A stretch of DNA of 64,000 nt, from positions 1-64,000 of the forward strand of contig NZ_PYGE01000008.1 in assembly GCF_003014555.1 (NCBI RefSeq), given 5' to 3'. This document shows positions 1 to 64,000 of the stretch, piece after piece. The notes beneath the pieces are model-generated. The model was given only the letters and a program-made list of their open reading frames with translations. It was not told the origin of the DNA and made no database searches. How positions within the stretch are numbered: position 1 is the first letter of the stretch; every line of letters starts with the position of its first letter. The translations under genes and the position numbers were made by a program. The DNA is from Haloactinopolyspora alba. Lineage in GTDB: Bacteria > Actinomycetota > Actinomycetes > Jiangellales > Jiangellaceae.

Positions 1-3000
1 CGAACCATCCGGACGCAACTCGAACTCACCACCAGGAGCCTGACTCCACCCCTGCAGCGACTCCGCCGTCCCATCGAAAATCGCCTCGTAGCCGGTGTGC
101 TCGCTGGTGCCGATGATCGACCTGGCAGCGGCGCGGGAGATCGTGCCCTTGTCACGACCGCTGATCACGCCGTCCTGTTGCAACCGGCGGACCGTGTCGT
201 TGACGTGCCGCACGAACGAGCCGTGGTTCGACCAGTTGCTCTCGTCGTCGATCAGGTTGTTGATCGTGCAGCCCTCACCGACGACGTGGTTCGGCACGCC
301 GGTGTCGGTGTCGCCGATCCACACGTTGTCCCGGTCGTCCGGCACCATGCAGCCGACGTTGACCTCGACCTCGGTGGTCATCGTCTCGCCGTCGGCGTAG
401 GTGACGGTGAGCGTGGCGGTGTAGGTGCCCACGGCCTCGTAGGTGTGCCGCGGGTTGGCCTCCTGCGACGTGGCGCCGTCGCCGAAGTCCCACTCGTAGG
501 ACACGCCGCCGGAGCGCTCGCCGTTGAAGGCCATCGTCAACGGCTTGTTCTGCACCGCCGTCGCGGACGCGGACGCCGTCGGCGTGGCCGGGCCACCGGT
601 GTAGGTGATCCGGATCAGCTTCTGGTTGTCCGTCAGGCTGAAGAAGCCGCCGCCGTAGTCGAGCATGTACAGCGCGCCGTCCGGGCCGAACTTCGAGTCC
701 ATCATCCAGCTCTGCAGCTCGTTGCTGCCGCCGCCGGCGCGGATGATGTGCCGCAGGTCCTCGGCGAACAGCGGCGGAGCCGCGTCTTCGATACCGTTCG
801 GGTCGGGCATCACCGCGACGCGGTTGTTCGGGTTGGTCTGGTCACCGATGAGCCACTTGTCCTCCCAGTACGACGGCCAAGCGACACCACTGTCGGTGTT
901 CACCTCCGCACGGTGGTAGGTCGGGCCGCTCATGATCGCCTGGCCGCCGCCGCGCAGGTACGGCTGCGTGTAGGTGACGTCGTCCTCGTCGTAGGTCGGC
1001 ACACCGCTACCGTCTTCACGGTCCGGATAGACGGGGCCGCCGCCGCCCGGCGAGTACCAGATCATGTTGTCCCGCGCGTCCGGGATGTCCACCAGTCCGG
1101 TGTTCCGCGGCGACGTGTTCTTCAGGTCGTCGCAGTCGTACCAGTTGGTCAGGATCGACGCGTCCTCGTTGCTCCGGTTGCGGTAGGGCTGCCGGTTGCC
1201 CATGCAGTACGGCCAGCCCTGGTTCCCGGCCGACGTGATGATCGTCGCGGTCTCGTACTTCGCTGGTCCCAGCTCGGGGTCCGGCGCGAACGCGTCCGGT
1301 CCGACCCAGGCCGCCTTGAGCCAGTCCGTCTCCGGGTCGATGCTCAGCGTGGAGATGTTGCGCACGCCCATCACGTAGATCTCCGGACGCGTCTTGTCAC
1401 CCGGGTCCTCGGACTCGGGGAACAGGTTGCCCTCGGGGATCGTGTAGGTGCCGTCGTCCTCCGGGTGGATCCGCAGGATCTTCCCGTTCAGGTTGTTCGT
1501 GTTTCCGGAGGTGCGGCGCGCGTCCTGGAACGACACGCCCTTGTAGTCCTTGGTCCAGTTGTTGCCCGAGTAGCCGCTGGAGCCCCGCGACGAGTTGTTG
1601 TCGCCGGATCCGACGTACAGGTTGCCCTTGGAGTCGAAGTCCATGCCGCCGCCGGCGTGGCAGCAGCTGTGGATCTGGGTGTCCCACTGCAGTAGGTCCT
1701 TGCGGCTGGCCATGTCGATCGACTGGGTCTCGAAGTCGTAGGTCAGCCGGGAAACCGTGCGCTGACCGATCCGCTGTTCCTTGTCGATGGACTCGTAGGG
1801 CATCCACATGATGTAGATCCACCCGTTGTCCTGGAAGTCCGGGTCGAGCGTGATGCCGACCAGGCCCTCCTCGGTCTTGATGAGCTCGTCGCCGCTGCCG
1901 CGGTTGCCGAACACGTCGAGAGTGCTGAGGAGCTTGACGTCCTTGGTCTCGGGGTTCCACTGGTGGATCGTGCCGCAGCCGAGGCCGACGTTCTCGTCCT
2001 CCCAGTCCGGGATCGGCCCGGACGGGCAGGCGGCCTTGCCGATGTAGAAGACGGTGCCGTCGGGCGCGATGTCGAGCCCGTGCGGCTCACCGATCTGGTC
2101 CAGCTGGCCTTCCTTGTTCTCCGCGGTCAGTCGCTGGATCTCGTAGTTCGAGCCGATGGTGGCCTGGCAGTCGCCGCGGACCATGCCCGTCGTCCACTGG
2201 ATCGCCCCCAGCAGGTGGCTGCGGAACTTCTCCTCGGCGTAACTGTCCGCGGTGCCGCCCATGCCGGTGTAGAACGACCGTCCGCCGTCATAGTCGCGGC
2301 ACCACGAAATCGGGTGGAACGCGCCGTTGGCGCCCTCGCCCGGGTCGTAGGTCTTCTCCTGCACCTGCGCGATCGTGTGCACCTCGCCGATCGGGTTCGG
2401 CGACCAGTTGAGCCACTTGTCCGAGCGGGTCCAGTTCGTCGGCAGCCCGTCGTTCGCCGGGTGCTGGCGGTCGACCAGGCTGACGGTCGCCTCCTGCACC
2501 GGGATCTCGGGCGGCGGCTCAGTGGCGGCGCCGGCGAAGAACTGCAGCTCGGCCAGCTGGGTCAGGCCGTCACCGGCGTTGGCGGTGATGTCCAGCCGGT
2601 AGTACTGGAAGGCCTGGTCGTTCTCGAACTCGTAGTCCTTGGTCAGGAACCGGCCCGGGAAGTCCTGACCGCTGCGGGAGTCCAGGTCCGTCCAGGTCTG
2701 TCCGTCCGTCGAGCCCTGCAGGGTCCAGTCCTGCGGGTCGCGGCCGGCGAAGTCGTTGGCCGACGTGAGCGCGTACTGCGACACCGCTGCGGGCTCGGTG
2801 AGCTGCACGGTGATCGTCGCGGTCGGGTTGAACGTCAGCCACTTGGTGCCGTCGTCACCGTCGGCCAGGTTCGCCGCGACCTCGTTCGGCGGGTTCTCCC
2901 CAGTCGCGGTGACCTCGGCGACGTCCTCGGGGTCCGGCAGGCTGCCGACCGGCCGCGTGCCGATCAGGCCGGTGAACCACTCGGAGCGTTCCTGTGCCTT

Positions 3001-3477
3001 CGCGGCGTCACGGATCCCGAGGAACCCGCCGCCGTCCTCGATGTAGGCCTCGAGCGCGTCCTCCTGGCTCGCGTTCAGCCCGGCGCCGGCGGCGGACAGG
3101 AAGACGACGCCGCGGTAGTCGCTCAGGTTCTGCTTCGAGAACACCGACGGATCGGTGGACTCTTCGACGGCGAAACCGTGTTCGGCGCCGAGATCCTTGA
3201 TCGCCTGGGTCGCCTGCCCGACGGGATCGTCCTGGTCGCCGGCCGCGCCGTGGTACACGAGCACGTTCACCGGGCTCGTGTCGGCCTTGCCCGCGGACTC
3301 ACCGGACGACGTCCCGGAGTCCCCCGGCCGCTCGGGCCGCTCCGGCTGTCCCTGAGCCGGCAGCGCCGACAATCCGAGAGCGAGCGCCGCGCTGGTCGAG
3401 AACACCATCGCGCGCCGCCACGGTCTGGTTCGGATGCGCCCTGCGCCGTCCGAACGGAAGAGACGTCTGCGTCCCAT
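1..3477 (-). CDS. Secreted ThuA / discoidin / glucose-sorbosone dehydrogenase / PKD protein, 3' end outside window
   Basis: Large exported carbohydrate-active protein; 1159 residues are visible and the C-terminus lies beyond base 1. After a basic start and a hydrophobic signal (about residues 24-44) comes a ThuA-like half domain (about 67-175, starts NVLVYHG), an F5/8-type discoidin module (about 177-312), the second ThuA half (about 322-425, with VDRQHPANDGLP), a glucose/sorbosone dehydrogenase beta-propeller (about 446-950, starts near GEPHGLDIAPDG), a PKD domain (about 962-1039, with YEWDFGDG) and the beginning of a probable DUF1080/LamG-like module (IFDGT...LQGW). The start is ATG with AAGGAG five bases upstream. 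Proteins of this layout are common in actinobacteria and are thought to oxidise or bind sugars outside the cell with a quinone cofactor; the substrate cannot be read from sequence. Confidence 0.85.
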   Translation of the reverse strand, partial: MGRRRLFRSDGAGRIRTRPWRRAMVFSTSAALALGLSALPAQGQPERPERPGDSGTSSGESAGKADTSPVNVLVYHGAAGDQDDPVGQATQAIKDLGAEHGFAVEESTDPSVFSKQNLSDYRGVVFLSAAGAGLNASQEDALEAYIEDGGGFLGIRDAAKAQERSEWFTGLIGTRPVGSLPDPEDVAEVTATGENPPNEVAANLADGDDGTKWLTFNPTATITVQLTEPAAVSQYALTSANDFAGRDPQDWTLQGSTDGQTWTDLDSRSGQDFPGRFLTKDYEFENDQAFQYYRLDITANAGDGLTQLAELQFFAGAATEPPPEIPVQEATVSLVDRQHPANDGLPTNWTRSDKWLNWSPNPIGEVHTIAQVQEKTYDPGEGANGAFHPISWCRDYDGGRSFYTGMGGTADSYAEEKFRSHLLGAIQWTTGMVRGDCQATIGSNYEIQRLTAENKEGQLDQIGEPHGLDIAPDGTVFYIGKAACPSGPIPDWEDENVGLGCGTIHQWNPETKDVKLLSTLDVFGNRGSGDELIKTEEGLVGITLDPDFQDNGWIYIMWMPYESIDKEQRIGQRTVSRLTYDFETQSIDMASRKDLLQWDTQIHSCCHAGGGMDFDSKGNLYVGSGDNNSSRGSSGYSGNNWTKDYKGVSFQDARRTSGNTNNLNGKILRIHPEDDGTYTIPEGNLFPESEDPGDKTRPEIYVMGVRNISTLSIDPETDWLKAAWVGPDAFAPDPELGPAKYETATIITSAGNQGWPYCMGNRQPYRNRSNEDASILTNWYDCDDLKNTSPRNTGLVDIPDARDNMIWYSPGGGGPVYPDREDGSGVPTYDEDDVTYTQPYLRGGGQAIMSGPTYHRAEVNTDSGVAWPSYWEDKWLIGDQTNPNNRVAVMPDPNGIEDAAPPLFAEDLRHIIRAGGGSNELQSWMMDSKFGPDGALYMLDYGGGFFSLTDNQKLIRITYTGGPATPTASASATAVQNKPLTMAFNGERSGGVSYEWDFGDGATSQEANPRHTYEAVGTYTATLTVTYADGETMTTEVEVNVGCMVPDDRDNVWIGDTDTGVPNHVVGEGCTINNLIDDESNWSNHGSFVRHVNDTVRRLQQDGVISGRDKGTISRAAARSIIGTSEHTGYEAIFDGTAESLQGWSQAPGGEFELRPDGS

Positions 3478-3567
3478 CGCTACTCCTTCACTTCGTGGTG
3501 CGGCCCTTGCCCCGTGCCGTGGTTTCGGCCCATCCCCCGTGCTCGGCTGTAGCTGGTCTGCGGAGGT

Positions 3568-4593
3568 CTACTCGCCGTGGTTGTGGTAGCGGTCGATCGC
3601 TTCCTGAGCGCCCTCAGGCATGCTGCCGTCCTCGTTGCGGACCAGGAAGATCCCGGCCATCCCGTCGTCCGCGTGGACCTGAACGTGGCAGTGGTACATC
3701 CACGCGCCCGGGCCGACTCCTTCGCCCGCGATCACCTGGAAGCCGAACGAGCTGCCGGGGTTCAGGTCCTTGTTGTCGATCACCTGGCTGGGGTCGTTCG
3801 GGCCCTCCAGCAGGCCGGTGCGGTTGTCGGCCCAGCGGTGTGCGTGCAGGTGGAAGGTGTGGAACCAGTTGCTGCCGTGCCCGATGGCCAGGAACTCGAC
3901 GCGCTCGCCGAGGTTGGCCTCCAGGATCGGCAGGTCGGGGGCGATCCTGTTGTTGACCGTCATTTCGTTGAACACGATCGTGAACTGCCGGTCCGGCAGC
4001 ACGTCGCCCTTGCGGCGCACGATCAGGCCGCCGTAGAGGCCGCGGAGGATGCCTCCCGTCCCGTGCGGGGTGCCGTAGGCGTGGTCGTGGTAGTGCCAGT
4101 AGCCCGCACTGCCCGGCTGCCACGTGCGCCCCGGGCCCGGCGACTGCGTACGGGTGCGCCAGATGTACGTGCGGGTCTCGCCCGGCTCGTTGAACGAGTC
4201 GTTCAGCGGACTGCCGTCGGAGTCGACGTCGTAGTCCACTCCGTGCGGGTGGATGGACATCCGCACGCCGGTGTTGTTGACGAGCTCGATCTCGAGCGTG
4301 TCACCTTCCGTGATCTCGAGAAGCGGCCCGGGAACCGTGGCCTCGCCGGGGGCGAGGCCGTAGCCGAGATCGCCGTTGGGCAGCTCCTCGGCGTACATGG
4401 TGATCCGGTGAGTCTCGCCTCCTCCGGCGGCGCCGCGGCCGGGTGCGGTGTCCGGTGGCGCCGTGTCGGGAGGCGCAGCACCGGCGCTCGAAGCGACGGC
4501 AGGTACGGCGACGCCTGCGGCGGCGCCGGCCAACATGGAACGACGGGAAAGTTGAAGCCCCAGCCCGTTACTCCGAATGTGCTTGTCAACCAT
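3568..4593 (-). CDS. Two-domain (small) laccase, multicopper oxidase
   Basis: Exported copper oxidase of 341 residues, the length of the Streptomyces small laccase SLAC, which works as a homotrimer. The N-terminus carries a twin-arginine signal (SRRSMLAG near residue 17). Copper motifs appear in order: [22 protein letters not shown] and [13 protein letters not shown]; the last supplies the T1 Cys and His and a possible Met ligand. WADNRTG and [11 protein letters not shown] blocks also match the SLAC type. The start is ATG preceded by GGAGA. It lies 90 bases upstream of the secreted sugar-oxidoreductase gene on the same strand, so joint transcription is possible. Likely reaction: one-electron oxidation of phenols coupled to reduction of O2 to water. 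Confidence 0.92.
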
Positions 4594-4782
4594 CGGGTCT
4601 CCATTCGGTCTTCCCGGCTGTGCCGCCGGGGAGAACAGCGGTCGGACGCGCGCCGATACGGAGGTGCACCGAGACGCCGGAACCGGTGCGGCAACGTTGT
4701 CGCACCTGCCGTACGGACCCAGCGGCCGTCAGTGACGCTCCATGTTGCGGCACATTAGGGGGACTTTTGCGCGCAAGTCAAC

Positions 4783-4803
4783 CTAAAGTTTCATTTGTTT
4801 CAG
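4783..4803. promoter_or_regulatory. Possible operator between the laccase and ROK genes
   Basis: An AT-rich patch in an otherwise GC-rich 301-base divergent spacer. It contains an imperfect inverted repeat with outer halves CTAAA and TTTCAG. A second small inverted repeat (TAGAAG at 4826-4831, CTTCTA at 4840-4845) with an AAGCGCTT palindrome lies just downstream. ROK repressors often bind AT-rich palindromes next to their own gene, so autoregulation is a reasonable guess. No footprint-level evidence is visible. Confidence 0.3.
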
Positions 4804-4894
4804 CCAAATGACGGCGCTGGACCGTTAGAAGCGCTTACTCTTCTACGATCGCCATGTACGAAGGAGCGACGAGAACGGTCAGAAACGGCAGGTC

Positions 4895-6106
4895 ATGACT
4901 CGGCACGTCACCCACGGACCGCACCCGGTGTCCGGAACGTCGGCGCTGTTCCAACTGCTGCGCGACGGCCGGCCGCGCACTCGCGCGGAGCTCGTCTCCG
5001 AGACGCGCCTGGCTCGATCGACCGTCTCCGAGCACCTCGAGACCCTGCTGGCGTCCGGGTTCCTGAAGCGAGCGGACACGGCACGCTCCACCGGCGGGCG
5101 CCCGCCGACCACGTTCGCCATCAACCACGCCGCACGCGCCGTGCTCGCCGTCGACATCGGCGTCACCCACGCGCACCTGGCCGTCACCGACCTCTCCGGG
5201 CGGATCCTCGTCGACGAGGAGCACGAACTGGACGTCTCGAGCGGTCCCGACACGGTGCTGGCGGACGTCTGCCACCGCGGACGCGCGCTCGTCCGGCGCT
5301 CGGGATACGGCGAGGACGAGCTGATCGGTGTCGGCGTCGGCCTGCCCGGACCGGTCGAGCACGCCACCGGGCGGCCGACCCGCCCGCCGCTGATGCCGGG
5401 CTGGGACGGCTTCGACGTCCCCGGCTTCGTTCATGAGCACCTGAGCGTACCCACACTCGTTGACAACGATGTCAACGTGATGACCGTGGGCGAACAACGG
5501 ACCCAGTGGCCGGAGGTGCCGAACCTGCTGTACGTCAAGGTCGCCACCGGCATCGGCAGCGGCCTGATGACCGACGGCCACCTGCACCGGGGCGCACAGG
5601 GCGCCGCCGGCGACATGGGCCACGTCCAGGTGCCGCACAGCGCCGACGTCCCGTGCCACTGCGGGAACGTCGGCTGCCTCGAGGCGATCGCCGGCGGCGC
5701 CGCCCTCGCGGCACGCCTGAACACGCCGGACCTGCCCGTCACGACCAGCGCGGAGCTCGTCGAGCTCGCCCGCGGCGGCTCGGCCGGGGTGCTCAAGGCG
5801 TTGCGCCAGGCCGGACGCGACATCGGCGACGTCCTCGCGACCGCGGTGAGCCTGTTCAACCCGTCCGTGATCGTCATCGGCGGGTCGCTGTCGCAGGCGG
5901 GCGAGCAGCTGATCGCGGGCGTCCGCGAGGTCGTCTACCAGCGCTCGCTGCCACTGGCCACTCAGGACCTGCGGATCGTGCGCTCACGCGCCGGTGAGCG
6001 TGCCGGTGTCGTCGGCGCCGCCGTCATGGTGATCGACGATCTCCTCGCGCCGGCGAACATCGACTCACAGCTGTCCCGGGGCGGCGCCTCGGTGCCGTCG
6101 CGGTGA
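4895..6106 (+). CDS. ROK-family transcriptional regulator
   Basis: Sugar-responsive repressor of 403 residues, the normal length for NagC/XylR-like ROK proteins. Residues 10-75 form a winged helix-turn-helix (TRAELVSETRLARSTVSEHL then a GGRPP hinge). The ROK domain follows, with VLAVDIGVTHAHLAV, the sugar site region GVGVGLPGPV and LVDNDVNVM, and an intact zinc motif CHCGNVGCLE near residue 250. The start is the ATG preceded by GGCAGG. It diverges from the laccase gene and ends three bases before the convergent acyltransferase. Its sugar ligand and targets are not evident; the adjacent oxidase pair and its own promoter are the simplest candidates. Confidence 0.88.
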   Translation: MTRHVTHGPHPVSGTSALFQLLRDGRPRTRAELVSETRLARSTVSEHLETLLASGFLKRADTARSTGGRPPTTFAINHAARAVLAVDIGVTHAHLAVTDLSGRILVDEEHELDVSSGPDTVLADVCHRGRALVRRSGYGEDELIGVGVGLPGPVEHATGRPTRPPLMPGWDGFDVPGFVHEHLSVPTLVDNDVNVMTVGEQRTQWPEVPNLLYVKVATGIGSGLMTDGHLHRGAQGAAGDMGHVQVPHSADVPCHCGNVGCLEAIAGGAALAARLNTPDLPVTTSAELVELARGGSAGVLKALRQAGRDIGDVLATAVSLFNPSVIVIGGSLSQAGEQLIAGVREVVYQRSLPLATQDLRIVRSRAGERAGVVGAAVMVIDDLLAPANIDSQLSRGGASVPSR

Positions 6107-6109
6107 GCG

Positions 6110-8254
6110 TCAGTCCCGAAGGACGTCGGTCAGCGCCGCGTCGACCCGCGGCGTCAACGACTCGACGTACGTGCCGGTCAGGTGTGAGCCTTGACGGTAC
6201 ACGAGCGTGTTGCCGATGACCGGCGGGCAGGTGTCACCGGGGCAGATGTAGTCGCGCACGTCGACGGCGTCGATCCCTTCCGCCTGCTCGAGGGCCGGCA
6301 GCTGTGCCCTGGCCCCGCCGACGGTCTCCGCCCGTGCCCGCGAGAACCCGCAGGCGCCGAGATCGTCCTCGTGGGTGGCGACGCACTCCATGACGTCCAG
6401 GAGCGGGTTCGGGTTGTCGACCATGACGACGACCTCCGTCCCGGCGTCCTCGAGGCCCTCCCACGACTCGACGAGCCCGTCCACCATCGCCTCGGTCGCG
6501 TCGCCGTCGACACCGTAGGCCGACGATGCGACCTGCGACGTCAGCACGTAGTCGATGGTGTCGTCCTCGGTCAGCGCATCGAAACGGCGGTCGTTGTAGT
6601 CGGCGCACCAGTGGTTGGCCGCGTCCTCGTACTCGACGTCCACCCCGACCAGGGGGCAGGCGCTCTTCAGGTACGTCACCAGCCGCCAGCCGCGCTCGTC
6701 GGCGATGCGCTCCAAGGCGGGCAGCCACTGGTGCATCTTGGAGTCGCCGGCCACCGCGACGGTGGTCTCGGCGTCGCGAGGGCCGTAGGTGCACGACTCG
6801 AGGTCGGTGCCGACGATCGTGCTGATACAGGTCTCGCCGTCCAGGTCCGCGACGTCGTCGGGCGCGTCGAGTACCGCGGGCACCATGGCATCGACGCTGT
6901 CCGGCGGCTCGTACTCCGCAGGGTCGTCGGACAGTACCGCAGCACCCGCGGCCTCGCGCCCGTCGACCTCCGGCGTCTTCGGGATCGCGGTCGACACCGT
7001 GACCGCAGCTGCGACGCCGACCGCCGTGCACGCCACGCCCAGTACGCCGGCCCGCCACGGGAACCGGGCGAACGCCGGCGCGTGGTGGATGGGCGCCTCC
7101 ACGAGGCGGTACGTCAGCCACGCCGGCACGGCGGAGAACCCCACGACGACGACGCCGATGGCCACCGGCAGCGTTCCGTCGTCCCCGCCCCACAGCACGG
7201 CCGCGCCGACCAGTAGCGGCCAGTGCCACAGGTACAGCGAGTACGACAGCGTGCCGATGTCGCGCATCGCGCCGGTGTCGAGCAGCGCTCCCGCCGGCGT
7301 GCGGTGCCCTGCCGTGCCCGCCGCCAGCACGGCAGCCGCACCCAGCGTGGGCACCAGGGCCGCCGCGCCGGGAAACGTCGTCCCGGAGTCGAAGCTCACC
7401 GCCGCGTACCCGATCGCGGCCAGGCCGAGCACGCCGAGCACCCGCGCCGTCACGGCCGGTATCCGGATCAGGCGGTGCGCCACGATCGCGAGCGCCGCAC
7501 CGATGGCCAACTCCCACAGCCGTGTCGTGGAGACGAAGTACGCTCGTCCCGCGTTCACCTCGCTGAGGTAGATCGACCACAGCAGCGACGGCACGCCGAT
7601 CGCGGCGATCCCGGCCAGCAGCACCTTGGTCAGCGGCAACCGGTACCGCCGCTGCACCCACAGCACCAGCAGGATCAGCACCGGCCAGACCACGTAGAAC
7701 TGTTCCTCGACGGCCAGCGACCAGAAGTGCTGCACCACACTGGGCGCATCGTTCGCGGCCAGATAGTTCACGGACTGCTCGGCCAGCCGCCAGTTCACGA
7801 CGTACAGCGCGCTGGTGCCGATGTCCCAGGCCGCCGACGACCACCGGGTCACCGGCAGCACGATGATGGTCACGGCCCCGACCGACCCCAGAACCACCGC
7901 CGTCGCCGGCAGCAGCCGCCGCGCGCGACGGGCCCAGAACCGCGACAGGCTCAGCCGCCCGGTGCGGCCGATCTCGCGGTCGATCAGTCCGGTGATCAGA
8001 AACCCGGAGATCACGAAGAACACGTCGACGCCGACGAATCCGCCGGTCAGGAACGGCACTCCGGCGTGGAAACCCAGCACCAGCATGACCGCGACGGCGC
8101 GCAGGCCCTGGATGTCGCCGCGGTAGCCGGCGGAGTCGGCGCCGGCCGGGGTGTGGCCGTCGGACACCGGCTGGGCCTCGGCCCGCGGGCTCGCCCCCGG
8201 AGGTGCCGGAGGAGGAGGCACGGGACGCGTCGCCGCGACAGGTGTGTCGTGCAT
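6110..8254 (-). CDS. OafA/YrhL-type membrane acyltransferase with C-terminal SGNH domain
   Basis: 714-residue protein that would transfer acyl (usually acetyl) groups to cell-surface glycans. Residues about 45-390 are an acyltransferase-3 domain with about ten membrane helices, beginning with GLRAVAVMLVLGFHAG, which supplies the conserved catalytic His region, and FFVISGFLITG. An SGNH hydrolase-like domain follows (about 480-710) with the GDS nucleophile block (VAVAGDSKMHQW) and a late His (RQGSHLT). The residue three before that His is Gln, where many relatives have Asp. Its place at the edge of the glycan block suggests it decorates that polymer. The start ATG has only a short AGG upstream. 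Confidence 0.88.
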   Translation of the reverse strand: MHDTPVAATRPVPPPPAPPGASPRAEAQPVSDGHTPAGADSAGYRGDIQGLRAVAVMLVLGFHAGVPFLTGGFVGVDVFFVISGFLITGLIDREIGRTGRLSLSRFWARRARRLLPATAVVLGSVGAVTIIVLPVTRWSSAAWDIGTSALYVVNWRLAEQSVNYLAANDAPSVVQHFWSLAVEEQFYVVWPVLILLVLWVQRRYRLPLTKVLLAGIAAIGVPSLLWSIYLSEVNAGRAYFVSTTRLWELAIGAALAIVAHRLIRIPAVTARVLGVLGLAAIGYAAVSFDSGTTFPGAAALVPTLGAAAVLAAGTAGHRTPAGALLDTGAMRDIGTLSYSLYLWHWPLLVGAAVLWGGDDGTLPVAIGVVVVGFSAVPAWLTYRLVEAPIHHAPAFARFPWRAGVLGVACTAVGVAAAVTVSTAIPKTPEVDGREAAGAAVLSDDPAEYEPPDSVDAMVPAVLDAPDDVADLDGETCISTIVGTDLESCTYGPRDAETTVAVAGDSKMHQWLPALERIADERGWRLVTYLKSACPLVGVDVEYEDAANHWCADYNDRRFDALTEDDTIDYVLTSQVASSAYGVDGDATEAMVDGLVESWEGLEDAGTEVVVMVDNPNPLLDVMECVATHEDDLGACGFSRARAETVGGARAQLPALEQAEGIDAVDVRDYICPGDTCPPVIGNTLVYRQGSHLTGTYVESLTPRVDAALTDVLRD

Positions 8255-8448
8255 CTGCCTAGTCCGTAACCCCGGGTCGACGAGCCTGCGCGTCCGTGTG
8301 CCTTTCGACGTATCGCAACAGTCTAGACGAGCGCTCGTGTCGCCCCCTGTGCCCGATGGCCGCGAACCCGCTAGATTGGCGCCCGGTCGCCGAGAGCCCG
8401 ATCACGAGACCCGCCTACCGAGGACCGCCGAGAGCCGAGGACACGACG

Positions 8449-10998
8449 ATGCCGGAGGATGGCGCGTACGAGAGATGGCCGGCGCTGTCGCACGCCACCG
8501 ACTGGGGCGAGCACAGCGTCCAGCTGTTGGACGACTACCTCGCCATCGCGCGGCACCGTGGCGTCGCGACCCTCGAGCGCACGGCGTTGCGGACGAAGAG
8601 CTTCGCTGCCCGGCACCTGTTCGCCCACGCCGCCACCTCCGGTGCCGCCACGTATGCCGAGCTGGTCGACGCCGTCCGCGCCCATCGTGCTCGCGGCGGA
8701 GCCGGTGACCCGGAACTGCCGTGGCTCGACCCGGCGTGGGCGATTCCGCTGGCCCGGGTCGTCGGATTCCAGAACCTCGAATCCGACGACACCGACGTGG
8801 CGGTGGCGATCATGTCAGCGGTGCACGACGCCAGCGGGCTCGAGCCGTTCACGTCCGTGCACCAGAAGGCATACGCGGAACTACTCTACCAGGCCGGCGA
8901 GCACGCACGGCTGCGCACGTTACTGCGCAAGCTCACCGGGCTGCGTGAACACACCGCGCGGCATCTGCACGCCGACCTGCTCAACCCGTTCCGGTCCGGC
9001 AAGCCGGGGAGCCGGCGTCGCTGGCTGCGCTCGTTCAACCGGATCTTCCGCGGCGCCCGGCTCGAACCCGTGACGCTGCGCAGCCGCGGCGACACGCCGT
9101 TCGACCGGGTGGAGTGCGCGGCCGGACCACCGGTCGACGGCCCCCCGGTCACTGTCATCATGACGTCGTACCAGCCGGACGAGAGCCTCGTCACGTCTGT
9201 GCGCTCGATTCTCGCCCAGACGTGGCGCAACCTCGAACTGTTGATCGTCGACGACGCGTCCGGCGCGGAGTTCGACCCGCTGCTCGAGCGCTGTACCGCC
9301 CTCGACCCGCGCGTGCGGGTGATCCGTCAGCCCCTCAACGGTGGCACGTACCTGGCGCGTAACGCCGGACTGGACGCCGCCACCGGCACGTTCGTCACGT
9401 TCCAGGACTCGGACGACTGGTCGCATCCGCGTCGCGTCGAGCATCAGGTGCGGCCGCTGCTCGACGACCCGAACATGCTCGCCACCCGCAGCCTGTCGGT
9501 CCGGGTCAACGAGAATCTGGTGTTCAACCGTCCTGGGTACGAGCCGACACGGGCGAACGCGTCGTCGTTGATGTTCCGGCGCCGCGAGGCGATGGAGACG
9601 GTCGGCTACTTCGACTCCGTCCGCAAGGGCGCCGACACCGAGTATCACCGCCGCCTGATGCTGACCGCGCCGGAGTGCTGCCACGACGTGCCCGAGCCGC
9701 TCGCGCTGGTCCGGATGGCCGACGTGTCGCTGTCCCGCGCCGACTTCTCGTTCGGGTGGCATCACCCGGCCCGCCACGCCTACCAGACCACGTACGGGCA
9801 CTGGCACGAACGCGTCGCCGCGGGCGACGACAGCTGCTACGTACCCAACGACGTGCGCGCCCGCGCCGTGCAGGCGCCGTCGCGCTTCGACCGGCACATC
9901 CCGGGGCGCCCGAACCGCTCGCAACATTACGACGTCGTCTTCCTCAGCGAATGGCGTCGCTACGGCGGTCCACAACGCTCCATGATGGAGGAGATCCGCG
10001 CGCTGACCGCCCGCGGCCTGCGCGTCGGAGTGGCGCACATGGAAGCGTTCCGGTTCATGACCTCGCGTGCCGATCCGCTGTGCACGCCGCTGCTCGAGTT
10101 GGTCGATCAGGGCGTGGTCGACCTGGTCCAGCTCGACCAGGGTGCGCGGATCTCGTTGCTGATCATCCGATACCCACCGGTGCTGCAGTTCCCGCCGTCC
10201 ACGCCGACGGACATCCGGGTCGACCGAGCGCTGATCCTGGCGAACCAGGCGCCGTCCGAGCGTGACGGGTCCGACCTGCGCTACACCGTCCGGGCATGCG
10301 AGCAGACGGTCCGCCAGCTGTTCGGCGTCGAGTGCACGTGGGTGCCGCAGGGGCCCATCGTCCGCCGCGCCCTCGAGGACAGGGTGGCGGCGGAGCGCCT
10401 CGCCGGCTACGACATGCCCGGCATCCTCGACCTGGACGAGTGGGCCACCACCCGGGACCGGTTCCGCAGCGACCGGCCCGTGCTCGGCCGGCTCAGCCGC
10501 GACACCGCGATGAAGTGGCCGGACGACCAGGACGTGCTGTTCGACGTGTACCCGGACGACGACGAGTTCGACGTGCGCGTCATGGGCGGCAAGCACACGG
10601 TACGGCGCATCACCGGAAGTTCGGCGGTCCCGGACAACTGGCTCGTCTACGACCAGGACGAGATCCCGGCCCGCCAGTTCCTGTCCCAGCTGGACTTCTT
10701 CGTCTACTTCCACCACCCGCAGTGGCAGGAGGCGTTCGGCCGCACCATTCTCGAAGCGATCGCGACCGGGTGCGTGGCGATCCTCCCGCCGCACTTCCGC
10801 GACCTCTTCGGCGACGCCGCCGTCTACTGCGAGAGCACCGAGGTGCGCGACACCGTCCGCCGCTACTACAAGGACCAGGAGCGCTACCGCGAGCAGGTTC
10901 GGCGCGGGTACCGGTTCGTGCAGGAGACCTTCAGCCACGACGCCTACGCGCGTCTCGTCCGTGACATCGGCGCCGGCAGCAGTGGTCAGGCGCGGTAG
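8449..10998 (+). CDS. Two-module glycosyltransferase (GT2 plus GT4-like)
   Basis: 849 residues from the ATG at 8449; the reading frame is open 153 bases further upstream, but that stretch looks non-coding. Residues 1-225 are a helical region I do not recognise. Residues about 230-430 are a GT-A glycosyltransferase family 2 domain (VTVIMTSYQPDESL, LLIVDDASG, a DSDD metal motif). Residues about 490-840 look like a GT-B/GT4 module (YGGPQRSMMEEI, EAFGRTILEAIATGCVAI). Two catalytic modules in one protein suggest two successive sugar additions to a cell-wall or exopolysaccharide chain. The 3' end overlaps the convergent methyltransferase gene by 13 bases. Confidence 0.85.
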   Translation: MPEDGAYERWPALSHATDWGEHSVQLLDDYLAIARHRGVATLERTALRTKSFAARHLFAHAATSGAATYAELVDAVRAHRARGGAGDPELPWLDPAWAIPLARVVGFQNLESDDTDVAVAIMSAVHDASGLEPFTSVHQKAYAELLYQAGEHARLRTLLRKLTGLREHTARHLHADLLNPFRSGKPGSRRRWLRSFNRIFRGARLEPVTLRSRGDTPFDRVECAAGPPVDGPPVTVIMTSYQPDESLVTSVRSILAQTWRNLELLIVDDASGAEFDPLLERCTALDPRVRVIRQPLNGGTYLARNAGLDAATGTFVTFQDSDDWSHPRRVEHQVRPLLDDPNMLATRSLSVRVNENLVFNRPGYEPTRANASSLMFRRREAMETVGYFDSVRKGADTEYHRRLMLTAPECCHDVPEPLALVRMADVSLSRADFSFGWHHPARHAYQTTYGHWHERVAAGDDSCYVPNDVRARAVQAPSRFDRHIPGRPNRSQHYDVVFLSEWRRYGGPQRSMMEEIRALTARGLRVGVAHMEAFRFMTSRADPLCTPLLELVDQGVVDLVQLDQGARISLLIIRYPPVLQFPPSTPTDIRVDRALILANQAPSERDGSDLRYTVRACEQTVRQLFGVECTWVPQGPIVRRALEDRVAAERLAGYDMPGILDLDEWATTRDRFRSDRPVLGRLSRDTAMKWPDDQDVLFDVYPDDDEFDVRVMGGKHTVRRITGSSAVPDNWLVYDQDEIPARQFLSQLDFFVYFHHPQWQEAFGRTILEAIATGCVAILPPHFRDLFGDAAVYCESTEVRDTVRRYYKDQERYREQVRRGYRFVQETFSHDAYARLVRDIGAGSSGQAR

Positions 10999-12104
10999 CG
11001 CAGCACCAGCTGCCGCCCCTGCACCGGCGCCATCGTCTCCAGCCCGGGCAGGTCACGCTTCCACCGCGCCGCGCCACGGTCGTCCGCGGAGTCATCCACG
11101 ACGATCAGCGCGTCCGCGGTCAGCCGTGCCCACAGTCCGTGCGGCGGGCGGCCGCCGCCGGGCACGCCGTCGGGGCCGACGACGACCATGTCGACGTCGT
11201 CGAGGCCCGCCATGACCTCGCCGGCACCCGTGCTCAGCGCCTCCGCGCCGACGACGCGGACGGTGACGAGGGCGTCGAGGCCGTGCGCGCCGACGGTCGC
11301 TCGGGTGCGCTCGGCACGCTCGGGCTCGTGGTCGAGCGAGACCAGGCGGCCGCTGCCCGCCTGCCGCAGAGCCGACCCGATCCAGGCCGTCGACGTGCCG
11401 CTGCCGAGCTCGACCACGACGGCAGGCTTCTCCCGCTCGACCAGGTCGACCACGGTCAGCAGGCCCGTCGGCGCCGTCGCGGCACGCTCGGACGCGGGCA
11501 TCGGGGCGATCGGCCGTACCCGCTGGAACAGCTCGAGCAGCGCCTCGACCTCGCGGACCTGTTCGTTCGCGAGCGAGCGCGCCAACTGCGGCGACGTGGC
11601 CACCTGGGCCGACTCGGCACCGACGGCGTGGTCGACGTACCCGGCGACCGGCGCGGTCGCCCGCGCCGCGGCGCCGACGCGTAGTTCTCGCAGTGCGTCG
11701 ACGGTCTCGGCGTGCCGGTCGGCCGCTTCGAGGCGCCCAGCCTCGATCGAGGCCATCAGCCGCCGGCTCAACGCGTCGAAGCGGCTGCGCGGCGTGGCGT
11801 CCGTGGAACCCCGCCCCCGGTCGTCCGTGCGCCGGCCTTCGGACGTCTGCTGCTTGATCCTGCGGGCGATCGGCCCGAGCCGCCGCCGGATGTCCAACAG
11901 CACGAGCAGCACGGCCAGGATCAGCACGCCGCCGGCCGCCATGGCCCATCGGGTCAGCCCACCGACCGCCGCGACCGCGACCGCGACCGCCAGAACGGCG
12001 CCGGAGGCGACCATGAGGTACTGCCTCCGCGTCTCCCCCAACGTGCGTGCCAGCCGCGACACCACCGCGCGCAAGCGCCCCGCTCGCCCCGGACCAGTCC
12101 CCAC
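10986..12104 (-). CDS. Membrane-anchored helical class I methyltransferase, paralogue 1
   Basis: 372 residues from a GTG with GGAGG eight bases upstream. Two close membrane helices lie at about 29-70, followed by a basic stop-transfer stretch and a mostly helical segment (about 75-180). The C-terminal half is a Rossmann methyltransferase-like domain with motif I VVELGSGTSTAW and the acidic loop VSLDHEPERAERTR. The DGPP motif of the other two copies reads GPDGVPGG here, and the helix is shorter. It is one of three genes of this layout in 14 kb. Role in glycan methylation or capping is inferred from the neighbours. The acceptor is unknown. Confidence 0.75.
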   Translation of the reverse strand: MGTGPGRAGRLRAVVSRLARTLGETRRQYLMVASGAVLAVAVAVAAVGGLTRWAMAAGGVLILAVLLVLLDIRRRLGPIARRIKQQTSEGRRTDDRGRGSTDATPRSRFDALSRRLMASIEAGRLEAADRHAETVDALRELRVGAAARATAPVAGYVDHAVGAESAQVATSPQLARSLANEQVREVEALLELFQRVRPIAPMPASERAATAPTGLLTVVDLVEREKPAVVVELGSGTSTAWIGSALRQAGSGRLVSLDHEPERAERTRATVGAHGLDALVTVRVVGAEALSTGAGEVMAGLDDVDMVVVGPDGVPGGGRPPHGLWARLTADALIVVDDSADDRGAARWKRDLPGLETMAPVQGRQLVLRYRA

Positions 12105-12279
12105 GACGGTTGCCTCCGATCTTTCCCCACCCAGACGACAGGCGTGACCCTACCCATCGCCCCTACTTGCCTCGGCAGAACTGCGAACTGCCAGGTCGGC
12201 GGGCTGCACCCCGAACCTGCCGCTGTTACGATTTGCCGGACTTTTCGTCGCCACGTTCGACAGTGCGGGAGGATACCGG

Positions 12280-14328
12280 TTGCGTCGGACGATGTCTGCC
12301 CTGGCCTCGGCCGGCCTGGTTCTCGCCTCCGCAACCGCCGTTACGGCCGAGGCGCGGGCCTCCGAGCGCGACCGGCGCGCGCCCGCCGCAGCGGCCGGCG
12401 ACGTGGTGAGCGTGGCCGACCATCGGTCCGGGAACGACGACGCCGCGGCCATCGAGGCGGCGATCGCCGCCTCGGACACCGGCGACACGGTGTTCTTCCC
12501 GGCCGGGGAGTACGTCCTGGACCGGCCGTTCCGTTTCGCCTCGGACCGCACGTATCGCGGCGCCGACGGTGCCACCGTCCGCTCCGCCGACGCCGACGGG
12601 CTGACCATCGCGCACACCGCGGCGACACCGCTGCGCGACGTGACGATCCGCGGCCTGACGTTCGACAACGTCCGGATCACGCTGACCGGCACGGCGCGGT
12701 ACAGCTCGTTCCGGAACGTCACCTTCCTGGGCTGCCGGTTCGAGGGCGGGCACGAGTCGGCGGAGTGGTCCGATCCCTACCTGCGCCTGACCTACACCGA
12801 GGGCGTCACCGTCGACTCCTGCGAGTTCCTGCGCTCGGCCGGACACGGAGGCCGCGGCGTCATGGCCCGCACGACCAGGCTGACGGTGATCAAGGACTCC
12901 TACTTCGGCACCACGCGCGACCTGACGCCCGGCGTGCCGTACGGGCACTTCCGCACCGCGATCAACATCTCCGGTTACGACACCGCACGGAAGGCGGGCA
13001 GCCAGGGCACGGTCGTCGACGGCAACGTCTGGCGGCGCACGCCGGACCCGCGAGTGCCGGCCGCGTGCGAGCAGTGCCAGGACCACGGCCTCTACGCGTG
13101 GGGCACCGACCGCCTGTTCGTGGTGGGCAACCACGCCGACGGGTGGGACACGACGGCGGCCGGCGGCGCACTGAAGCTGCGGAACCAGGAGGACACGTTC
13201 GTCCTGGGTAACTCGCTGTCGAGGTCCGGGATCCTCACCTACGTCTACGACAGCGACGACATGCCACGTCATCTCAGGCGGATGGTCATCCGCGGCAACA
13301 CCATCGACGTCGCCCGCGGCCACCGTTGCCGCGGCGCCTACTGCGGCATCAGCTTCTGGCGCAACTTCACCGGGGACGGACGGTACGAGCAGGGCGTGCG
13401 CATCACCGGGAACAGGTTCACCGACGGTGGTTCCATCCGGATCTCCCGCGGACGCGGTTCCCGGTTCTGCGTCGAGGGCAACGCCAACGCCTCGGTCCGG
13501 CAGAGCGCCACCCGCGGAGTGCGCCGCGACTGCTCGCCGCCGCCAGCATGGACGCGGCCGCTGGCCGGCCTGCATCGGGGCGATTTCAACGGAGACGGCG
13601 CTGAGGACTTCGTGCACCACGTCCGGCCCGACGACGCCCGCGGCTACTGGCGCGCGCACCTGAGCGCAGGCGACGGCTTCACGTCGGCCCGCTGGCCCGC
13701 CGACCCGTACACGTCCGCGCGCACGTCGGCGTACGGCGTCCAGGTCGGGGACTTCGACGGCGACGGCTTGGACGACCTCACGTACGCGGGCTACTGCGGC
13801 GACCGGGTGCCCTGCTGGCGGATGCACCGCAGCACCGGAACACGCTTCGAGCCGGCCACCGAGTGGGGCGCGGACGTCTATCCCAGCGGTGAGACCCGCC
13901 GGTACGGATTCGCCGCCGGCGATTTCGACGGCGACGGCCGCGACGACCTGGTCGCACGCGGATACTGCGGCGACCGGGAGCCGTGCTGGCGGTTCCAGCT
14001 GAGCACCGGCTCCGGGTTCGCCGCCCACGACGCGGGAGGCGACGCACGGCTGGGCGACGGCCGCGTCACCTCCGAGTTCATGATCGGCGACTACGACGGC
14101 GACGGCCGCGACGACGTCGCCTACTTCGGCCGCTGCGGCGACGACGCCCGCACCCGGTGGCGGTTCCATCTGTCCGACGGCGACGGCTTCGACGTCCGCT
14201 GCTCGCCGTCGGCGACGCTGCACCCACGAGCGCCGAAGATGTCGCGCACGGCGGACGGGCGGTTCTGGCCGTCCGCCGTCGGTCGGGCACAGCTGCGCGA
14301 CGGGACCCAGGCGCCGTCGCGCAAGTGA
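12280..14328 (+). CDS. Secreted right-handed beta-helix protein with FG-GAP repeats
   Basis: 682 residues. The start is TTG at 12280, chosen because GGGAGGA lies just upstream and the signal peptide begins at once (MRRTMSALASAGLVLASA). Residues about 40-430 are a pectate-lyase-like parallel beta-helix (opening AAIEAAIAASDTGDTVFFPA, then GNTI/GN-type turns and cysteine pairs). Residues about 440-640 hold four FG-GAP/VCBS-type repeats of the form GDFDGDGxDDL, which bind calcium in related proteins. Such proteins bind or cleave polysaccharides. A lyase or epimerase on the local glycan is possible, but no catalytic residues can be assigned with certainty. Confidence 0.8.
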   Translation: MRRTMSALASAGLVLASATAVTAEARASERDRRAPAAAAGDVVSVADHRSGNDDAAAIEAAIAASDTGDTVFFPAGEYVLDRPFRFASDRTYRGADGATVRSADADGLTIAHTAATPLRDVTIRGLTFDNVRITLTGTARYSSFRNVTFLGCRFEGGHESAEWSDPYLRLTYTEGVTVDSCEFLRSAGHGGRGVMARTTRLTVIKDSYFGTTRDLTPGVPYGHFRTAINISGYDTARKAGSQGTVVDGNVWRRTPDPRVPAACEQCQDHGLYAWGTDRLFVVGNHADGWDTTAAGGALKLRNQEDTFVLGNSLSRSGILTYVYDSDDMPRHLRRMVIRGNTIDVARGHRCRGAYCGISFWRNFTGDGRYEQGVRITGNRFTDGGSIRISRGRGSRFCVEGNANASVRQSATRGVRRDCSPPPAWTRPLAGLHRGDFNGDGAEDFVHHVRPDDARGYWRAHLSAGDGFTSARWPADPYTSARTSAYGVQVGDFDGDGLDDLTYAGYCGDRVPCWRMHRSTGTRFEPATEWGADVYPSGETRRYGFAAGDFDGDGRDDLVARGYCGDREPCWRFQLSTGSGFAAHDAGGDARLGDGRVTSEFMIGDYDGDGRDDVAYFGRCGDDARTRWRFHLSDGDGFDVRCSPSATLHPRAPKMSRTADGRFWPSAVGRAQLRDGTQAPSRK

Positions 14329-14336
14329 CGCCCCGG

Positions 14337-14771
14337 CTAGCGCGGCACCGCGAGGACGTCCAGGAGCACGTCCTCCATCGTGACGCGGGCCAACTCGGCT
14401 CTCAGCGTCTCCTCGATGCCCCCGTAGATGTGCTGCATCGCCGGCCGGATGCCGTAGCCCACCACGCACCCCTGGTCCGGCGTGGCGCGGTGCATCGCGA
14501 ACAGCGGACCGGGCTCCACCGCGTCGTACACGTCGAGCAGAGTGATCGACTCCAGCTCCCGCGTTAGCGACCAGCCGGCGCCCACGCCACGCCGGGACTC
14601 CACGAGCCCCGCCTTGCGTAGCTCGCCGAGCAGGCGCCTGATCACCACGGGGTTGGTGTTCGCGCTGGTTGCGATCTGCTCGGACGTGGCCACGTCGTGG
14701 CCCTGACGCTGGTAGAGGCCGATCCAGGCCAGCGTGTGAGCGGCGATGGTCAATCTGCTGTTGGCGCTCAC
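14337..14771 (-). CDS. Rrf2-family transcriptional regulator
   Basis: 144 residues from GTG with GGGAGGG upstream. The N-terminal winged helix matches Rrf2 proteins (LTIAAHTLAWIGLY, TSEQIATSANTNPVVIRRLL, GVGAGWSLTRE). Iron-sulfur members such as IscR and NsrR have three clustered cysteines; here there is a single Cys near residue 104, so this belongs to the cluster-less subgroup (YwnA/YwgB-like) that often senses electrophiles or redox change. It is divergent from an SDR gene, with a palindromic operator array between them, so it most likely represses both. Confidence 0.9.
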   Translation of the reverse strand: MSANSRLTIAAHTLAWIGLYQRQGHDVATSEQIATSANTNPVVIRRLLGELRKAGLVESRRGVGAGWSLTRELESITLLDVYDAVEPGPLFAMHRATPDQGCVVGYGIRPAMQHIYGGIEETLRAELARVTMEDVLLDVLAVPR

Positions 14772-14812
14772 GAACCCTCCCCTCGGCCGTAACGCGCCAT
14801 GTTACAACGCCC

Positions 14813-14864
14813 TGTCGTAACAACAACAGTTGCGACATTATGTCGTAACAATTACAGTTACGAC
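14813..14864. promoter_or_regulatory. Rrf2 operator array between regulator and SDR gene
   Basis: The half-site GTCGTAAC or its complement occurs repeatedly in an AT-rich spacer: TGTCGTAAC at 14813-14821, GTTGCGACA at 14829-14837, TGTCGTAAC at 14841-14849 and GTTACGAC at 14857-14864. The second and third form a near-perfect palindrome with a 3-base centre, and the third and fourth form another inverted pair. The array overlaps where both divergent promoters should lie, which suits repression of both genes. Confidence 0.75.
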
Positions 14865-14895
14865 CACTGAATGATCGAACGACAAGGTGGGAAGA

Positions 14896-15648
14896 ATGAA
14901 CGAACCGCTCACTGGCAAGGTCGCCCTGGTCACCGGAGGATCCCGCGGATTGGGAGCCGCCACCGTCAGGCTCCTGGCCGAGCAGGGCGCCGACGTCGGG
15001 TTCACCTACGTCAGCTCGGAGAAGCAGGCACAGGCCGTGGTCGACGAGGTACGCGGCACGGGCGCGAAGGTCGCGGCCTTCCGGTCCGACCAGGCGGACA
15101 CGAGCAGGGCGCCGGCGCTGATCGACGAGGTGGTCGCGTACTTCGGCGGCCTGGACATCCTCGTCAACAACGCGGCGATCTCGGTGGAGCAGGGCCGCAC
15201 GGTGGACGATCCGGACGCCGACACGGCCGCGCTGGACCGCATGCACGCCACGAACTACCTCGGCGTGATCGCGATCATCCGTGCCGCCTCCCGGGTGCTG
15301 CGCGCCGACGGGCGCATCATCACGGTGAGCTCGGGATTCGGTACCCGGGTCGGCATCCCCGGCGTCGCCGACTACTCGGCGACCAAGTCCGGAATCGAGC
15401 GGTACACCACAGGCGTCGCTCGCGACCTCGGACCCCGGGGCATCACGGCCAACGTGGTGGAAGCCGGACTGATGGAGAGCGAGATGACAGCACCTCCCGA
15501 GATCCTCGAGGCGCTGCTCGGCCTGCTGTCGCTACAGCGGATGGGCCATCCGCGGGAGATCGCCGCCGCGATCGCCTTCCTGGCGAGCCCTGCCGCCTCG
15601 TACGTCACGGGCGCCGTGCTGGACGCCCACGGCGGGTACAACGCCTGA
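14896..15648 (+). CDS. SDR-family oxidoreductase
   Basis: 250-residue short-chain dehydrogenase/reductase. Near the N-terminus is the nucleotide motif VTGGSRGLGAATVR. NNAAI follows, then the catalytic Ser (TVSSGF) and YSATK, which gives the Tyr-x-x-x-Lys pair. The C-terminus ends in the usual SYVTGAVLDAHGG. The ATG at 14896 with GGTGGGAAG before it is preferred over GTG nine bases upstream. It is controlled by the adjacent Rrf2 array. Relatives of this operon type reduce carbonyl compounds and are induced by reactive species. The substrate is unknown. Confidence 0.9.
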   Translation: MNEPLTGKVALVTGGSRGLGAATVRLLAEQGADVGFTYVSSEKQAQAVVDEVRGTGAKVAAFRSDQADTSRAPALIDEVVAYFGGLDILVNNAAISVEQGRTVDDPDADTAALDRMHATNYLGVIAIIRAASRVLRADGRIITVSSGFGTRVGIPGVADYSATKSGIERYTTGVARDLGPRGITANVVEAGLMESEMTAPPEILEALLGLLSLQRMGHPREIAAAIAFLASPAASYVTGAVLDAHGGYNA

Positions 15649-15676
15649 CCCGAGGGCCAGTCCGTGACAGCCCGGG

Positions 15677-17641
15677 CTAAACCGCCCGGAGTGCGTCGGC
15701 GTCGAACCAGCTGCGCGGCACCGCCGTGCGGGCCGGTCCGGCGCCGACGATCCCGGGAGGCGGCACGAACCCGGGCCACTGATCGATGTCGCCGCGCACG
15801 AAGTACTCGACACCCGGATCCCAGGTGTGGCCCTCCGCGGCGCGGTACACCATGAGGCCGAGTCCGTGACCACGGTAGATCGAACCGCCGGAGTCGGTGA
15901 CCGCGCGGGCGATCGCGGTGTCCAGGCCACGGTGGATCGGCCGCCACCCGCCGATCGAGCGCAACGTGTGCGCCGCGATCAGCAACGCCGCACCGGGCAC
16001 CCGGTTGGCGAAGCGGTTGCCGCTGGTCTTGTGCCGCCGGATCGTCAGATCGAGCGCTTCGAGGTACATGAACTCGGCGCCGGCGCCGACCAGGTCGGCG
16101 CGGGAGTACTCGGCCGCGTGCACGAGGTCGGTGACGTGGTGACGGCTGTACCAGTCGTCGTCGTCCATCTTCAGCAGCAGATCGCCCGCGGCCATGGAGC
16201 ACAGGTCGTTGAGCGCCTCGCCGAACGGCCGGTCCGCGTCGACCTCGGCGACCACAAGTGCTCCCCGGTGGGTGCGCTCGAGCTCGTGCACTCTGGGGTC
16301 GTCGCGCGAGAACCCGTGCAGGCCGAGTACGAGTTCGATCTCCGGCCAGTCCTGGCCGCCCACCTGCTCGGCGATCCGCGGCACGAGATCCGGCCGTCGG
16401 GTGGCGACGACCACCGACACCGCCGGCGGGGCCGGCGCCCAGAGCCCACTGCGGCGCGCGAGCGCCGCCCACCGGCGCCGGGCGCCGTGGCGCTCGAACG
16501 CCGCGCGGCGGATCGCCATGCAGTACGCCTCACGCCGGACCGGGTCGGTCAGCTCCTGCGCGGTCACCGACTCGAACGCGGCACCGAGCTCAGCGCCGAC
16601 GAGCCGGCGCACCGTGTCGCTCAACTCGCCGACCAGCACCGGCAACGCCGCGCATGCCGCCTGGACCAGAAAGGCTGCATGCCGGACCGGTCCACCGTGA
16701 GCACGCGGGTCGTCGTGCACGACCCAGTAGCTGCGCGCGTGTTCCACGACCCGTTCGCTCAGGCCCGACCAGTCGTCGAACCATGCGCTCTCGCGGCCGC
16801 GGCCGTCGTCCAGAACCATCTGGCGGCGCTCGCCGCGGCGCACACATCGCAGCCGGGTCTCCGAGCGGGTCGGATCGCCGACGAACCCGATCGGACCGAG
16901 CGTGTCGGTGTCGACGGGCGGCACGACGTCCCGGGCGTGACTCGCGGTGACGAACCGTTCGATCTCCGGGCCCGGCGCGTCCACCAGGTCGGTCCAGTGT
17001 GGTTCGCGCGCCCGCGAGCCGACGTCGAGCACCTTCGGATGCCCGCCCTCGTCGCCGGAGGCCGAGCGGGCCAGCACGACGTCCACCGGACTCGGCTCAC
17101 CGTCGGCGGGCTCCGGCGTACCCGCGGCGAGCAGACGGGCCGACGGGTCGCCGCAGGCCCACGTCATCGTCTCGCGCGCGTCGTCGGCCACCCCGATCCG
17201 CAGGCCGCCCGCCGGTCGCTTGAACAGCGTGGTCCCGCCGGCGAGGAACGCGGCGAGCGCGTCGCCCAGGGTGAGATAGCCCTTGAAGTGCACGGTCAGC
17301 CGCGCGTGCGGGACCGGCTTGCTGACAGCCTCGCGCTGGGCGGAGGTGACCGTACGCAGCCCGACCGGCGCCACCGGCAGCCGCAGCACGCCCGGGCGCG
17401 GATGGCCACCGACGACCAGCTCGAACGCCTTCGACCGGGTCGTCATGCTGGCCAGTTGCGGTAACACCGCTCGGAGCGCGGTCACCGAGTCGGCGACGAC
17501 GAGCACCCGGCCCCAGGTGGCGTCGCCGAGCCACTCGTCCGGGAACGTTCCGGAGAAATCCACCACCGTGTCGCACTCACGGCCGCCCACGTGGTTCACG
17601 AGTGCATCGTCGGTCGCGACGAGCAGACCCAGTACGCTCAC
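15677..17641 (-). CDS. Glycosyltransferase family 2 with a large unknown N-terminal domain
   Basis: 654 residues from GTG at 17641; an upstream GTG at 17710 would add 23 unlikely residues. Residues about 1-390 do not match any domain I know, although the first 100 look like an alpha/beta fold. Residues about 400-620 are a GT-A domain: VSVVVATRRPDLV, then LLLKMDDDDWYSRHH with the DxD metal site, and a late WDPGVEYF segment. It converges with the SDR gene and diverges from another GT2 gene, so it belongs to the glycan block. A sugar-nucleotide donor is certain by family; which sugar is not. Confidence 0.8.
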   Translation of the reverse strand: MSVLGLLVATDDALVNHVGGRECDTVVDFSGTFPDEWLGDATWGRVLVVADSVTALRAVLPQLASMTTRSKAFELVVGGHPRPGVLRLPVAPVGLRTVTSAQREAVSKPVPHARLTVHFKGYLTLGDALAAFLAGGTTLFKRPAGGLRIGVADDARETMTWACGDPSARLLAAGTPEPADGEPSPVDVVLARSASGDEGGHPKVLDVGSRAREPHWTDLVDAPGPEIERFVTASHARDVVPPVDTDTLGPIGFVGDPTRSETRLRCVRRGERRQMVLDDGRGRESAWFDDWSGLSERVVEHARSYWVVHDDPRAHGGPVRHAAFLVQAACAALPVLVGELSDTVRRLVGAELGAAFESVTAQELTDPVRREAYCMAIRRAAFERHGARRRWAALARRSGLWAPAPPAVSVVVATRRPDLVPRIAEQVGGQDWPEIELVLGLHGFSRDDPRVHELERTHRGALVVAEVDADRPFGEALNDLCSMAAGDLLLKMDDDDWYSRHHVTDLVHAAEYSRADLVGAGAEFMYLEALDLTIRRHKTSGNRFANRVPGAALLIAAHTLRSIGGWRPIHRGLDTAIARAVTDSGGSIYRGHGLGLMVYRAAEGHTWDPGVEYFVRGDIDQWPGFVPPPGIVGAGPARTAVPRSWFDADALRAV

Positions 17642-17739
17642 GGCCCCACATTCCCAACGGCTTCGGAGTCCGTCGAACGATACCCGAGCGTTGTCGCTAG
17701 AGTCTGGCACCGGTCACGCCACGTCACAGGAGAGCTCAC

Positions 17740-19164
17740 ATGATCACGACCCCGGTCCGTTCCGCCGCGGCGCGGAACGACTGGCGCAGTCTCGATCCGC
17801 GTCCACTCGGCAGCCCCGCACACACCCCCGTGTCGGTCAGCGTCGTCGTGCCCGCCCACGGCTGCCAGCCCGAACTGGACCTCACCCTGGCCGCACTGGC
17901 CGCGCAGAGCCATCCTGCGAGCCTGATCGGTGTCGTCGTGGTCGACGACCGTTCCGAGCCGCCGCTGACGCTGCCCGACCTGCGCCCCGAGAACACCGAG
18001 CTCGTCCGGGTGGAGGGCGGCGGCCACGGCTCCGGACGCGCCCGCGACATCGGCGCACGCCACGCCGAGGGCGACGTCGTGCTCTTCCTCGACGCGGACA
18101 TCATCGCCGATCACCACCACCTCGAGGCGCACGCACGCTGGCACGAGATCACCGACGACGCTGTGGTCCTCGGGTTCCGCGACTTCGTGGACGTCACCGG
18201 AGTCACGCCGGCGGCGACGCACGACGCGGTCGGGCGCGACACGATGGCAAGTCTGGTCGACGGCCGTGAGCGCGAGCCGCATTCGTGGATCGAGCAGCTG
18301 CTCGAGAAGACGGACGACCTGCTCCACGACCGCGAGGACCTGTGGCGGGCCGTCGTCGGCGCGAGTGTCTCGACTCGGCGTGACTTCTACCAGGAGGTCG
18401 GCGGATTCGCGCACTTCCCGCGCCGGGGGATCGTCGACACCGAGTTCGGCTATCGGTGTTTCACCGGCGGCGGCCTCATCGTCCCGGAGCGCCACGCGCG
18501 CAGCCTGCATCAGGGCCAGCGGTCGTTCGCCACCCGCGGGCCCGAGATCGCCCAGCGCCGGGCGCCGCTGATCGCGAACCACATCGCCAACCCGCGGTAC
18601 CGCACGCCGATCGGCGGGCGGCAGTGGGCCGTGCCGTACGTCCACGTCATCGTGCCGCCGAGCACCGCGCCGTTCATGACCGCGCGCTACACCGTCGACG
18701 ACATCCTCGCCAACGATCACGACGACCTCACCGTCTCCGTCGTCGTCGATCCCGACGGTGACGACGCCGACCTCTACGCGGACTACTGGCAGGCAGACGG
18801 CCGGGTGCGTCTGGTCGAGCAGGCGCCGGCGTCCGGGTTCCCGAGTCCTGCGACGATGATCGTTCCGGTCGGTGCCCGGCTGACGAGCACCGCGGTCGGT
18901 TCGCTGCTGGACCGCCTGCGCACGTGGCGGCAGGGTCTGCTGAGCATCAGCGTGACCGGGGTCGACGCGCCGCTGGAGATGTGGGCGACGCGGGCGCTGA
19001 GCCGGGTGCGACGCGCCGATCCCGCGGCCGAGCGCCCGGTCCGCGAAACGGCGCGTGAGCTGTTCGGCGAGACCTGGGTCGCCGGCTCGGATCACGGCGT
19101 CGGAACCCGTTCAGGAGCCTCCGACCGGCACTTCAAGGACGGCAGGTTTCACGCGGGCCGGTAG
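17740..19164 (+). CDS. Glycosyltransferase family 2
   Basis: 474 residues, ATG with AGGAG seven bases upstream. The GT-A domain starts at about residue 30 (VSVSVVVPAHGCQPEL), with VVVVDDRSE, the RARDIGARHAEGDVVLFLDAD block carrying the metal-binding DxD, and a WRAVVGASVS acceptor-site region. The C-terminal 170 residues are alpha/beta but not recognised. The 3' end overlaps the convergent methyltransferase gene by 16 bases, as seen for the other GT-methyltransferase pair at 10986. It lacks clear membrane helices and is probably cytoplasmic. Confidence 0.85.
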   Translation: MITTPVRSAAARNDWRSLDPRPLGSPAHTPVSVSVVVPAHGCQPELDLTLAALAAQSHPASLIGVVVVDDRSEPPLTLPDLRPENTELVRVEGGGHGSGRARDIGARHAEGDVVLFLDADIIADHHHLEAHARWHEITDDAVVLGFRDFVDVTGVTPAATHDAVGRDTMASLVDGREREPHSWIEQLLEKTDDLLHDREDLWRAVVGASVSTRRDFYQEVGGFAHFPRRGIVDTEFGYRCFTGGGLIVPERHARSLHQGQRSFATRGPEIAQRRAPLIANHIANPRYRTPIGGRQWAVPYVHVIVPPSTAPFMTARYTVDDILANDHDDLTVSVVVDPDGDDADLYADYWQADGRVRLVEQAPASGFPSPATMIVPVGARLTSTAVGSLLDRLRTWRQGLLSISVTGVDAPLEMWATRALSRVRRADPAAERPVRETARELFGETWVAGSDHGVGTRSGASDRHFKDGRFHAGR

Positions 19165-20405
19165 GTCAGCATCGCCGCACGGTCGACCGGCTCGCCCTCG
19201 CGCGTCAGCCCGGGTGTCTGCGCCAGCCACGCCTCGGTCGCCTCCTGCTCCTCCGAGCGATCGACGTCGTCGACCACGATCTTCGCGCCTGGGGCGAGCA
19301 CCGGGGCGAGAACAGGAACGGCCGGGTAGCGCGCTTGCGGCCCGCTGGAGCGCGGCGGCCCGTCGACCACCAGGAGCTCGATGTCCTTGATGTCTGCGAC
19401 CGCGTCGCGGTCGTACCAGACGAAGCTCTCCCGCCCGAGCTCCAGGTCCGTCAACGCGGCCGTGCGCACCTCCGCGACCTCGCTGAGTCCGTGCTCGTCG
19501 AGCAGACGGCGGGTCTCGGCGGCGAAGCGTTCGTCGTGCTCCAGAGCGACCACACGCCCGGCGCCCAGGGCCCGTACCGCGTAGGCCAGCCACACCGTGG
19601 ACGCGCCGCTGCCGCACTCCACGATCATCGCCGGGCGTTCGCGCTCGACCAGGTTCACCAGCCGGAGCAGCGTGGTCGGCTCCATGGCCCAGCCGCCGGT
19701 CTGCGGCAGTGGTGCCCGCGCATCGACCCGCTCCACGAGCTGGAGCAGCGCCTGGACCTGGCGCACCGGCTCGTACTCGAGCCTGGCGATGTGCTCACGG
19801 ATCATCACCTGACGGCGTTTGCCGGCCTGCTCGGCCTCGTCGATCTTCGCCACCGTCGCGTCACGGACGTCGGTGACCGTCCCGCGGACACGGTCGACAC
19901 CGTCGCGGACGTCGTCGCGGGCGCCCATCAGGTCGGCACGCACCCCGCCGAGATCTCCGCGCACGCCGATGATCTCCTCGTGCACCCGGCCGAACTCGTC
20001 CACCAACCGGACGTGCCGCTCGGCGGCCGCGAGGCGTTCCTGGGCGATTCCGGTCGCGGCCTTCTCTCCGGCCGCCTCGACCCGGTCGGCGGCGGCGGCG
20101 AAAGCGGTCGACAGCGAGCGCGCCGCCTCGTCGGCCGACGCCCCGACCTTGTCCGGGAGCTTCTTCAACCGGTTGATCTTCCCGGCATCGCGCGACTGCT
20201 GGCGCGCGACGTCGCGCAGGCGGCGGGCGACCTCACCCTGCCGCCGCCGGACGTCCATCAGGACGACGAAGATTCCGGCCAGCAGCAGCCCCAGCCCGCC
20301 GACGGCCAGGTCGGTGCTTCCGGCGAGTCCGGCGACAGCGACAAGGAGACCCAGCACCGCGGCCGCCGCGACGGCAGTGAGTTGACGGCTCGTCATGCCC
20401 AACAC
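19149..20405 (-). CDS. Membrane-anchored coiled-coil class I methyltransferase, paralogue 2
   Basis: 418 residues from GTG at 20405, with AGGA five bases before it; ATG three codons later is the alternative. Two membrane helices occupy about residues 8-50. A long, almost uninterrupted helical region follows (about 55-220) rich in Arg, Asp, Glu and Ala with heptad-like spacing. The C-terminal 200 residues are a methyltransferase domain: VECGSGASTVWLAYAV (SAM motif), VVALEHDERFAAETRR, LLVVDGPPRSSG and KIVVDDVDR. This is the longest helical arm of the three paralogues. The layout suggests a membrane-tethered enzyme acting at a set distance on a growing glycan. This role is inferred. Confidence 0.75.
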   Translation of the reverse strand: MLGMTSRQLTAVAAAAVLGLLVAVAGLAGSTDLAVGGLGLLLAGIFVVLMDVRRRQGEVARRLRDVARQQSRDAGKINRLKKLPDKVGASADEAARSLSTAFAAAADRVEAAGEKAATGIAQERLAAAERHVRLVDEFGRVHEEIIGVRGDLGGVRADLMGARDDVRDGVDRVRGTVTDVRDATVAKIDEAEQAGKRRQVMIREHIARLEYEPVRQVQALLQLVERVDARAPLPQTGGWAMEPTTLLRLVNLVERERPAMIVECGSGASTVWLAYAVRALGAGRVVALEHDERFAAETRRLLDEHGLSEVAEVRTAALTDLELGRESFVWYDRDAVADIKDIELLVVDGPPRSSGPQARYPAVPVLAPVLAPGAKIVVDDVDRSEEQEATEAWLAQTPGLTREGEPVDRAAMLTYRPA

Positions 20406-20541
20406 GAATCCTGCCCAACCTTCCACACTCGGCGTCGGCGTGAGACTACCGTTCGCTGTGGCGGCGCGGGCAACCGCTCGTGTCCGCTTTCCGCCGCCGG
20501 CGCCCTGCCGTGACACCATCGGCCCTGAGGAGCTTTCGCAG

Positions 20542-21099
20542 ATGCGCGTGTTCGTGTTGTGTACGGGACGATGCGGCTCGGTGACGTTCATCGAGGCGTG
20601 TCAGCACATCGACAACTACACCGCCGGGCACGAGACCCGCTTCCGCGAGTACGGGCCGGCACGCTTCGACTACCCGGACGGGCACATCGAGGCGGACAAC
20701 CGGCTGTCCTGGTTCCTCGGCGGCCTGGGCCGCGCCTTCGGCGCCGATCCGCTCTACGTGCACCTGCGCCGCGACCCCGAACAGGTGGCCCGCAGCTTCG
20801 TCGGCCGCTGGAACAAGGGACGGGCGAACATCATGGGCGCGTTCGGGCAGGCCGTGATCCCCGGGCCGTTCCCGCGCCCGGAAGAGCAGCGCCTCGACGT
20901 CGCCCGCTTCTACGTCGACACGGTCCGGACCAACATCGAAGCGTTCCTGGCCACCGTGCCGAACACGATGACCGTCGATCTCGAGCACGCGCCCGAACAG
21001 TTCCCCGAGTTCTGGCGGCGGATCGGGGCCGAGGGTGACCTCGACGCGGCGCTCGGCGAGTTCGAGCACCGTCACAACGCCGCCCCGGCCGCCGGTTGA
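20542..21099 (+). CDS. Small sulfotransferase-like protein
   Basis: 185 residues from ATG at 20542, with GAGGAG about ten bases upstream. The first residues form the PAPS 5'-phosphosulfate loop (VFVLCTGRCGSVTF), and YVHLRRDPEQVARSF matches the 3'-phosphate site of PAPS sulfotransferases. It is shorter than typical members (250-300), so it may be a minimal form. It is divergent from methyltransferase paralogue 2 and followed by a nucleotide-sugar dehydrogenase and a GT4, consistent with sulfation of the surface glycan. Confidence 0.78.
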   Translation: MRVFVLCTGRCGSVTFIEACQHIDNYTAGHETRFREYGPARFDYPDGHIEADNRLSWFLGGLGRAFGADPLYVHLRRDPEQVARSFVGRWNKGRANIMGAFGQAVIPGPFPRPEEQRLDVARFYVDTVRTNIEAFLATVPNTMTVDLEHAPEQFPEFWRRIGAEGDLDAALGEFEHRHNAAPAAG

Positions 21100-21226
21100 T
21101 CGGTCGGTGAGGACGTGGGCGTCGCCGACCGCCGCCGGCAGGGGTACCTTGGCCGATCCGCCCGGCACCGTGGCAGACTCTCTTCGTTAACGACCATGCA
21201 TGTCTCGAGCAGCCGGAGATGAATCA

Positions 21227-22489
21227 GTGTCCGCAGACCTCGCGGTGATCGGGCTCGGCTATGTCGGCCTGCCGCTGGCCCAGGAAGCCAGCCGTGCCGG
21301 GCTGTCCGTGCTCGGCTTCGACGTCAGCACCACCGTCGTCGAAGGGCTGAACGCGGGACGCTCGCACGTTGACGACCTCACCGACGACGACATCGCGGCC
21401 ATCCGCGCCGCGGGTTTCCGCGCCAGCACCGACGAGTCCGACCTCGACGACACCGACACCATCATCATCTGTGTGCCGACGCCGTTGTCCGAGGACGGCG
21501 GGCCGGACCTCGACGCCGTGATGGCCGCCGTGGCCACCGTGTCCCGGCACATCGGGCGGGGCAATCTCGTCGTACTCGAGTCCACGACCTATCCGGGCAC
21601 CACCGACGAGGTCGTGCGCCCGATGCTCGAGGAGTCCGGGCTCGTCGCCGGTAGCGACTTCCACCTGGCGTTCTCGCCCGAGCGCATCGACCCGGGCAAC
21701 GCCCAGTTCGGCATGCGCAACACCCCGAAGGTCATCGGCGGGCAGACGCGAGCGTGCACCGAGCGCGCCGCGGCGTTCTACCGCCGGTTCGTCGACACCG
21801 TCGTCGAGGCGCGGGGCACCCGCGAGGCCGAGACCGCGAAACTGCTCGAGAACACCTACCGGCACGTCAACATCGCGCTGGTCAACGAGATGGCCCGGTT
21901 CTGCCACGAACTCGGCATCGACCTGTGGGACGTCATCCGGCTGGCCAAGAGCAAGCCGTTCGGTTTCCAGGCCTTCTACCCCGGGCCGGGCGTCGGCGGG
22001 CACTGCATCCCGATCGATCCGAACTACCTCAGCCACAACGTCCGCAGCCGCCTGGGCTACCCGTTCCGCTTCGTCGAGCTGGCACAGGAGATCAACGCCA
22101 CCATGCCGACGTACGTGGCGCAGCGGGTCCAGAACCTGCTGAACGTCGACGGCAAGGCGGTGAACGGTTCCACCGTGCTGCTGCTCGGCGTCACGTACAA
22201 GCCCGACATCGCCGACCAGCGCGAGTCGCCCGCGGTGCCGGTGGCGCGCCGGTTGCTGGCACTGGGCGCCAACCTGGTCTTCCACGACCCGCGGGTGCAG
22301 CAGTGGCACGTCGACGACAACGTCCTCGAGTGCGTCCCCGACCTCGAGACCGCGCTGACGCGTGCCGACCTGTCGGTGGTGCTGCAGGGACACGCCGAGT
22401 ACGACGGCGACCTCATCGCGAAGTCGTCCCCACGGGTCTTCGACACCCGCGGCATCACCCCGAAGTCCGACACCGTGGAGCACATGTGA
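21227..22489 (+). CDS. UDP-N-acetylhexosamine 6-dehydrogenase (WecC/WbpA family)
   Basis: 420 residues from GTG at 21227, chosen for GGAG eight bases upstream; ATG at 21200 is possible. NAD-binding motif VIGLGYVGLPLA lies at the N-terminus, and the catalytic Cys is in PGPGVGGHCIPIDPNYL, a signature closer to UDP-GlcNAc/UDP-ManNAc dehydrogenases than to UDP-glucose dehydrogenase. It oxidises C6 of the UDP-amino sugar twice to give the uronic acid, using two NAD+. It probably supplies an acidic amino sugar to the surrounding glycosyltransferases. Confidence 0.88.
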   Translation: MSADLAVIGLGYVGLPLAQEASRAGLSVLGFDVSTTVVEGLNAGRSHVDDLTDDDIAAIRAAGFRASTDESDLDDTDTIIICVPTPLSEDGGPDLDAVMAAVATVSRHIGRGNLVVLESTTYPGTTDEVVRPMLEESGLVAGSDFHLAFSPERIDPGNAQFGMRNTPKVIGGQTRACTERAAAFYRRFVDTVVEARGTREAETAKLLENTYRHVNIALVNEMARFCHELGIDLWDVIRLAKSKPFGFQAFYPGPGVGGHCIPIDPNYLSHNVRSRLGYPFRFVELAQEINATMPTYVAQRVQNLLNVDGKAVNGSTVLLLGVTYKPDIADQRESPAVPVARRLLALGANLVFHDPRVQQWHVDDNVLECVPDLETALTRADLSVVLQGHAEYDGDLIAKSSPRVFDTRGITPKSDTVEHM

Positions 22490-22542
22490 CCACCGGTGGC
22501 ACGCGCCACCGCCGCCGCGGCCACGGAGAGGGGTAGCCGGTC

Positions 22543-23634
22543 GTGGACATCCTCGTCGTCACGGTGGTGCACGACCCCGAGGATGCGCGGATCCGGCACC
22601 GGCAGATCCGCGCACTGCTCGACGCCGGGCACCGGGTGACCTACGCCGCGCCGTTCACCGCATACCAGCGTCCCGTACCGGACGACGTCGCCACTGTCGA
22701 GTTGCCCCGGGCACGCGGCAAGCGCCGCTTGGCCGCCGCCCGCGCGGCCCGGCGGCTGCTGCGCACACGCGGACGCTCGTTCGACGTGACGCTGCTCCAC
22801 GACCCCGAACTGGTGGTCGCGGCCGCGGGCCTGCGCGTGCCCGGGCTGGTGTGGGACGTGCACGAGGACACCGCCGCGGCCGTCGAGATGAAGACGTGGC
22901 TGCCGTCCGCGCTGCGCCCGGCAGCCGCGCGGCTGATCCGCGTGGCCGAGCACTACGCCGAGCGCCGGATGCCGCTGCTGCTGGCGGAGGACTCCTACAC
23001 CGAACGGTTCCGCGACCCGCACCCGATCGTGCACAACAGCGTCCTCGTCCCCGACTCCGCCGCACCGGCCGCCTCCCCCGAGCCCCGGGTCGTCTATCTC
23101 GGCCGGCTGACCCGCCCGCGCGGGGCGCTGGAGCTCGTCGAGCTGGGGCGGCGGCTGGCCCCGGACATCACCGTCGAGGTCATCGGACCGGCCGATGCGG
23201 ACTGCCGCGACCCGCTGGCGGCCGCACACGACGAGGGCGTCCTGCGCTGGCACGGGTTCCTGCCCAACGACGACGCGCTGGCTCACCTGCCCGGCACGCT
23301 CGCCGGGTTGAGCCTGCTGCACGATCAGCCCAACTACGCGCGGTCGCGTCCCACCAAGATCATTGAGTACATGGCACACGGCGTGCCGGTGATCACCACA
23401 CCGAACCCCAGCTCGGCGGAGCTGGTGGACCGGTACGGGTGCGGGCTGGTCGTGCCGTTCGGGGACGTCGCGGCCGCGGAGTCGCGGATCCGGGCGCTGG
23501 CCCGGGACGTCGAGTCGTACCACCGGTATTCCGCCGCCGGCCGGGCTGCCGCCCTGGAGAACTACAGCTGGTCGGCCGAGGCCGACACCTTCGTCCGCAC
23601 CCTCGAGGAGTTCGCAGCTCACGCTGTACGCTGA
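22543..23634 (+). CDS. Glycosyltransferase family 4
   Basis: 363 residues, GTG start with GGAGAGGGG upstream. The fold is GT-B: an N-terminal half with VVTVVHDPEDARIRHRQ and LVWDVHED, and a C-terminal half with VVYLGRLTRPRGALELV and YMAHGVPVITTP, which includes the conserved acidic/nucleotide-binding region of retaining GT4 enzymes. It sits 53 bases after the UDP-HexNAc dehydrogenase and before methyltransferase paralogue 3, all in one direction, so these three are probably co-transcribed. It may use the uronic amino sugar made by its neighbour. Confidence 0.87.
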   Translation: MDILVVTVVHDPEDARIRHRQIRALLDAGHRVTYAAPFTAYQRPVPDDVATVELPRARGKRRLAAARAARRLLRTRGRSFDVTLLHDPELVVAAAGLRVPGLVWDVHEDTAAAVEMKTWLPSALRPAAARLIRVAEHYAERRMPLLLAEDSYTERFRDPHPIVHNSVLVPDSAAPAASPEPRVVYLGRLTRPRGALELVELGRRLAPDITVEVIGPADADCRDPLAAAHDEGVLRWHGFLPNDDALAHLPGTLAGLSLLHDQPNYARSRPTKIIEYMAHGVPVITTPNPSSAELVDRYGCGLVVPFGDVAAAESRIRALARDVESYHRYSAAGRAAALENYSWSAEADTFVRTLEEFAAHAVR

Positions 23635-23712
23635 CCGCCGCGCCGATCGTAGTGTCGGTGCCGTGTCCGGATAGAGTTCGGTCTACCATCCGCCCGACGA
23701 CGGAGATCGCAG

Positions 23713-24864
23713 ATGTTGCGCGCCGTACGCTCGTTCTTAGGCTCCCGCTGGCCCGTTCTGGGCATGCTCGGCGCGGTCGCCGCCGCGCTTTTCGCGGTAT
23801 GGGCCCTGATCGACGAAAGCAGCGTCACGCTCGCCGCCATCACGGCGCTGCTCGGCCTGACCCTCGTCAGTCTGGTCATGGTCGGGCGCATCGCCCGGGC
23901 CGCCGAGCACCGGGCCAAAGCGGTCGAGCACCGGGCCAAGGCAGTCGAGGCGCAACTGGAGAAGGTCGAGTCCGCCAACCGCACACAGGCGTCGTCCCTG
24001 GAGCAGATCAAGCAGGCGCAAGCCGATCCGAACGGCGGCCCGCTCGGCGCGATCGTCGGCGCGCAGCGTCTCGACGCCGCCGTGCGCCACGACGAGCTGG
24101 TGGACAGCATCGCCGAGCTCAGCAAGAAGCTGGACACCGTCCACAAGGGCGTCACGACGGGCTTCCACGACGCGTCGATCGCCTCCGAGGCGCAGATGTC
24201 GGAGCTGTCCGCGCTGAGCAACCTCTACACGATCTTCGAGCCGTCCGACGAGGTCCCGGTGCTGGGCGGGTTCGCGGCGACACCGCAGACCATCCTGCGG
24301 CTGACGTCCCTGGTCATGCATCTGCCCGAAGACGGGCTGGTGGTCGAGTGCGGCAGCGGCTCCTCCACCGTGTGGATGGCCTTCGCCTGCCGGCGCGCCG
24401 GGCACGGCCGGGTGGTCGCGCTCGAGCACGACGAACGTTACGCCGAGCAGACCCGGCAGGCTCTCGCCCGGCACAGGCTCGCGGAGTTCGCGGCGGTCCG
24501 GGTGGCGGAACTGGAGCCGTTCACACTCGACGAGACCACGTTCGACTGGTACGACCGCAAGCAGTGGGACGACCTCTCCGGTATCGACCTGCTGTTCGTC
24601 GACGGGCCCCCGGGCTCGATCGGGCCGCGCTCGCGCTATCCGGCGTTCCCGCTGCTCGCGCCGGCGCTCGCGGACGGCGCCGTGGTCGCGCTGGACGACA
24701 TCCACCGGGACGCCGAGGCGCGCATCGGCGCCGACTGGCTCGCCGAGGGTGCCGACGGTGTGAGCCTGCACGACGGCGGAATGATCGGCCGCACGCGTCT
24801 GCTGACGGTCAACCGCGCCGAGGGTGACGACCGGGCCGAGGGTGACGACCGGGCTGAAAGCTGA
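23713..24864 (+). CDS. Membrane-anchored coiled-coil class I methyltransferase, paralogue 3
   Basis: 383 residues, ATG with GGAG seven bases upstream. Two membrane helices at about residues 11-60 lead into a charged helix (about 62-160) that contains the heptad EHRAKAV twice in tandem. The methyltransferase domain follows at about 195-370: VECGSGSSTVWMAFAC, VVALEHDERYAEQTRQ, LFVDGPPGSIGPRS and VVALDDIHRD. It is closest to paralogue 2. The C-terminus ends in a duplicated AEGDDR. Co-direction with the dehydrogenase and GT4 links it to glycan synthesis. Confidence 0.77.
   Translation: MLRAVRSFLGSRWPVLGMLGAVAAALFAVWALIDESSVTLAAITALLGLTLVSLVMVGRIARAAEHRAKAVEHRAKAVEAQLEKVESANRTQASSLEQIKQAQADPNGGPLGAIVGAQRLDAAVRHDELVDSIAELSKKLDTVHKGVTTGFHDASIASEAQMSELSALSNLYTIFEPSDEVPVLGGFAATPQTILRLTSLVMHLPEDGLVVECGSGSSTVWMAFACRRAGHGRVVALEHDERYAEQTRQALARHRLAEFAAVRVAELEPFTLDETTFDWYDRKQWDDLSGIDLLFVDGPPGSIGPRSRYPAFPLLAPALADGAVVALDDIHRDAEARIGADWLAEGADGVSLHDGGMIGRTRLLTVNRAEGDDRAEGDDRAES
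23905..23946 (+). repeat. Tandem 21-bp repeat encoding one heptad
   Basis: Two adjacent 21-bp units, differing at two third-codon positions, each encode EHRAKAV inside the helical arm of methyltransferase paralogue 3. Because 21 bp is exactly one coiled-coil heptad, gain or loss of a unit would lengthen or shorten the arm without breaking its register. Confidence 0.85.
24817..24852 (+). repeat. Tandem 18-bp repeat at the methyltransferase C-terminus
   Basis: Two identical 18-bp units (24817-24834 and 24835-24852) encode AEGDDR twice, a short acidic tail after the last strand of the enzyme domain. Probably a recent slippage duplication of little functional weight. Confidence 0.85.
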
Positions 24865-24914
24865 GCACCGGACCGCGACCACTGCCGGGACCCGGCAGCG
24901 CGGCGCCGGAACCT

Positions 24915-25553
24915 TCAGGAGCGAGCGCGGCTCGTGTCGGCGCGGTAGCGCAGCCCGTCGACCAGGAGGTCGACCATGCGCCGGCTGTACGCGGCTCCCT
25001 TCTCGCTCGAGGGCAGGCACAGGTTGCCGACGGCCTCCAGGATGTCCTGGGCCTCGACGTCCGCGCGGACGTCGCCGGCGGCGTCCGCCGCGTCGAGCAG
25101 TGACCCGAGGGCGGGGCCGAGACGCCGCATGAAGTAGTCGGGCAGGTCGTCGAACGCCGGATCGCCCGAGTGCAGGGCTTTGACGAGCCCTCGTTTGGCC
25201 GCGAGGAACTCGGTGTAACGGTGCAGCCACTTCTCGAGCGCCACACCTGGCTCGTGCTCGGCCGCCAGCACCGGTGAAGCGTCGGCGCAGGCATCCACCT
25301 CGCGCTGAAACACGGCCTTGACCAGGTCCGATCGCTTCGGGAAGTGCCGGTACAGGGTTCCGACTCCGACGCCGGCCAGGTCGGCGATCTCCTTGGCGGG
25401 CGCATCCACGCCTGATGTTCCGAACACGGTCTTCGCCGCCTCGAGCAAGGACTCGATGTTGCGTCGCGCGTCTGCGCGCAGCGGACGCGGCGCATGTTCG
25501 GGCGCGACCGGACCCGTCGAGTCGGCTCCGGTCGTTGTTGTGCTGTCGGCCAC
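24915..25553 (-). CDS. TetR-family transcriptional regulator
   Basis: 212 residues from GTG with GGGGAGGAG upstream. The DNA-binding domain is at about 28-75 (ARRNIESLLEAAKTVF, GVGVGTLYRHFPKRSDL); the C-terminal helical half is a ligand domain with no known ligand. It diverges from an aldo/keto reductase gene, and two GGAA-N5-TTCC inverted repeats lie between them. It most likely represses that gene and itself. Confidence 0.92.
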   Translation of the reverse strand: MADSTTTTGADSTGPVAPEHAPRPLRADARRNIESLLEAAKTVFGTSGVDAPAKEIADLAGVGVGTLYRHFPKRSDLVKAVFQREVDACADASPVLAAEHEPGVALEKWLHRYTEFLAAKRGLVKALHSGDPAFDDLPDYFMRRLGPALGSLLDAADAAGDVRADVEAQDILEAVGNLCLPSSEKGAAYSRRMVDLLVDGLRYRADTSRARS

Positions 25554-25575
25554 GACACTCCTCCCCTTGCTAACC

Positions 25576-25611
25576 GGAATACTTTTCCGTATAGTTCTGG
25601 AAGAGCGTTCC
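25576..25611. promoter_or_regulatory. Paired TetR operator candidates
   Basis: Two inverted repeats of identical geometry, GGAATACTTTTCC (25576-25588) and GGAAGAGCGTTCC (25599-25611), each GGAA-N5-TTCC, with centres 23 bp apart. They lie between the divergent TetR and aldo/keto reductase genes. Two dimers could bind with this spacing. Confidence 0.6.
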
Positions 25612-25688
25612 GCTTATGTCCGAGCATACGGCACCACGGACACGCTCACCACACTCGCCCACCACGCCCAGACCCCGGGAGAACCCGC

Positions 25689-26717
25689 ATGCAGTACCGC
25701 ACCCTCGGCCGGACCGGCATCAAGGTCAGTCCCTACGCGCTCGGCGCCATGATGTTCGGCGCCGTCGGCAACCCCGACCACGACGACTCGATCAAGATCA
25801 TCCACAAGGCTCTCGACGCGGGGATCAACGTCATCGACACCGCCGACGTGTACTCGCACGGCGAGTCGGAGGAGATCGTGGGCAAGGCCCTCAGCGGGCG
25901 CCGCGACGACGTCGTGCTCGCCACCAAGGCACGGCTCCCGATGGGCGAGGACCCGAACCACCAGGGCGCCTCCAGGCGCTGGCTGACGCGTGCCCTGGAA
26001 GACTCGCTGCGGCGCCTGCAGACCGACCACGTCGACCTGTTCCAGATGCAGCGCCCGGACCCCGACACCGACGTCGAGGAGACCCTCTCGGCGCTGACCG
26101 ACCTGGTGCGCGCCGGCAAGGTCCGGGCTGTCGGCATCTCGTCGCTGCCCGCGTCGGACATCGTCCGGTCGCACTGGGTCGCCGAGCGGCGCGGCCTCAC
26201 CCGGTTCCGCACCGAGCAGCCGCCGTACTCGATCCTCACCCGCGGCATCGAGCGCGAGGTACTGCCGGTGGCCCAGGAGTTCGGCATGGGCACCCTGGTG
26301 TACAGCCCGCTCGCCGGCGGCCTGCTGACCGGCCGGTACCGCAAGGACCAGCAGAACGCTACACACCGGTCCCAGTTCGGCTTCCAGCACCTGAAGGACG
26401 AGAGCCGGCTCGACGTGGTCGAGCAGCTCATCCCGGTGGCCCGGGACGCGGGCATGCCGCTGACCCACCTGGCCATGGCCTTCGCGATCGCCCATCCCGG
26501 CGTCACGTCCGCGATCGTCGGCCCGCGGACCATGGACCACCTGGACGACCTGCTCGCCGGCGTCGACGTCACGCTGACCGACGAGATGCTCGACCGCATC
26601 GACGAGATCGGCCCGCCGGGAACCGACGTCGGCCGGCTGGACATGGCCTACGACCCACCGGCCGTCACGCAGGCGCGGCTGCGCCGGCGCCCGGCCGACG
26701 AGCGCTCGGCCGCCTGA
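25689..26717 (+). CDS. Aldo/keto reductase
   Basis: 342-residue NADPH-dependent reductase of the voltage-channel-beta/YajO group, starting at MQYRTLGRTG. Catalytic residues are visible: Asp in NVIDTADVYSHGESEE, whose Tyr is the acid, Lys in VLATKARL and a His/Gln-type site in DLFQMQRPDP, where many relatives have His. The NADP-binding C-terminal block SAIVGPRTMDHL is present. It is under probable control of the divergent TetR protein. Likely role: detoxifying aldehydes or ketones. In this enzyme family the substrate is rarely predictable. Confidence 0.9.
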   Translation: MQYRTLGRTGIKVSPYALGAMMFGAVGNPDHDDSIKIIHKALDAGINVIDTADVYSHGESEEIVGKALSGRRDDVVLATKARLPMGEDPNHQGASRRWLTRALEDSLRRLQTDHVDLFQMQRPDPDTDVEETLSALTDLVRAGKVRAVGISSLPASDIVRSHWVAERRGLTRFRTEQPPYSILTRGIEREVLPVAQEFGMGTLVYSPLAGGLLTGRYRKDQQNATHRSQFGFQHLKDESRLDVVEQLIPVARDAGMPLTHLAMAFAIAHPGVTSAIVGPRTMDHLDDLLAGVDVTLTDEMLDRIDEIGPPGTDVGRLDMAYDPPAVTQARLRRRPADERSAA

Positions 26718-26727
26718 GCCCTGCCAC

Positions 26728-27597
26728 TCACGCCGGTCCGGTCGACGGCTGCGCCGGACGGCTCGCGCTGTCCGCGGTCCGCGCCGCGAGCAGGGCGAGC
26801 CTTTCGGCCGAGGGCGATCCTGGTTGCGGCGTGTACAGCGCGACGTACTGGTCGGCCTCCTGCGGGATGACCAACGACTGGTACGACAGCTCGAACTCTC
26901 CGACCGCGTCGTGATGAACGCGCTTGGTGAACGCCCCCGGCCCGGAGAGTTGGTGTTCGGTCCAGTACGAGACGAACTCCGCTGAGCCGACGGTCAGCTC
27001 GTCGATCAGTGCGTGCACCGCCGTGTCCCCGGATCGTGTCGCCGCGGTCCGCAGACTCGACGCCAGCTCGCGGGCCGACTCCTCCCGGTCGAGGAACGTT
27101 CGATGCGACTCGGGCCGGAGGAAGAGCCATCTGGCGAGGTTGCGCCGGCTCGGCGGCATGTCCAGCAGCCCCTCGAGGAGCACGCCGGCCATCGTGTTGA
27201 CGGCGAGCACGTCGAGCATCGAGTTGTGCACCAGCGCGGGAGTCGGGCGGAGCGCTTCGATCATCGAACGAGTCCGCGCCGACACCACCTGCGCCTGCGA
27301 TCGAGGGCTGGACTTCGCGTCCGTACGGGTGAGTCTGCGCAGGTGTTCTCGTTCGATGTCGTCCAGCCGCAGCGCCGTCGCGAGCGCGTCGACGACCTGG
27401 TCGGACACGTTGCGCGCCCGTCCCTGCTCGAGGCGGGCGTAGTAGTCCACGCTGATCCCGGCGACGAGCGCGAGCTCCTCGCGGCGTAGCCCCGCGGTCC
27501 GGCGGCCGACGGCCTGCCAGTCCAGTCCGACGTCCGCGGGCTCCAACCGGGAACGGCGCGACCGGAGAAACTCCCGCAACTCGTCGGACCGGTCCAT
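26728..27597 (-). CDS. XRE-family regulator with MmyB-like ligand domain
   Basis: 289 residues from ATG at 27597, with GGGGG before it; longer upstream readings look non-coding. The helix-turn-helix is at about 35-95 (RREELALVAGISVDYYARLEQGR). The C-terminal half matches the MmyB-like ligand-binding domain found in actinobacterial regulators (ALVHNSMLDVLAVNTMAG and WLFLRPESHRTFLD). In other species these often control a divergent or adjacent short-chain dehydrogenase or reductase. Here its 3' end faces the aldo/keto reductase and its 5' end faces a YciI gene. Confidence 0.9.
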   Translation of the reverse strand: MDRSDELREFLRSRRSRLEPADVGLDWQAVGRRTAGLRREELALVAGISVDYYARLEQGRARNVSDQVVDALATALRLDDIEREHLRRLTRTDAKSSPRSQAQVVSARTRSMIEALRPTPALVHNSMLDVLAVNTMAGVLLEGLLDMPPSRRNLARWLFLRPESHRTFLDREESARELASSLRTAATRSGDTAVHALIDELTVGSAEFVSYWTEHQLSGPGAFTKRVHHDAVGEFELSYQSLVIPQEADQYVALYTPQPGSPSAERLALLAARTADSASRPAQPSTGPA

Positions 27598-27782
27598 GTC
27601 CCCCAGTATGCGCGCGGCCGATGCAGCCGGGGCGCCGGAAACGGGTACTGCTGGACCCAGGTCCGGCGGACCCCGGGCCGCTGGACCGCGTCCGATCAGT
27701 GCCTCGCTTCGTGGTCGGCGGCGGCGTTGACTGTGCCGGGTGAGAGCAGCCCATCTCATCTCAGCGACGAAGGAGCTTCCGC

Positions 27783-28091
27783 ATGACCACGACATTCGCC
27801 CTCATGTACACCTACACCGACGACGTGGCGCTTCAGGACGAACATCGCTCCGCCCACATCGACTACCTGCGCCGCCTCGTGGACGACGGCCTGCTGGTCG
27901 CGTCCGGCCCGTGGGGGCCCGACGACGCCCGCGGCGGCCTGCTGGTCTACCGCGCCGAGGACCGAGCGGCCGTGCAGGCGATCGTCGACGGCGACCCGTT
28001 CGTGACCAACGGCGTGGTCGCCGAGGCCCGGATCCGCGAGTGGGTGCCGCTGCTCGGTCCTGCCGCGGGCGCGTTGACCAGCCAGGCGTGA
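27783..28091 (+). CDS. YciI-family protein
   Basis: 102 residues, ATG with AAGGAGC upstream. It has the compact ferredoxin-like YciI fold: HIDYLRRLVDDGLLVASGPW and GGLLVYRAEDRAAVQAIVDGD, with the conserved His-Asp pair (the HID of the first block) seen at the active site in the family. Functions in this family range from muconolactone-type isomerases or dehalogenases to unknown. No substrate can be assigned. It is divergent from the XRE gene, which may regulate it. Confidence 0.85.
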   Translation: MTTTFALMYTYTDDVALQDEHRSAHIDYLRRLVDDGLLVASGPWGPDDARGGLLVYRAEDRAAVQAIVDGDPFVTNGVVAEARIREWVPLLGPAAGALTSQA

Positions 28092-28118
28092 CCGGCCACT
28101 CCGAGGGGCGGAGCGCAC

Positions 28119-28727
28119 TCAGGGCGCCCGGGCCACGCGGCGTGCGGCCTCCACCACCGCCGCGCGCCGCCTGGCGTGCTCCTCCTCGGTGGGCTCCCCC
28201 GTGAACATCCGGGCGACCTGTGGCACCGCGGACCACCACCCGGCGAGCGACAGCACGAGAAAGATCAGGTGGTCCGCGTCGATCGACGTGGTGACCGCAC
28301 CGCGACGTTGAGCGTCGCTGACGGCGGCGGACTTGGCCGCGTAGTACTCGCGGCGCAGCGCCTCGTCAGGGACCTCGCCGTCGAAGGCGAGTCCCTCCCA
28401 GCGCATCAGCCGGTTCAACTCCGGGCGCTCGCGGTGGTAGTCGTACACCCGGCCGGCGTAGTCGCCGACATCCACGGCCGCGAACGACTCCACCGGCACC
28501 GCCTGCGCGACCGTCGCGAGCTCGTCGCGCAGCACCCGGCGGAAGAGATCACGCTTGCCGCCGAAGTAGTTGTACACCCGCTCCTTGTTCGCGCCCGCGG
28601 TCGTCGCGATCCGCTCGATCGTGGTGCCGTCCGGCCCGTACCGGGCGAACTCGGACGCCGCCGCCTCCAGGATCCTGCGCTTGGTGCCTTCGGTGTCCCA
28701 CGCCACTGGATCGAACCCCACTTCCAA
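28119..28727 (-). CDS. TetR-family regulator of the adjacent MFS gene
   Basis: 202 residues if read from TTG at 28727; GTG at 28721 is equally possible because no clear ribosome site is present. DNA-binding domain at about 15-60 (RRILEAAASEFARYGPDG, NKERVYNYFGGKRDLF), then a TetR C-terminal domain. It diverges from an MFS efflux gene, and two inverted repeats with the half CCAAC/GTTGG lie at its 5' end and in the spacer, one of them overlapping the proposed start. Confidence 0.88.
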   Translation of the reverse strand: MEVGFDPVAWDTEGTKRRILEAAASEFARYGPDGTTIERIATTAGANKERVYNYFGGKRDLFRRVLRDELATVAQAVPVESFAAVDVGDYAGRVYDYHRERPELNRLMRWEGLAFDGEVPDEALRREYYAAKSAAVSDAQRRGAVTTSIDADHLIFLVLSLAGWWSAVPQVARMFTGEPTEEEHARRRAAVVEAARRVARAP

Positions 28728-28785
28728 CGCAAGCGTTGCTCATCTGCCCGTACGGTACTACAGTCAAATCCAACCACAACGTTGG
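28725..28785. promoter_or_regulatory. TetR operator candidates at the TetR-MFS divergent promoter
   Basis: A perfect palindrome CAACGC-AA-GCGTTG (28725-28738) and a second inverted repeat CCAAC-N6-GTTGG (28770-28785) flank an AT-richer promoter-like stretch. Both share the half CAAC. This suits repression of both divergent genes by the local TetR protein. Confidence 0.6.
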
Positions 28786-28797
28786 AGATGGTGTTCG

Positions 28798-30009
28798 ATG
28801 TCCCAGACCGCAGAAGACGCCCGGCTCAGCCGCACAGCCGCCGGCACGGACCCACCGCCGGGCACAGGGACGGTCGCGCTGCTCGTGGCCACCGCGATGG
28901 TGGTGCTCACCCAGCTCTACGCCGCAATCCCGCTGCTCGGCCCCGTGGGCGAAGATCTCGGCGGCGACGTCACGTTCGCGCTCGCGTCCTGCTTCAGCCT
29001 CTGCTACGCCGTGGGCTTCCTGACCTGGGGGCCGCTCGCGGATCAGTACGGGCACAAGCGGGCGATGGCGATCGGTGTGTCGGTGCTCGCCGTGGCGACG
29101 ATCGGCTGTGCATTCGCCCCGTCCACGGACTGGCTCGCCGTCTGGCGCGGCGTACAGGGCCTCGCGGCCGCCAGTTTCGCTCCGGCCGCCGTCGCCTATT
29201 TCGCGGAGGCGTTGCCACCGTCAAGGCGCCCGGCCGCCATCGGCGCGCTGTCGATCGCGCTCCTCGCGTCCGGGATCGTCGGCCAGGTGCTGGCCTCGTG
29301 GGCGGCGGTGACGGTCGGCTGGCCGTGGCTGTTCCTCGCAAGCGCGATCGCGTTGGCGGCCGCGGGCGCCGCGATCGCCCGTAGCGTGCGGCAACCGGCC
29401 CGGAACGCACCGCGCGGGCACGTCGGCCACCGGTTCGTGGCGGTCGCCCGGGTGGCAACCCGCCGGTCGGTGCAGTTGCTGTGCGCCGCGAACGCGACGT
29501 TGCTGCTGTCCTTCGTCGGCATGTACACCGCGCTGGGCCCGCATCTGGACACGCTCGGCCTGGACGAGTCCGGAGTCCTCTGGCTGCGGCTGGTGGGACT
29601 TCCCGGAATGTTCGCCGCGCTGTTCGCGGGCCGGCTCGCGCTGCGCTGGGGCACCGCCGGGGCGGCACGCATCGGGTTCACCGTCGCGGCTTACGGTCTT
29701 GCCGGTGAGGCCGTGATGTCAGGGTCGTTGGCCGGTGTGTGCGTGGCCAGCCTGGTCTTCGTCACCGGGGTGGCCATCGTCGTGCCGTCGATGCTGACGC
29801 TCTTCGTCGAGGCCGCGGCGCCGGACCGCGCGGGTGGCATCGGACTCAACGGATTCGTGATGTTCCTCGGCGCCAGCCTCGGCCCGATCGTCGCCACCGC
29901 GACCACGAACTTCACCGTCCTGCTGCTGGCCCTCGCCGGACTCCTGGCTGTGGCGGCATGGTGTATCGCCACAGCCACGAAGTTCGCACCGTCGGGTGCG
30001 CGGCCATGA
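28798..30009 (+). CDS. MFS drug/metabolite efflux transporter
   Basis: 403 residues with twelve predicted membrane helices, from ATG at 28798 with GGAG ten bases upstream. The loop 2-3 motif A is present as WGPLADQYGHKRAM, and GVQGLAAASFAPAAVAYFAE resembles the motif of DHA1-type proton antiporters. It would export small molecules using the proton gradient. Regulation by the adjacent TetR protein is likely. The substrate is unknown. Confidence 0.9.
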   Translation: MSQTAEDARLSRTAAGTDPPPGTGTVALLVATAMVVLTQLYAAIPLLGPVGEDLGGDVTFALASCFSLCYAVGFLTWGPLADQYGHKRAMAIGVSVLAVATIGCAFAPSTDWLAVWRGVQGLAAASFAPAAVAYFAEALPPSRRPAAIGALSIALLASGIVGQVLASWAAVTVGWPWLFLASAIALAAAGAAIARSVRQPARNAPRGHVGHRFVAVARVATRRSVQLLCAANATLLLSFVGMYTALGPHLDTLGLDESGVLWLRLVGLPGMFAALFAGRLALRWGTAGAARIGFTVAAYGLAGEAVMSGSLAGVCVASLVFVTGVAIVVPSMLTLFVEAAAPDRAGGIGLNGFVMFLGASLGPIVATATTNFTVLLLALAGLLAVAAWCIATATKFAPSGARP

Positions 30010-30059
30010 CTCGCGATCCGGGCGTGAGGTGGGCCCTTCCGCCTCGTGCGGTAGGACGT

Positions 30060-33000
30060 TCAACCGACCCGCGCAATGCCCTTCTCCGCCCGCAGCTTGT
30101 CGACCGTGTCGACCAGGGTCCCGGCCCGGGCGTCGAACGAGTGCTCCTGGCGAACCCGCTCCGACAGAGCCTCCCGCGCCGCGGCACGCTCAGGTGTCTC
30201 GGCGAGTTGGATTGCCACCGCCTCGGCCAGTTCGTCCGCTGTCCGGTAGGTAGGGATGACGTCACCGAAGACGTCGGCCACACCCGGCACATCGTCGGTG
30301 ATGGCACGCGCTCCGCAGGCGGCCAGATCGAACAATCGGTTCGACAGCAACCCCTCGTCCTTCATGTCGTCCCAATGGTCGTTCAACACGACGCCTGCGG
30401 CGACATACGTGGCCGCCAACCGCTCGTTGGGCAGGTACTCCGCCTTCCACAAGCCCTCGGGCAGCAGGCCGTCCCAGCGCGCGCCGTACACTGCCGGGGC
30501 TATGCCGGCCTCGAGCGAGGCGGTCACCGACGCGCGACCGCGGCCCGCAAAGCCGCGGGCGTTGCCGACGAAGAGCACATCATGACGCCGGGTCTCGTCC
30601 GGCGCCACCGGACGGAACCGGTATCGGTCGGTGCACTGCAGCAACGGCTGGACGTCCGTGCCCATCTCGGTACGCAGGCGGTCGGCCAGACTCGCCGACG
30701 CAGCGAAAACCGCGTCGTACATGCCGAGTTCGCGTTTGGTGACCCGCTCCGGATGGCTGATGATCCAGGACAGGTTGATCTGTTGCGGATTCACCCGGTA
30801 GGCGCTCAAACCGCGTAGTACGAGCGTGACGTCGTCAAGCCGCGACGTTGGGCGGTACCAAGCGCGCTTCGCGTCGATCACCACTTCATGCCCCAGGCGC
30901 TCCAGTGCCTGCTTCAGCCCTATGGCGAAATGCCAGTCACCCCAGTTGAACCGGGTCGGCACGTCCTCGGCGCCGATCTTCAACGCCCACCGCAGCGGCC
31001 GCTGCGGCCGGTCGTGCACGACAATCGGGTCGAATCCCCAGTGCGTGTTAGCCGCGCCGTCGTACCCGATGATGGCGTACCCTCCGTCGCGCCACACCTG
31101 GATGTCGTCCTGCGGCACGGCGTCGCGCCACCGGCCGGTGAAGTGCTCCTGGTTGTCCACGGCCTGAAGCGCCGCCGAAGGCTTCCGCTTGCGCTGCGGC
31201 ATGACCGAGAGCGCCACCACACTCTCTGCGACGTAGCGCAGCTCACCGCCGGTCTCGTGGGCCAGCCTGAGGCTGAGATCGGGGTTGTCCATGTCGTTGA
31301 CGAACAACGGGTCGAAGCCGCGCACCCTGGTGAAGTCGGCCGCGCGCACCGCCATCACGTTCGACGACAGCGCCGCAGGGGCGGTCGAGCGCACCGCCTC
31401 GGGACCGTCACCCGGGAACTGGCGGTAGCGGTTGTGCGGTAGCGCTCCACGCGCGAACGACACTCCGGCGGACCACACGGTGCCGTCGACCGCCAGCAAC
31501 CGAGGCTGCGTGGCCACGACGCCGGCGTCACGCAACGGCTCGACCAGCGGGCCGAGCCAGCCGGGTTCGACCCAGGTGTCGGGCGGGATGAACACGACCA
31601 GTTCCCCGCTCGAGTACGCGACCCCGACAGACTGTGCGAGCTCGCGCGAGATGCGCAGCGACAGGCGAACGACCCTCACCTGCGGGAAGCGCACCATCAG
31701 GTGCTGCAGCCGGATGGCCTCGGCTTCGTCCGTCTTGGCATCGATCACGACGATCTCGATGTCGCGCTCTGTCACCTCGAGCAGCCGTTCCACCGTTGCG
31801 GCGATGCTTCGGGCATCGGAAGGCGCGTGCACGATGACCGATACCGAGCCTGGCTGCCGCTCACCCAGCCCGGACGCGACGTTCTCCCAGTCGATCATGT
31901 GCTTGCCGAGGATGACGTAGCGGTAACCGAACAGCTCGTTGATGGTGATCCGGTCGCTGCGCTGTTCCCATGCGTTATAGCGAGTGGCAATGAATGGCGC
32001 ATGGGCGAAATCGGTGACTTCGGACATCCGGACGAACAGATCCCAGTCGACATTTCGCCGCAGTTGTTCGTCGAACCCGCCGACCTCGTCGAGCAGGGAT
32101 CGTTCGTGCAGCACGACGATGCAGTCGATGAAGTTGCGCTCCCGCAGCGCAGCTGAGTTGAACGGCAACGAGCGATACCCGCGCCGCCCGTTCTCCTTCT
32201 CTTCCACCAACTCCGAGGCCGCGTAGGCGAACCGGACCCGGCGTGTGCGAACGAAGGCGACCATGACCTCGAGGAAGTCAGGGAACCAGGTGTTGTCGGA
32301 GTCGAGGTAGGCGACGTAATCGCCGCGGATGCGCTCGAGCCCGGCGTTGCGGGCCACCGACACCCCGCCGGCGCGCTCCCGCCGCACCAGCTCGATGCGA
32401 TCGTCGTCGAGGAAAGGCTCGAGCGCTTCCGCCGTGTCGTCGGTACTGCCGTCGTCGACGACGACGAGTTGCCAATTCGAGTAGGTCTGCGCGACTACCG
32501 ACTCGATCGCGGCTACGACACCGCGAGCGCGGTCCTTGGTAGGGATGACCACGGACACCAGCGGCCGCTGCTCACCGTTGCGCCGGTACTCGTCGAGAAC
32601 CTCGCGCTTGAATGCCTCCGCGGCGGAATGATCGAACGTCTCGCTGGTGCGGGGTAGACCTTCGTAGCCCTCGGTCTCGCGCAGCAACGCGCATGTCCGC
32701 CGGGTGAAGTCAGCAAGCGGTGGACCATCGACGTCGCCGAACCTCTTCCGGTAGGCGTCGTTGTCGAAGTCGGCACTCGGCCTCGCACCGGACTTCCACG
32801 CCACCGAGAGATAATGGCCGAGCGGCCCGCCACGGTACGCCGCGGCGTCGGGGTACTCGGCGACGTAGTACGTGGGGTCGAAGAGGGGATGCGGCGGGAG
32901 CCCGCGGGCGATCCCCCGGTTCACGTAGTGGATGAACGGAGCGACGTCCAGAGATCGCGGGGTCCGAGGGTGGTCGCGGTACCACGCAGAGCTGAAGCAC

Positions 33001-33227
33001 GGGTTCGGCGATATGTCCGTACCGGCACCTACCGTCACGTAATGGTCGACGAGGTCAGTACCCGACGGGATCGAACCGTCGAACTGCTCCCGGTACCACT
33101 TGGGATCGAACAACCCACTCTGACGGATCGAGCTGACGATCCGGCGACGTCGAAGGACGTCATCGACATAACCCTTCGGCAATGCTCGCCGGGCCAGGCG
33201 CCGAAGCGTGGCCATGGGTGCCCTCAT
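30060..33227 (-). CDS. Three-module glycosyltransferase (GT2, GT2-like, CgeB-like GT-B)
   Basis: 1055 residues from ATG at 33227 with GAGGAG seven bases upstream. Residues about 30-200 carry repeats of the type FDPKWYREQF...HPLFDPTYYVAEYPDA that precede many surface-polysaccharide glycosyltransferases. A GT2 domain follows at about 225-430 (VSVVIPTKDRARG, VVVDDGSTDD, LDSDNTW). Next is a second, degenerate GT2-like domain at about 455-700 (VSVIVHAPSDARS, VVFIPPDTW). The C-terminal 320 residues resemble CgeB-type GT-B enzymes (DVLFVGNARG, LSNRLFDLAACGARAITDDV). The second module lacks a clear DxD and may be non-catalytic. Its base composition is somewhat less GC-rich than its neighbours. Probably builds a repeat unit of the local polymer. 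Confidence 0.85.
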   Translation of the reverse strand: MRAPMATLRRLARRALPKGYVDDVLRRRRIVSSIRQSGLFDPKWYREQFDGSIPSGTDLVDHYVTVGAGTDISPNPCFSSAWYRDHPRTPRSLDVAPFIHYVNRGIARGLPPHPLFDPTYYVAEYPDAAAYRGGPLGHYLSVAWKSGARPSADFDNDAYRKRFGDVDGPPLADFTRRTCALLRETEGYEGLPRTSETFDHSAAEAFKREVLDEYRRNGEQRPLVSVVIPTKDRARGVVAAIESVVAQTYSNWQLVVVDDGSTDDTAEALEPFLDDDRIELVRRERAGGVSVARNAGLERIRGDYVAYLDSDNTWFPDFLEVMVAFVRTRRVRFAYAASELVEEKENGRRGYRSLPFNSAALRERNFIDCIVVLHERSLLDEVGGFDEQLRRNVDWDLFVRMSEVTDFAHAPFIATRYNAWEQRSDRITINELFGYRYVILGKHMIDWENVASGLGERQPGSVSVIVHAPSDARSIAATVERLLEVTERDIEIVVIDAKTDEAEAIRLQHLMVRFPQVRVVRLSLRISRELAQSVGVAYSSGELVVFIPPDTWVEPGWLGPLVEPLRDAGVVATQPRLLAVDGTVWSAGVSFARGALPHNRYRQFPGDGPEAVRSTAPAALSSNVMAVRAADFTRVRGFDPLFVNDMDNPDLSLRLAHETGGELRYVAESVVALSVMPQRKRKPSAALQAVDNQEHFTGRWRDAVPQDDIQVWRDGGYAIIGYDGAANTHWGFDPIVVHDRPQRPLRWALKIGAEDVPTRFNWGDWHFAIGLKQALERLGHEVVIDAKRAWYRPTSRLDDVTLVLRGLSAYRVNPQQINLSWIISHPERVTKRELGMYDAVFAASASLADRLRTEMGTDVQPLLQCTDRYRFRPVAPDETRRHDVLFVGNARGFAGRGRASVTASLEAGIAPAVYGARWDGLLPEGLWKAEYLPNERLAATYVAAGVVLNDHWDDMKDEGLLSNRLFDLAACGARAITDDVPGVADVFGDVIPTYRTADELAEAVAIQLAETPERAAAREALSERVRQEHSFDARAGTLVDTVDKLRAEKGIARVG

Positions 33228-33340
33228 GCAACTCTCCTCGGAAACGACCGTGTACCCAGGTCCTTCCCGACCCAAGTGCACCGGTATCTTATAGCGTCTC
33301 GACCCCGACCGAACGTTCGTTGGCGACTTGGAGTTTCTCG

Positions 33341-34195
33341 ATGCTGTGGTTGGTCACCGGCGCCGGCGGGATGCTCGGCCGGGACCTGTGCGCGATACTC
33401 GGCGAACGCGGCGAGGACGTCACCGCCGCCAGGCACGGTGAAATGGACATCACGGACGCTGCAACCGTCGACGCGGCCGTGCACGGGTACGACGTCGTCG
33501 TCAATGCCGCCGCCTACACCGACGTGGATGGGGCCGAACGCGATGTCGAGACCGCTCGGGCCGTGAACACCACCGGTGCTTCGCTGCTCGCCACCGCGTG
33601 CGCGCGCCACCGCGTCAGACTCGTACACATCTCCACCGACTACGTGTTCGACGGCATGGCCACCACCCCGTACCGCACGGACGCGCCGACGGCTCCGCGC
33701 TCGATCTACGGGCAGACCAAGCTCGCGGGCGAGCAGGCGGTGCTCGCGGACCATCCGAACGGCGCGACGGTCGTCCGCACGGCGTGGTTGTACGGCCGGC
33801 ACGGCCGGAACTTCGTCACGACCATGGCGCGACTCGCTCGCGAACGCGACCATGTCGACGTCGTCACCGACCAGCGCGGCCAGCCCACGTGGTCGCATGA
33901 CGTCGCCGTCCGCATCGCCGACCTCGTCGAGGCCGACGCGCCGACGGGGATCTACCATGCGACCAACACTGGACAGACTACCTGGTACGGCCTGGCCCGT
34001 GCCGTGTTCTCCCAACTCGGGCTCGATCCGGACAGAGTCCGCGAGACCACGACCGACAACTTCCCCAGCCTCGCTCCGCGGCCCGCCTACTCCGTGCTGG
34101 ACCACGACGGATGGCGACGCGCCGGGCTCGGCCCGATGCGCGCGTGGGAGGCTGCGTTCGCCGCCGCGGCGCCGGTCGTGCTGGCCGACTTCTGA
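33341..34195 (+). CDS. rmlD: dTDP-4-dehydrorhamnose reductase
   Basis: 284 residues, ATG with GGAG seven bases upstream. It is an SDR-fold enzyme that reduces dTDP-4-keto-L-rhamnose to dTDP-L-rhamnose with NADPH, the last step of the pathway. Seen: VTGAGGMLGRDL (cofactor loop), AAYTDVDGAE, the STDYVFDG block with the catalytic Thr region and YGQTKLAGE with the Tyr-x-x-x-Lys pair. It is separated from rmlC, rmlA and rmlB by a sulfotransferase gene but completes the set. Confidence 0.93.
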   Translation: MLWLVTGAGGMLGRDLCAILGERGEDVTAARHGEMDITDAATVDAAVHGYDVVVNAAAYTDVDGAERDVETARAVNTTGASLLATACARHRVRLVHISTDYVFDGMATTPYRTDAPTAPRSIYGQTKLAGEQAVLADHPNGATVVRTAWLYGRHGRNFVTTMARLARERDHVDVVTDQRGQPTWSHDVAVRIADLVEADAPTGIYHATNTGQTTWYGLARAVFSQLGLDPDRVRETTTDNFPSLAPRPAYSVLDHDGWRRAGLGPMRAWEAAFAAAAPVVLADF

Positions 34196-34230
34196 TGGCG
34201 GGATCCGCCGGGCCTCCCGGAGCGTCGGCT

Positions 34231-35124
34231 ATGGTTACGCGCATGTTCTTCCGGCGACGCCGTTCCACGCAGTCCGAGCCTGTTTTCGTTGGCGGGACCG
34301 GTCGCAGCGGAACCACCGTCATAGCACGGCTGATCGGGAAACACTCCAGATATCACCTGATCCCGATCGAGGCCCGGTTCCACTGCGAAGCCGGCGGACT
34401 GCCGAGCGTCATCGCAGGGAAGATGTCGATCGAGGACTTCCGCGATCGACTGGTCGGCCACTACTTCGAACGCACGGCCAGCAACGGCGGCAGCCGCGGT
34501 TTACACCTGGCCGACGTGCACCGTGAAGACATGGAGCGCGCCGTCGACAGGTTCGTCAAGAAGTTCGGGTCCGGCTCGAGCGCGGCCGCGCGTGACCTGA
34601 TGTCCACGATCTTCGACCCCGTGGCCGAGCGTGCCGGGGCAACGGCGTGGGTCGAGATGACACCACCGAACGTCGAGCAGCAGGCACTGCTCGAGAGCAT
34701 GTTCCCGTCGTCGAAGACGATCCACATCGTGCGTGACGGGCGTGACGTCGCCGTGTCCGTCGCATCGAAGCCGTGGGGCCCGAACGACCCGTTCAAGGCG
34801 CTGCAGTGGTGGGGCGAGCGGTTACGTGCCGCCGAGTTGAACGCCCCGTCAGACGGCTACACCCTTCTCGTGGGGTTCGAGGCGCTCATCGCCAACGACC
34901 GCGAGCGCCAGTTCGATCGGGTCTGCGAGTTCCTCGACATCACCCCGGAGGACACCATGCGCGAGTTCTTCGCCGAGTCCATGACGCCCACGCGCGCCAA
35001 GGTGGGCCGCTGGCGTGCGGACATACCCGAAGCCGAACACGAGCAGTTCGAGGAAACCTACCGTGCAGTAGTGGACAAGCTGCACGCCGACGGCGTGACC
35101 TCGGCCGCCGTCCTCTCGACCTGA
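34231..35124 (+). CDS. Sulfotransferase family protein
   Basis: 297 residues from ATG at 34231, with GGAG eight bases upstream. The PAPS phosphosulfate loop is FVGGTGRSGTTVIARLI, and the 3'-phosphate site is IHIVRDGRDVAVSVASKPWG, both in expected places. It follows rmlD by 35 bases, suggesting co-transcription. It would place sulfate from PAPS on a hydroxyl of the rhamnose-containing polymer or its precursor. The acceptor is an inference from position. Confidence 0.9.
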   Translation: MVTRMFFRRRRSTQSEPVFVGGTGRSGTTVIARLIGKHSRYHLIPIEARFHCEAGGLPSVIAGKMSIEDFRDRLVGHYFERTASNGGSRGLHLADVHREDMERAVDRFVKKFGSGSSAAARDLMSTIFDPVAERAGATAWVEMTPPNVEQQALLESMFPSSKTIHIVRDGRDVAVSVASKPWGPNDPFKALQWWGERLRAAELNAPSDGYTLLVGFEALIANDRERQFDRVCEFLDITPEDTMREFFAESMTPTRAKVGRWRADIPEAEHEQFEETYRAVVDKLHADGVTSAAVLST

Positions 35125-35156
35125 GGGCGTACCGGGTTCGATCGTGCCGCTCGGGT

Positions 35157-35783
35157 TCAGCCCGCGAGGCTGCGGCGGTAGGCCCGCACGGTGTCGTGCC
35201 GCGGCAACAACCCCGAGGCCCGCGCCTGAGCCAGCGTCGGCGCCTGCCGGTCCTTCTCCGACAGGAACGGCGCGATCGGCGCACCGGTACGGTCGTGCGC
35301 CGGCCACTCGATGCCCAGCGCCGGGTCCAGCGGGTCGATACCGTGCTCGCGGCCCGGTGCGTACGGCGCCGAGCACAGGTAAGTCACCGCCGACGCGTCC
35401 GCCAGCGACATGAACGCGTGCCCGAGACCCTCGGAGACGTACACCGCCCGCCGGTCGACGTCGTCGAGCAGCACTGACGCCGTCAGCCCGAACGTGGGTG
35501 AGCCGACCCGGATGTCGACGACCACGTCCAGCACGGCGCCGCTCACACAGGTGACGTACTTCGCCTGGCTCGGCGGGACGTCGGCGAAATGCACGCCGCG
35601 CAGTACACCGGCGGCCGACACCGACACGTTCGTCTGCACCACGTCGAGACGGTGTCCCACGTACGGCTCCAGCAGGTCGCCGCGGAACGACTCGAGGAAC
35701 GCTCCCCGGTCGTCGCTGAACACACGCGGTGTCACGGCCCAGGCGCCCTCGACCGGCAGCGCCTCGATCAGCGGTGCGTTCAC
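35157..35783 (-). CDS. rmlC: dTDP-4-dehydrorhamnose 3,5-epimerase
   Basis: 208 residues with a cupin fold. Diagnostic blocks: [27 protein letters not shown] with the catalytic His, [17 protein letters not shown] and the [12 protein letters not shown] stretch with the second His and nearby Tyr. It epimerises C3 and C5 of dTDP-4-keto-6-deoxyglucose. The start overlaps the upstream rmlA stop by four bases, so the two are translationally coupled. Confidence 0.94.
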
Positions 35784-36667
35784 GACGGGCCGACCTCCAC
35801 CCGCTCGGTCTTCAGTAGTTCCACCAGGTAGTCACCGTAGCCGGACTTCGCCAGCCGGTCGCCGCGCTCGCGCAGCTGCTCGTCGTCGATGAACCCCATC
35901 CGCCAGGCCACCTCCTCCGGGCAGCCGATCTTCTGGCCCTGCCGGGCCTCGATCACCCGGACGTAGTCGCCCGCGGCCATCAGGGTGTCGAACGTCCCGG
36001 TGTCCAGCCACGCGGTACCGCGGGGAAGCACCTCGACGCCCAGCATGCCGCGCTCGAGGTAGGTCCGGTTGACGTCGGTGATCTCGTACTCCCCGCGGGC
36101 GGAGGGGCGCAGCCCGCGGGCGATCTCGACGACGTCGCTGTCGTAGAAGTACAGCCCCGGCACCGCGTAGCTGCTGCGCGGAACGGACGGCTTCTCCTCC
36201 AGGCTGATCGCCTGGCCCCACGCGTCGAACTCGACCACGCCGTAGGCCGTCGGGTCCGAGACGTGGTGCGCGAAGACCAGCCCGCCCTCGACGGTCGAGT
36301 ACCGGCCGAGCTGGGTGCCGAGGCCCGCGCCGTAGAAGATGTTGTCACCCAGCACGAGCGCGACGTTGTCGTCACCGACGAAGTCGGCCCCGATCACGAA
36401 CGCCTGCGCGAGCCCGTTCGGCGCCGGCTGTTCGGCGAACGACACCGACAGCCCGAACTGCGACCCGTCCCCCAGCAGCGCCTCGAACTGCGCCCGGTCC
36501 TGCGGCGTGGTGATGACGAGGATGTCGCGCACACCCGCGAGCATGAGCGTCGTCAGTGGATAGTAGATCATCGGCTTGTCGTACACCGGCAACAGTTGCT
36601 TGCTCACAGCGACGGTCAACGGATGCAGACGGGTGCCCGATCCTCCCGCCAGGATGATTCCTCGCAT
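35780..36667 (-). CDS. rmlA: Glucose-1-phosphate thymidylyltransferase
   Basis: 295 residues. The nucleotide loop [18 protein letters not shown] and the [15 protein letters not shown] and GDNIFYG blocks are typical of RmlA. It makes dTDP-glucose from glucose-1-phosphate and dTTP, the first and usually feedback-inhibited step. It forms a two-gene unit with rmlC, divergent from rmlB. No strong ribosome site is visible before the ATG, but the frame and N-terminus are unambiguous. Confidence 0.95.
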
Positions 36668-36716
36668 GAGCGCTTACGATAGCCGCGCGGAAACAGGACT
36701 ATCGAGGAAGGGCTCG

Positions 36717-37700
36717 ATGCGGGTTCTCGTCACCGGCGGAGCCGGTTTCATCGGATCGCACTACGTCCGTCAGGCGCTGTCCGACGCGTACCCCGGGCTG
36801 ACCGACGCGGACGTCGTCGTCCTGGACAAGCTCACGTACGCGGGCAACCCGGCGAACCTCGCCCCGGTCGAGGACGATCCCCGCTACACGTTCGTCAAGG
36901 GCGACATCCTCGACACCGCGCTGGTCGACGAGCTCGTCTCGTCCTGCGACCAGGTGGTGCACTTCGCCGCCGAGAGCCACGTCGACCGGTCCATCGCCGG
37001 CGGCGCCGACTTCGTCCAGACCAACGTGGTGGGCACGCACACGCTGCTGGACGCGGCACGCCGGCACGGCGTCGACCGGTTCGTGCACGTGTCCACCGAC
37101 GAGGTCTACGGCACCATCGAGTCCGGGTCGTGGACCGAGGACCACGTCCTCGAGCCGAACTCGCCGTACAGCGCCAGCAAGGCCAGCAGCGACCTGGTCG
37201 CGCTGGCCTACCACCGCACTCACGGCGTACCAGTCTCGGTCACCCGCTGTTCCAACAACTACGGCCCGTACCAGTACCCGGAGAAGGTCGTCCCGCTGTT
37301 CGTCACGAACCTGCTGGACGGCCTGCAGGTGCCGCTGTACGGCGACGGGCTCAACGTCCGCGACTGGCTGCACGTCGACGACCACTGCGCGGGCGTCGAG
37401 CTGGTCCGCGGCGGCGGCCGCTCCGGCGAGATCTACAACATCGGCGGCGGCCGCGAGCTGACGAACTCCGAGCTCACCGGCCTTCTGCTGGACGCGTGCG
37501 GCGTCGGCTGGGAGATGGTCCGCTACGTCGAGGACCGGCTCGCGCACGACCGCAGGTACTCCGTCGACGACGGCAAGATCCGGCGCGAGCTGGGCTACCG
37601 GCCACGGCAGACGTTCGAGGACGGCCTCGCCTCCACCGTGGCCTGGTACCGCGACCAGCGCGCCTGGTGGGAGCCGCTGAAGTCCGGCTCGACCCGCTGA
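36717..37700 (+). CDS. rmlB: dTDP-glucose 4,6-dehydratase
   Basis: 327 residues from ATG at 36717, with GAGGAAGG upstream; the open frame continues further 5' but lacks homology. Extended SDR enzyme: TGGAGFIGSHYVR (NAD loop), AAESHVDRS, VSTDEVYGTIE with the catalytic Asp-Glu pair and PYSASKASSD with Tyr-x-x-x-Lys. It oxidises, dehydrates and reduces dTDP-glucose to the 4-keto-6-deoxy sugar. It diverges from rmlA over 49 bases, so the two promoters must overlap. Confidence 0.95.
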   Translation: MRVLVTGGAGFIGSHYVRQALSDAYPGLTDADVVVLDKLTYAGNPANLAPVEDDPRYTFVKGDILDTALVDELVSSCDQVVHFAAESHVDRSIAGGADFVQTNVVGTHTLLDAARRHGVDRFVHVSTDEVYGTIESGSWTEDHVLEPNSPYSASKASSDLVALAYHRTHGVPVSVTRCSNNYGPYQYPEKVVPLFVTNLLDGLQVPLYGDGLNVRDWLHVDDHCAGVELVRGGGRSGEIYNIGGGRELTNSELTGLLLDACGVGWEMVRYVEDRLAHDRRYSVDDGKIRRELGYRPRQTFEDGLASTVAWYRDQRAWWEPLKSGSTR

Positions 37701-37776
37701 ACGACTGCAGCCGGTGACGCAGACTTGATCGCCTGCGGCTGTGGCCTGCTGCTGGGCGTCGCGGTACCTTGCTGTC

Positions 37777-38076
37777 ATGGGAAGCATCCCCGAAGTCGAC
37801 CGTGACCGCCTCGCCGAGATCTGCGAACGCTACGGCGTGGCCGAGCTCGACGTGTTCGGCTCGGTCGCACGCGGCGACGACACTCCGCAGAGCGATATCG
37901 ACCTGCTCTACGTGCTGCGCCCGGATGCGAAGCTCGGCTGGGCGATCGAGGACCTCAACGACGAGCTCGACGAACTCTTCGGCCGCCACGTGGACCTGAT
38001 CTCGAAGCGATACATCAATCGCCGCCTGCGCGCGAGCATTCTGGCCGAGGCCCGTCTCATGTACGCCGCCGCCTGA
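37777..38076 (+). CDS. MNT-domain nucleotidyltransferase antitoxin (MntA-like)
   Basis: 99-residue minimal nucleotidyltransferase. The active-site motif GSVARGDDTPQSDID matches GSx10DxD exactly. In MntA-HepT systems the antitoxin AMPylates the Tyr of the HEPN toxin motif and so silences its RNase activity. The gene starts at ATG 37777 and ends 11 bases before the HEPN-encoding gene on the same strand, the usual order. Codon use is somewhat less GC-biased than the rml genes upstream, which hints at recent arrival. Confidence 0.88.
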   Translation: MGSIPEVDRDRLAEICERYGVAELDVFGSVARGDDTPQSDIDLLYVLRPDAKLGWAIEDLNDELDELFGRHVDLISKRYINRRLRASILAEARLMYAAA

Positions 38077-38087
38077 TCGCCCCGTCC

Positions 38088-40409
38088 ATGCAGCAGCGCG
38101 ACGTACTCCACCTCGACAAGATGATCGAGGCCGCGGCGACGGCAATCCGCATCTGTGACGAGTCGAGCGTCGAAGAGCTCGAGTCCCACACCGACCGACG
38201 TGGTTCACTCTTCTGGAACTTCATGGTTCTCGGCGAGGCAGCGCGGCAAGTATCCGAGGAGGTGAAGTCTCGGTTCCCGGAACTTCAGTGGCGTCAGCCG
38301 ATTCGGCTGCGGAATCGGGTCGTTCACGGCTACTGGGACGTCGACCTCGAGATTCTGCATCAGACTGCCACCGCGGCCCTCCCGGAGTTCAAGGCCGACA
38401 TTCAGCGGATCCGCGACCTCCTGGATGCGGACACCTCCTCGGCAGATCGGGCCGAAGTCATCTGGCGGCCCGATCCGAGCCGGGTCGCCGCCAGCCGGAT
38501 CAGCCGCTTCCGCGGGTGGCTGCGCGAGCGAGGTAGCACCGACACCGGCAGCTACGACGAGCTGTGGCGCTGGTCCGTCGACGAACCCGCCGCGTTCTGG
38601 GGTGCTGTGGCCGACTTCTTCGAGGTCGCGTTCCACGACCCGCCGGAGGCCGTGCTGCCCGAGCCGGTCATGCCCGGCACCCGATGGTTCCCCGGCGCCA
38701 CCCTGAACTACGCCGAGCAGGCCCTGCGCGCCGGCGACGACACCGCGCTTGCCGTCGTGTACCGGCGTGAGGACGGACTGCGCCAGCAACTGACCTACGG
38801 GCAGCTCCGCCGGAGAGTCGCGGCGGCACGCGCCGGCCTCGCCGCGCACGGCGTCGGCCGCGGCGACCGGGTCGCGGCAGTCGTGCCGAACACCCCGGAC
38901 GCGCTGGTCGCGTTCCTCGCCACCGCGAGCCTCGGCGCAGTGTGGTCGTCGTGCTCTCCGGACTTCGGCACGCGCGCCGTCGCCGACCGGTTCACCCAGA
39001 TCGAGCCGACGGTACTCATCGCGGTCGACAGCTATCGGTACAACGGGCGCGTATTCGACGTGACCCCGACGGTCGACGCTCTGCGCGCGGAGCTTCCGTC
39101 GGTGAAGTCCACCATGATCATCGGCACTTCCCGGGCTATGTGGCCGGAAAGTGCCGATGATCATCGGACGGTGGGCTGGGCGGAGCTACTGCAGGACCAC
39201 GACGGGGCACCCCTCGAGTTCACGCCGGTGCCGTTCGAGCACCCGCTGTGGGTGCTGTACTCGTCGGGCACGACCGGGCTGCCAAAAGGCATCGTGCACG
39301 GGCACGGCGGCATCGTCCTCGAGCACCTCAAGACCATGGCGCTGCACTTCGACGCGGGCCCGGGCGAGCGCTTCTTCTGGTACACCACCACCGGCTGGAT
39401 GATGTGGAACTTCCTGGTCTCCGGCCTGCTCACCGGCTCGACCGTGGTGCTGTACGACGGCAGCCCGTCGCATCCGGACCTGCACGCGCTGTGGCGGATG
39501 GCTGCCGAGGAGGACGTGTCCGTGTTCGGCACCTCGGCGCCGTTCGTGCAGGCGTGCCTCAAGGACGACGTGACGCTGGACCCGGACGCGTTCGCGTCAC
39601 TGCGCACCGTCGGATCGACCGGTGCGCCACTGACCGCGGACGGGTTCCGCTGGCTGGGAGCGCAGCTCGGTCCCGACGTCCAGATCGCCAGCTTCTCCGG
39701 GGGCACCGACCTGTGCACCGGATTCCTCGGGCCCGCTCCGGACGTTCCGGTGTGGCTGGGCGAGCTGTCCCGCCCCGCGCTCGGCGCCGCCGTCGCCGCC
39801 TACGACGAGCAGGGCCGGCCCGTCGCCGACGAGGTCGGCGAACTGGTGCTGACCCGGCCGATGCCCTCCATGCCGGTCGCGTTCTGGAACGACCCGGACG
39901 GTACCCGGCTGCATGACGCGTACTTCGCCGACTTCCCCGGGGTGTGGCGCCACGGCGACTGGGTCACCGCGACCGCACACGGCTCCGCCATCATCCACGG
40001 GCGCAGCGACTCCACCCTCAACCGCGGCGGCGTCCGGATGGGCACGGCCGAGTTCTACCGCGTCACCGAAGGACACCCCGGCGTCGACGACTCGCTGGTC
40101 ATCGACACGTCCGGCCATGGGAACGGCGACGGCGAGCTGCTGTGCTTCCTGGTGCTCGCCGAGAGCGCCGCGCCGCAGGACGTCGAGGCCGACCTGCGAC
40201 GCGCGTTACGCACCGAGCTGTCGCCGCGGCACGTGCCCGACCGGTTCCTCCGGGTCGACGCGGTACCCCGCACGCTGAACGGGAAGAAGTGCGAGGTGCC
40301 GGTGAAGAAGATCCTCGCCGGCGCCGACCCGGACACGGCCGTGAGCCGCGAGGCGTTGCGCAACCCGGACGCGCTCGACGAGTTCGTCGCGCTCGCCGAC
40401 CGCGGCTAG
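38088..40409 (+). CDS. HEPN (HepT-like) domain fused to acetoacetyl-CoA synthetase
   Basis: One 773-residue open frame with two parts. Residues 1-115 are a complete HEPN/DUF86 domain with the RNase motif RNRVVHGY (Arg75-x4-His80-x-Tyr82). From about residue 123 it is a full acetoacetyl-CoA synthetase: EVIWRPDPSRVAASRISRF, the adenylation loop YSSGTTGLPKGIVHG, YTTTGWMMWN, and NGKKCEVPVKK with the catalytic Lys. No stop lies between them, and no ATG, GTG or TTG codon occurs in frame between residue 110 and the start of the synthetase domain. The synthetase therefore seems to be made as part of the fusion. It would make acetoacetyl-CoA from acetoacetate, ATP and CoA. Residues 343-359 come from an inserted palindrome. 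The stop codon overlaps that of the convergent amidase gene. Confidence 0.85.
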   Translation: MQQRDVLHLDKMIEAAATAIRICDESSVEELESHTDRRGSLFWNFMVLGEAARQVSEEVKSRFPELQWRQPIRLRNRVVHGYWDVDLEILHQTATAALPEFKADIQRIRDLLDADTSSADRAEVIWRPDPSRVAASRISRFRGWLRERGSTDTGSYDELWRWSVDEPAAFWGAVADFFEVAFHDPPEAVLPEPVMPGTRWFPGATLNYAEQALRAGDDTALAVVYRREDGLRQQLTYGQLRRRVAAARAGLAAHGVGRGDRVAAVVPNTPDALVAFLATASLGAVWSSCSPDFGTRAVADRFTQIEPTVLIAVDSYRYNGRVFDVTPTVDALRAELPSVKSTMIIGTSRAMWPESADDHRTVGWAELLQDHDGAPLEFTPVPFEHPLWVLYSSGTTGLPKGIVHGHGGIVLEHLKTMALHFDAGPGERFFWYTTTGWMMWNFLVSGLLTGSTVVLYDGSPSHPDLHALWRMAAEEDVSVFGTSAPFVQACLKDDVTLDPDAFASLRTVGSTGAPLTADGFRWLGAQLGPDVQIASFSGGTDLCTGFLGPAPDVPVWLGELSRPALGAAVAAYDEQGRPVADEVGELVLTRPMPSMPVAFWNDPDGTRLHDAYFADFPGVWRHGDWVTATAHGSAIIHGRSDSTLNRGGVRMGTAEFYRVTEGHPGVDDSLVIDTSGHGNGDGELLCFLVLAESAAPQDVEADLRRALRTELSPRHVPDRFLRVDAVPRTLNGKKCEVPVKKILAGADPDTAVSREALRNPDALDEFVALADRG
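39114..39164. repeat. 51-bp palindromic element inside the synthetase coding sequence
   Basis: Arms ATGATCATCGGCACTT (39114-39129) and its exact complement (39149-39164) flank a 19-base loop. The 51 bp equal 17 codons and align with the reading frame, adding MIIGTSRAMWPESADDH between a LPSVKST-like strand and the WAELL helix of the synthetase. The same 16-base arms occur at 58135-58195. This looks like a small REP/MITE-type repeat tolerated in a surface loop. Confidence 0.85.
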
Positions 40410-42610
40410 ACGATCCGGTTGTACCCGCCCCACCGCCCGGCCAGGCGCTGCTTGTTGATGAACCCGCCGCGGCCGTCGCCGCGGAACAACGCCAGTTCGT
40501 CACCGCGGCGGCCCACCAGGTCGGCGCGGCCGTCGTCGTCCACGTCCCCCGCGGCGACGAGCTGGTAGCGATCCCAGCCCGTCGAACCGATCAGCCGAGC
40601 CGGCCGGAACGCGCCGTCCCCGCGGCCCCGGTACAGCCACAGCGAGCCGTCCGAGCGACGCCGGGCCACGACGTCCGGGATGCGGTCACCGTTCCAGTCA
40701 CCCACGACCATGATGGCGCTCATCCCGGCCCATCCGGTGCCGACGCGACGAGGCTGGGCGAAGGTGATGCCGTTCGCACGGCGCGGGTACAGCCACAGCG
40801 ACCCGTCCGAACGCCGGCGAGCCAGCAGGTCGGGCCGGCCGTTGCCGTCGAAGTCCCCCGCACCGACGATCGCGTTGATGCCCTGCCAGCCCCAGCCGAT
40901 CTGGCGCTTGGAACCGAGGTTTCCGTTGTCGGCACTCGGATACAGCCACAGCGAGCCATCGCTCTTCCGCCGGGCGACCAGGTCGTCGATGCCGTCGCCG
41001 TTCCAGTCGCCGGGCGTCGCCAGCCCGTCCATCCGGTGCCAGCCCGAGCCCGCCCGCCGGGGCGCGGCGTACCCGTCGCCGTTTCCCTTCGCCAGGTACA
41101 GCCTGCCGGCGCGCGTCGTGGCGAGCAACTCCGGGCGCCAGTTGACGTTGAGGTCACGTCCCGGAACCAGCTCCATGGCCGCTATGGTGCCCCGCCGGAT
41201 CTGGTCCAGCCGCCGGTACAACTCGTGTCCGGGACAGGCCGTCGCCGAGACGTCCCGGTGCCCGGCGATCGCCGGCAGCCGGCCCTGCTCGTAGCGGACC
41301 CGTCGCCGCGGGTCGACGCGGTGCACGGCGAACTTCCAGCCGAACAGCTCCTGGTAAGCACGGCGCATGCGCATGGTCGGAACGGTGCCGGTGTACGTGC
41401 CGATGGCCGCCATCCCGAACGCCTGGTCGTTGTACCGGTACGTGTGCGCGCCGATGACCGGCCTGCCGATGCCGCCGTAACGGCCCTCCCAGATCCGTCC
41501 GAACCGGTCGACCAGGAAGTTGTACCCGATGTCTTTCCAGCCGCGGGACTGGACGTGGTAGCGGTAGATCGACCGGATGATGCGCGGCACCCGCGACCGG
41601 GAGTACCGCGACGTGTTCACTGTGTGGTGCACGAACGCGCCGCGGATCTCGCCGTAGTCCGGCGGGTCCCCCCGCAGGGACTCGTCGGCTCCCCACGCCG
41701 CACGCGACCGGATCCTCGGCCGCGGCACACGAGCACCTGCGACCGCCGCTCCCTGCGCCGCCTCCTGCGTCGACGCCGTGGGGGCGTCCGACACGCTCGC
41801 CGGGTCGTCGCCCGGCGCGACGAGGTCGAGGCGCAGGCTGTCCGGAACCGCTCCGTCGGGCGCGTCGACGCGCACCTGAACGGCGTCGGACCGCTCGACG
41901 ATCAGCGGGTCGGTCCCGTGCCGCGTTCCCGGCTCGGTCGTGCCCGGCGTCGTCGGGCCGGACGCGGTCGGGCCGGACGCGTTCCCGGCGCCCTGGTCGG
42001 GCGTGTGGTTGGGGGCATGGTCCGCCCCGCCGGGCAGCTCGTACCACGACGACCACGTGCCCTCGCTTCGAGTTCGCACCCACGCGGTGATCTCGGCGTC
42101 GCCCTTCCAGGTGAGAGCGGCGAGCTCGAACGGCTCGACCTCGAGTTTCCGCGTGCGCACCACGGGCCGTCCGGCGTCCCGGGTCCTCGATCCGGTGTCG
42201 TCCCACGGAGCGGCCGGCATCGCGGGCAGATCGCCGAGACCTTCCGCCCGCGCCCGCAGGCCGACGGTCTGCAGCCCTTGGCCGGCCCGACGCGGCCCGG
42301 CCGTCGGCGTGGCCGGTGGCGGCGCCGTCGACGTGGCCGGTGGCGGCGCCGTCGGCGTGGCCGATGTCGGGGCTGTCGAACCGTGCGACACCGAGCCGTC
42401 CGGTGCGGTCGGCGTCCTCTCGGGTGCGCTCGGCGTCGTGGCCGGCGCCCCCTGCCCCGACGACGGCGTCGTGGCCGGCGCCCGGGTCTCGGAAGAATCC
42501 GGGGCCGTGCCGGAGGGGTCGGGCGCCGCCAGAGTCGGCGGTGCGCTCCCGAGCCCCGCGACGACCAAAGCCGTCACCAAGCCGCTCGGAATCACAGATC
42601 TGGTGCGCAT
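40406..42610 (-). CDS. Secreted PGRP-type N-acetylmuramoyl-L-alanine amidase with FG-GAP repeats
   Basis: 734 residues with signal peptide (about 1-28) and a Pro/Thr/Ala-rich linker (about 30-130). The amidase_2/PGRP domain lies at about 300-480: RSRAAWGADE, FVHHTVN (zinc His), GYNFLVDRFGRIWEGR and AGHRDVSATACPG (zinc His and Cys). Four FG-GAP repeats of the GDWNGDGxDDLVARR type fill the C-terminus. It cleaves the lactyl-peptide bond of peptidoglycan, or binds wall glycan, outside the cell. It shares the FG-GAP type with the beta-helix protein at 12280. It is convergent with the synthetase gene, the stop codons overlapping in CTAG. Confidence 0.9.
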   Translation of the reverse strand: MRTRSVIPSGLVTALVVAGLGSAPPTLAAPDPSGTAPDSSETRAPATTPSSGQGAPATTPSAPERTPTAPDGSVSHGSTAPTSATPTAPPPATSTAPPPATPTAGPRRAGQGLQTVGLRARAEGLGDLPAMPAAPWDDTGSRTRDAGRPVVRTRKLEVEPFELAALTWKGDAEITAWVRTRSEGTWSSWYELPGGADHAPNHTPDQGAGNASGPTASGPTTPGTTEPGTRHGTDPLIVERSDAVQVRVDAPDGAVPDSLRLDLVAPGDDPASVSDAPTASTQEAAQGAAVAGARVPRPRIRSRAAWGADESLRGDPPDYGEIRGAFVHHTVNTSRYSRSRVPRIIRSIYRYHVQSRGWKDIGYNFLVDRFGRIWEGRYGGIGRPVIGAHTYRYNDQAFGMAAIGTYTGTVPTMRMRRAYQELFGWKFAVHRVDPRRRVRYEQGRLPAIAGHRDVSATACPGHELYRRLDQIRRGTIAAMELVPGRDLNVNWRPELLATTRAGRLYLAKGNGDGYAAPRRAGSGWHRMDGLATPGDWNGDGIDDLVARRKSDGSLWLYPSADNGNLGSKRQIGWGWQGINAIVGAGDFDGNGRPDLLARRRSDGSLWLYPRRANGITFAQPRRVGTGWAGMSAIMVVGDWNGDRIPDVVARRRSDGSLWLYRGRGDGAFRPARLIGSTGWDRYQLVAAGDVDDDGRADLVGRRGDELALFRGDGRGGFINKQRLAGRWGGYNRIV

Positions 42611-43045
42611 GCCGACTCCCCTCTCCGCCGCGCCCGAGAAACACCATCAGTCTCACGCGTCACTCCTGTCCCGCACAACCCAGATGGTCCGTTTGTCCGA
42701 CAGATGTGCCGGTTCGGTCCACGCATGAGCGGAAGCACACCGGGGTAGCCACGGCCCCTCGGGCGCCGGGGAACAACGGGGAGACAAGAGCCGGCGCCGC
42801 GCCGCCACGCACTCGTCGGACGCGGTCACGTGCCACACGGCGCGACAGGGGCCACGCACGCCGTCCACAGCCGGACGTGCAAGTTCGGCTCGCCGTCGTG
42901 GCCAGGATCGCTTCAGTAGCCGGGCTCGCCGTAGTGGCCGGGTTTCACGTCACGAGGCTTTCGCACGCGTCACGAGGCCTGCAGGGGTGGTGACGCAGGG
43001 AATTCCATGCGGGACGTGATCATTCCCGGGGAGGGAGGGTGAGGG
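42611..43045. other. 435-base intergenic region without a recognisable gene
   Basis: It contains the probable promoter of the amidase gene and the 3' flank of the ABC ATPase gene. No reading frame here has convincing start, length or similarity. Two short direct repeats are visible: GGCTCGCCGTCGTGGCC (42887-42903) recurs with one change at 42923-42939, and GTCACGAGGC recurs at 42949 and 42969. Their meaning is unclear. Confidence 0.6.
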
Positions 43046-43828
43046 TTAGAAGTCCTCCATCGAGTAGGCGTCCTCGCCGAACTTGAGGAACTTTCGGTAC
43101 TCGGCGATGACCTCCTTCGGCTCGCCGTGCATCATCAGCCGGCCGTTGTGCATCCACACCGCGTCGTTGCACATGTCCTTGACGCTTCTGAGCGCATGGC
43201 TGACCAGGAACATCGTGCGCGCGTTGGCGGCGAGATCCTTCATCTTCGCCGCGGCCTTCTGCTTGAACGTGGCGTCGCCGGCGGACAGTGCCTCGTCGAT
43301 GAGCAGGATGTCCGGGTCCATGTGTACGGCGACCGAGAACGCCAGTCGCTGGAACATGCCGGAGGAGTAGGTGCGCATCGGCATGTCGATGAACTCGCCC
43401 AGTTCGGCGAACTCGGCGATGTCCTCGTACCGCTCGTGGATCTCCTCGCGCGTCAGACCGCCCGCGAGCCCGCCGAGGATGACGTTGTCGCGGCCGGTGA
43501 GCTGATTGTTGAAGCCGACGCCGAGCGCGAGGAGGGTACTCACCCGACCATCCACCTCGATCCGGCCCTGGCTGGGCGGCAGAATGCCCGCGATCATCCG
43601 CATCAGCGTGGACTTGCCGGCGCCGTTCGCGCCGATGATGCCGACCGCGTTGCCGTGCGGCACCTCGAAGGAGACGTCCTGGACCGCCTCGACCTCCTTG
43701 ACCGCCCGCTCACCTCGGCCCAGCCGCACCAACGCGGTCTTGAACGTCGGTGTCCGCTCGAACGTCGTGCGGTAGGTCAAGGAGACGTTCTCGACCTTGA
43801 CGGCCGTGGCTACCGAATACTCGCTCAC
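43046..43828 (-). CDS. ABC exporter ATPase, TagH/Wzt type without sugar-binding tail
   Basis: 260 residues from GTG at 43828 with GAGGTG upstream. Walker A GIIGANGAGKST, signature TYSSGMFQRLAFS, Walker B DILLIDEALSAGD and the switch His in FLVSHAL are intact. It is the energising subunit for export of an undecaprenol-linked polymer. The C-terminal carbohydrate-binding domain that lets some Wzt proteins recognise a capped O-antigen is absent, so the protein resembles TagH/RfbB-short forms. The start lies ten bases after the permease stop, indicating coupling. Confidence 0.92.
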   Translation of the reverse strand: MSEYSVATAVKVENVSLTYRTTFERTPTFKTALVRLGRGERAVKEVEAVQDVSFEVPHGNAVGIIGANGAGKSTLMRMIAGILPPSQGRIEVDGRVSTLLALGVGFNNQLTGRDNVILGGLAGGLTREEIHERYEDIAEFAELGEFIDMPMRTYSSGMFQRLAFSVAVHMDPDILLIDEALSAGDATFKQKAAAKMKDLAANARTMFLVSHALRSVKDMCNDAVWMHNGRLMMHGEPKEVIAEYRKFLKFGEDAYSMEDF

Positions 43829-43838
43829 GGCCTGCACC

Positions 43839-44714
43839 TCAGAGACGGACGACAAACTCGCGCTCCTTCGACATGAAGAACAGCACACCGGTCACGATGG
43901 CGACCAGCGACCACGCCGCGCTGAAGATCAGCATGGGCGTGTCCGGCATGGAGGTGCGGACGAGGCTTTCGCTCCATCCTCCCAGCATCGAATACAACGG
44001 GTTGAGATACAGCAGCCAAGCCACATCGCCGAGCACCTCTTGTATTCGTGCCTGCCCTTCCCACGGGTACCACAGGATCGGCGAGGTGTAGAGCCAGAGC
44101 CGGACCATGTAGGGCAGGAAGCTCGCCGTGTCCCGGAAGTACACCTGCGCCGTGGCGAAGATCATTCCCATCCCGGCGCCGAACAAGGTCAGGGTGAGCA
44201 CGAAGTACGGGGCCAGCAGCATCGTCCAGTCCCACGCCTGACCAGTCGCGATGTGCAGGACGAGGTACACGCCGAGGGTCGGCAGAAACCGGAAGAAGGC
44301 GGTACGGACCTCGGTCAACGGCAGCAGCAGCCGGGGGAACGACGTGTTCATCAGCAGTTTGCCGCCGCCGGTCACGCTGGACGCCCCGCTGCGCAGGATT
44401 CCGCCGAAGTACGTGAATGCGAATATGGACGCGACCAGATGAGCCAGGAAGTCCGAGTCGGCGGTGCCGCGGATGATGAACACCAGCGTGAAGTAGACCA
44501 TCGCCAGCAGCAGCGGGTTGAGCACCAGCCAGATCTGGCCGAACACCGTCAGCGTGTTGGCCGCCCGCATGGATGTGCGCGACAGCTCGCGGATGAACTC
44601 GCGGCGCTGCCACAACGCACGGAAGTACTTGCCAAACCGTGGCAAGCCTGCCCGATGCGGCTCGTAGACGTGCGTCGACGAGGTGAAGTCCTCGTCGAGA
44701 CGTGTGGCGTTCAT
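43839..44714 (-). CDS. ABC-2 type polysaccharide exporter permease, TagG/Wzm type
   Basis: 291 residues with about six membrane helices. The N-terminal cytosolic part (FGKYFRALWQRREFIREL) and the ABC-2 membrane region (RAANTLTVFGQIWLVLNPLL and the WLYTSPILWYPWE segment) are typical of wall teichoic acid and O-antigen exporters. With the ATPase downstream it would flip the lipid-linked glycan across the membrane. The gene is in the same orientation as the GT2 and LCP genes upstream. Confidence 0.92.
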   Translation of the reverse strand: MNATRLDEDFTSSTHVYEPHRAGLPRFGKYFRALWQRREFIRELSRTSMRAANTLTVFGQIWLVLNPLLLAMVYFTLVFIIRGTADSDFLAHLVASIFAFTYFGGILRSGASSVTGGGKLLMNTSFPRLLLPLTEVRTAFFRFLPTLGVYLVLHIATGQAWDWTMLLAPYFVLTLTLFGAGMGMIFATAQVYFRDTASFLPYMVRLWLYTSPILWYPWEGQARIQEVLGDVAWLLYLNPLYSMLGGWSESLVRTSMPDTPMLIFSAAWSLVAIVTGVLFFMSKEREFVVRL

Positions 44715-44831
44715 GGGAGTTGAGCCTTTCTACTGCTGCCGTCGCTCGGGCCGCACACGGTTCCGCAGCCGGACCGGGTCAAGGGTAGACGACACGGCGC
44801 CGAATCCTCGCACCGACGGGCATGACCGTCC

Positions 44832-46034
44832 TCACTCCGCCGCCCCCTGCCAGCGTATCCGTGCAGGTCGGCGCTTTGCGCCCCGCGGTCCGGTGAGGAA
44901 GCCGACACCCCACGTCAGGTGCATCGTCGCGAGGACGGGCGGCAACCACGCGCGCGAGCGCACCGGCAGCCCACGACCGACGGCGAGCCCTGCCGCCAGC
45001 ACCCCGGCGGCGTACCCGGCGGGAGCGAGCCAGCCGAGCGCGAGCCAGGCGGGAGCGCCCAGTGCCGCAGCCAGCCCGGTCACCGTGCCGCCGGCGACCG
45101 CGACCGTCACCACGGGGGCGGCCAGGTACCGCACCCCGGCCGTATCCGGGTAGCGGCGTACGACCTCGCGCCGCCACTGCCCGGTGGTGAGGAACTGCCG
45201 CGCCAGCGAACGCAGGTCCGGCCGGGGCCGGTAACTGACGGTGAGTTCGGGCGTGAACCAGACGGTGTGCCCGGCGGCACGGATGCGGTGGTTGAGTTCC
45301 CAGTCCTGGGCGCGCTGGAAGTGCTCGTCGAAGCCGCCCAGCGTGTCCAGCACGTCCCGGCGGAACGACCCTAGATAGACGGTGTCGGCCGGCCCCGCGC
45401 CGCCGCCCACGTGGAACCGCCCGCCACCGAGGCCGGCCCGCGACGTGTACGCCCGCGCCACGGCACGTTCGAAGTCGGTCTGCCCTTCGGCGTGCATGAT
45501 GCCGCCGACGTTGGCCGCGCCCGTGCGCTCCAGCGTCTCGACCGCGGTACGCACGTACCCGTCCGACAGCACGCCGTGCCCGTCGACCCGGACGATGATG
45601 GGGTGCGAGGCGGCGCCGAGCGCGGCGTTGAGTCCGGCGGGGGTCCGGGCGGCGGGGTTCCTGACCGTGCGCACCCGCGGGTCGGCCGCGGCGATGTCGT
45701 GTGCGATCCGCTCCGTGCGGTCGGTCGACGGCCCGAGGGCGAGCACGAGCTCGACCTCGCCCGGGTAGTCCTGGGCCATCACGCCGGAGACCGCTTCGGC
45801 CAGGTGCCGCTCCTCGTTGAGCACCGGCATGATGACCGAGACGGCCGGCCAGGCGCCGTCGGATGCGGCAGGGCCCGGCCGCGCGGCGTCCGTTGCGGCG
45901 TTCCGGTCGGGATCCGTCTCGGCGTTCTCGGCGGCGTTCATGTCGGCGTTCTCGGCGGCGTTCATGTCGGCGAGAACATTACCCGCACCGAGATCACGCG
46001 ATCGGCCACCCGCCGCGAATCGTCCGCTGCTCAC
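44832..46034 (-). CDS. Membrane glycosyltransferase family 2 (ExoA-like)
   Basis: 400 residues if started at GTG 46034, which overlaps the LCP stop codon as GTGA; ATG 45965 is a plausible later start. The first 65 residues are low in complexity. The GT-A domain runs from about 65 to 290: VSVIMPVLNEERHLAEAV, LALGPSTDRT, the VRVDGH metal site and FQRAQDWELNHRI acceptor block. Three to four membrane helices follow. ExoA-type enzymes add a sugar to a lipid-linked intermediate at the inner membrane face. It lies between the LCP ligase and the exporter, fitting polymer assembly. Confidence 0.85.
   Translation of the reverse strand: MSSGRFAAGGRSRDLGAGNVLADMNAAENADMNAAENAETDPDRNAATDAARPGPAASDGAWPAVSVIMPVLNEERHLAEAVSGVMAQDYPGEVELVLALGPSTDRTERIAHDIAAADPRVRTVRNPAARTPAGLNAALGAASHPIIVRVDGHGVLSDGYVRTAVETLERTGAANVGGIMHAEGQTDFERAVARAYTSRAGLGGGRFHVGGGAGPADTVYLGSFRRDVLDTLGGFDEHFQRAQDWELNHRIRAAGHTVWFTPELTVSYRPRPDLRSLARQFLTTGQWRREVVRRYPDTAGVRYLAAPVVTVAVAGGTVTGLAAALGAPAWLALGWLAPAGYAAGVLAAGLAVGRGLPVRSRAWLPPVLATMHLTWGVGFLTGPRGAKRRPARIRWQGAAE
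45921..45968 (-). repeat. Tandem 24-bp repeat near the GT2 start
   Basis: Two identical 24-bp units (45921-45944 and 45945-45968). On the minus strand they encode MNAAENAD and MNAAENAE, so each unit holds a possible ATG start. This makes the true start ambiguous. Confidence 0.85.
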
Positions 46035-47593
46035 TCGTACGAGCACACCGAGGAGACGCCGACCGGCTCGGACGCGTCCGAGCCCGAACCCTCTTCACCG
46101 CCGCTTCCGGCGTCGACGTCAGCGCCCTCGCCGGTGGCGTCGCCGTCCCCGGAACCGTCCGGCGAGGACGCGGAATTACCGTCGCCCGCGGCGCCGTCGC
46201 CCGCGGCGCCGTCGCCCGCCGACCCGGAGCCTCCGGATCCGTTCCCGTCACCGGTCTCGACGGCGCCGTCCAGGAACGCCTGCGTCTCGGCGGCGATCAG
46301 GTCGAAGTCGGGGTCGGCCGGCGCGATCAACGGCGGCACGAACTGCAGCGCCGTCATCTCCTGGTCCTTGGCCTTCAGACCGAGGTCGACAAGGTTGGTG
46401 AGGTCCTCGCGCGGGATGTCCGTGGTGATCATCGTCTTCGACGCCTCGGCGAGGTCGAGGAAGTTCGCCAGCAGGGTGCCCGGCTTCGCCTCCTTCAGCA
46501 ACGCGCCGAGGACGCACCGCTGCCGGGCCATCCGGGCGTAGTCCGACGACCCCTCGCGGGACCGCGCGTACCACAGCGCGTGGTAGCCGTCAAGCTCCTG
46601 CAGGCCCGGCTCGAGAACGCGGCCCTTCTCGCCGATGGGCAACTCCTCCTCGACCCGGATGGTGATGCCGCCGATGGCGTTGATGATGTCGCGGAATCCG
46701 TCGAGGTCCACGGCGACGTAGTAGTGCACCGGGAGCCCGAGCGTCCCCTCGACGGCCTGCTTCACCGCCGTCGGCCCGGGGCCCGACGGCCCGGGGAACA
46801 TGTCGGGGTGCTCCTCGCCGTACGTCCAGGTGGCGTTGAGCATGTAGTCGGAGCGCTCGCCCTCGCCGCTGAACCCGTCCGGGAACTGCTCGTCCGCCGG
46901 TGTGCCGTCGGGGAACCGCGCCTTCTCGAGGTTGCGGGGCAGGCTGATCACGGCGGGTTCGCCGGTGCGCACGTCGACCGAGACGAGGTTGATGCTGTCC
47001 GGGCGGACCCCGACCCGTCCGTCGCCGGCGTCCGCTCCGAGCAGCAGGATGTTCAGCCGCCCGTCACTGGCCGCGGCGACCTCTCCGGACGGGAACATCG
47101 CCACGACGGCGTCGTGTGCGGCCGTGGCGTACCGCGCGGCGACGACGAAGGGGGTCGCGACCATCGCGGCCAGCGCGAGCGTCGAGCCGACCATGATGAG
47201 CCGGTGCTTCTGGTTCAGCCCGGGCGGATGCCCGAGCCGCCAGGCGTCGACCAGCAGGCCGACCCAGCAGGCCGCGGCCCCGAAAGCCAGGATCTTGAAG
47301 GTGGTCAGCAGCCAGGGCCGCACCGCGAGCGTCGCCAGGTCCTCCAACGGCACCAGCCAGAGCACGAGCAGCGTCACCGCCGCCAGACCCGCCGCCGTCC
47401 AAAGAGCGATCTTGCCCGTCTTGCGGTGACCGGCGATGAACTGGGCACAACCCGGCGCGACGACGGACAGCCCGACGAGCGTCAACGACCGGCGGAACCG
47501 GGCCGCCTCCTCACGCTCGGCCCGCAGCGCGGCCGCCGGCCGGCGTCTGGCCGGCTGCCGCCGGGGACCCGGCGGCCTGGCCGCAGTACCCAT
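46031..47593 (-). CDS. LytR-CpsA-Psr (LCP) family glycopolymer ligase with extra membrane helices
   Basis: 520 residues. Four membrane helices precede the catalytic domain (about 35-190), more than the single helix of most LCP proteins. The LCP domain has LNILLLGADAGDGR, SINLVSVDV, VISLPRNLEK with the catalytic Arg, and WYARSREGSSDYARMARQR with the paired Arg residues that hold pyrophosphate. LCP enzymes move a polymer from lipid carrier to peptidoglycan. The last 70 residues are Gly/Asp/Ser-rich with a small tandem repeat and a final Cys near the end. Confidence 0.9.
   Translation of the reverse strand: MGTAARPPGPRRQPARRRPAAALRAEREEAARFRRSLTLVGLSVVAPGCAQFIAGHRKTGKIALWTAAGLAAVTLLVLWLVPLEDLATLAVRPWLLTTFKILAFGAAACWVGLLVDAWRLGHPPGLNQKHRLIMVGSTLALAAMVATPFVVAARYATAAHDAVVAMFPSGEVAAASDGRLNILLLGADAGDGRVGVRPDSINLVSVDVRTGEPAVISLPRNLEKARFPDGTPADEQFPDGFSGEGERSDYMLNATWTYGEEHPDMFPGPSGPGPTAVKQAVEGTLGLPVHYYVAVDLDGFRDIINAIGGITIRVEEELPIGEKGRVLEPGLQELDGYHALWYARSREGSSDYARMARQRCVLGALLKEAKPGTLLANFLDLAEASKTMITTDIPREDLTNLVDLGLKAKDQEMTALQFVPPLIAPADPDFDLIAAETQAFLDGAVETGDGNGSGGSGSAGDGAAGDGAAGDGNSASSPDGSGDGDATGEGADVDAGSGGEEGSGSDASEPVGVSSVCSYE
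46181..46210 (-). repeat. Tandem 15-bp repeat in the LCP tail
   Basis: Two perfect GTCGCCCGCGGCGCC units followed by a degenerate third, encoding repeats of GAAGD in the disordered C-terminal tail. Likely slippage in GC-rich DNA. Confidence 0.8.
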
Positions 47594-47810
47594 GCACGTC
47601 CCCCACGATGCGTCGTCCGCGCGGGCGCCCCCGTAGCGCTCGCGTCGCCAGTATCACCGCCGAGGTCCGTGATCGCGTCTGCGGCACGCCGGACACCGCA
47701 CGTCTCGTCCGTCACAACAGTCACACAGAACGCCGGATACCGCCACGTTGAACGACAAGGCGGGACATGGACGGAACCCGCGCACGGGTCGCCGCCACCG
47801 GACCGCGCCC

Positions 47811-48311
47811 TCAACTCTCCCGGGAGTGCTGGATCGCCTGCCGGCGCGCCAGACGGTGCGTCCGCCGGATCTCCGCCTCTGCGAAGCGCCTGCGGTCCTC
47901 CTCGGTCTCGGGCAGCACCGGCGGGACCGCACGCGGCGTACCGTCCTCGTTCAACGCCACGAACACCAGGTACGCGGTCGCCACCGCGGTGGGCGGGCGG
48001 ACCTCGTTCCACGGCTCGGCCACCACACGGACGCCGACCTCCATCGAGGTCCGGCCGGTCCAGTTGACCCGGCCGTGAGCGTGCACGAGGTTGCCCACGT
48101 GCACCGGTTCGAGGAACGTCATCTCGTCCATCGTCGCGGTGACGGCCGGCCCGCCGCAGTGCCGCTGCGCGACCGCGCCGGCGACGTCGTCCACCAGCTT
48201 CATGACCACGCCACCGTGCACCGTGCCGAGCAGGTTCGTGTCCAGCGCGGTCATGATTCTCGAAAGGCTCGTCTGCGCCGCCGACGTGGGCCTGCCCTCG
48301 GGTGTCGTCAT
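47811..48311 (-). CDS. Acyl-CoA thioesterase, hotdog fold
   Basis: 166 residues from ATG at 48311; no strong ribosome site is visible. One hotdog domain of the YciA/cytosolic acyl-CoA hydrolase type: IMTALDTNLLGTVHGGVVMKL, where the Asn-x-x-Gly-x-x-His-Gly-Gly block holds the active site, then DEMTFLEPVHVGNLVHAHG. It would hydrolyse acyl-CoA. It has no evident link to the glycan genes and is divergent from the second LCP gene. Confidence 0.9.
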   Translation of the reverse strand: MTTPEGRPTSAAQTSLSRIMTALDTNLLGTVHGGVVMKLVDDVAGAVAQRHCGGPAVTATMDEMTFLEPVHVGNLVHAHGRVNWTGRTSMEVGVRVVAEPWNEVRPPTAVATAYLVFVALNEDGTPRAVPPVLPETEEDRRRFAEAEIRRTHRLARRQAIQHSRES

Positions 48312-48400
48312 CGGGGTCAGCGTAGGCCAGGCGGGCGCCGCGCCGCCGGGACACGACCGCGTGCGAGGCACGAATCACCCGCGCCCCGGTATCGTCTTTG

Positions 48401-49663
48401 ATGATGACGCGACCAGACGGCCCCGACGCACCTCCCCCGCCACCGGGTGAGGACGAGCACGGCGTCCAGGTACGGCGGACCACCTACCGATCGGGCCACG
48501 TGCCCGGCGTGTCGTACCGCGGCGGGCAGGCACACAGCCCTCGCGAGGACGACACCCCGGTCCCGCCCGCACAGGACGCGGCCGCCGCGTCCCCCCGCGG
48601 CACCAGCGTCATGCCGTCCGACGACGGCACCGACGCCGGTGCCGGCGCCCCGCCGGCGGAACCGCCCCCGCGCCGCCGCGGCGGCGACGAGCCGCCGAAG
48701 AAGCCGAAGCGCCGCAGGTCCGGCTTCGTCCGGTTCCTGCGCTGGCTCCTCATCATCCTGCTGGTCATCGTCATCGCGCTGCTGGTGCTGGCGTGGTACG
48801 TCTGGGGCCGCATCGACAAGGTCGACGCCATCCCGGACGACCACGGCGACGCACGCTCCGACGGCCAGGTGATTCTCCTGGTCGGCTCGGACAGTCGCGA
48901 GGAGCTCTCGGAGGGCGAGCAGTCCGAGCTGGGGACCGGCGACGCCTCGGGCCAGCGCACCGACACCATCATGCTGCTGCACGTGCCCGGCGACGGCGCA
49001 CGGCCGGCCTTGATCAGCGTTCCGCGCGACTCCCTCGTCGACATCCCGGACGAGGGCGAGAACCGGGTCAACGCCGCCTTCGCCTTCGGCGGGGCGCCGC
49101 TGCTGGTCGAGACGCTGGAGCAGAACACGGGCGTCGCCATCGACGACTACGTGCAGATCGGCTTCGGCGGCTTCGCCGAGATCGTCGACGCGCTGGGCGG
49201 CGTCGAGATGTGCCTCGACGAGCCCGTCCAGGACGAGAAGGCGCACATCGACCTGCCTGCCGGGTGCCAGCAGCTGGAGGGCGCCCAGGCCCTCGGCTAC
49301 GCCCGGGCCCGGCATTTCGACGGCGGATCCGACCTCGGCAGGGTGGAGCGTCAGCGTGAGCTCATCTCGTCGATCTCGGACAAGGCGCTGTCGGCCGGCA
49401 CCCTGCTGAACCCGCTCGAGCTCGCCCGCACGTCGCTGGCAGGCGGCGACGCGCTCGTTCTGGACGAGGACACCGGCCCGTTCGACATGCTCAACTTCGT
49501 GCGCGCCATCGGAGCGGTGTCCAGCGGTTCCGGCGACACGCTCACCGTCCCGCTCGGGCGTGTCGGCAACACAGTCGACTGGGACGAGGAGCAGGCGGGC
49601 CGGCTGTGGACGGCGCTCCGTGACGGCACCGACATCCCCCAGGAGCTCCTCGAAGAGGAATGA
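48401..49663 (+). CDS. LytR-CpsA-Psr (LCP) family glycopolymer ligase
   Basis: 420 residues from ATG at 48401; the adjacent TTG and ATG codons are equally close. A 105-residue Pro/Arg-rich cytosolic part leads to one membrane helix (about 108-132), then the extracellular LCP domain: ILLVGSDSREELSEGE, QRTDTIMLLHV, ISVPRDSLVDI with the catalytic Arg, and GYARARHFDGGSDLGRVERQR. This is the classical arrangement. Having two LCP genes within 4 kb suggests attachment of different polymers or redundancy. Confidence 0.92.
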   Translation: MMTRPDGPDAPPPPPGEDEHGVQVRRTTYRSGHVPGVSYRGGQAHSPREDDTPVPPAQDAAAASPRGTSVMPSDDGTDAGAGAPPAEPPPRRRGGDEPPKKPKRRRSGFVRFLRWLLIILLVIVIALLVLAWYVWGRIDKVDAIPDDHGDARSDGQVILLVGSDSREELSEGEQSELGTGDASGQRTDTIMLLHVPGDGARPALISVPRDSLVDIPDEGENRVNAAFAFGGAPLLVETLEQNTGVAIDDYVQIGFGGFAEIVDALGGVEMCLDEPVQDEKAHIDLPAGCQQLEGAQALGYARARHFDGGSDLGRVERQRELISSISDKALSAGTLLNPLELARTSLAGGDALVLDEDTGPFDMLNFVRAIGAVSSGSGDTLTVPLGRVGNTVDWDEEQAGRLWTALRDGTDIPQELLEEE

Positions 49664-49710
49664 CCCGGACCCGCCGCGGGCGTGGACGGCTCCGCGCCCG
49701 GACGCGGGGG

Positions 49711-49880
49711 CGGCCCAGGCGGGACCGTCAGGGCTCGGCTCCGGGCATCGGCGAGCGAGGAACGAACGAACCGCGGGCGAAGACGGGCCCGCACGCGGCG
49801 GACGGCCCAGGTGGGGCCGTCAGGGTTCGGTCGGGCATCGGCGAGCGAGGAACGAGCGAGCCGCGGGCGAAGACGGGCCC
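49711..49880. repeat. Two imperfect direct repeats of about 80 bp
   Basis: Unit one (49711-49790) and unit two (49803-49880) begin CGGCCCAGG and end in the same 48-bp block (49743-49790 and 49833-49880), which differs at two positions. A 2-base indel separates the unit halves. They fill most of the 240-base space between the convergent LCP and UDP-glucose dehydrogenase genes. The block contains GCGAGCGAGGAACGA, a motif that looks like a dispersed non-coding repeat. Confidence 0.85.
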
Positions 49881-49896
49881 ACCTGGGCCGTCCGCC
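49797..49896. repeat. 19-bp inverted repeat overlapping the direct repeats
   Basis: The arms at 49797-49815 and 49878-49896 are exact complements (core CGGACGGCCCAGGTGGG) and enclose 62 bases. The right arm ends eight bases before the UDP-glucose dehydrogenase stop, so this may form a bidirectional terminator-like structure. There is no U-run. Confidence 0.7.
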
Positions 49897-49903
49897 CGAC
49901 CCG

Positions 49904-51220
49904 TTACGGCCGACCGAGGCCGTGGTACGTCCAGCCGGCCGTCCGCCACGCCCGCGCGTCCAGGCAGTTGCGCCCGTCCACGACCGCGCGTGCGCTGACC
50001 ACCTCGGCCAGCTCGACCGGGTCGATCCGACGGTACTCGGGCCACTCGGTCAGGTGCAGCACGACATGGGCGCCACGGCACGCGTCGGTGACGGTGTCGG
50101 CGTACTCGAGCGTGGGATAGACCTGGCGCGCGTTCGCCATGGCCCGCGGGTCGTGGACCGCGACGTGCGCTCCCTCGAGGTGCAACTGCCCGGCCACGGA
50201 CAGCGCCGGCGAGTCGCGCACGTCGTCCGACTGGGGTTTGAACGCGGCGCCCAGCACAGCGACCCTGCGGCCGGCCACGCTGCCGCCGGCCAGCTCGCGG
50301 GCGAGCTCGGCCACTCGCTCACGCCGGCGCAGGTTGATCGCGTCGATCTCGCCGAGGAAGCTCAGCGCGTGCGGAGCGCCGAGCTCACCCGCACGCGCCA
50401 TGAACGCCCGGATGTCCTTCGGCAGGCAGCCACCGCCGAAGCCGAGACCGGCGTTGAGGAACTTGCGGCCGATGCGTTCGTCGTACCCGATGGCGTCGGC
50501 GAGCTTCGTCACGTCGGCCTCGGTGATCTCTGCCAGCTCAGCCATCGCGTTGATGAACGAGATCTTCGTCGCCAGGAAAGCGTTCGCCGCCGACTTGACC
50601 AGCTCGGCGGTGGCCAGGTCGGCGGTGACCACCGGGGTGCCGTCCGCGATGGCCGACGCGTACACGGAGCGCAGCTGCTGCTCGGCCTCGTCTGAGCTGA
50701 CCCCGAACACGAGCCGGTCCGGGCGCAGCGTGTCCTCGACCGCGAAGCCTTCGCGCAGGAACTCCGGGTTCCAGGCCAGCTCGGCGCCGGACCCGATCGG
50801 CGCCAGCTTGACCAGCCGCTCGGCCAGCGGCACCGCCGTACCGACCGGGACCGTCGACTTGCCGACGACCAGGCATGGGCGTTCCAGGTGCGGCGCGAGC
50901 GCGTCGACGGCGGCATGGACGTAGGTCATGTCCGCCGCGAGCCCGTCGTGGCGCTGCGGTGTTCCCACGCACAGGAAGTGCACGTCCGCGTCGGCCGCCT
51001 CGGAGATGTCGGTGGTGAACCTGACCTGCCCCGACTCGGCGTGTTTGAGCAGCAGCTCGTCCAGGCCGGGCTCGTAGATCGGCGCCTCGCCGCGCGCCAA
51101 CGCCGCGATCTTCGCCTCGTCGACGTCGACCGCGACGACGCTGTAGCCCAGTTCGGCCATCCCGACGGCGTGGACCGCACCGAGGTAACCGGTGCCGATG
51201 ACGGAGATGCGCAGGGACAC
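49904..51220 (-). CDS. UDP-glucose 6-dehydrogenase
   Basis: 438 residues. NAD loop ISVIGTGYLGAVHAVGMAELG, the VGKSTVPVGTA block and the catalytic Cys in GLGFGGGCLPKDIRAFM are diagnostic of UDP-glucose dehydrogenases, distinct from the HexNAc enzyme at 21227. It makes UDP-glucuronate from UDP-glucose with two NAD+. Together the two dehydrogenases suggest an acidic wall polymer. It is convergent with the second LCP gene. Confidence 0.93.
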   Translation of the reverse strand: MSLRISVIGTGYLGAVHAVGMAELGYSVVAVDVDEAKIAALARGEAPIYEPGLDELLLKHAESGQVRFTTDISEAADADVHFLCVGTPQRHDGLAADMTYVHAAVDALAPHLERPCLVVGKSTVPVGTAVPLAERLVKLAPIGSGAELAWNPEFLREGFAVEDTLRPDRLVFGVSSDEAEQQLRSVYASAIADGTPVVTADLATAELVKSAANAFLATKISFINAMAELAEITEADVTKLADAIGYDERIGRKFLNAGLGFGGGCLPKDIRAFMARAGELGAPHALSFLGEIDAINLRRRERVAELARELAGGSVAGRRVAVLGAAFKPQSDDVRDSPALSVAGQLHLEGAHVAVHDPRAMANARQVYPTLEYADTVTDACRGAHVVLHLTEWPEYRRIDPVELAEVVSARAVVDGRNCLDARAWRTAGWTYHGLGRP

Positions 51221-51339
51221 GACCCATTCCTTTGCTCAGACTGGCGAGAACACGGATGAGGGTACAAGCGCGCGCGTGTGCACCGCCACGGCCGGGCCGG
51301 GGTTGCCCCCTGCGCACTACTGGTGAGTAGCATCAGTCC

Positions 51340-52509
51340 ATGGACGTCGACTTCGAGCCGTACCGGCTGTCCGAGGACCACGAGGCCATCCGCGCGGCCG
51401 TCCGGGAGCTGTGCACTGACAAGGTCGCGCCGCACGCCGCCGACATCGACGAGGCCAGCCGGTTCCCGCAGGAGTCGTACGACGCGCTGCGCGCCTCGGA
51501 CTTCCACGCCCCGCACCTGCCCGAGGCCTACGGCGGCGCAGGCGCGGACGCGCTCGCCACCTGCCTCGTGATCGAGGAGGTCGCCCGCGCCTGCGCCTCG
51601 ACGTCGCTCATCCCGGCGGTGAACAAGCTCGGCACCATGCCGCTGCTGCTGGCGGCCTCCGACGACCTCAAGGCGCGGTACCTGCCCGCGGTGGCCCGCG
51701 GCGAGGCGATGTTCTCGTACGGGCTGTCCGAACGAGAGGCCGGCTCGGACACCGCGTCCATGAGCACCCGCGCGGTCCGCGACGGCGACGACTGGGTGCT
51801 CGACGGGCAGAAGTCCTGGATCACCAACGCCGGCGTGTCGCGGTACTACACCGTGATGGCCGTCACCGATCCGGAGGCCGGATCGCGCGGCATCAGCGCT
51901 TTCGTGGTCGAGGACGGCGACGACGGCTTCACGTACAGCGCTCCGGAACGCAAGCTCGGCATCAAGGGGTCTCCGACGCGTGAGCTTCTTTTCGACCACT
52001 GCCGCATCCCCGGCGACCGGATCGTGGGCGAGCCCGGGCAGGGCTTGCGGATCGCGCTGCAGACGCTCGACCACACGCGCGTCACCATCGGCGCGCAGGC
52101 CGTCGGCATCGCCAGCGGTGCGCTCGCCGCGGCGACGGCGTACGTCCAGGAGCGCCAGCAGTTCGGCCGGCCGATCTCGGACTTCCAGGGCGTGCAGTTC
52201 ATGCTGGCGGACATGGCGATGAGCATCGAGGCCGCCCGGCAGATGGTCTACCGCGCAGCGGCGGCGAGCGAGCGGGACGAGCCGCAGCTGTCGTTCCTCG
52301 GCGCGGCGGCCAAGTGTTACGCCTCCGACGTCGCGATGCAGGTCACCACCGATGCGGTCCAGCTGTTCGGCGGGTCCGGCTACACCCGCGACTACCCCGT
52401 CGAGCGGATGATGCGCGACGCCAAGATCACCCAGATCTACGAGGGCACCAACCAGATCCAGCGCCTCGTCATGGCCCGCCAACTGCTCAACGGACACGTC
52501 ACCTTCTGA
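51340..52509 (+). CDS. Acyl-CoA dehydrogenase
   Basis: 389 residues, short/medium-chain type. FAD and substrate blocks: [26 protein letters not shown], the [16 protein letters not shown] helix, [22 protein letters not shown] and the catalytic Glu in [17 protein letters not shown]. It oxidises acyl-CoA to the trans-2-enoyl form, passing electrons to ETF. A degradation role is likely; there is no link to the glycan genes upstream. It starts 119 bases from the divergent UDP-glucose dehydrogenase. Confidence 0.94.
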
Positions 52510-52575
52510 GCCTTCGCAACCGTCGTCGAACCCACGCCGTAGGTCGGCGGTCGCGCGTGCTCACGAGCTCCGACG

Positions 52576-52755
52576 TCAGATGAACACGAGCGCCACCACG
52601 GCAGCCGCCAGCAGGACGAACACGACGACGCGGCCCGCCCACGACTTCGGCAACCGGGACGACCGTTTCGAGGGAAAGGTCTCTCGCTCTGCCATGAACG
52701 CACGCGCGTTCCGCTCGTCCTTTGTCCGGAACATATGCCCGTTGCCACCAGTCAT
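52576..52755 (-). CDS. Small membrane protein of unknown function
   Basis: 59 residues from ATG at 52755, supported by a strong GGAGG seven bases upstream. The first 38 residues are charged (MTGGNGHMFRTKDER...). The last 20 form one hydrophobic helix (VVVFVLLAAAVVALVFI) at the C-terminus, as in tail-anchored proteins. Length, start site and the hydrophobic tail favour a real gene. I do not recognise a family. Confidence 0.65.
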   Translation of the reverse strand: MTGGNGHMFRTKDERNARAFMAERETFPSKRSSRLPKSWAGRVVVFVLLAAAVVALVFI

Positions 52756-52879
52756 AGGGCACCTCCGAGTAGCCAGCCTAATCACCCGAGGGCGGTATGT
52801 GCACCGCGTCCGAGCCACATTCCGCACCGGCGACGGAATCCGTTTGCGCATCCGGTGCGCCGCCTGAAGGATTCCGGAT

Positions 52880-53524
52880 GTGATCCACGATCTCTGGCCC
52901 ACCTTCAGACTCACGATCTCGACTCCGCGGCTTCGGCTGCGACTGCCCAGGGAGGCCGAGCTGGGCGGGCTCGCGGAACTGGCCGGCCGCGGGATACACG
53001 ACCCGTCCGAGCGCCCCTTCCTCACACCCTGGACGGACGGCACCGCAGCCGACCGGATCCGCATCGTGTTGCAGTCGCACTGGGACGAGCTTTCGACGTG
53101 GGAGGTCGACGACTGGAGTCTCGGACTGGGCGTCTTCGCCACGTCCGGCGAGCCTCTCGGCATGGTGACCCTTCGCGCCAAGGACTTCCCGGTGGTGCAC
53201 GAAGTGGCGACGACGTCGTGGCTGGGCCTCGAGCACCACGGACAGGGGCTCGGAACCGAAGCTCGCCGGGGCCTGCTCACGCTCGCGTTCGATCATCTGG
53301 GCGCCGAAGCCGCCCGGACCGAGGTCTTCCAGGACAACCACGCTTCCCAGGGGGTGTCCCGCAAGCTCGGATACGAACACGACGGAATCTCGCGCGATGC
53401 GAGAGGATCCGAGGTGCTGATCTCGGATCGGCTTCGGCTGACCCGCTCACGCTGGGCGGACGTGCCGCACACCGACGTCGTGGTCGACGGTGTCGACGCG
53501 TGCCGGCACATGTTCGCCGGCTGA
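52880..53524 (+). CDS. GNAT-family N-acetyltransferase (RimJ/RimL-like)
   Basis: 214 residues from GTG with AAGGA upstream. The opening TPRLRLRLPREAEL and the acetyl-CoA loop GQGLGTEARRGLLTLAFDHL with FQDNHASQGVSRKLGY are typical of ribosomal-protein-alanine acetyltransferase relatives. It would transfer acetyl from acetyl-CoA to an amine. The target, whether a protein N-terminus or a small molecule such as an antibiotic, is unknown. Confidence 0.9.
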   Translation: MIHDLWPTFRLTISTPRLRLRLPREAELGGLAELAGRGIHDPSERPFLTPWTDGTAADRIRIVLQSHWDELSTWEVDDWSLGLGVFATSGEPLGMVTLRAKDFPVVHEVATTSWLGLEHHGQGLGTEARRGLLTLAFDHLGAEAARTEVFQDNHASQGVSRKLGYEHDGISRDARGSEVLISDRLRLTRSRWADVPHTDVVVDGVDACRHMFAG

Positions 53525-53541
53525 CCACCCCGTCCAGTCAC

Positions 53542-54489
53542 CTATTTGGACTCGATCCGCCCGGGTGGATCGGCGCTCTCCGACAACGCCTTGCGTGCCG
53601 CGGACCAGCCGAGGTCTTCGATGTCGAGTACGTGGCGCAGGTAGGCCCAGGTGAGCCGCTGGATCATGCTGACCCGTCCGGGGTCCTCGTCCGTCGTCTC
53701 CTTGACGTCGTAGCCGGCGATTCCGCCGAGCGAGTGCTCTGCCCCGAACACGGTGAGCAGGCTCTTGTCGCCGGGACTGAGGAAGTACGGCTCGGTGATC
53801 CAGCCCGGTCCGCGGACCGTCAGCGGGAGCTCGTCCCGGTCCCCCGCGATCACGAGCGCCGGCGTGGTCATGTCCGCGAAGTCCGGCGCCTTCAGCCATG
53901 GGAAGTTCTCGGTCGCGTACGGCGTCAGGTGGTCCCCGCCGGATCCGGCGGTGGCGAGCAGCAGCCCCGCCTTGACGCGTGAGTCGGACAGGTCCGCCGA
54001 CGTCCCGCTCTCCGGGTCGAGGACGCGCATGCCCAGCAGAATGCCCGCCGTCTGGCCGCCGAAGGAGTGTCCGGCCGCCGCGATGCGGCTTCGATCGAGG
54101 CGCCCGCCGAGACCGGGAACGGCGGCTTCCAGGACGTCGAGTTCATCGAGGACGCGCTTCATGTCCTCGACGCGCAACCGCCAGAGCCGCGGAATGCGCG
54201 GATCGTCCGCGGCGAGGCCCACGGTCCTCGAGTCGAGATGCGTGGGCTGGATCACCACGAAGCCGTGAGCCGCCCAGAAGTCGGCCAGCGGGCCGTAGCC
54301 GTCCAACGACGAGCCGAAGCCGTGCGAGAAGACGACGACGGGCAGTCCGTGCCCACTCGTGGGCGCGGACACCCGCACCCGCAGGTCCTCACCACGGCCC
54401 GGCACCGGCAGCACCACCGGCTTCACCGAGACGACCGGTGTGGACGGGCCGACGGGCACGTCCGCGGTCGCCGTGTCTGTGTCGATCAT
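53542..54489 (-). CDS. Alpha/beta hydrolase (acetylhydrolase-like)
   Basis: 315 residues. The nucleophile elbow AAAGHSFGGQTAG, an oxyanion loop VVVFSHGFGSSLDGY and a late TVFGAEHSLGGIAGYD with the catalytic His fit an alpha/beta hydrolase related to chlorophyllase/PAF-acetylhydrolase types. No signal peptide. It diverges from a TetR gene with two strong palindromes between them, so it is probably derepressed by the compound it or a partner degrades. Confidence 0.88.
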   Translation of the reverse strand: MIDTDTATADVPVGPSTPVVSVKPVVLPVPGRGEDLRVRVSAPTSGHGLPVVVFSHGFGSSLDGYGPLADFWAAHGFVVIQPTHLDSRTVGLAADDPRIPRLWRLRVEDMKRVLDELDVLEAAVPGLGGRLDRSRIAAAGHSFGGQTAGILLGMRVLDPESGTSADLSDSRVKAGLLLATAGSGGDHLTPYATENFPWLKAPDFADMTTPALVIAGDRDELPLTVRGPGWITEPYFLSPGDKSLLTVFGAEHSLGGIAGYDVKETTDEDPGRVSMIQRLTWAYLRHVLDIEDLGWSAARKALSESADPPGRIESK

Positions 54490-54545
54490 CGGACGAGGTT
54501 CCTCTCGATTGGTCGTTGCATCCCGGGTCTGGCATCATTCGATAG

Positions 54546-54589
54546 AAGCGGGACACTGTCCCGCTTGACGATACGGGACACTGTCCCGT
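54546..54589. promoter_or_regulatory. Paired palindromic TetR operator
   Basis: Two copies of the palindrome CGGGACACTGTCCCG: one within a perfect 21-bp palindrome (54546-54566) and one within a 17-bp palindrome (54573-54589), centres 25 bp apart. They lie between the divergent hydrolase and TetR genes, at the expected promoter positions. This is the clearest operator pair in the window. Confidence 0.85.
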
Positions 54590-54629
54590 TTAGCAACGCC
54601 GGGAGTGGCGGAGAGAAAGGTCAGACGCG

Positions 54630-55220
54630 GTGAACGACAGTGATCCGGCCCCGGACCGCACGGCCCGGCCCAAGCGCGCCGACGCGCGCCGGAACGAGGA
54701 GACCCTGCTGGACGCAGCCGCCGCGGTCTTCGTCAGTTCGGGCGTCGAGGCTCCGATACGTGACATCGCGGCCGAGGCGGGCGTCGGGACGGCCACGATC
54801 TACCGTCACTTTCCGACGCGAGCGGATCTCATCATCGCCGTCTACCGGCACCAGGTCGAGGCCCTCGCCGAGGCGGGCCCGACCCTGCTGGCCACCAGCG
54901 AGACCCCGTACGCCGCACTGGGGCGATGGATCGATCTCTTCGTCGATTTCGTGGTCACCAAACAAGGGCTCGCCGCCGTGCTGCAGTCCGACGATCCCTG
55001 TTTCGACCCTCTGCACGCCTACTTCCTCGATCGGCTCGTGCCCGTGTGCACCGAACTGCTCGACGCAGCGACCGAATCCGGCGAGATCCGCGCCGATCTG
55101 GACGCCTACGAGCTCATGCGCGGCGTCGGGGGTATCTGCGCGGGCGGCGGCACGAATCTTCGCTACGACGCGCGCCGACTGGTCCGGCTCCTCGTCACGG
55201 GGCTGCACGTATGCCCGTGA
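54630..55220 (+). CDS. TetR-family transcriptional regulator
   Basis: 196 residues from GTG at 54630, after a GGAGAGAAAGG stretch. DNA-binding domain at about 14-60 (RRNEETLLDAAAAVFVSSGV, GVGTATIYRHFPTRADLI). The C-terminal domain resembles that of the TetR protein at 24915, including a WIDLFVDFVVTKQGL helix like WLHRYTEFLAAKRGL there, so the two are probably paralogues. Their operators differ, however. It is likely to repress the divergent hydrolase gene and itself. Confidence 0.92.
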   Translation: MNDSDPAPDRTARPKRADARRNEETLLDAAAAVFVSSGVEAPIRDIAAEAGVGTATIYRHFPTRADLIIAVYRHQVEALAEAGPTLLATSETPYAALGRWIDLFVDFVVTKQGLAAVLQSDDPCFDPLHAYFLDRLVPVCTELLDAATESGEIRADLDAYELMRGVGGICAGGGTNLRYDARRLVRLLVTGLHVCP

Positions 55221-55379
55221 TCACAAACGTGCCCCGACCAGCTCAGTCGATGTTGTCGCGTTGACCGCCTGAGCGTAAGCAGTTGCTTCCTGTGTCACCC
55301 CCTCGAAATGCGGCCACGATCCTGTCCGTCGCGCTCTGAGCCGTCCTCGCCGGACTCGACGTCCCTGCGATCGAAGCGC

Positions 55380-56174
55380 TCAGGCGTCGGCCAGGACCGG
55401 GACCGGCCGACCCCGGTATCGGCCGCGAACCTGCGCGCCGCGCGTGCCCCAGCTGTTCGAGCGGAGCCTGAACAGGGCATGGATCATGGCCGGCCGCAGG
55501 ACCACGAGATGGACGGCGACGAGCACGGGCGTGCCGAGCAGCCACGTGAGCCACCGCTCCCGCGCGAGCATGTGCGGCCGGCCGACGGCGTATTTGAGGT
55601 TGAGCAGCCAGCACGCCACCGTCCAGTAGGCCAGGAACTGCCACCTGACCTCCTGGCCGAGCAACGGCGCCGCGACCAGCGTCCATGCCAGGGACGCGGG
55701 GACGACGACGGACAGGATGAGGTGGAAACAAGCCCACAGCATCGGCCCGGTCGGCAGGTTGGCGACCTCCCACCGGGTGTAGTGCCAGTGTGACGACGAC
55801 CAGCGGATGCGCTGGCGATAGAGCCCCTTGACGCTGGCGGGCATGTCGGTGTGCACCACCGCTTCCGGCACCGAGACGACCTTTCCGCGGAGCTGGGCGT
55901 AGTGCGTCAACCGGCGGTCGTCACCCTGGACCATCGCGGACGCGGTGTAGTCGTCGAGATTGTCCAGCACGACGTCGGCGCGGTAGATCGAGAGCGCACC
56001 CGAGCAGGTGGTGAGGCTGCCCATCCGGGAGCGTGCGGCCCGGTAGGTCAAGCAGATCGAGGCGATCTCCAGGTCGATCACTCTGGGCAGCCACGTGGAT
56101 CGGTTACGAGTCAGCGGGAGCCCGGTGGCGGCTCGGACATCCTGGTCGGACATCGCCTGAAGCAAGCGCTGCAC
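55380..56174 (-). pseudogene. 5'-truncated family 2 glycosyltransferase (hyaluronan/chitin synthase-like)
   Basis: 264 residues remain, starting in the middle of the family. Present are AATGLPL, GSLTTCSGALSIYRADVV, the QGDDRRLTHYA block and the QRIRWSSSHWHYTRW motif (equivalent of QxxRW), then three to four C-terminal membrane helices. The N-terminal half with the donor-binding VVVP/DD and DSD motifs is missing. Upstream in the same frame there is a stop about 50 bases away, and sequence that reads on the other strand as the end of an XRE gene. The gene is therefore almost certainly inactive. Confidence 0.75.
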
Positions 56175-56276
56175 GGCGAACGCCGCCTCGACGTCGTCGA
56201 ACTGACCGACGTCGCCACGGCACTAGGGGTCGGACTGACCGACATCCTCGATCGCGCCGGCATCCGTCACCGCTGA
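56172..56276 (+). pseudogene. 3' remnant of an XRE helix-turn-helix gene
   Basis: The last 34 codons of an XRE-like protein survive: HGERRLDVVELTDVATALGV then GLTDILDRAG, matching the end of many actinobacterial helix-turn-helix domains. The upstream part, which should hold helices 1-3, is replaced by the glycosyltransferase remnant on the opposite strand. Its stop overlaps the 3' end of the small convergent gene. Confidence 0.6.
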
Positions 56277-56425
56277 TCACCCCCTCCGTCGGCAAGCTCA
56301 CCCAGGGCGCGGCGAGCATCCCGCAGAGCGGCCAGCGCACCCGCCAGGTGCTCGCACGCGTCGTCCACCTCGGCCAGGATCGGCCCGAGGTTCTCAGGTA
56401 CGTCCGGTTGCTCCACTGCACTCAC
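56267..56425 (-). CDS. Small helical protein of unknown function
   Basis: 52 residues from GTG at 56425 (GTG three codons later is an alternative with better spacing to a GGGGGG stretch). The sequence (PENLGPILAEVDDACEHLAG then LAALRDARRALGEL) predicts two amphipathic helices. It overlaps the XRE remnant tail by ten bases, suggesting the two were once a convergent pair, possibly from an integrative element. I do not recognise a family. Confidence 0.45.
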   Translation of the reverse strand: MSAVEQPDVPENLGPILAEVDDACEHLAGALAALRDARRALGELADGGGDQR

Positions 56426-56538
56426 CCCCCGTCACGCCCGGAACACTGCCGACAACCCCGGACACAACGCCACGAATCGGTCGGCACGACCCGTCCGCCT
56501 ACACGCCGGCTCGACACCGACGCCGGGCGCGTCAGACG

Positions 56539-56591
56539 ATTTAGATGTTGCGGCATGTATGTCACAACGTTTAGTGTTGCGACATCTAAAT
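56539..56591. promoter_or_regulatory. MarR-type operator upstream of the oxidoreductase-marR operon
   Basis: ATTTAGATGTTGC (56539-56551) and GCGACATCTAAAT (56579-56591) form an inverted repeat with one mismatch. A third TTTAG-TGTTGCGAC copy starts at 56570. These are AT-rich islands 25-75 bases before the oxidoreductase start. Position and symmetry suit binding by the MarR protein encoded in the same operon. Confidence 0.7.
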
Positions 56592-56613
56592 ACCCACGTC
56601 GACGGAGGCAGCC

Positions 56614-57657
56614 GTGTACACGTCCCAGGACCGGCGGATCCACCACCGCAACGTCGTCGTCGGCCGCTTCGGCGGGGCCGAGCAGCTCCATCTGTCCGAG
56701 ACCGTCAGCCCGGAACCACCTCCGGGACACACCCGGGTCCGCGTGCTCGCCGCCGGCGTCGGACTCACCGACGTGATGGCCCGCGACGGCGACTACATCC
56801 TGCAGCGCAAGACCCCGTTCACACCCGGCTACGAGCTCGCCGGCGAGGTCGTCGACCACGGCTCCGGGACCGGCGCCGCCGCGGCGGCGCTCCCACCCGG
56901 AACCACCGTCGCCGCCGCGCTGACGGCGATGGGCGCCTACGCCGAGTACGTCACGGTGCCGACGTGGCTGCTCGTTCCGCTGCCGGACGGGCTCGACCCC
57001 GTCGCCGCGGCGGGCGTGCCCCTGGACCACCTGACGGCGGTCAGCGTGCTGGACACCCATGCACGGGTCGAGGCCGGCGACCGGGTGCTCATCCAGGGCG
57101 CCAGCGGCGGCGTCGGCAGCGCCCTGAGCCGGCTGGGACGGCTGCGCGGCCTGCGGATGTACGGAACCGCGTCCGCGCCCGGCAGTGCGGACCGGCTCGC
57201 CGCCAACGGCGTCACCTTCATCGACTACCGGAGCCAGGACGTCGAGGCCACCGTGCGGGCGTTCGAGCCGGACGGACTCGACGCGGTCTTCGACCATCTC
57301 GGCGGGCAGAGCCTGCGGACCGGGTACCGGCTGCTCGGCCGCGGCGGGGTCCTGGTCAGCTACGCCTTCGCCGGACGTCCCGGGCACATGGTCGCCGACA
57401 CGGTCCGCGGAGCGGCCCGGGTCACGCTGATGGGCCTGCGGCCCGGCCGGCGCACCGCCCTCACCATGGTTCCGAAGCAGATCCGCACCGACCACGACTG
57501 GTACCGCACGAACCTGCGACGCCTTCTCGAGCTGGCAGCCCGCGGCGAGATCGACGCGGCCCCGGCCGCGACGTTCCCGCTGGCCGACGCGGCACACGCG
57601 CACGCCGCACTCGAAAGCCGCGACATCTCGGGCAAGATCGTCCTGACGACCGACTGA
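56614..57657 (+). CDS. Medium-chain (zinc-free) quinone oxidoreductase-like enzyme
   Basis: 347 residues from GTG with GGAGG five bases upstream. The N-terminal GroES-like part has VGLTDVMARDGDYILQRKTP and FTPGYELAGEVVDHG. The NADPH-binding loop is VLIQGASGGVGSAL. The catalytic and structural zinc ligands of alcohol dehydrogenases are absent, as in quinone reductases/zeta-crystallin. It would reduce quinones or enones with NADPH. The MarR gene follows 15 bases later, so a self-regulated stress operon is likely. Confidence 0.9.
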   Translation: MYTSQDRRIHHRNVVVGRFGGAEQLHLSETVSPEPPPGHTRVRVLAAGVGLTDVMARDGDYILQRKTPFTPGYELAGEVVDHGSGTGAAAAALPPGTTVAAALTAMGAYAEYVTVPTWLLVPLPDGLDPVAAAGVPLDHLTAVSVLDTHARVEAGDRVLIQGASGGVGSALSRLGRLRGLRMYGTASAPGSADRLAANGVTFIDYRSQDVEATVRAFEPDGLDAVFDHLGGQSLRTGYRLLGRGGVLVSYAFAGRPGHMVADTVRGAARVTLMGLRPGRRTALTMVPKQIRTDHDWYRTNLRRLLELAARGEIDAAPAATFPLADAAHAHAALESRDISGKIVLTTD

Positions 57658-57672
57658 CACCATGGGAGCACG

Positions 57673-58143
57673 ATGAACGACGTCGAGGAGCTTCGGTACC
57701 TGATCCTGGCGCTGCAGCGCGAAGGCAACCGACGGTTCGCTGCGGGCCTGCGTCCGCTCGACCTGACCCCTGCCCAGGGCGAGGCTCTCTCGTTGATCGC
57801 CACCCACGAGCCGATGACGCTGAACGGTCTCGGTGGCCTCCTGGTCTGCGACTCGGGCACGAACCCGAGCCGCATCGTCGACCGGCTAGCTGCCAGCGGT
57901 CTGGTCGAACGCGAGACCGACCCGGACGACCGCCGGCAGGTCCGGCTGACGGTGACGCCGCTCGGCCGTGATCGGGCCGCGCAGGTGCACGCTGTGGAGG
58001 ACGAACTCGACGGGATGCTCGCCGAGCTCGTCGGAGACCAGCCGACGGAACCGGCACTGACGCTTCTGCGCAGTATGGCGGCGCACTTCCCGGCCGGACG
58101 CGCCCTGCAGCGGCGGCAGCAGCTCACCGCGCACTCCCCATGA
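57673..58143 (+). CDS. MarR-family transcriptional regulator
   Basis: 156 residues, ATG with GGGAGC upstream. Winged helix at about 40-100: LTPAQGEALSLIATHEPMT, then LVCDSGTNPSRIVDRLAASG and VERETDPDDRRQVRLTVTPLG with the wing Asp-Arg-Arg. It is the second gene of the operon with the quinone reductase. The palindromes at 56539-56591 are its likely site. The stop codon lies inside a long palindrome shared with the convergent hexosaminidase gene. Confidence 0.93.
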   Translation: MNDVEELRYLILALQREGNRRFAAGLRPLDLTPAQGEALSLIATHEPMTLNGLGGLLVCDSGTNPSRIVDRLAASGLVERETDPDDRRQVRLTVTPLGRDRAAQVHAVEDELDGMLAELVGDQPTEPALTLLRSMAAHFPAGRALQRRQQLTAHSP

Positions 58144-58195
58144 TCATCGGCACTTACCTGCCGTATGAGCGGCAAAGTGCCGATGATCATGGGGA
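58135..58195. repeat. 61-bp palindrome spanning two convergent stop codons
   Basis: Perfect 21-bp arms (58135-58155 and 58175-58195), whose inner 16 bases are the same ATGATCATCGGCACTT seen at 39114, enclose a 19-base loop that can itself pair GCCG with CGGC. Both the marR and hexosaminidase genes end in the TGA provided by the arms. It could act as a bidirectional terminator or an RNA-stabilising hairpin. Confidence 0.85.
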
Positions 58196-59671
58196 ATCGG
58201 CGGCCAGCAGGTCCGCGGCGGCCTCGGCGGTGACCCTGGACGCGCCGTGCGCCAGCACGTACCGCTCCCCCAGCACCTCGGCGGGCGTGTCCACACCGTG
58301 GTCGACGACCACCAGACCCGGCCGCTCCGCGCGCAGCCGGGAGACGGCGTCGACCTGCCACGGCTCGCGCCGCACCCCGCGCACGGCCACCACCACCGGC
58401 CGGTCCGGATGGGCGGCCACGGCACGCCGGACGTCCGGGCCGTCCGCGGTCACCGGCACGACCACCGTCCCGGCCACCCGCGCCGCCAGCGACGTGCCCA
58501 CACCCCACGGGATCCGCCCGGCGGCGAAGGACAGCCGCTCCTGCAGCTCCAGCACCAGCGGCGAGCCGCCGAGGGCCACGTCACCGTGCGCCACGACCAC
58601 CCGGCCGGCGGCCGTCGCCGCCGCGCCCCGGGCCAGCGGCGCGGGTGTCACGTCGCCGAGCCGGCGCCGCAGCGACCGGACCCGCGAGGCCGCCTCGGCC
58701 AGCCGGCGCTCAGGGAGACGCCCGGACCGGACCGCGTCGACCAGCGCCGTCACCATCGACTCGATCAGTTCCGGGCCGGTCGTGTCACCGCCGACGCACA
58801 ACGCGTCCACCCCGGCCGACAGCGCCAGCACCGCCCCCTCGGCGTGCCCCACGGTGCGGCTGATGGCGTGCATGTCGAGGCCGTCGGTCATGACCACGCC
58901 GTCGTAACCCAGCTCGTCGCGGAGCACCCCGGTGATCACCGCGGGCGACAACGTGGCCGGCACGTCGTCCAGCGCCGGGACCCGGATGTGCGCCGTCATC
59001 ACGACACCGGCACCGGCCTTGACCGCCGCCTCGAACGGGGGCAGCTCCCGCCCGCGGACGACGTCCAGCGGCTCGTCCAGCACCGGCACCGTCACATGGC
59101 TGTCCTCGGTGGTGCCGCCGTGCCCGGGGAAGTGCTTCGCGGTCGCCGCGACACCCTGGCTCTGTTGCCCGGTGACGAACGCGGCCACGTGCCTGGCCAC
59201 CAGGTCGGCGTCGAACCCGAACGAACGCACGCCGATGACGGGGTTGTGCCGGTTGGCGTCGACGTCGGCGACCGGCGCGAAGTTCAGGTCCACCCCGCAG
59301 GCGCGCAGCCTGGACCCGAGCTCGGCAGCCACCTGCTCGGTCGCCGCCGGGTCGTCCAGGACCCCCAGCGCGGCGTTGCCCGGCAGCGACGACCCGTGCG
59401 CGACGTCCAGCCTGGTGACGTCGCCGCCCTCCTCGTCGACCGCGACCAGCAGGTCCGGGCCGGCGGCGTGCAGCGCGTCGGTGAGCGCGGCGACCCCGGC
59501 GTCACCGCGGTCGGGGTCGATGTTGCGGCCGAACAGGACGACGCCGCCCAGCCCTTCGGCGGCCATCCGGGCCAGCCACGCCGGCGGCGCGGTCCGCCCC
59601 TCGAACCCGGGGAACAGCGTCGCGAGTGCCAGACCGCGCAGGCGCGCGGGGTCGTGCCGGATGTGCGTCAT
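58187..59671 (-). CDS. nagZ: Beta-N-acetylhexosaminidase, GH3 (NagZ type)
   Basis: 494 residues, no signal peptide, so cytoplasmic. The NagZ signature KHFPGHGGTTEDSH contains the His-Asp acid/base pair, and GVVMTDGLDMHAI holds the nucleophile Asp. The extra 150-residue C-terminal domain is typical of actinobacterial and Bacillus members. It removes N-acetylglucosamine from oligosaccharides or muropeptides. It follows the permease gene by one base, the last gene of the import operon, implying the imported sugar carries a terminal GlcNAc or related residue. Confidence 0.9.
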   Translation of the reverse strand: MTHIRHDPARLRGLALATLFPGFEGRTAPPAWLARMAAEGLGGVVLFGRNIDPDRGDAGVAALTDALHAAGPDLLVAVDEEGGDVTRLDVAHGSSLPGNAALGVLDDPAATEQVAAELGSRLRACGVDLNFAPVADVDANRHNPVIGVRSFGFDADLVARHVAAFVTGQQSQGVAATAKHFPGHGGTTEDSHVTVPVLDEPLDVVRGRELPPFEAAVKAGAGVVMTAHIRVPALDDVPATLSPAVITGVLRDELGYDGVVMTDGLDMHAISRTVGHAEGAVLALSAGVDALCVGGDTTGPELIESMVTALVDAVRSGRLPERRLAEAASRVRSLRRRLGDVTPAPLARGAAATAAGRVVVAHGDVALGGSPLVLELQERLSFAAGRIPWGVGTSLAARVAGTVVVPVTADGPDVRRAVAAHPDRPVVVAVRGVRREPWQVDAVSRLRAERPGLVVVDHGVDTPAEVLGERYVLAHGASRVTAEAAADLLAADSP

Positions 59672-59672
59672 G

Positions 59673-60581
59673 TCAGCCCTTCACCGCCCCCGACACCAGA
59701 CCCGAGGTCATCCGGTGCTGGACGAACAGGAAGAAGATCATCACCGGTACGGCGATCAGTACGGAGCCCGCCATGATACCGGCCCAGTCACTGGCCCGGT
59801 TCGCCTCGGTGAACGTCCGCAGCCACAGCGGCAACGTCATCTGCTCCGGCCGGGTCATGATCACCAGTGCCAGCGTGAACTCGTTCCACGCCTGCAGGAA
59901 CGCGTACACGCCGCTGGCGACCAGGCCCGGCGCGAGCAGCGGCAGCGTGATCCGGAAGAACGCCTGCGCGGGGCTGCACCCGTCCACCAGCGCGGCCTCC
60001 TCCAGCTCGCGCGGCACACCGTTCACGAACCCGCGCAGCATCCAGATGGTGAACGGGACGACGGCCGCGACGTACAGCAGCGACAGCCCGGCGACGCTGT
60101 TCAGCAGCTGCCACCCTTCGAGCAGCTTGAACTGCGAGATGAACAGCCCCTCCGCCGGGATCATCTGCACGATGAGCACCGCCAGCACGAAGCTCTTGCG
60201 GCCGCGGAACCGGAAGCGGGACAGCGCGAGCGCCGCCAGGAAGGCGAACAGCAGCGCCGCACCCACGGTCAGCAGGGTGACGGCCAGGCTGATCCGCAGG
60301 GTGCTGAGGAAGTCGCTGTCGAAGACCCGCGCGTACGCCGACAACGTGCCGCCGACCGGCACGAACGTCGGCGTCTCGCCGCGGATCCGGTTGATCGGGA
60401 GGAACGAGCTGTTGATCATCCAGTAGACCGGGAACGTCCACACCGCCGCGAGAACGAGGGCCAGGAGGTCGTAACCCCGACGGCGCCGCCGGCGCGGACG
60501 CACGGGGCGCCGGCCCGCGCCGGGTGCGGCCGGGCGTCCCGGCATGTCGGTGCGCTCTTCCACGGTGGTCGGCGTGCTCAC
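59673..60581 (-). CDS. ABC sugar importer permease, MalG/DasC type
   Basis: 302 residues, six membrane helices. The EAA loop reads EEAALVDGCSPAQAFFRITLPLLAPG. The start GTG overlaps the stop of the other permease gene, with GGAGGACCT upstream. It pairs with that protein to form the membrane channel for an oligosaccharide. Confidence 0.93.
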   Translation of the reverse strand: MSTPTTVEERTDMPGRPAAPGAGRRPVRPRRRRRRGYDLLALVLAAVWTFPVYWMINSSFLPINRIRGETPTFVPVGGTLSAYARVFDSDFLSTLRISLAVTLLTVGAALLFAFLAALALSRFRFRGRKSFVLAVLIVQMIPAEGLFISQFKLLEGWQLLNSVAGLSLLYVAAVVPFTIWMLRGFVNGVPRELEEAALVDGCSPAQAFFRITLPLLAPGLVASGVYAFLQAWNEFTLALVIMTRPEQMTLPLWLRTFTEANRASDWAGIMAGSVLIAVPVMIFFLFVQHRMTSGLVSGAVKG

Positions 60582-61534
60582 AGGTCCTCCTCACGAACCA
60601 GGACACGGACGTAGTACAGGCTCAGCGCGACCGTGATCAGCAGCACGAACCATGACGCGGCCGCCGCCAGCCCGAACCTGCCCTCACCCAGGCCGAGCCG
60701 GTAGATGTAGGTGCCGATGAGGTTGGTGTCGCCGGTGATGCCACCGGCGTCCTGAAGCACGAAGATCTGCGTGAACACCTTGAGATCCCAGATGATCTGC
60801 AGCAGGCCGACGATCAGCAGCACCGGCCGGACCAGCGGGACGGTGACGGCGCGGAACCGCTGCCACGCCGTCGACCCGTCGATCTGCGCCGCCTCGTAGA
60901 GCTCGCCCGGCACCTGGGTGAGCCCCGCGTACACCGCGAAGGCGACGAACGGCACGCTCATCCACACCACGACGATCGTGGCCACCACGAAGAACGACAG
61001 CTGGTCGATCAGCCACGAATGGCCCGCGAACCCCTCCAGGCCGAGCCGGACCAGCACCCAGTTGACGACGCCGTACTGCGAGTCGAACAGCCACTGCCAC
61101 ACGGTCAGCGACGCCAGGTGCGGCATCGCCCACGCCAGCAGCAGCCCGATCTGCAGCACCAGCCGCGGCCCGCGCCCGATCACCGTCATCAGCACCGCCA
61201 GCGCGGTTCCGACGACCATCGTGACGGCGGCGTTGGCCAGGCAGAACGCGATCGACCGTGCGACGACGACCCACAGGTACGAGTCCGTCACCAGCTCGCG
61301 GTAGTTCTGCAGCCCGATCCATCGCGGGGGTTGCCCGAACTGCTGCGCCAGGCCGTACTCCTGGAAGGACATGACGGCCTGCCGGAACAGCGGGTACCCG
61401 AGCGCCGCCGCCAGCACCAGTAGGACCGGCACCAGGAGCAGGTACGGCGTCCACCGGCGGCGGCCCCGACGGCCGGGACTGGTGCCCCGGCGGCGTTCGG
61501 GAACGTCGGGCGCCGCCACGCGCACGTCCGACAT
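60578..61534 (-). CDS. ABC sugar importer permease, MalF/DasB type
   Basis: 318 residues with a basic, Pro/Arg-rich N-terminus and six membrane helices. The EAA loop is YEAAQIDGSTAWQRFRAVTV. Its ATG lies four bases after the binding-protein stop. No ATPase gene is present nearby, so it probably relies on a shared MsiK-type ATPase encoded elsewhere, as in Streptomyces. Confidence 0.93.
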   Translation of the reverse strand: MSDVRVAAPDVPERRRGTSPGRRGRRRWTPYLLLVPVLLVLAAALGYPLFRQAVMSFQEYGLAQQFGQPPRWIGLQNYRELVTDSYLWVVVARSIAFCLANAAVTMVVGTALAVLMTVIGRGPRLVLQIGLLLAWAMPHLASLTVWQWLFDSQYGVVNWVLVRLGLEGFAGHSWLIDQLSFFVVATIVVVWMSVPFVAFAVYAGLTQVPGELYEAAQIDGSTAWQRFRAVTVPLVRPVLLIVGLLQIIWDLKVFTQIFVLQDAGGITGDTNLIGTYIYRLGLGEGRFGLAAAASWFVLLITVALSLYYVRVLVREEDL

Positions 61535-61538
61535 CGCG

Positions 61539-62843
61539 TCAGTCGTTCAGCTGCTCGGTGATGGCGACGTCGGCCTCCGCGGCGAGCTGCTCGATGTCAC
61601 CGCCGTTCGCGATCCCGACGAACAGGTCCTCGAGGATGCGTGCCCCCTCGACCGTCGCCCAGCCGGCCGCGGGCGGGGTGAGCTTCGCGTTGCTGACGGC
61701 GTCGATCGCGGCGCGCGCGAACTGGTCGTCACCGAGGCCTTCGGCCAGGGACACCTTCGCCGGAGTCAGGCCGTTCTCCGCGTACTGGCGCTGGAACTCG
61801 TCGCTGAGCATGAGCTCGACGAGGTTCCGGGCAAGCTCCTGGTTCGGCGAGTTGGCCGAGACCGCGATGTTCGAGCCGCCGAGCAGCACGGGCGCCGGCT
61901 CACCGTTGGAGCTGGGGAGGGCGAAGACGCCGACGTTCGGCACCATCTTCGGGCAGCCGATCTCCTCGTTGTCGATGCTCCCGATCATCCAGCCGGGCCG
62001 CAGCATCATGCCGATGTCACCGGCGCAGAACGGCACGTGCGCGTCCGCCTCGTTGCCGTCCTTGGGCGCACCGGAGGCCTCGGTGAACAGCCGCTGCACC
62101 AGCTCGAGACCTTCTTGCGACTCCGGGGTGGACAGTGCGCCGGACCACTGGCCGTCCTCGTTGACGGCGAACGCGCCGCCGGCGTCCCAGAGGAACGCGG
62201 CGCCGTCGCGCCAGTCCTGCCCCGGGAGCCAGAACCCGGAGAAGTTCTTGTTGCCGGCGTTGTCCTGCTTGAGAGTGACGGCGGCGTCGACGAACTGTTC
62301 CATCGTCGTGGGGACCTCGAGCCCGGACTCGGCGAACAGATCCTTGCGATAGAAGACGTAGGCCGAGCCCGCGTAGAGCGGAACGGCATAGGCCTTGCCG
62401 TCCACGCTGCCGGCGTTGACGAACGCGGGCAGCAGGTCGGTGCCACCGAGCTCGGGAACCATGTCGGAGATGTCGCTGAACGCCCCGGCGGTGGTGAACG
62501 TCGGTGCCTGAGTGTTGCCGACCTCCACGACGTCGGGCGTCTCGGACTCGCTGCCCAGCGACGTGGTGAGCCGGTCGACGAGGCCCTCCCACTGCTGCTC
62601 CTCGATGGTCAGCGTGGAGCCCGGGTTCTGCTTCTCGAACTCGGTGACCAGCCACTCGCGCATCGAGTCGGGCGTGTCGGGGCCGTTGAGCCACAGCCGG
62701 ATGTCGGCGGGCTCCGGAGTTCCCCCGTCGCCGTCGGCGTTGGCCCCGGCGCTTTCGGTGTCGTTCTCGGCGTCGCCGCCACACGCGCTCAGCGCGAGCG
62801 CCGCGGCGGCGACGAGGGCAGTGGCGAGGCGGACTCTGTACAC
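61539..62843 (-). CDS. ABC sugar importer substrate-binding lipoprotein
   Basis: 434 residues from GTG at 62843, chosen because AGGAGG lies six bases upstream and a lipoprotein signal starts immediately (YRVRLATALVAAAALALSAC with lipobox LSAC). The mature part is an extracellular family 1 solute-binding protein (DIRLWLNGPDTPDSMREWL, AYAVPLYAGSAYVFYRKDLF). Sugar type cannot be read directly; the NagZ in the operon points to an N-acetylhexosamine-containing ligand. Two ACTG-N13-CAGT sites precede it. Confidence 0.92.
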   Translation of the reverse strand: MYRVRLATALVAAAALALSACGGDAENDTESAGANADGDGGTPEPADIRLWLNGPDTPDSMREWLVTEFEKQNPGSTLTIEEQQWEGLVDRLTTSLGSESETPDVVEVGNTQAPTFTTAGAFSDISDMVPELGGTDLLPAFVNAGSVDGKAYAVPLYAGSAYVFYRKDLFAESGLEVPTTMEQFVDAAVTLKQDNAGNKNFSGFWLPGQDWRDGAAFLWDAGGAFAVNEDGQWSGALSTPESQEGLELVQRLFTEASGAPKDGNEADAHVPFCAGDIGMMLRPGWMIGSIDNEEIGCPKMVPNVGVFALPSSNGEPAPVLLGGSNIAVSANSPNQELARNLVELMLSDEFQRQYAENGLTPAKVSLAEGLGDDQFARAAIDAVSNAKLTPPAAGWATVEGARILEDLFVGIANGGDIEQLAAEADVAITEQLND

Positions 62844-62877
62844 GGCGATCCTCCTGAGAACGGTGGGCATCCTGCCT

Positions 62878-62929
62878 ACTGACAAGTTTCCTTCCAGTAA
62901 TGGTCACCACTGTAAGGTTTGTTATCAGT
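62878..62929. promoter_or_regulatory. Paired 21-bp operator candidates before the importer operon
   Basis: Two sites of identical form, ACTG-N13-CAGT, at 62878-62898 and 62909-62929. They agree at 14 of 21 positions, share a central GTTT, and have centres 31 bp apart, about three helical turns. They lie 35-86 bases before the binding-protein start in an AT-rich stretch. The partial ROK regulator next door is the natural candidate to bind them. Confidence 0.65.
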
Positions 62930-62970
62930 CTTGCCGGTCACAGTTCCGTAACGAGACGTGTACCGTCGGA

Positions 62971-63103
62971 CGATCAGGTGACGAGACGTGCAGCGCCCCC
63001 GCTGAATCGCCCCCATGCGGTCACCTGATCATCTCCACAAAATGGACACGAAACGATCAGGTGACCGCATGACGCCCTCAGGAGCCGATCCGTCACCTGA
63101 TCG
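62971..63103. repeat. Nested palindromes built from GATCAGGTGAC
   Basis: The 11-base core GATCAGGTGAC or its complement occurs four times. Outer arms CGATCAGGTGACG (62971-62983) and their complement (63091-63103) enclose an inner perfect 17-bp inverted repeat (CATGCGGTCACCTGATC at 63014-63030, complement at 63055-63071) with a 24-base loop. ACGAGACGTG is also repeated directly at 62951 and 62981. The 370-base gap between the binding protein and ROK genes holds no convincing gene. Confidence 0.85.
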
Positions 63104-63213
63104 CCCCACGGCGTGGCCAACGCCAGCCTGAACCGCGCGAACGAAGGTGAGCTGGTCCGGGACCTGTCCACCGGCGACGATCCACAGGCGGGGGCCACGA
63201 CAGCAGCAGCCGG

Positions 63214-64000
63214 TCAGTCGACCGTGAACAGCTCGTCGCGAGCCTGTTCCACCGCCCGGATGACGGCGCCGCGCAACACCGGGCCGTCAGCCACAGCCGT
63301 CGGCGCCACCTGCGGGTGCACGGGCGCGATGTGCCGGACGGCTTCGGCGACCATCGCGCACAGCCGCTCGCCGCCGGCCGCGCCGACCTCGCCCGTGACC
63401 ACCACCAGCGCCGGGTCGACGACCGCACAGACCGACGCCACGCCCAGGGCCAGCCGCTCGACCAGCTCGTGCAGGAACCCCTCGGCGGCGTCTCCCCCGG
63501 CGAGAGCCGCCGCGACGGCCGCGGCCGCCCCGTCGGCGACGATGCCGTGCCGCGCGGCCAGCTCGGCGACCGCGCCGGCGCCGACCAGCGCCTGGAACGC
63601 GCCCTTCGCGGGCCGGTCCACGTCAGCGCGCGACGGGACTCCCGGCATCGGCAGGTACCCGATCTCGCCCGCGGCTCCGGTCGCGCCGCGATGCAGGTGG
63701 CCGCTGAGCACGACGGCGAGGCCGACGCCGCGCCCCACCCACAGCAGCACCATGTCGTCCACGTCGCGGGCCGCCCCCACCTCGCGCTCGGCCACGGCCG
63801 CGAGATTGACGTCGTTGTCGAACGTCACGCCACACCCGAGGTCGGCGGCGAGCGCCTGGCGCAGGCCACGATGCCACCCCGGCAGGTCGAAGGAGAGTTC
63901 GATGTCGCCGGTCTCGGGGTCCACGACACCCGGCATGCCGATCACGACGGCGTCGACGGCGTCGGCCACGACACCGCCCTCGCGCGCGACCGCGACGGTC
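63214..64000 (-). CDS. ROK-family regulator or sugar kinase, 5' end outside window
   Basis: The C-terminal 261 residues are visible; the frame stays open to the edge, so the N-terminus (probably a winged helix) is missing. The ROK fold is clear from VIGMPGVVDPETGDIE, VTFDNDVNLAAVAE and HLHRGATGAAGEIGYLPM. The zinc motif CxCGxxGC that should follow is absent; there the sequence reads PGVPSRADVDRPAKGAF. The gene precedes the importer operon in the same direction and may control it through the ACTG-N13-CAGT sites. Without the N-terminus, a sugar kinase role remains possible. Confidence 0.82.
   Translation of the reverse strand, partial: TVAVAREGGVVADAVDAVVIGMPGVVDPETGDIELSFDLPGWHRGLRQALAADLGCGVTFDNDVNLAAVAEREVGAARDVDDMVLLWVGRGVGLAVVLSGHLHRGATGAAGEIGYLPMPGVPSRADVDRPAKGAFQALVGAGAVAELAARHGIVADGAAAAVAAALAGGDAAEGFLHELVERLALGVASVCAVVDPALVVVTGEVGAAGGERLCAMVAEAVRHIAPVHPQVAPTAVADGPVLRGAVIRAVEQARDELFTVD

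Follow-up and report, generated by a model that had tools for sequence, protein, structure and literature searches.

An in-frame HepT-acetoacetyl-CoA synthetase gene fusion predicted beside an mntA antitoxin gene in Haloactinopolyspora alba

Organization of the mntA and hepT-AACS locus

We analysed a stretch of 64,000 nucleotides from Haloactinopolyspora alba (contig NZ_PYGE01000008.1; hereafter the window), in which the gene for a minimal nucleotidyltransferase antitoxin, mntA, is followed on the forward strand by one frame encoding both a HepT-like toxin domain and an acetoacetyl-CoA synthetase (AACS). The features of the locus are these:

37765..37770 (+): -10-like hexamer TACCTT, 6 bases before the mntA ATG, in a leaderless-type layout; picked out by eye, a weak prediction
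37777..38076 (+): mntA, 99 aa; PF01909, E 2.6e-15; GSX10DXD motif intact
38088..38435 (+): residues 1-116 of the fused frame, encoding HepT; PF01934; RX4HXY motif intact (RNRVVHGY, residues 75-82)
38425..38427 (+): ATG shifted one base from the fusion frame, from an indel scan; would be the AACS start if a base were missing just downstream
38436..38459 (+): junction, residues ~117-124 (SSADRAE...), of low confidence in structure models, with neither a hepT stop nor an AACS start
38460..40409 (+): complete AACS part, through the stop codon; NF002937 and TIGR01217 both over cut-off

The frame at 38088-40409 (+) opens with ATG and continues for 773 codons with zero internal stops, corresponding to a protein of 84.6 kDa. 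Pfam searches of the 773-aa frame returned the HepT-like family PF01934, followed by ACAS_N, AMP-binding, and AMP-binding_C. The PF01934 match covers residues 13-108 and reaches the last profile position (E 1.4e-17; 64 bits against a cut-off of 23.5), and the AACS model NF002937 matches residues 122-771 (889.7 bits against a cut-off of 639), with the NCBIfam match beginning at residue 121-122; the acetoacetate-CoA ligase model TIGR01217 scores 775 against a cut-off of 521. These matches bear out the sequence-only reading of this DNA, which had described a single frame holding a full HEPN domain with RNRVVHGY and a full AACS. The coding signal stays in one frame throughout the junction and is negative in the two other frames, and the arrangement is no chance overlap of frames, because both halves strongly match curated families. 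The correctness of the base count at the junction in the living organism lies beyond the reach of sequence alone, and the fusion described here is a predicted one, with the junction-spanning peptide DLLDADTSSADR.

Its fold and motifs place the toxin half among HepT/MntA (type VII) systems, with RNase toxicity and neutralisation by adenylylation as predicted properties. The HEPN domain, the RX4HXY motif, and the adjoining GSX10DXD nucleotidyltransferase are all present, but the separate small toxin protein of such systems is not, as the toxin frame runs on into AACS. The same two motifs mark the pair SO_3166/SO_3165 of Shewanella oneidensis, in which the antitoxin gene also comes first and MntA adds three AMPs to a HepT tyrosine (PMC7641770); there, however, the toxin is separate and small, whereas here it makes up the N-terminus of a protein of 773 aa. 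HepT is known to act as a dimer in larger complexes with MntA (PMC7641770, PMC11586414).

The MntA of the window carries its GSX10DXD motif as GSVARGDDTPQSDID and matches the PADLOC model PDC-S09 (E 5e-35). Its score against the NCBIfam MntA model NF047752 (46.1 bits) falls under the cut-off of 60, and this model may simply miss the branch of MntA seen here, because close relatives of the mntA-hepT pair exist. At the position matching the TACCTT hexamer, mntA relatives have TACCCTTG, and a scan with the sigma-70 consensus gave no match at 37765..37770 upstream of mntA. Since mntA genes elsewhere have a similar promoter-like layout upstream, the putative promoter in front of mntA probably came along with the cassette. 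Capture of an AACS promoter by the cassette was also considered and dropped, the mntA leader being as much like mntA leaders elsewhere as it is like the AACS leader of a relative.

The junction and its genomic setting

The nearest HepT relatives found, those of actinobacterial loci L129-L136, belong to another family of the same class and are standalone proteins of 115 aa encoded behind mntA. They are 50-54% identical over the whole domain and share with the window both the mntA gene order and the C-terminal end, finishing in VDEDT or similar where the window HepT finishes in LDADT. They differ at the next step: the codon matching 117 is TGA or TAA in these relatives, whereas in the window it is TCC (Ser) and the frame continues into AACS. 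On the other side of the junction, a start codon lies 3-14 codons ahead of the conserved VVW in 68 of 70 AACS relatives and 32 codons ahead in the other two. Standalone AACS of Jiangellaceae starts just ahead of this motif (MTDDAEVVW in most Jiangella-like genomes), and the N-terminus in a same-genus genome is MSADLDVEPEVVW. The nearest in-frame start codon of the window AACS lies 67 codons upstream, within HepT; the earlier statement that no ATG, GTG, or TTG occurs in frame from residue 110 to the synthetase is true, and the stretch free of such codons even extends upstream as far as the GTG at residue 59. Near-cognate codons in the junction gap are ATT 105, ATC 108, CTG 112, and ATC 125. HepT relatives stop there and AACS relatives start near VVW, so the junction is missing both the stop and the start; almost nothing else is lost.

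In structure models, HepT (aligned with HepT relatives) and AACS (aligned with AACS relatives) both fold confidently, and residues 113-121 have a pLDDT under 50 in the better model; from the first model, in which the AACS alignment was too shallow, the HepT part alone was used. The models, which bear on the folds of the two parts, are compatible with two independent domains joined flexibly, and the junction is probably flexible.

Judged by sequence, the synthetase half is an unremarkable AACS, predicted to act on acetoacetate. Compared with acetoacetate-CoA ligase (TIGR01217/NF002937; closest solved structure 4wd1), it is of full length, keeps all invariant residues, and is 70-76% identical to most intact family members, differing in that it lacks its own start codon and promoter and carries an N-terminal HepT domain. 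It retains 178/178 of the columns invariant among relatives, and comparison with the same-genus copy reveals no consistent change in rate. The genome has no other AACS, the next-best match being 31% identical; for these reasons, AACS is probably used through the fusion frame. Comparisons of AACS took one genome per species throughout and so bear on differences between species. In another family member (G017:C4:84681-86745), the AACS match falls in two pieces in different open frames (L030 and L032), the pattern expected from a frameshift or a sequence error and a hint that the family may be able to do without AACS.

The gene order in the window is rmlA/rmlB, mntA, hepT-AACS, and an FG-GAP amidase gene. 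In the same-genus genome (G001), it is rmlA/rmlB, an APH-like gene on the opposite strand, a standalone AACS, and the FG-GAP amidase gene, with no hepT; nothing in the genome of the window matches the APH-like gene. Relative to this genome, the mntA-hepT pair is thus extra and local, which supports the proposal of the sequence-only reading that a toxin-antitoxin pair arriving at the 5' end of AACS captured its translation. A misjoined assembly is argued against, because both flanks stand in the expected order. The third-position GC of hepT (0.79) is lower than that of AACS (0.92), in keeping with import. No flanking direct repeats occur at the cassette edges, where one chance 6-mer was the only match, and a search for a mobile origin of HepT gave distant HepT (~30% identity) from plasmids and none from phages.

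The gap between rmlB and AACS (window 37701-38087; L157:15625-16924) holds an APH-like kinase in G001, mntA-hepT here, and ~7 kb in a Jiangella-type genome, and it may be a frequent gene-gain spot, since its contents differ between related genomes. The fusion frame and the convergent frame of the FG-GAP amidase overlap by 4 bases at their ends (40406-40409), too tightly for a terminator to fit between the two. The surroundings (window 30063-47653) form a cell-surface polysaccharide region with glycosyltransferases, a sulfotransferase, rhamnose genes, an ABC transporter, and a LytR-CpsA-Psr protein. AACS seems metabolically out of place there, a location that it shares with the same-genus genome.

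The fusion appears to be a real gene fusion, unique so far. None of 22 family genomes or 80 named genome loci (lowest match start, residue 95) yielded a further HepT-AACS fusion, nor did the class-wide matches listed (~150; 231 genomes matched; lowest other start, residue 90), and no upstream extension of the 70 extracted AACS frames is HepT-like. The search of related genomes that the sequence-only reading had proposed for the HEPN plus AACS architecture accordingly gave no second case, and its remark that such a fusion was unfamiliar agrees with the searched literature, itself only part of the whole, in which no earlier report of this architecture was found. HEPN proteins of the DUF86/PF01934 family are sometimes fused to other domains, but the partners named (MNT, nuclease-like, and methylase domains; PMC3710099) do not include a metabolic CoA ligase, the partner here.

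Competing accounts of the junction

The main rival to a genuine fusion, which we judge unlikely though deserving of weight, is a sequence error: one base missing (or two extra) just past the ATG at 38425, with the true AACS starting at 38425 and overlapping a longer hepT. A scan of one- and two-base changes found that a missing base or two extra bases at ~38427-38464 brings ATG 38425 into the AACS frame, and the resulting N-terminus, such as M-x-D-T-S-S-A-D-R-A-E-V-I-W, would look like those of relatives (compare M-T-D-D-A-E-V-V-W in Jiangella). The corrected hepT, however, would encode ~149 aa, running 33 codons past the stop of its relatives and overlapping AACS by ~112 bases, whereas the window HepT end, DADT, matches the DEDT of relatives right to the stop position. 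Moreover, ATG 38425 is not preceded by a Shine-Dalgarno-like sequence, and its layout is not of the leaderless type. Codon statistics cannot settle this point, because the downstream frame is identical either way.

It is improbable, in our estimation, that the DNA is correct and AACS is made mainly as a separate protein, from the non-standard CTG at 38421 or from the internal GTG (residue 59), with the fusion a minor product. The codon CTG 112 does sit at the position expected for a native AACS start, but CTG starts are rare, no ribosome-binding sequence precedes CTG 38421, and all AACS relatives examined (n=70) have a standard start codon, and an AACS begun at the GTG would still carry half of a HepT domain. 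A decaying locus, with a recent fusion and one or both parts inactive or unexpressed, seems more improbable again: restriction to a single genome and the disrupted AACS of G017, which suggests that loss is possible, would suit it, but there is no stop, frameshift, or consistent rate change, and the AACS invariants and both toxin-antitoxin motifs are retained.

Functional coupling, whereby the HepT RNase would be controlled by the acetoacetate, ATP, or AMP state of the synthetase, or the synthetase by MntA adenylylation of HepT, is very improbable; catalytic motifs are kept in both halves and AMP chemistry occurs in both partners, the latter being suggestive only, but conservation is limited to one genome and the junction looks like two entire genes set end to end, without an extra domain. 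No evidence supports the earlier suggestion that RNase activity is tied to the acetoacetate/ATP state, and we hold it equally doubtful that the chain is bifunctional, coupling HEPN RNA cleavage to acetoacetate activation through an MntA adenylylation switch. A regulatory role of the fusion is speculation unsupported by present evidence, and the HepT-AACS fusion alone is not evidence for a new kind of regulation.

Proposed origin of the fusion

The account that we favour, and consider reasonably probable, is a local insertion of mntA-hepT that captured the translation of AACS, leaving a tolerated accidental fusion in which HepT is tamed by MntA and AACS is a passenger. We hypothesize that a type VII mntA-hepT cassette settled in the variable rmlB-AACS gap and that the stop codon of hepT, any intervening spacer, and the promoter and start codon of AACS were lost, such that hepT would read in frame into AACS. 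The insertion and the disappearance of the stop and start codons may have been a single event or two separate ones. The cell would then make MntA plus one HepT-AACS protein, probably off one transcript. MntA would adenylylate the tyrosine of RNRVVHGY and silence the HepT part, while AACS would operate as a tethered passenger after a short flexible junction. The frame, domains, motifs, synteny, missing start and stop codons, and intact AACS sequence are observed; expression, activity of either domain, adenylylation, and the order of events are inferred. Counting against this account are its occurrence in one genome only, the one-base error that could produce the fusion, and the 71 kDa cargo on each HepT of a dimer, which may not be tolerated.

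In the favoured account, the accident would be tolerated and the cassette would incidentally be hard to lose, because AACS translation now depends on hepT. The earlier suggestion of a neutral addiction device is possible, although a tolerated in-frame accident is the simpler reading. If the fusion is confirmed, the locus would allow a direct test of whether a HepT toxin copes with a large C-terminal cargo while remaining under MntA control. It would also catch a toxin gene in the act of taking over the translation of an adjacent metabolic gene, and the cassette could then hardly be lost without harm to the AACS enzyme.
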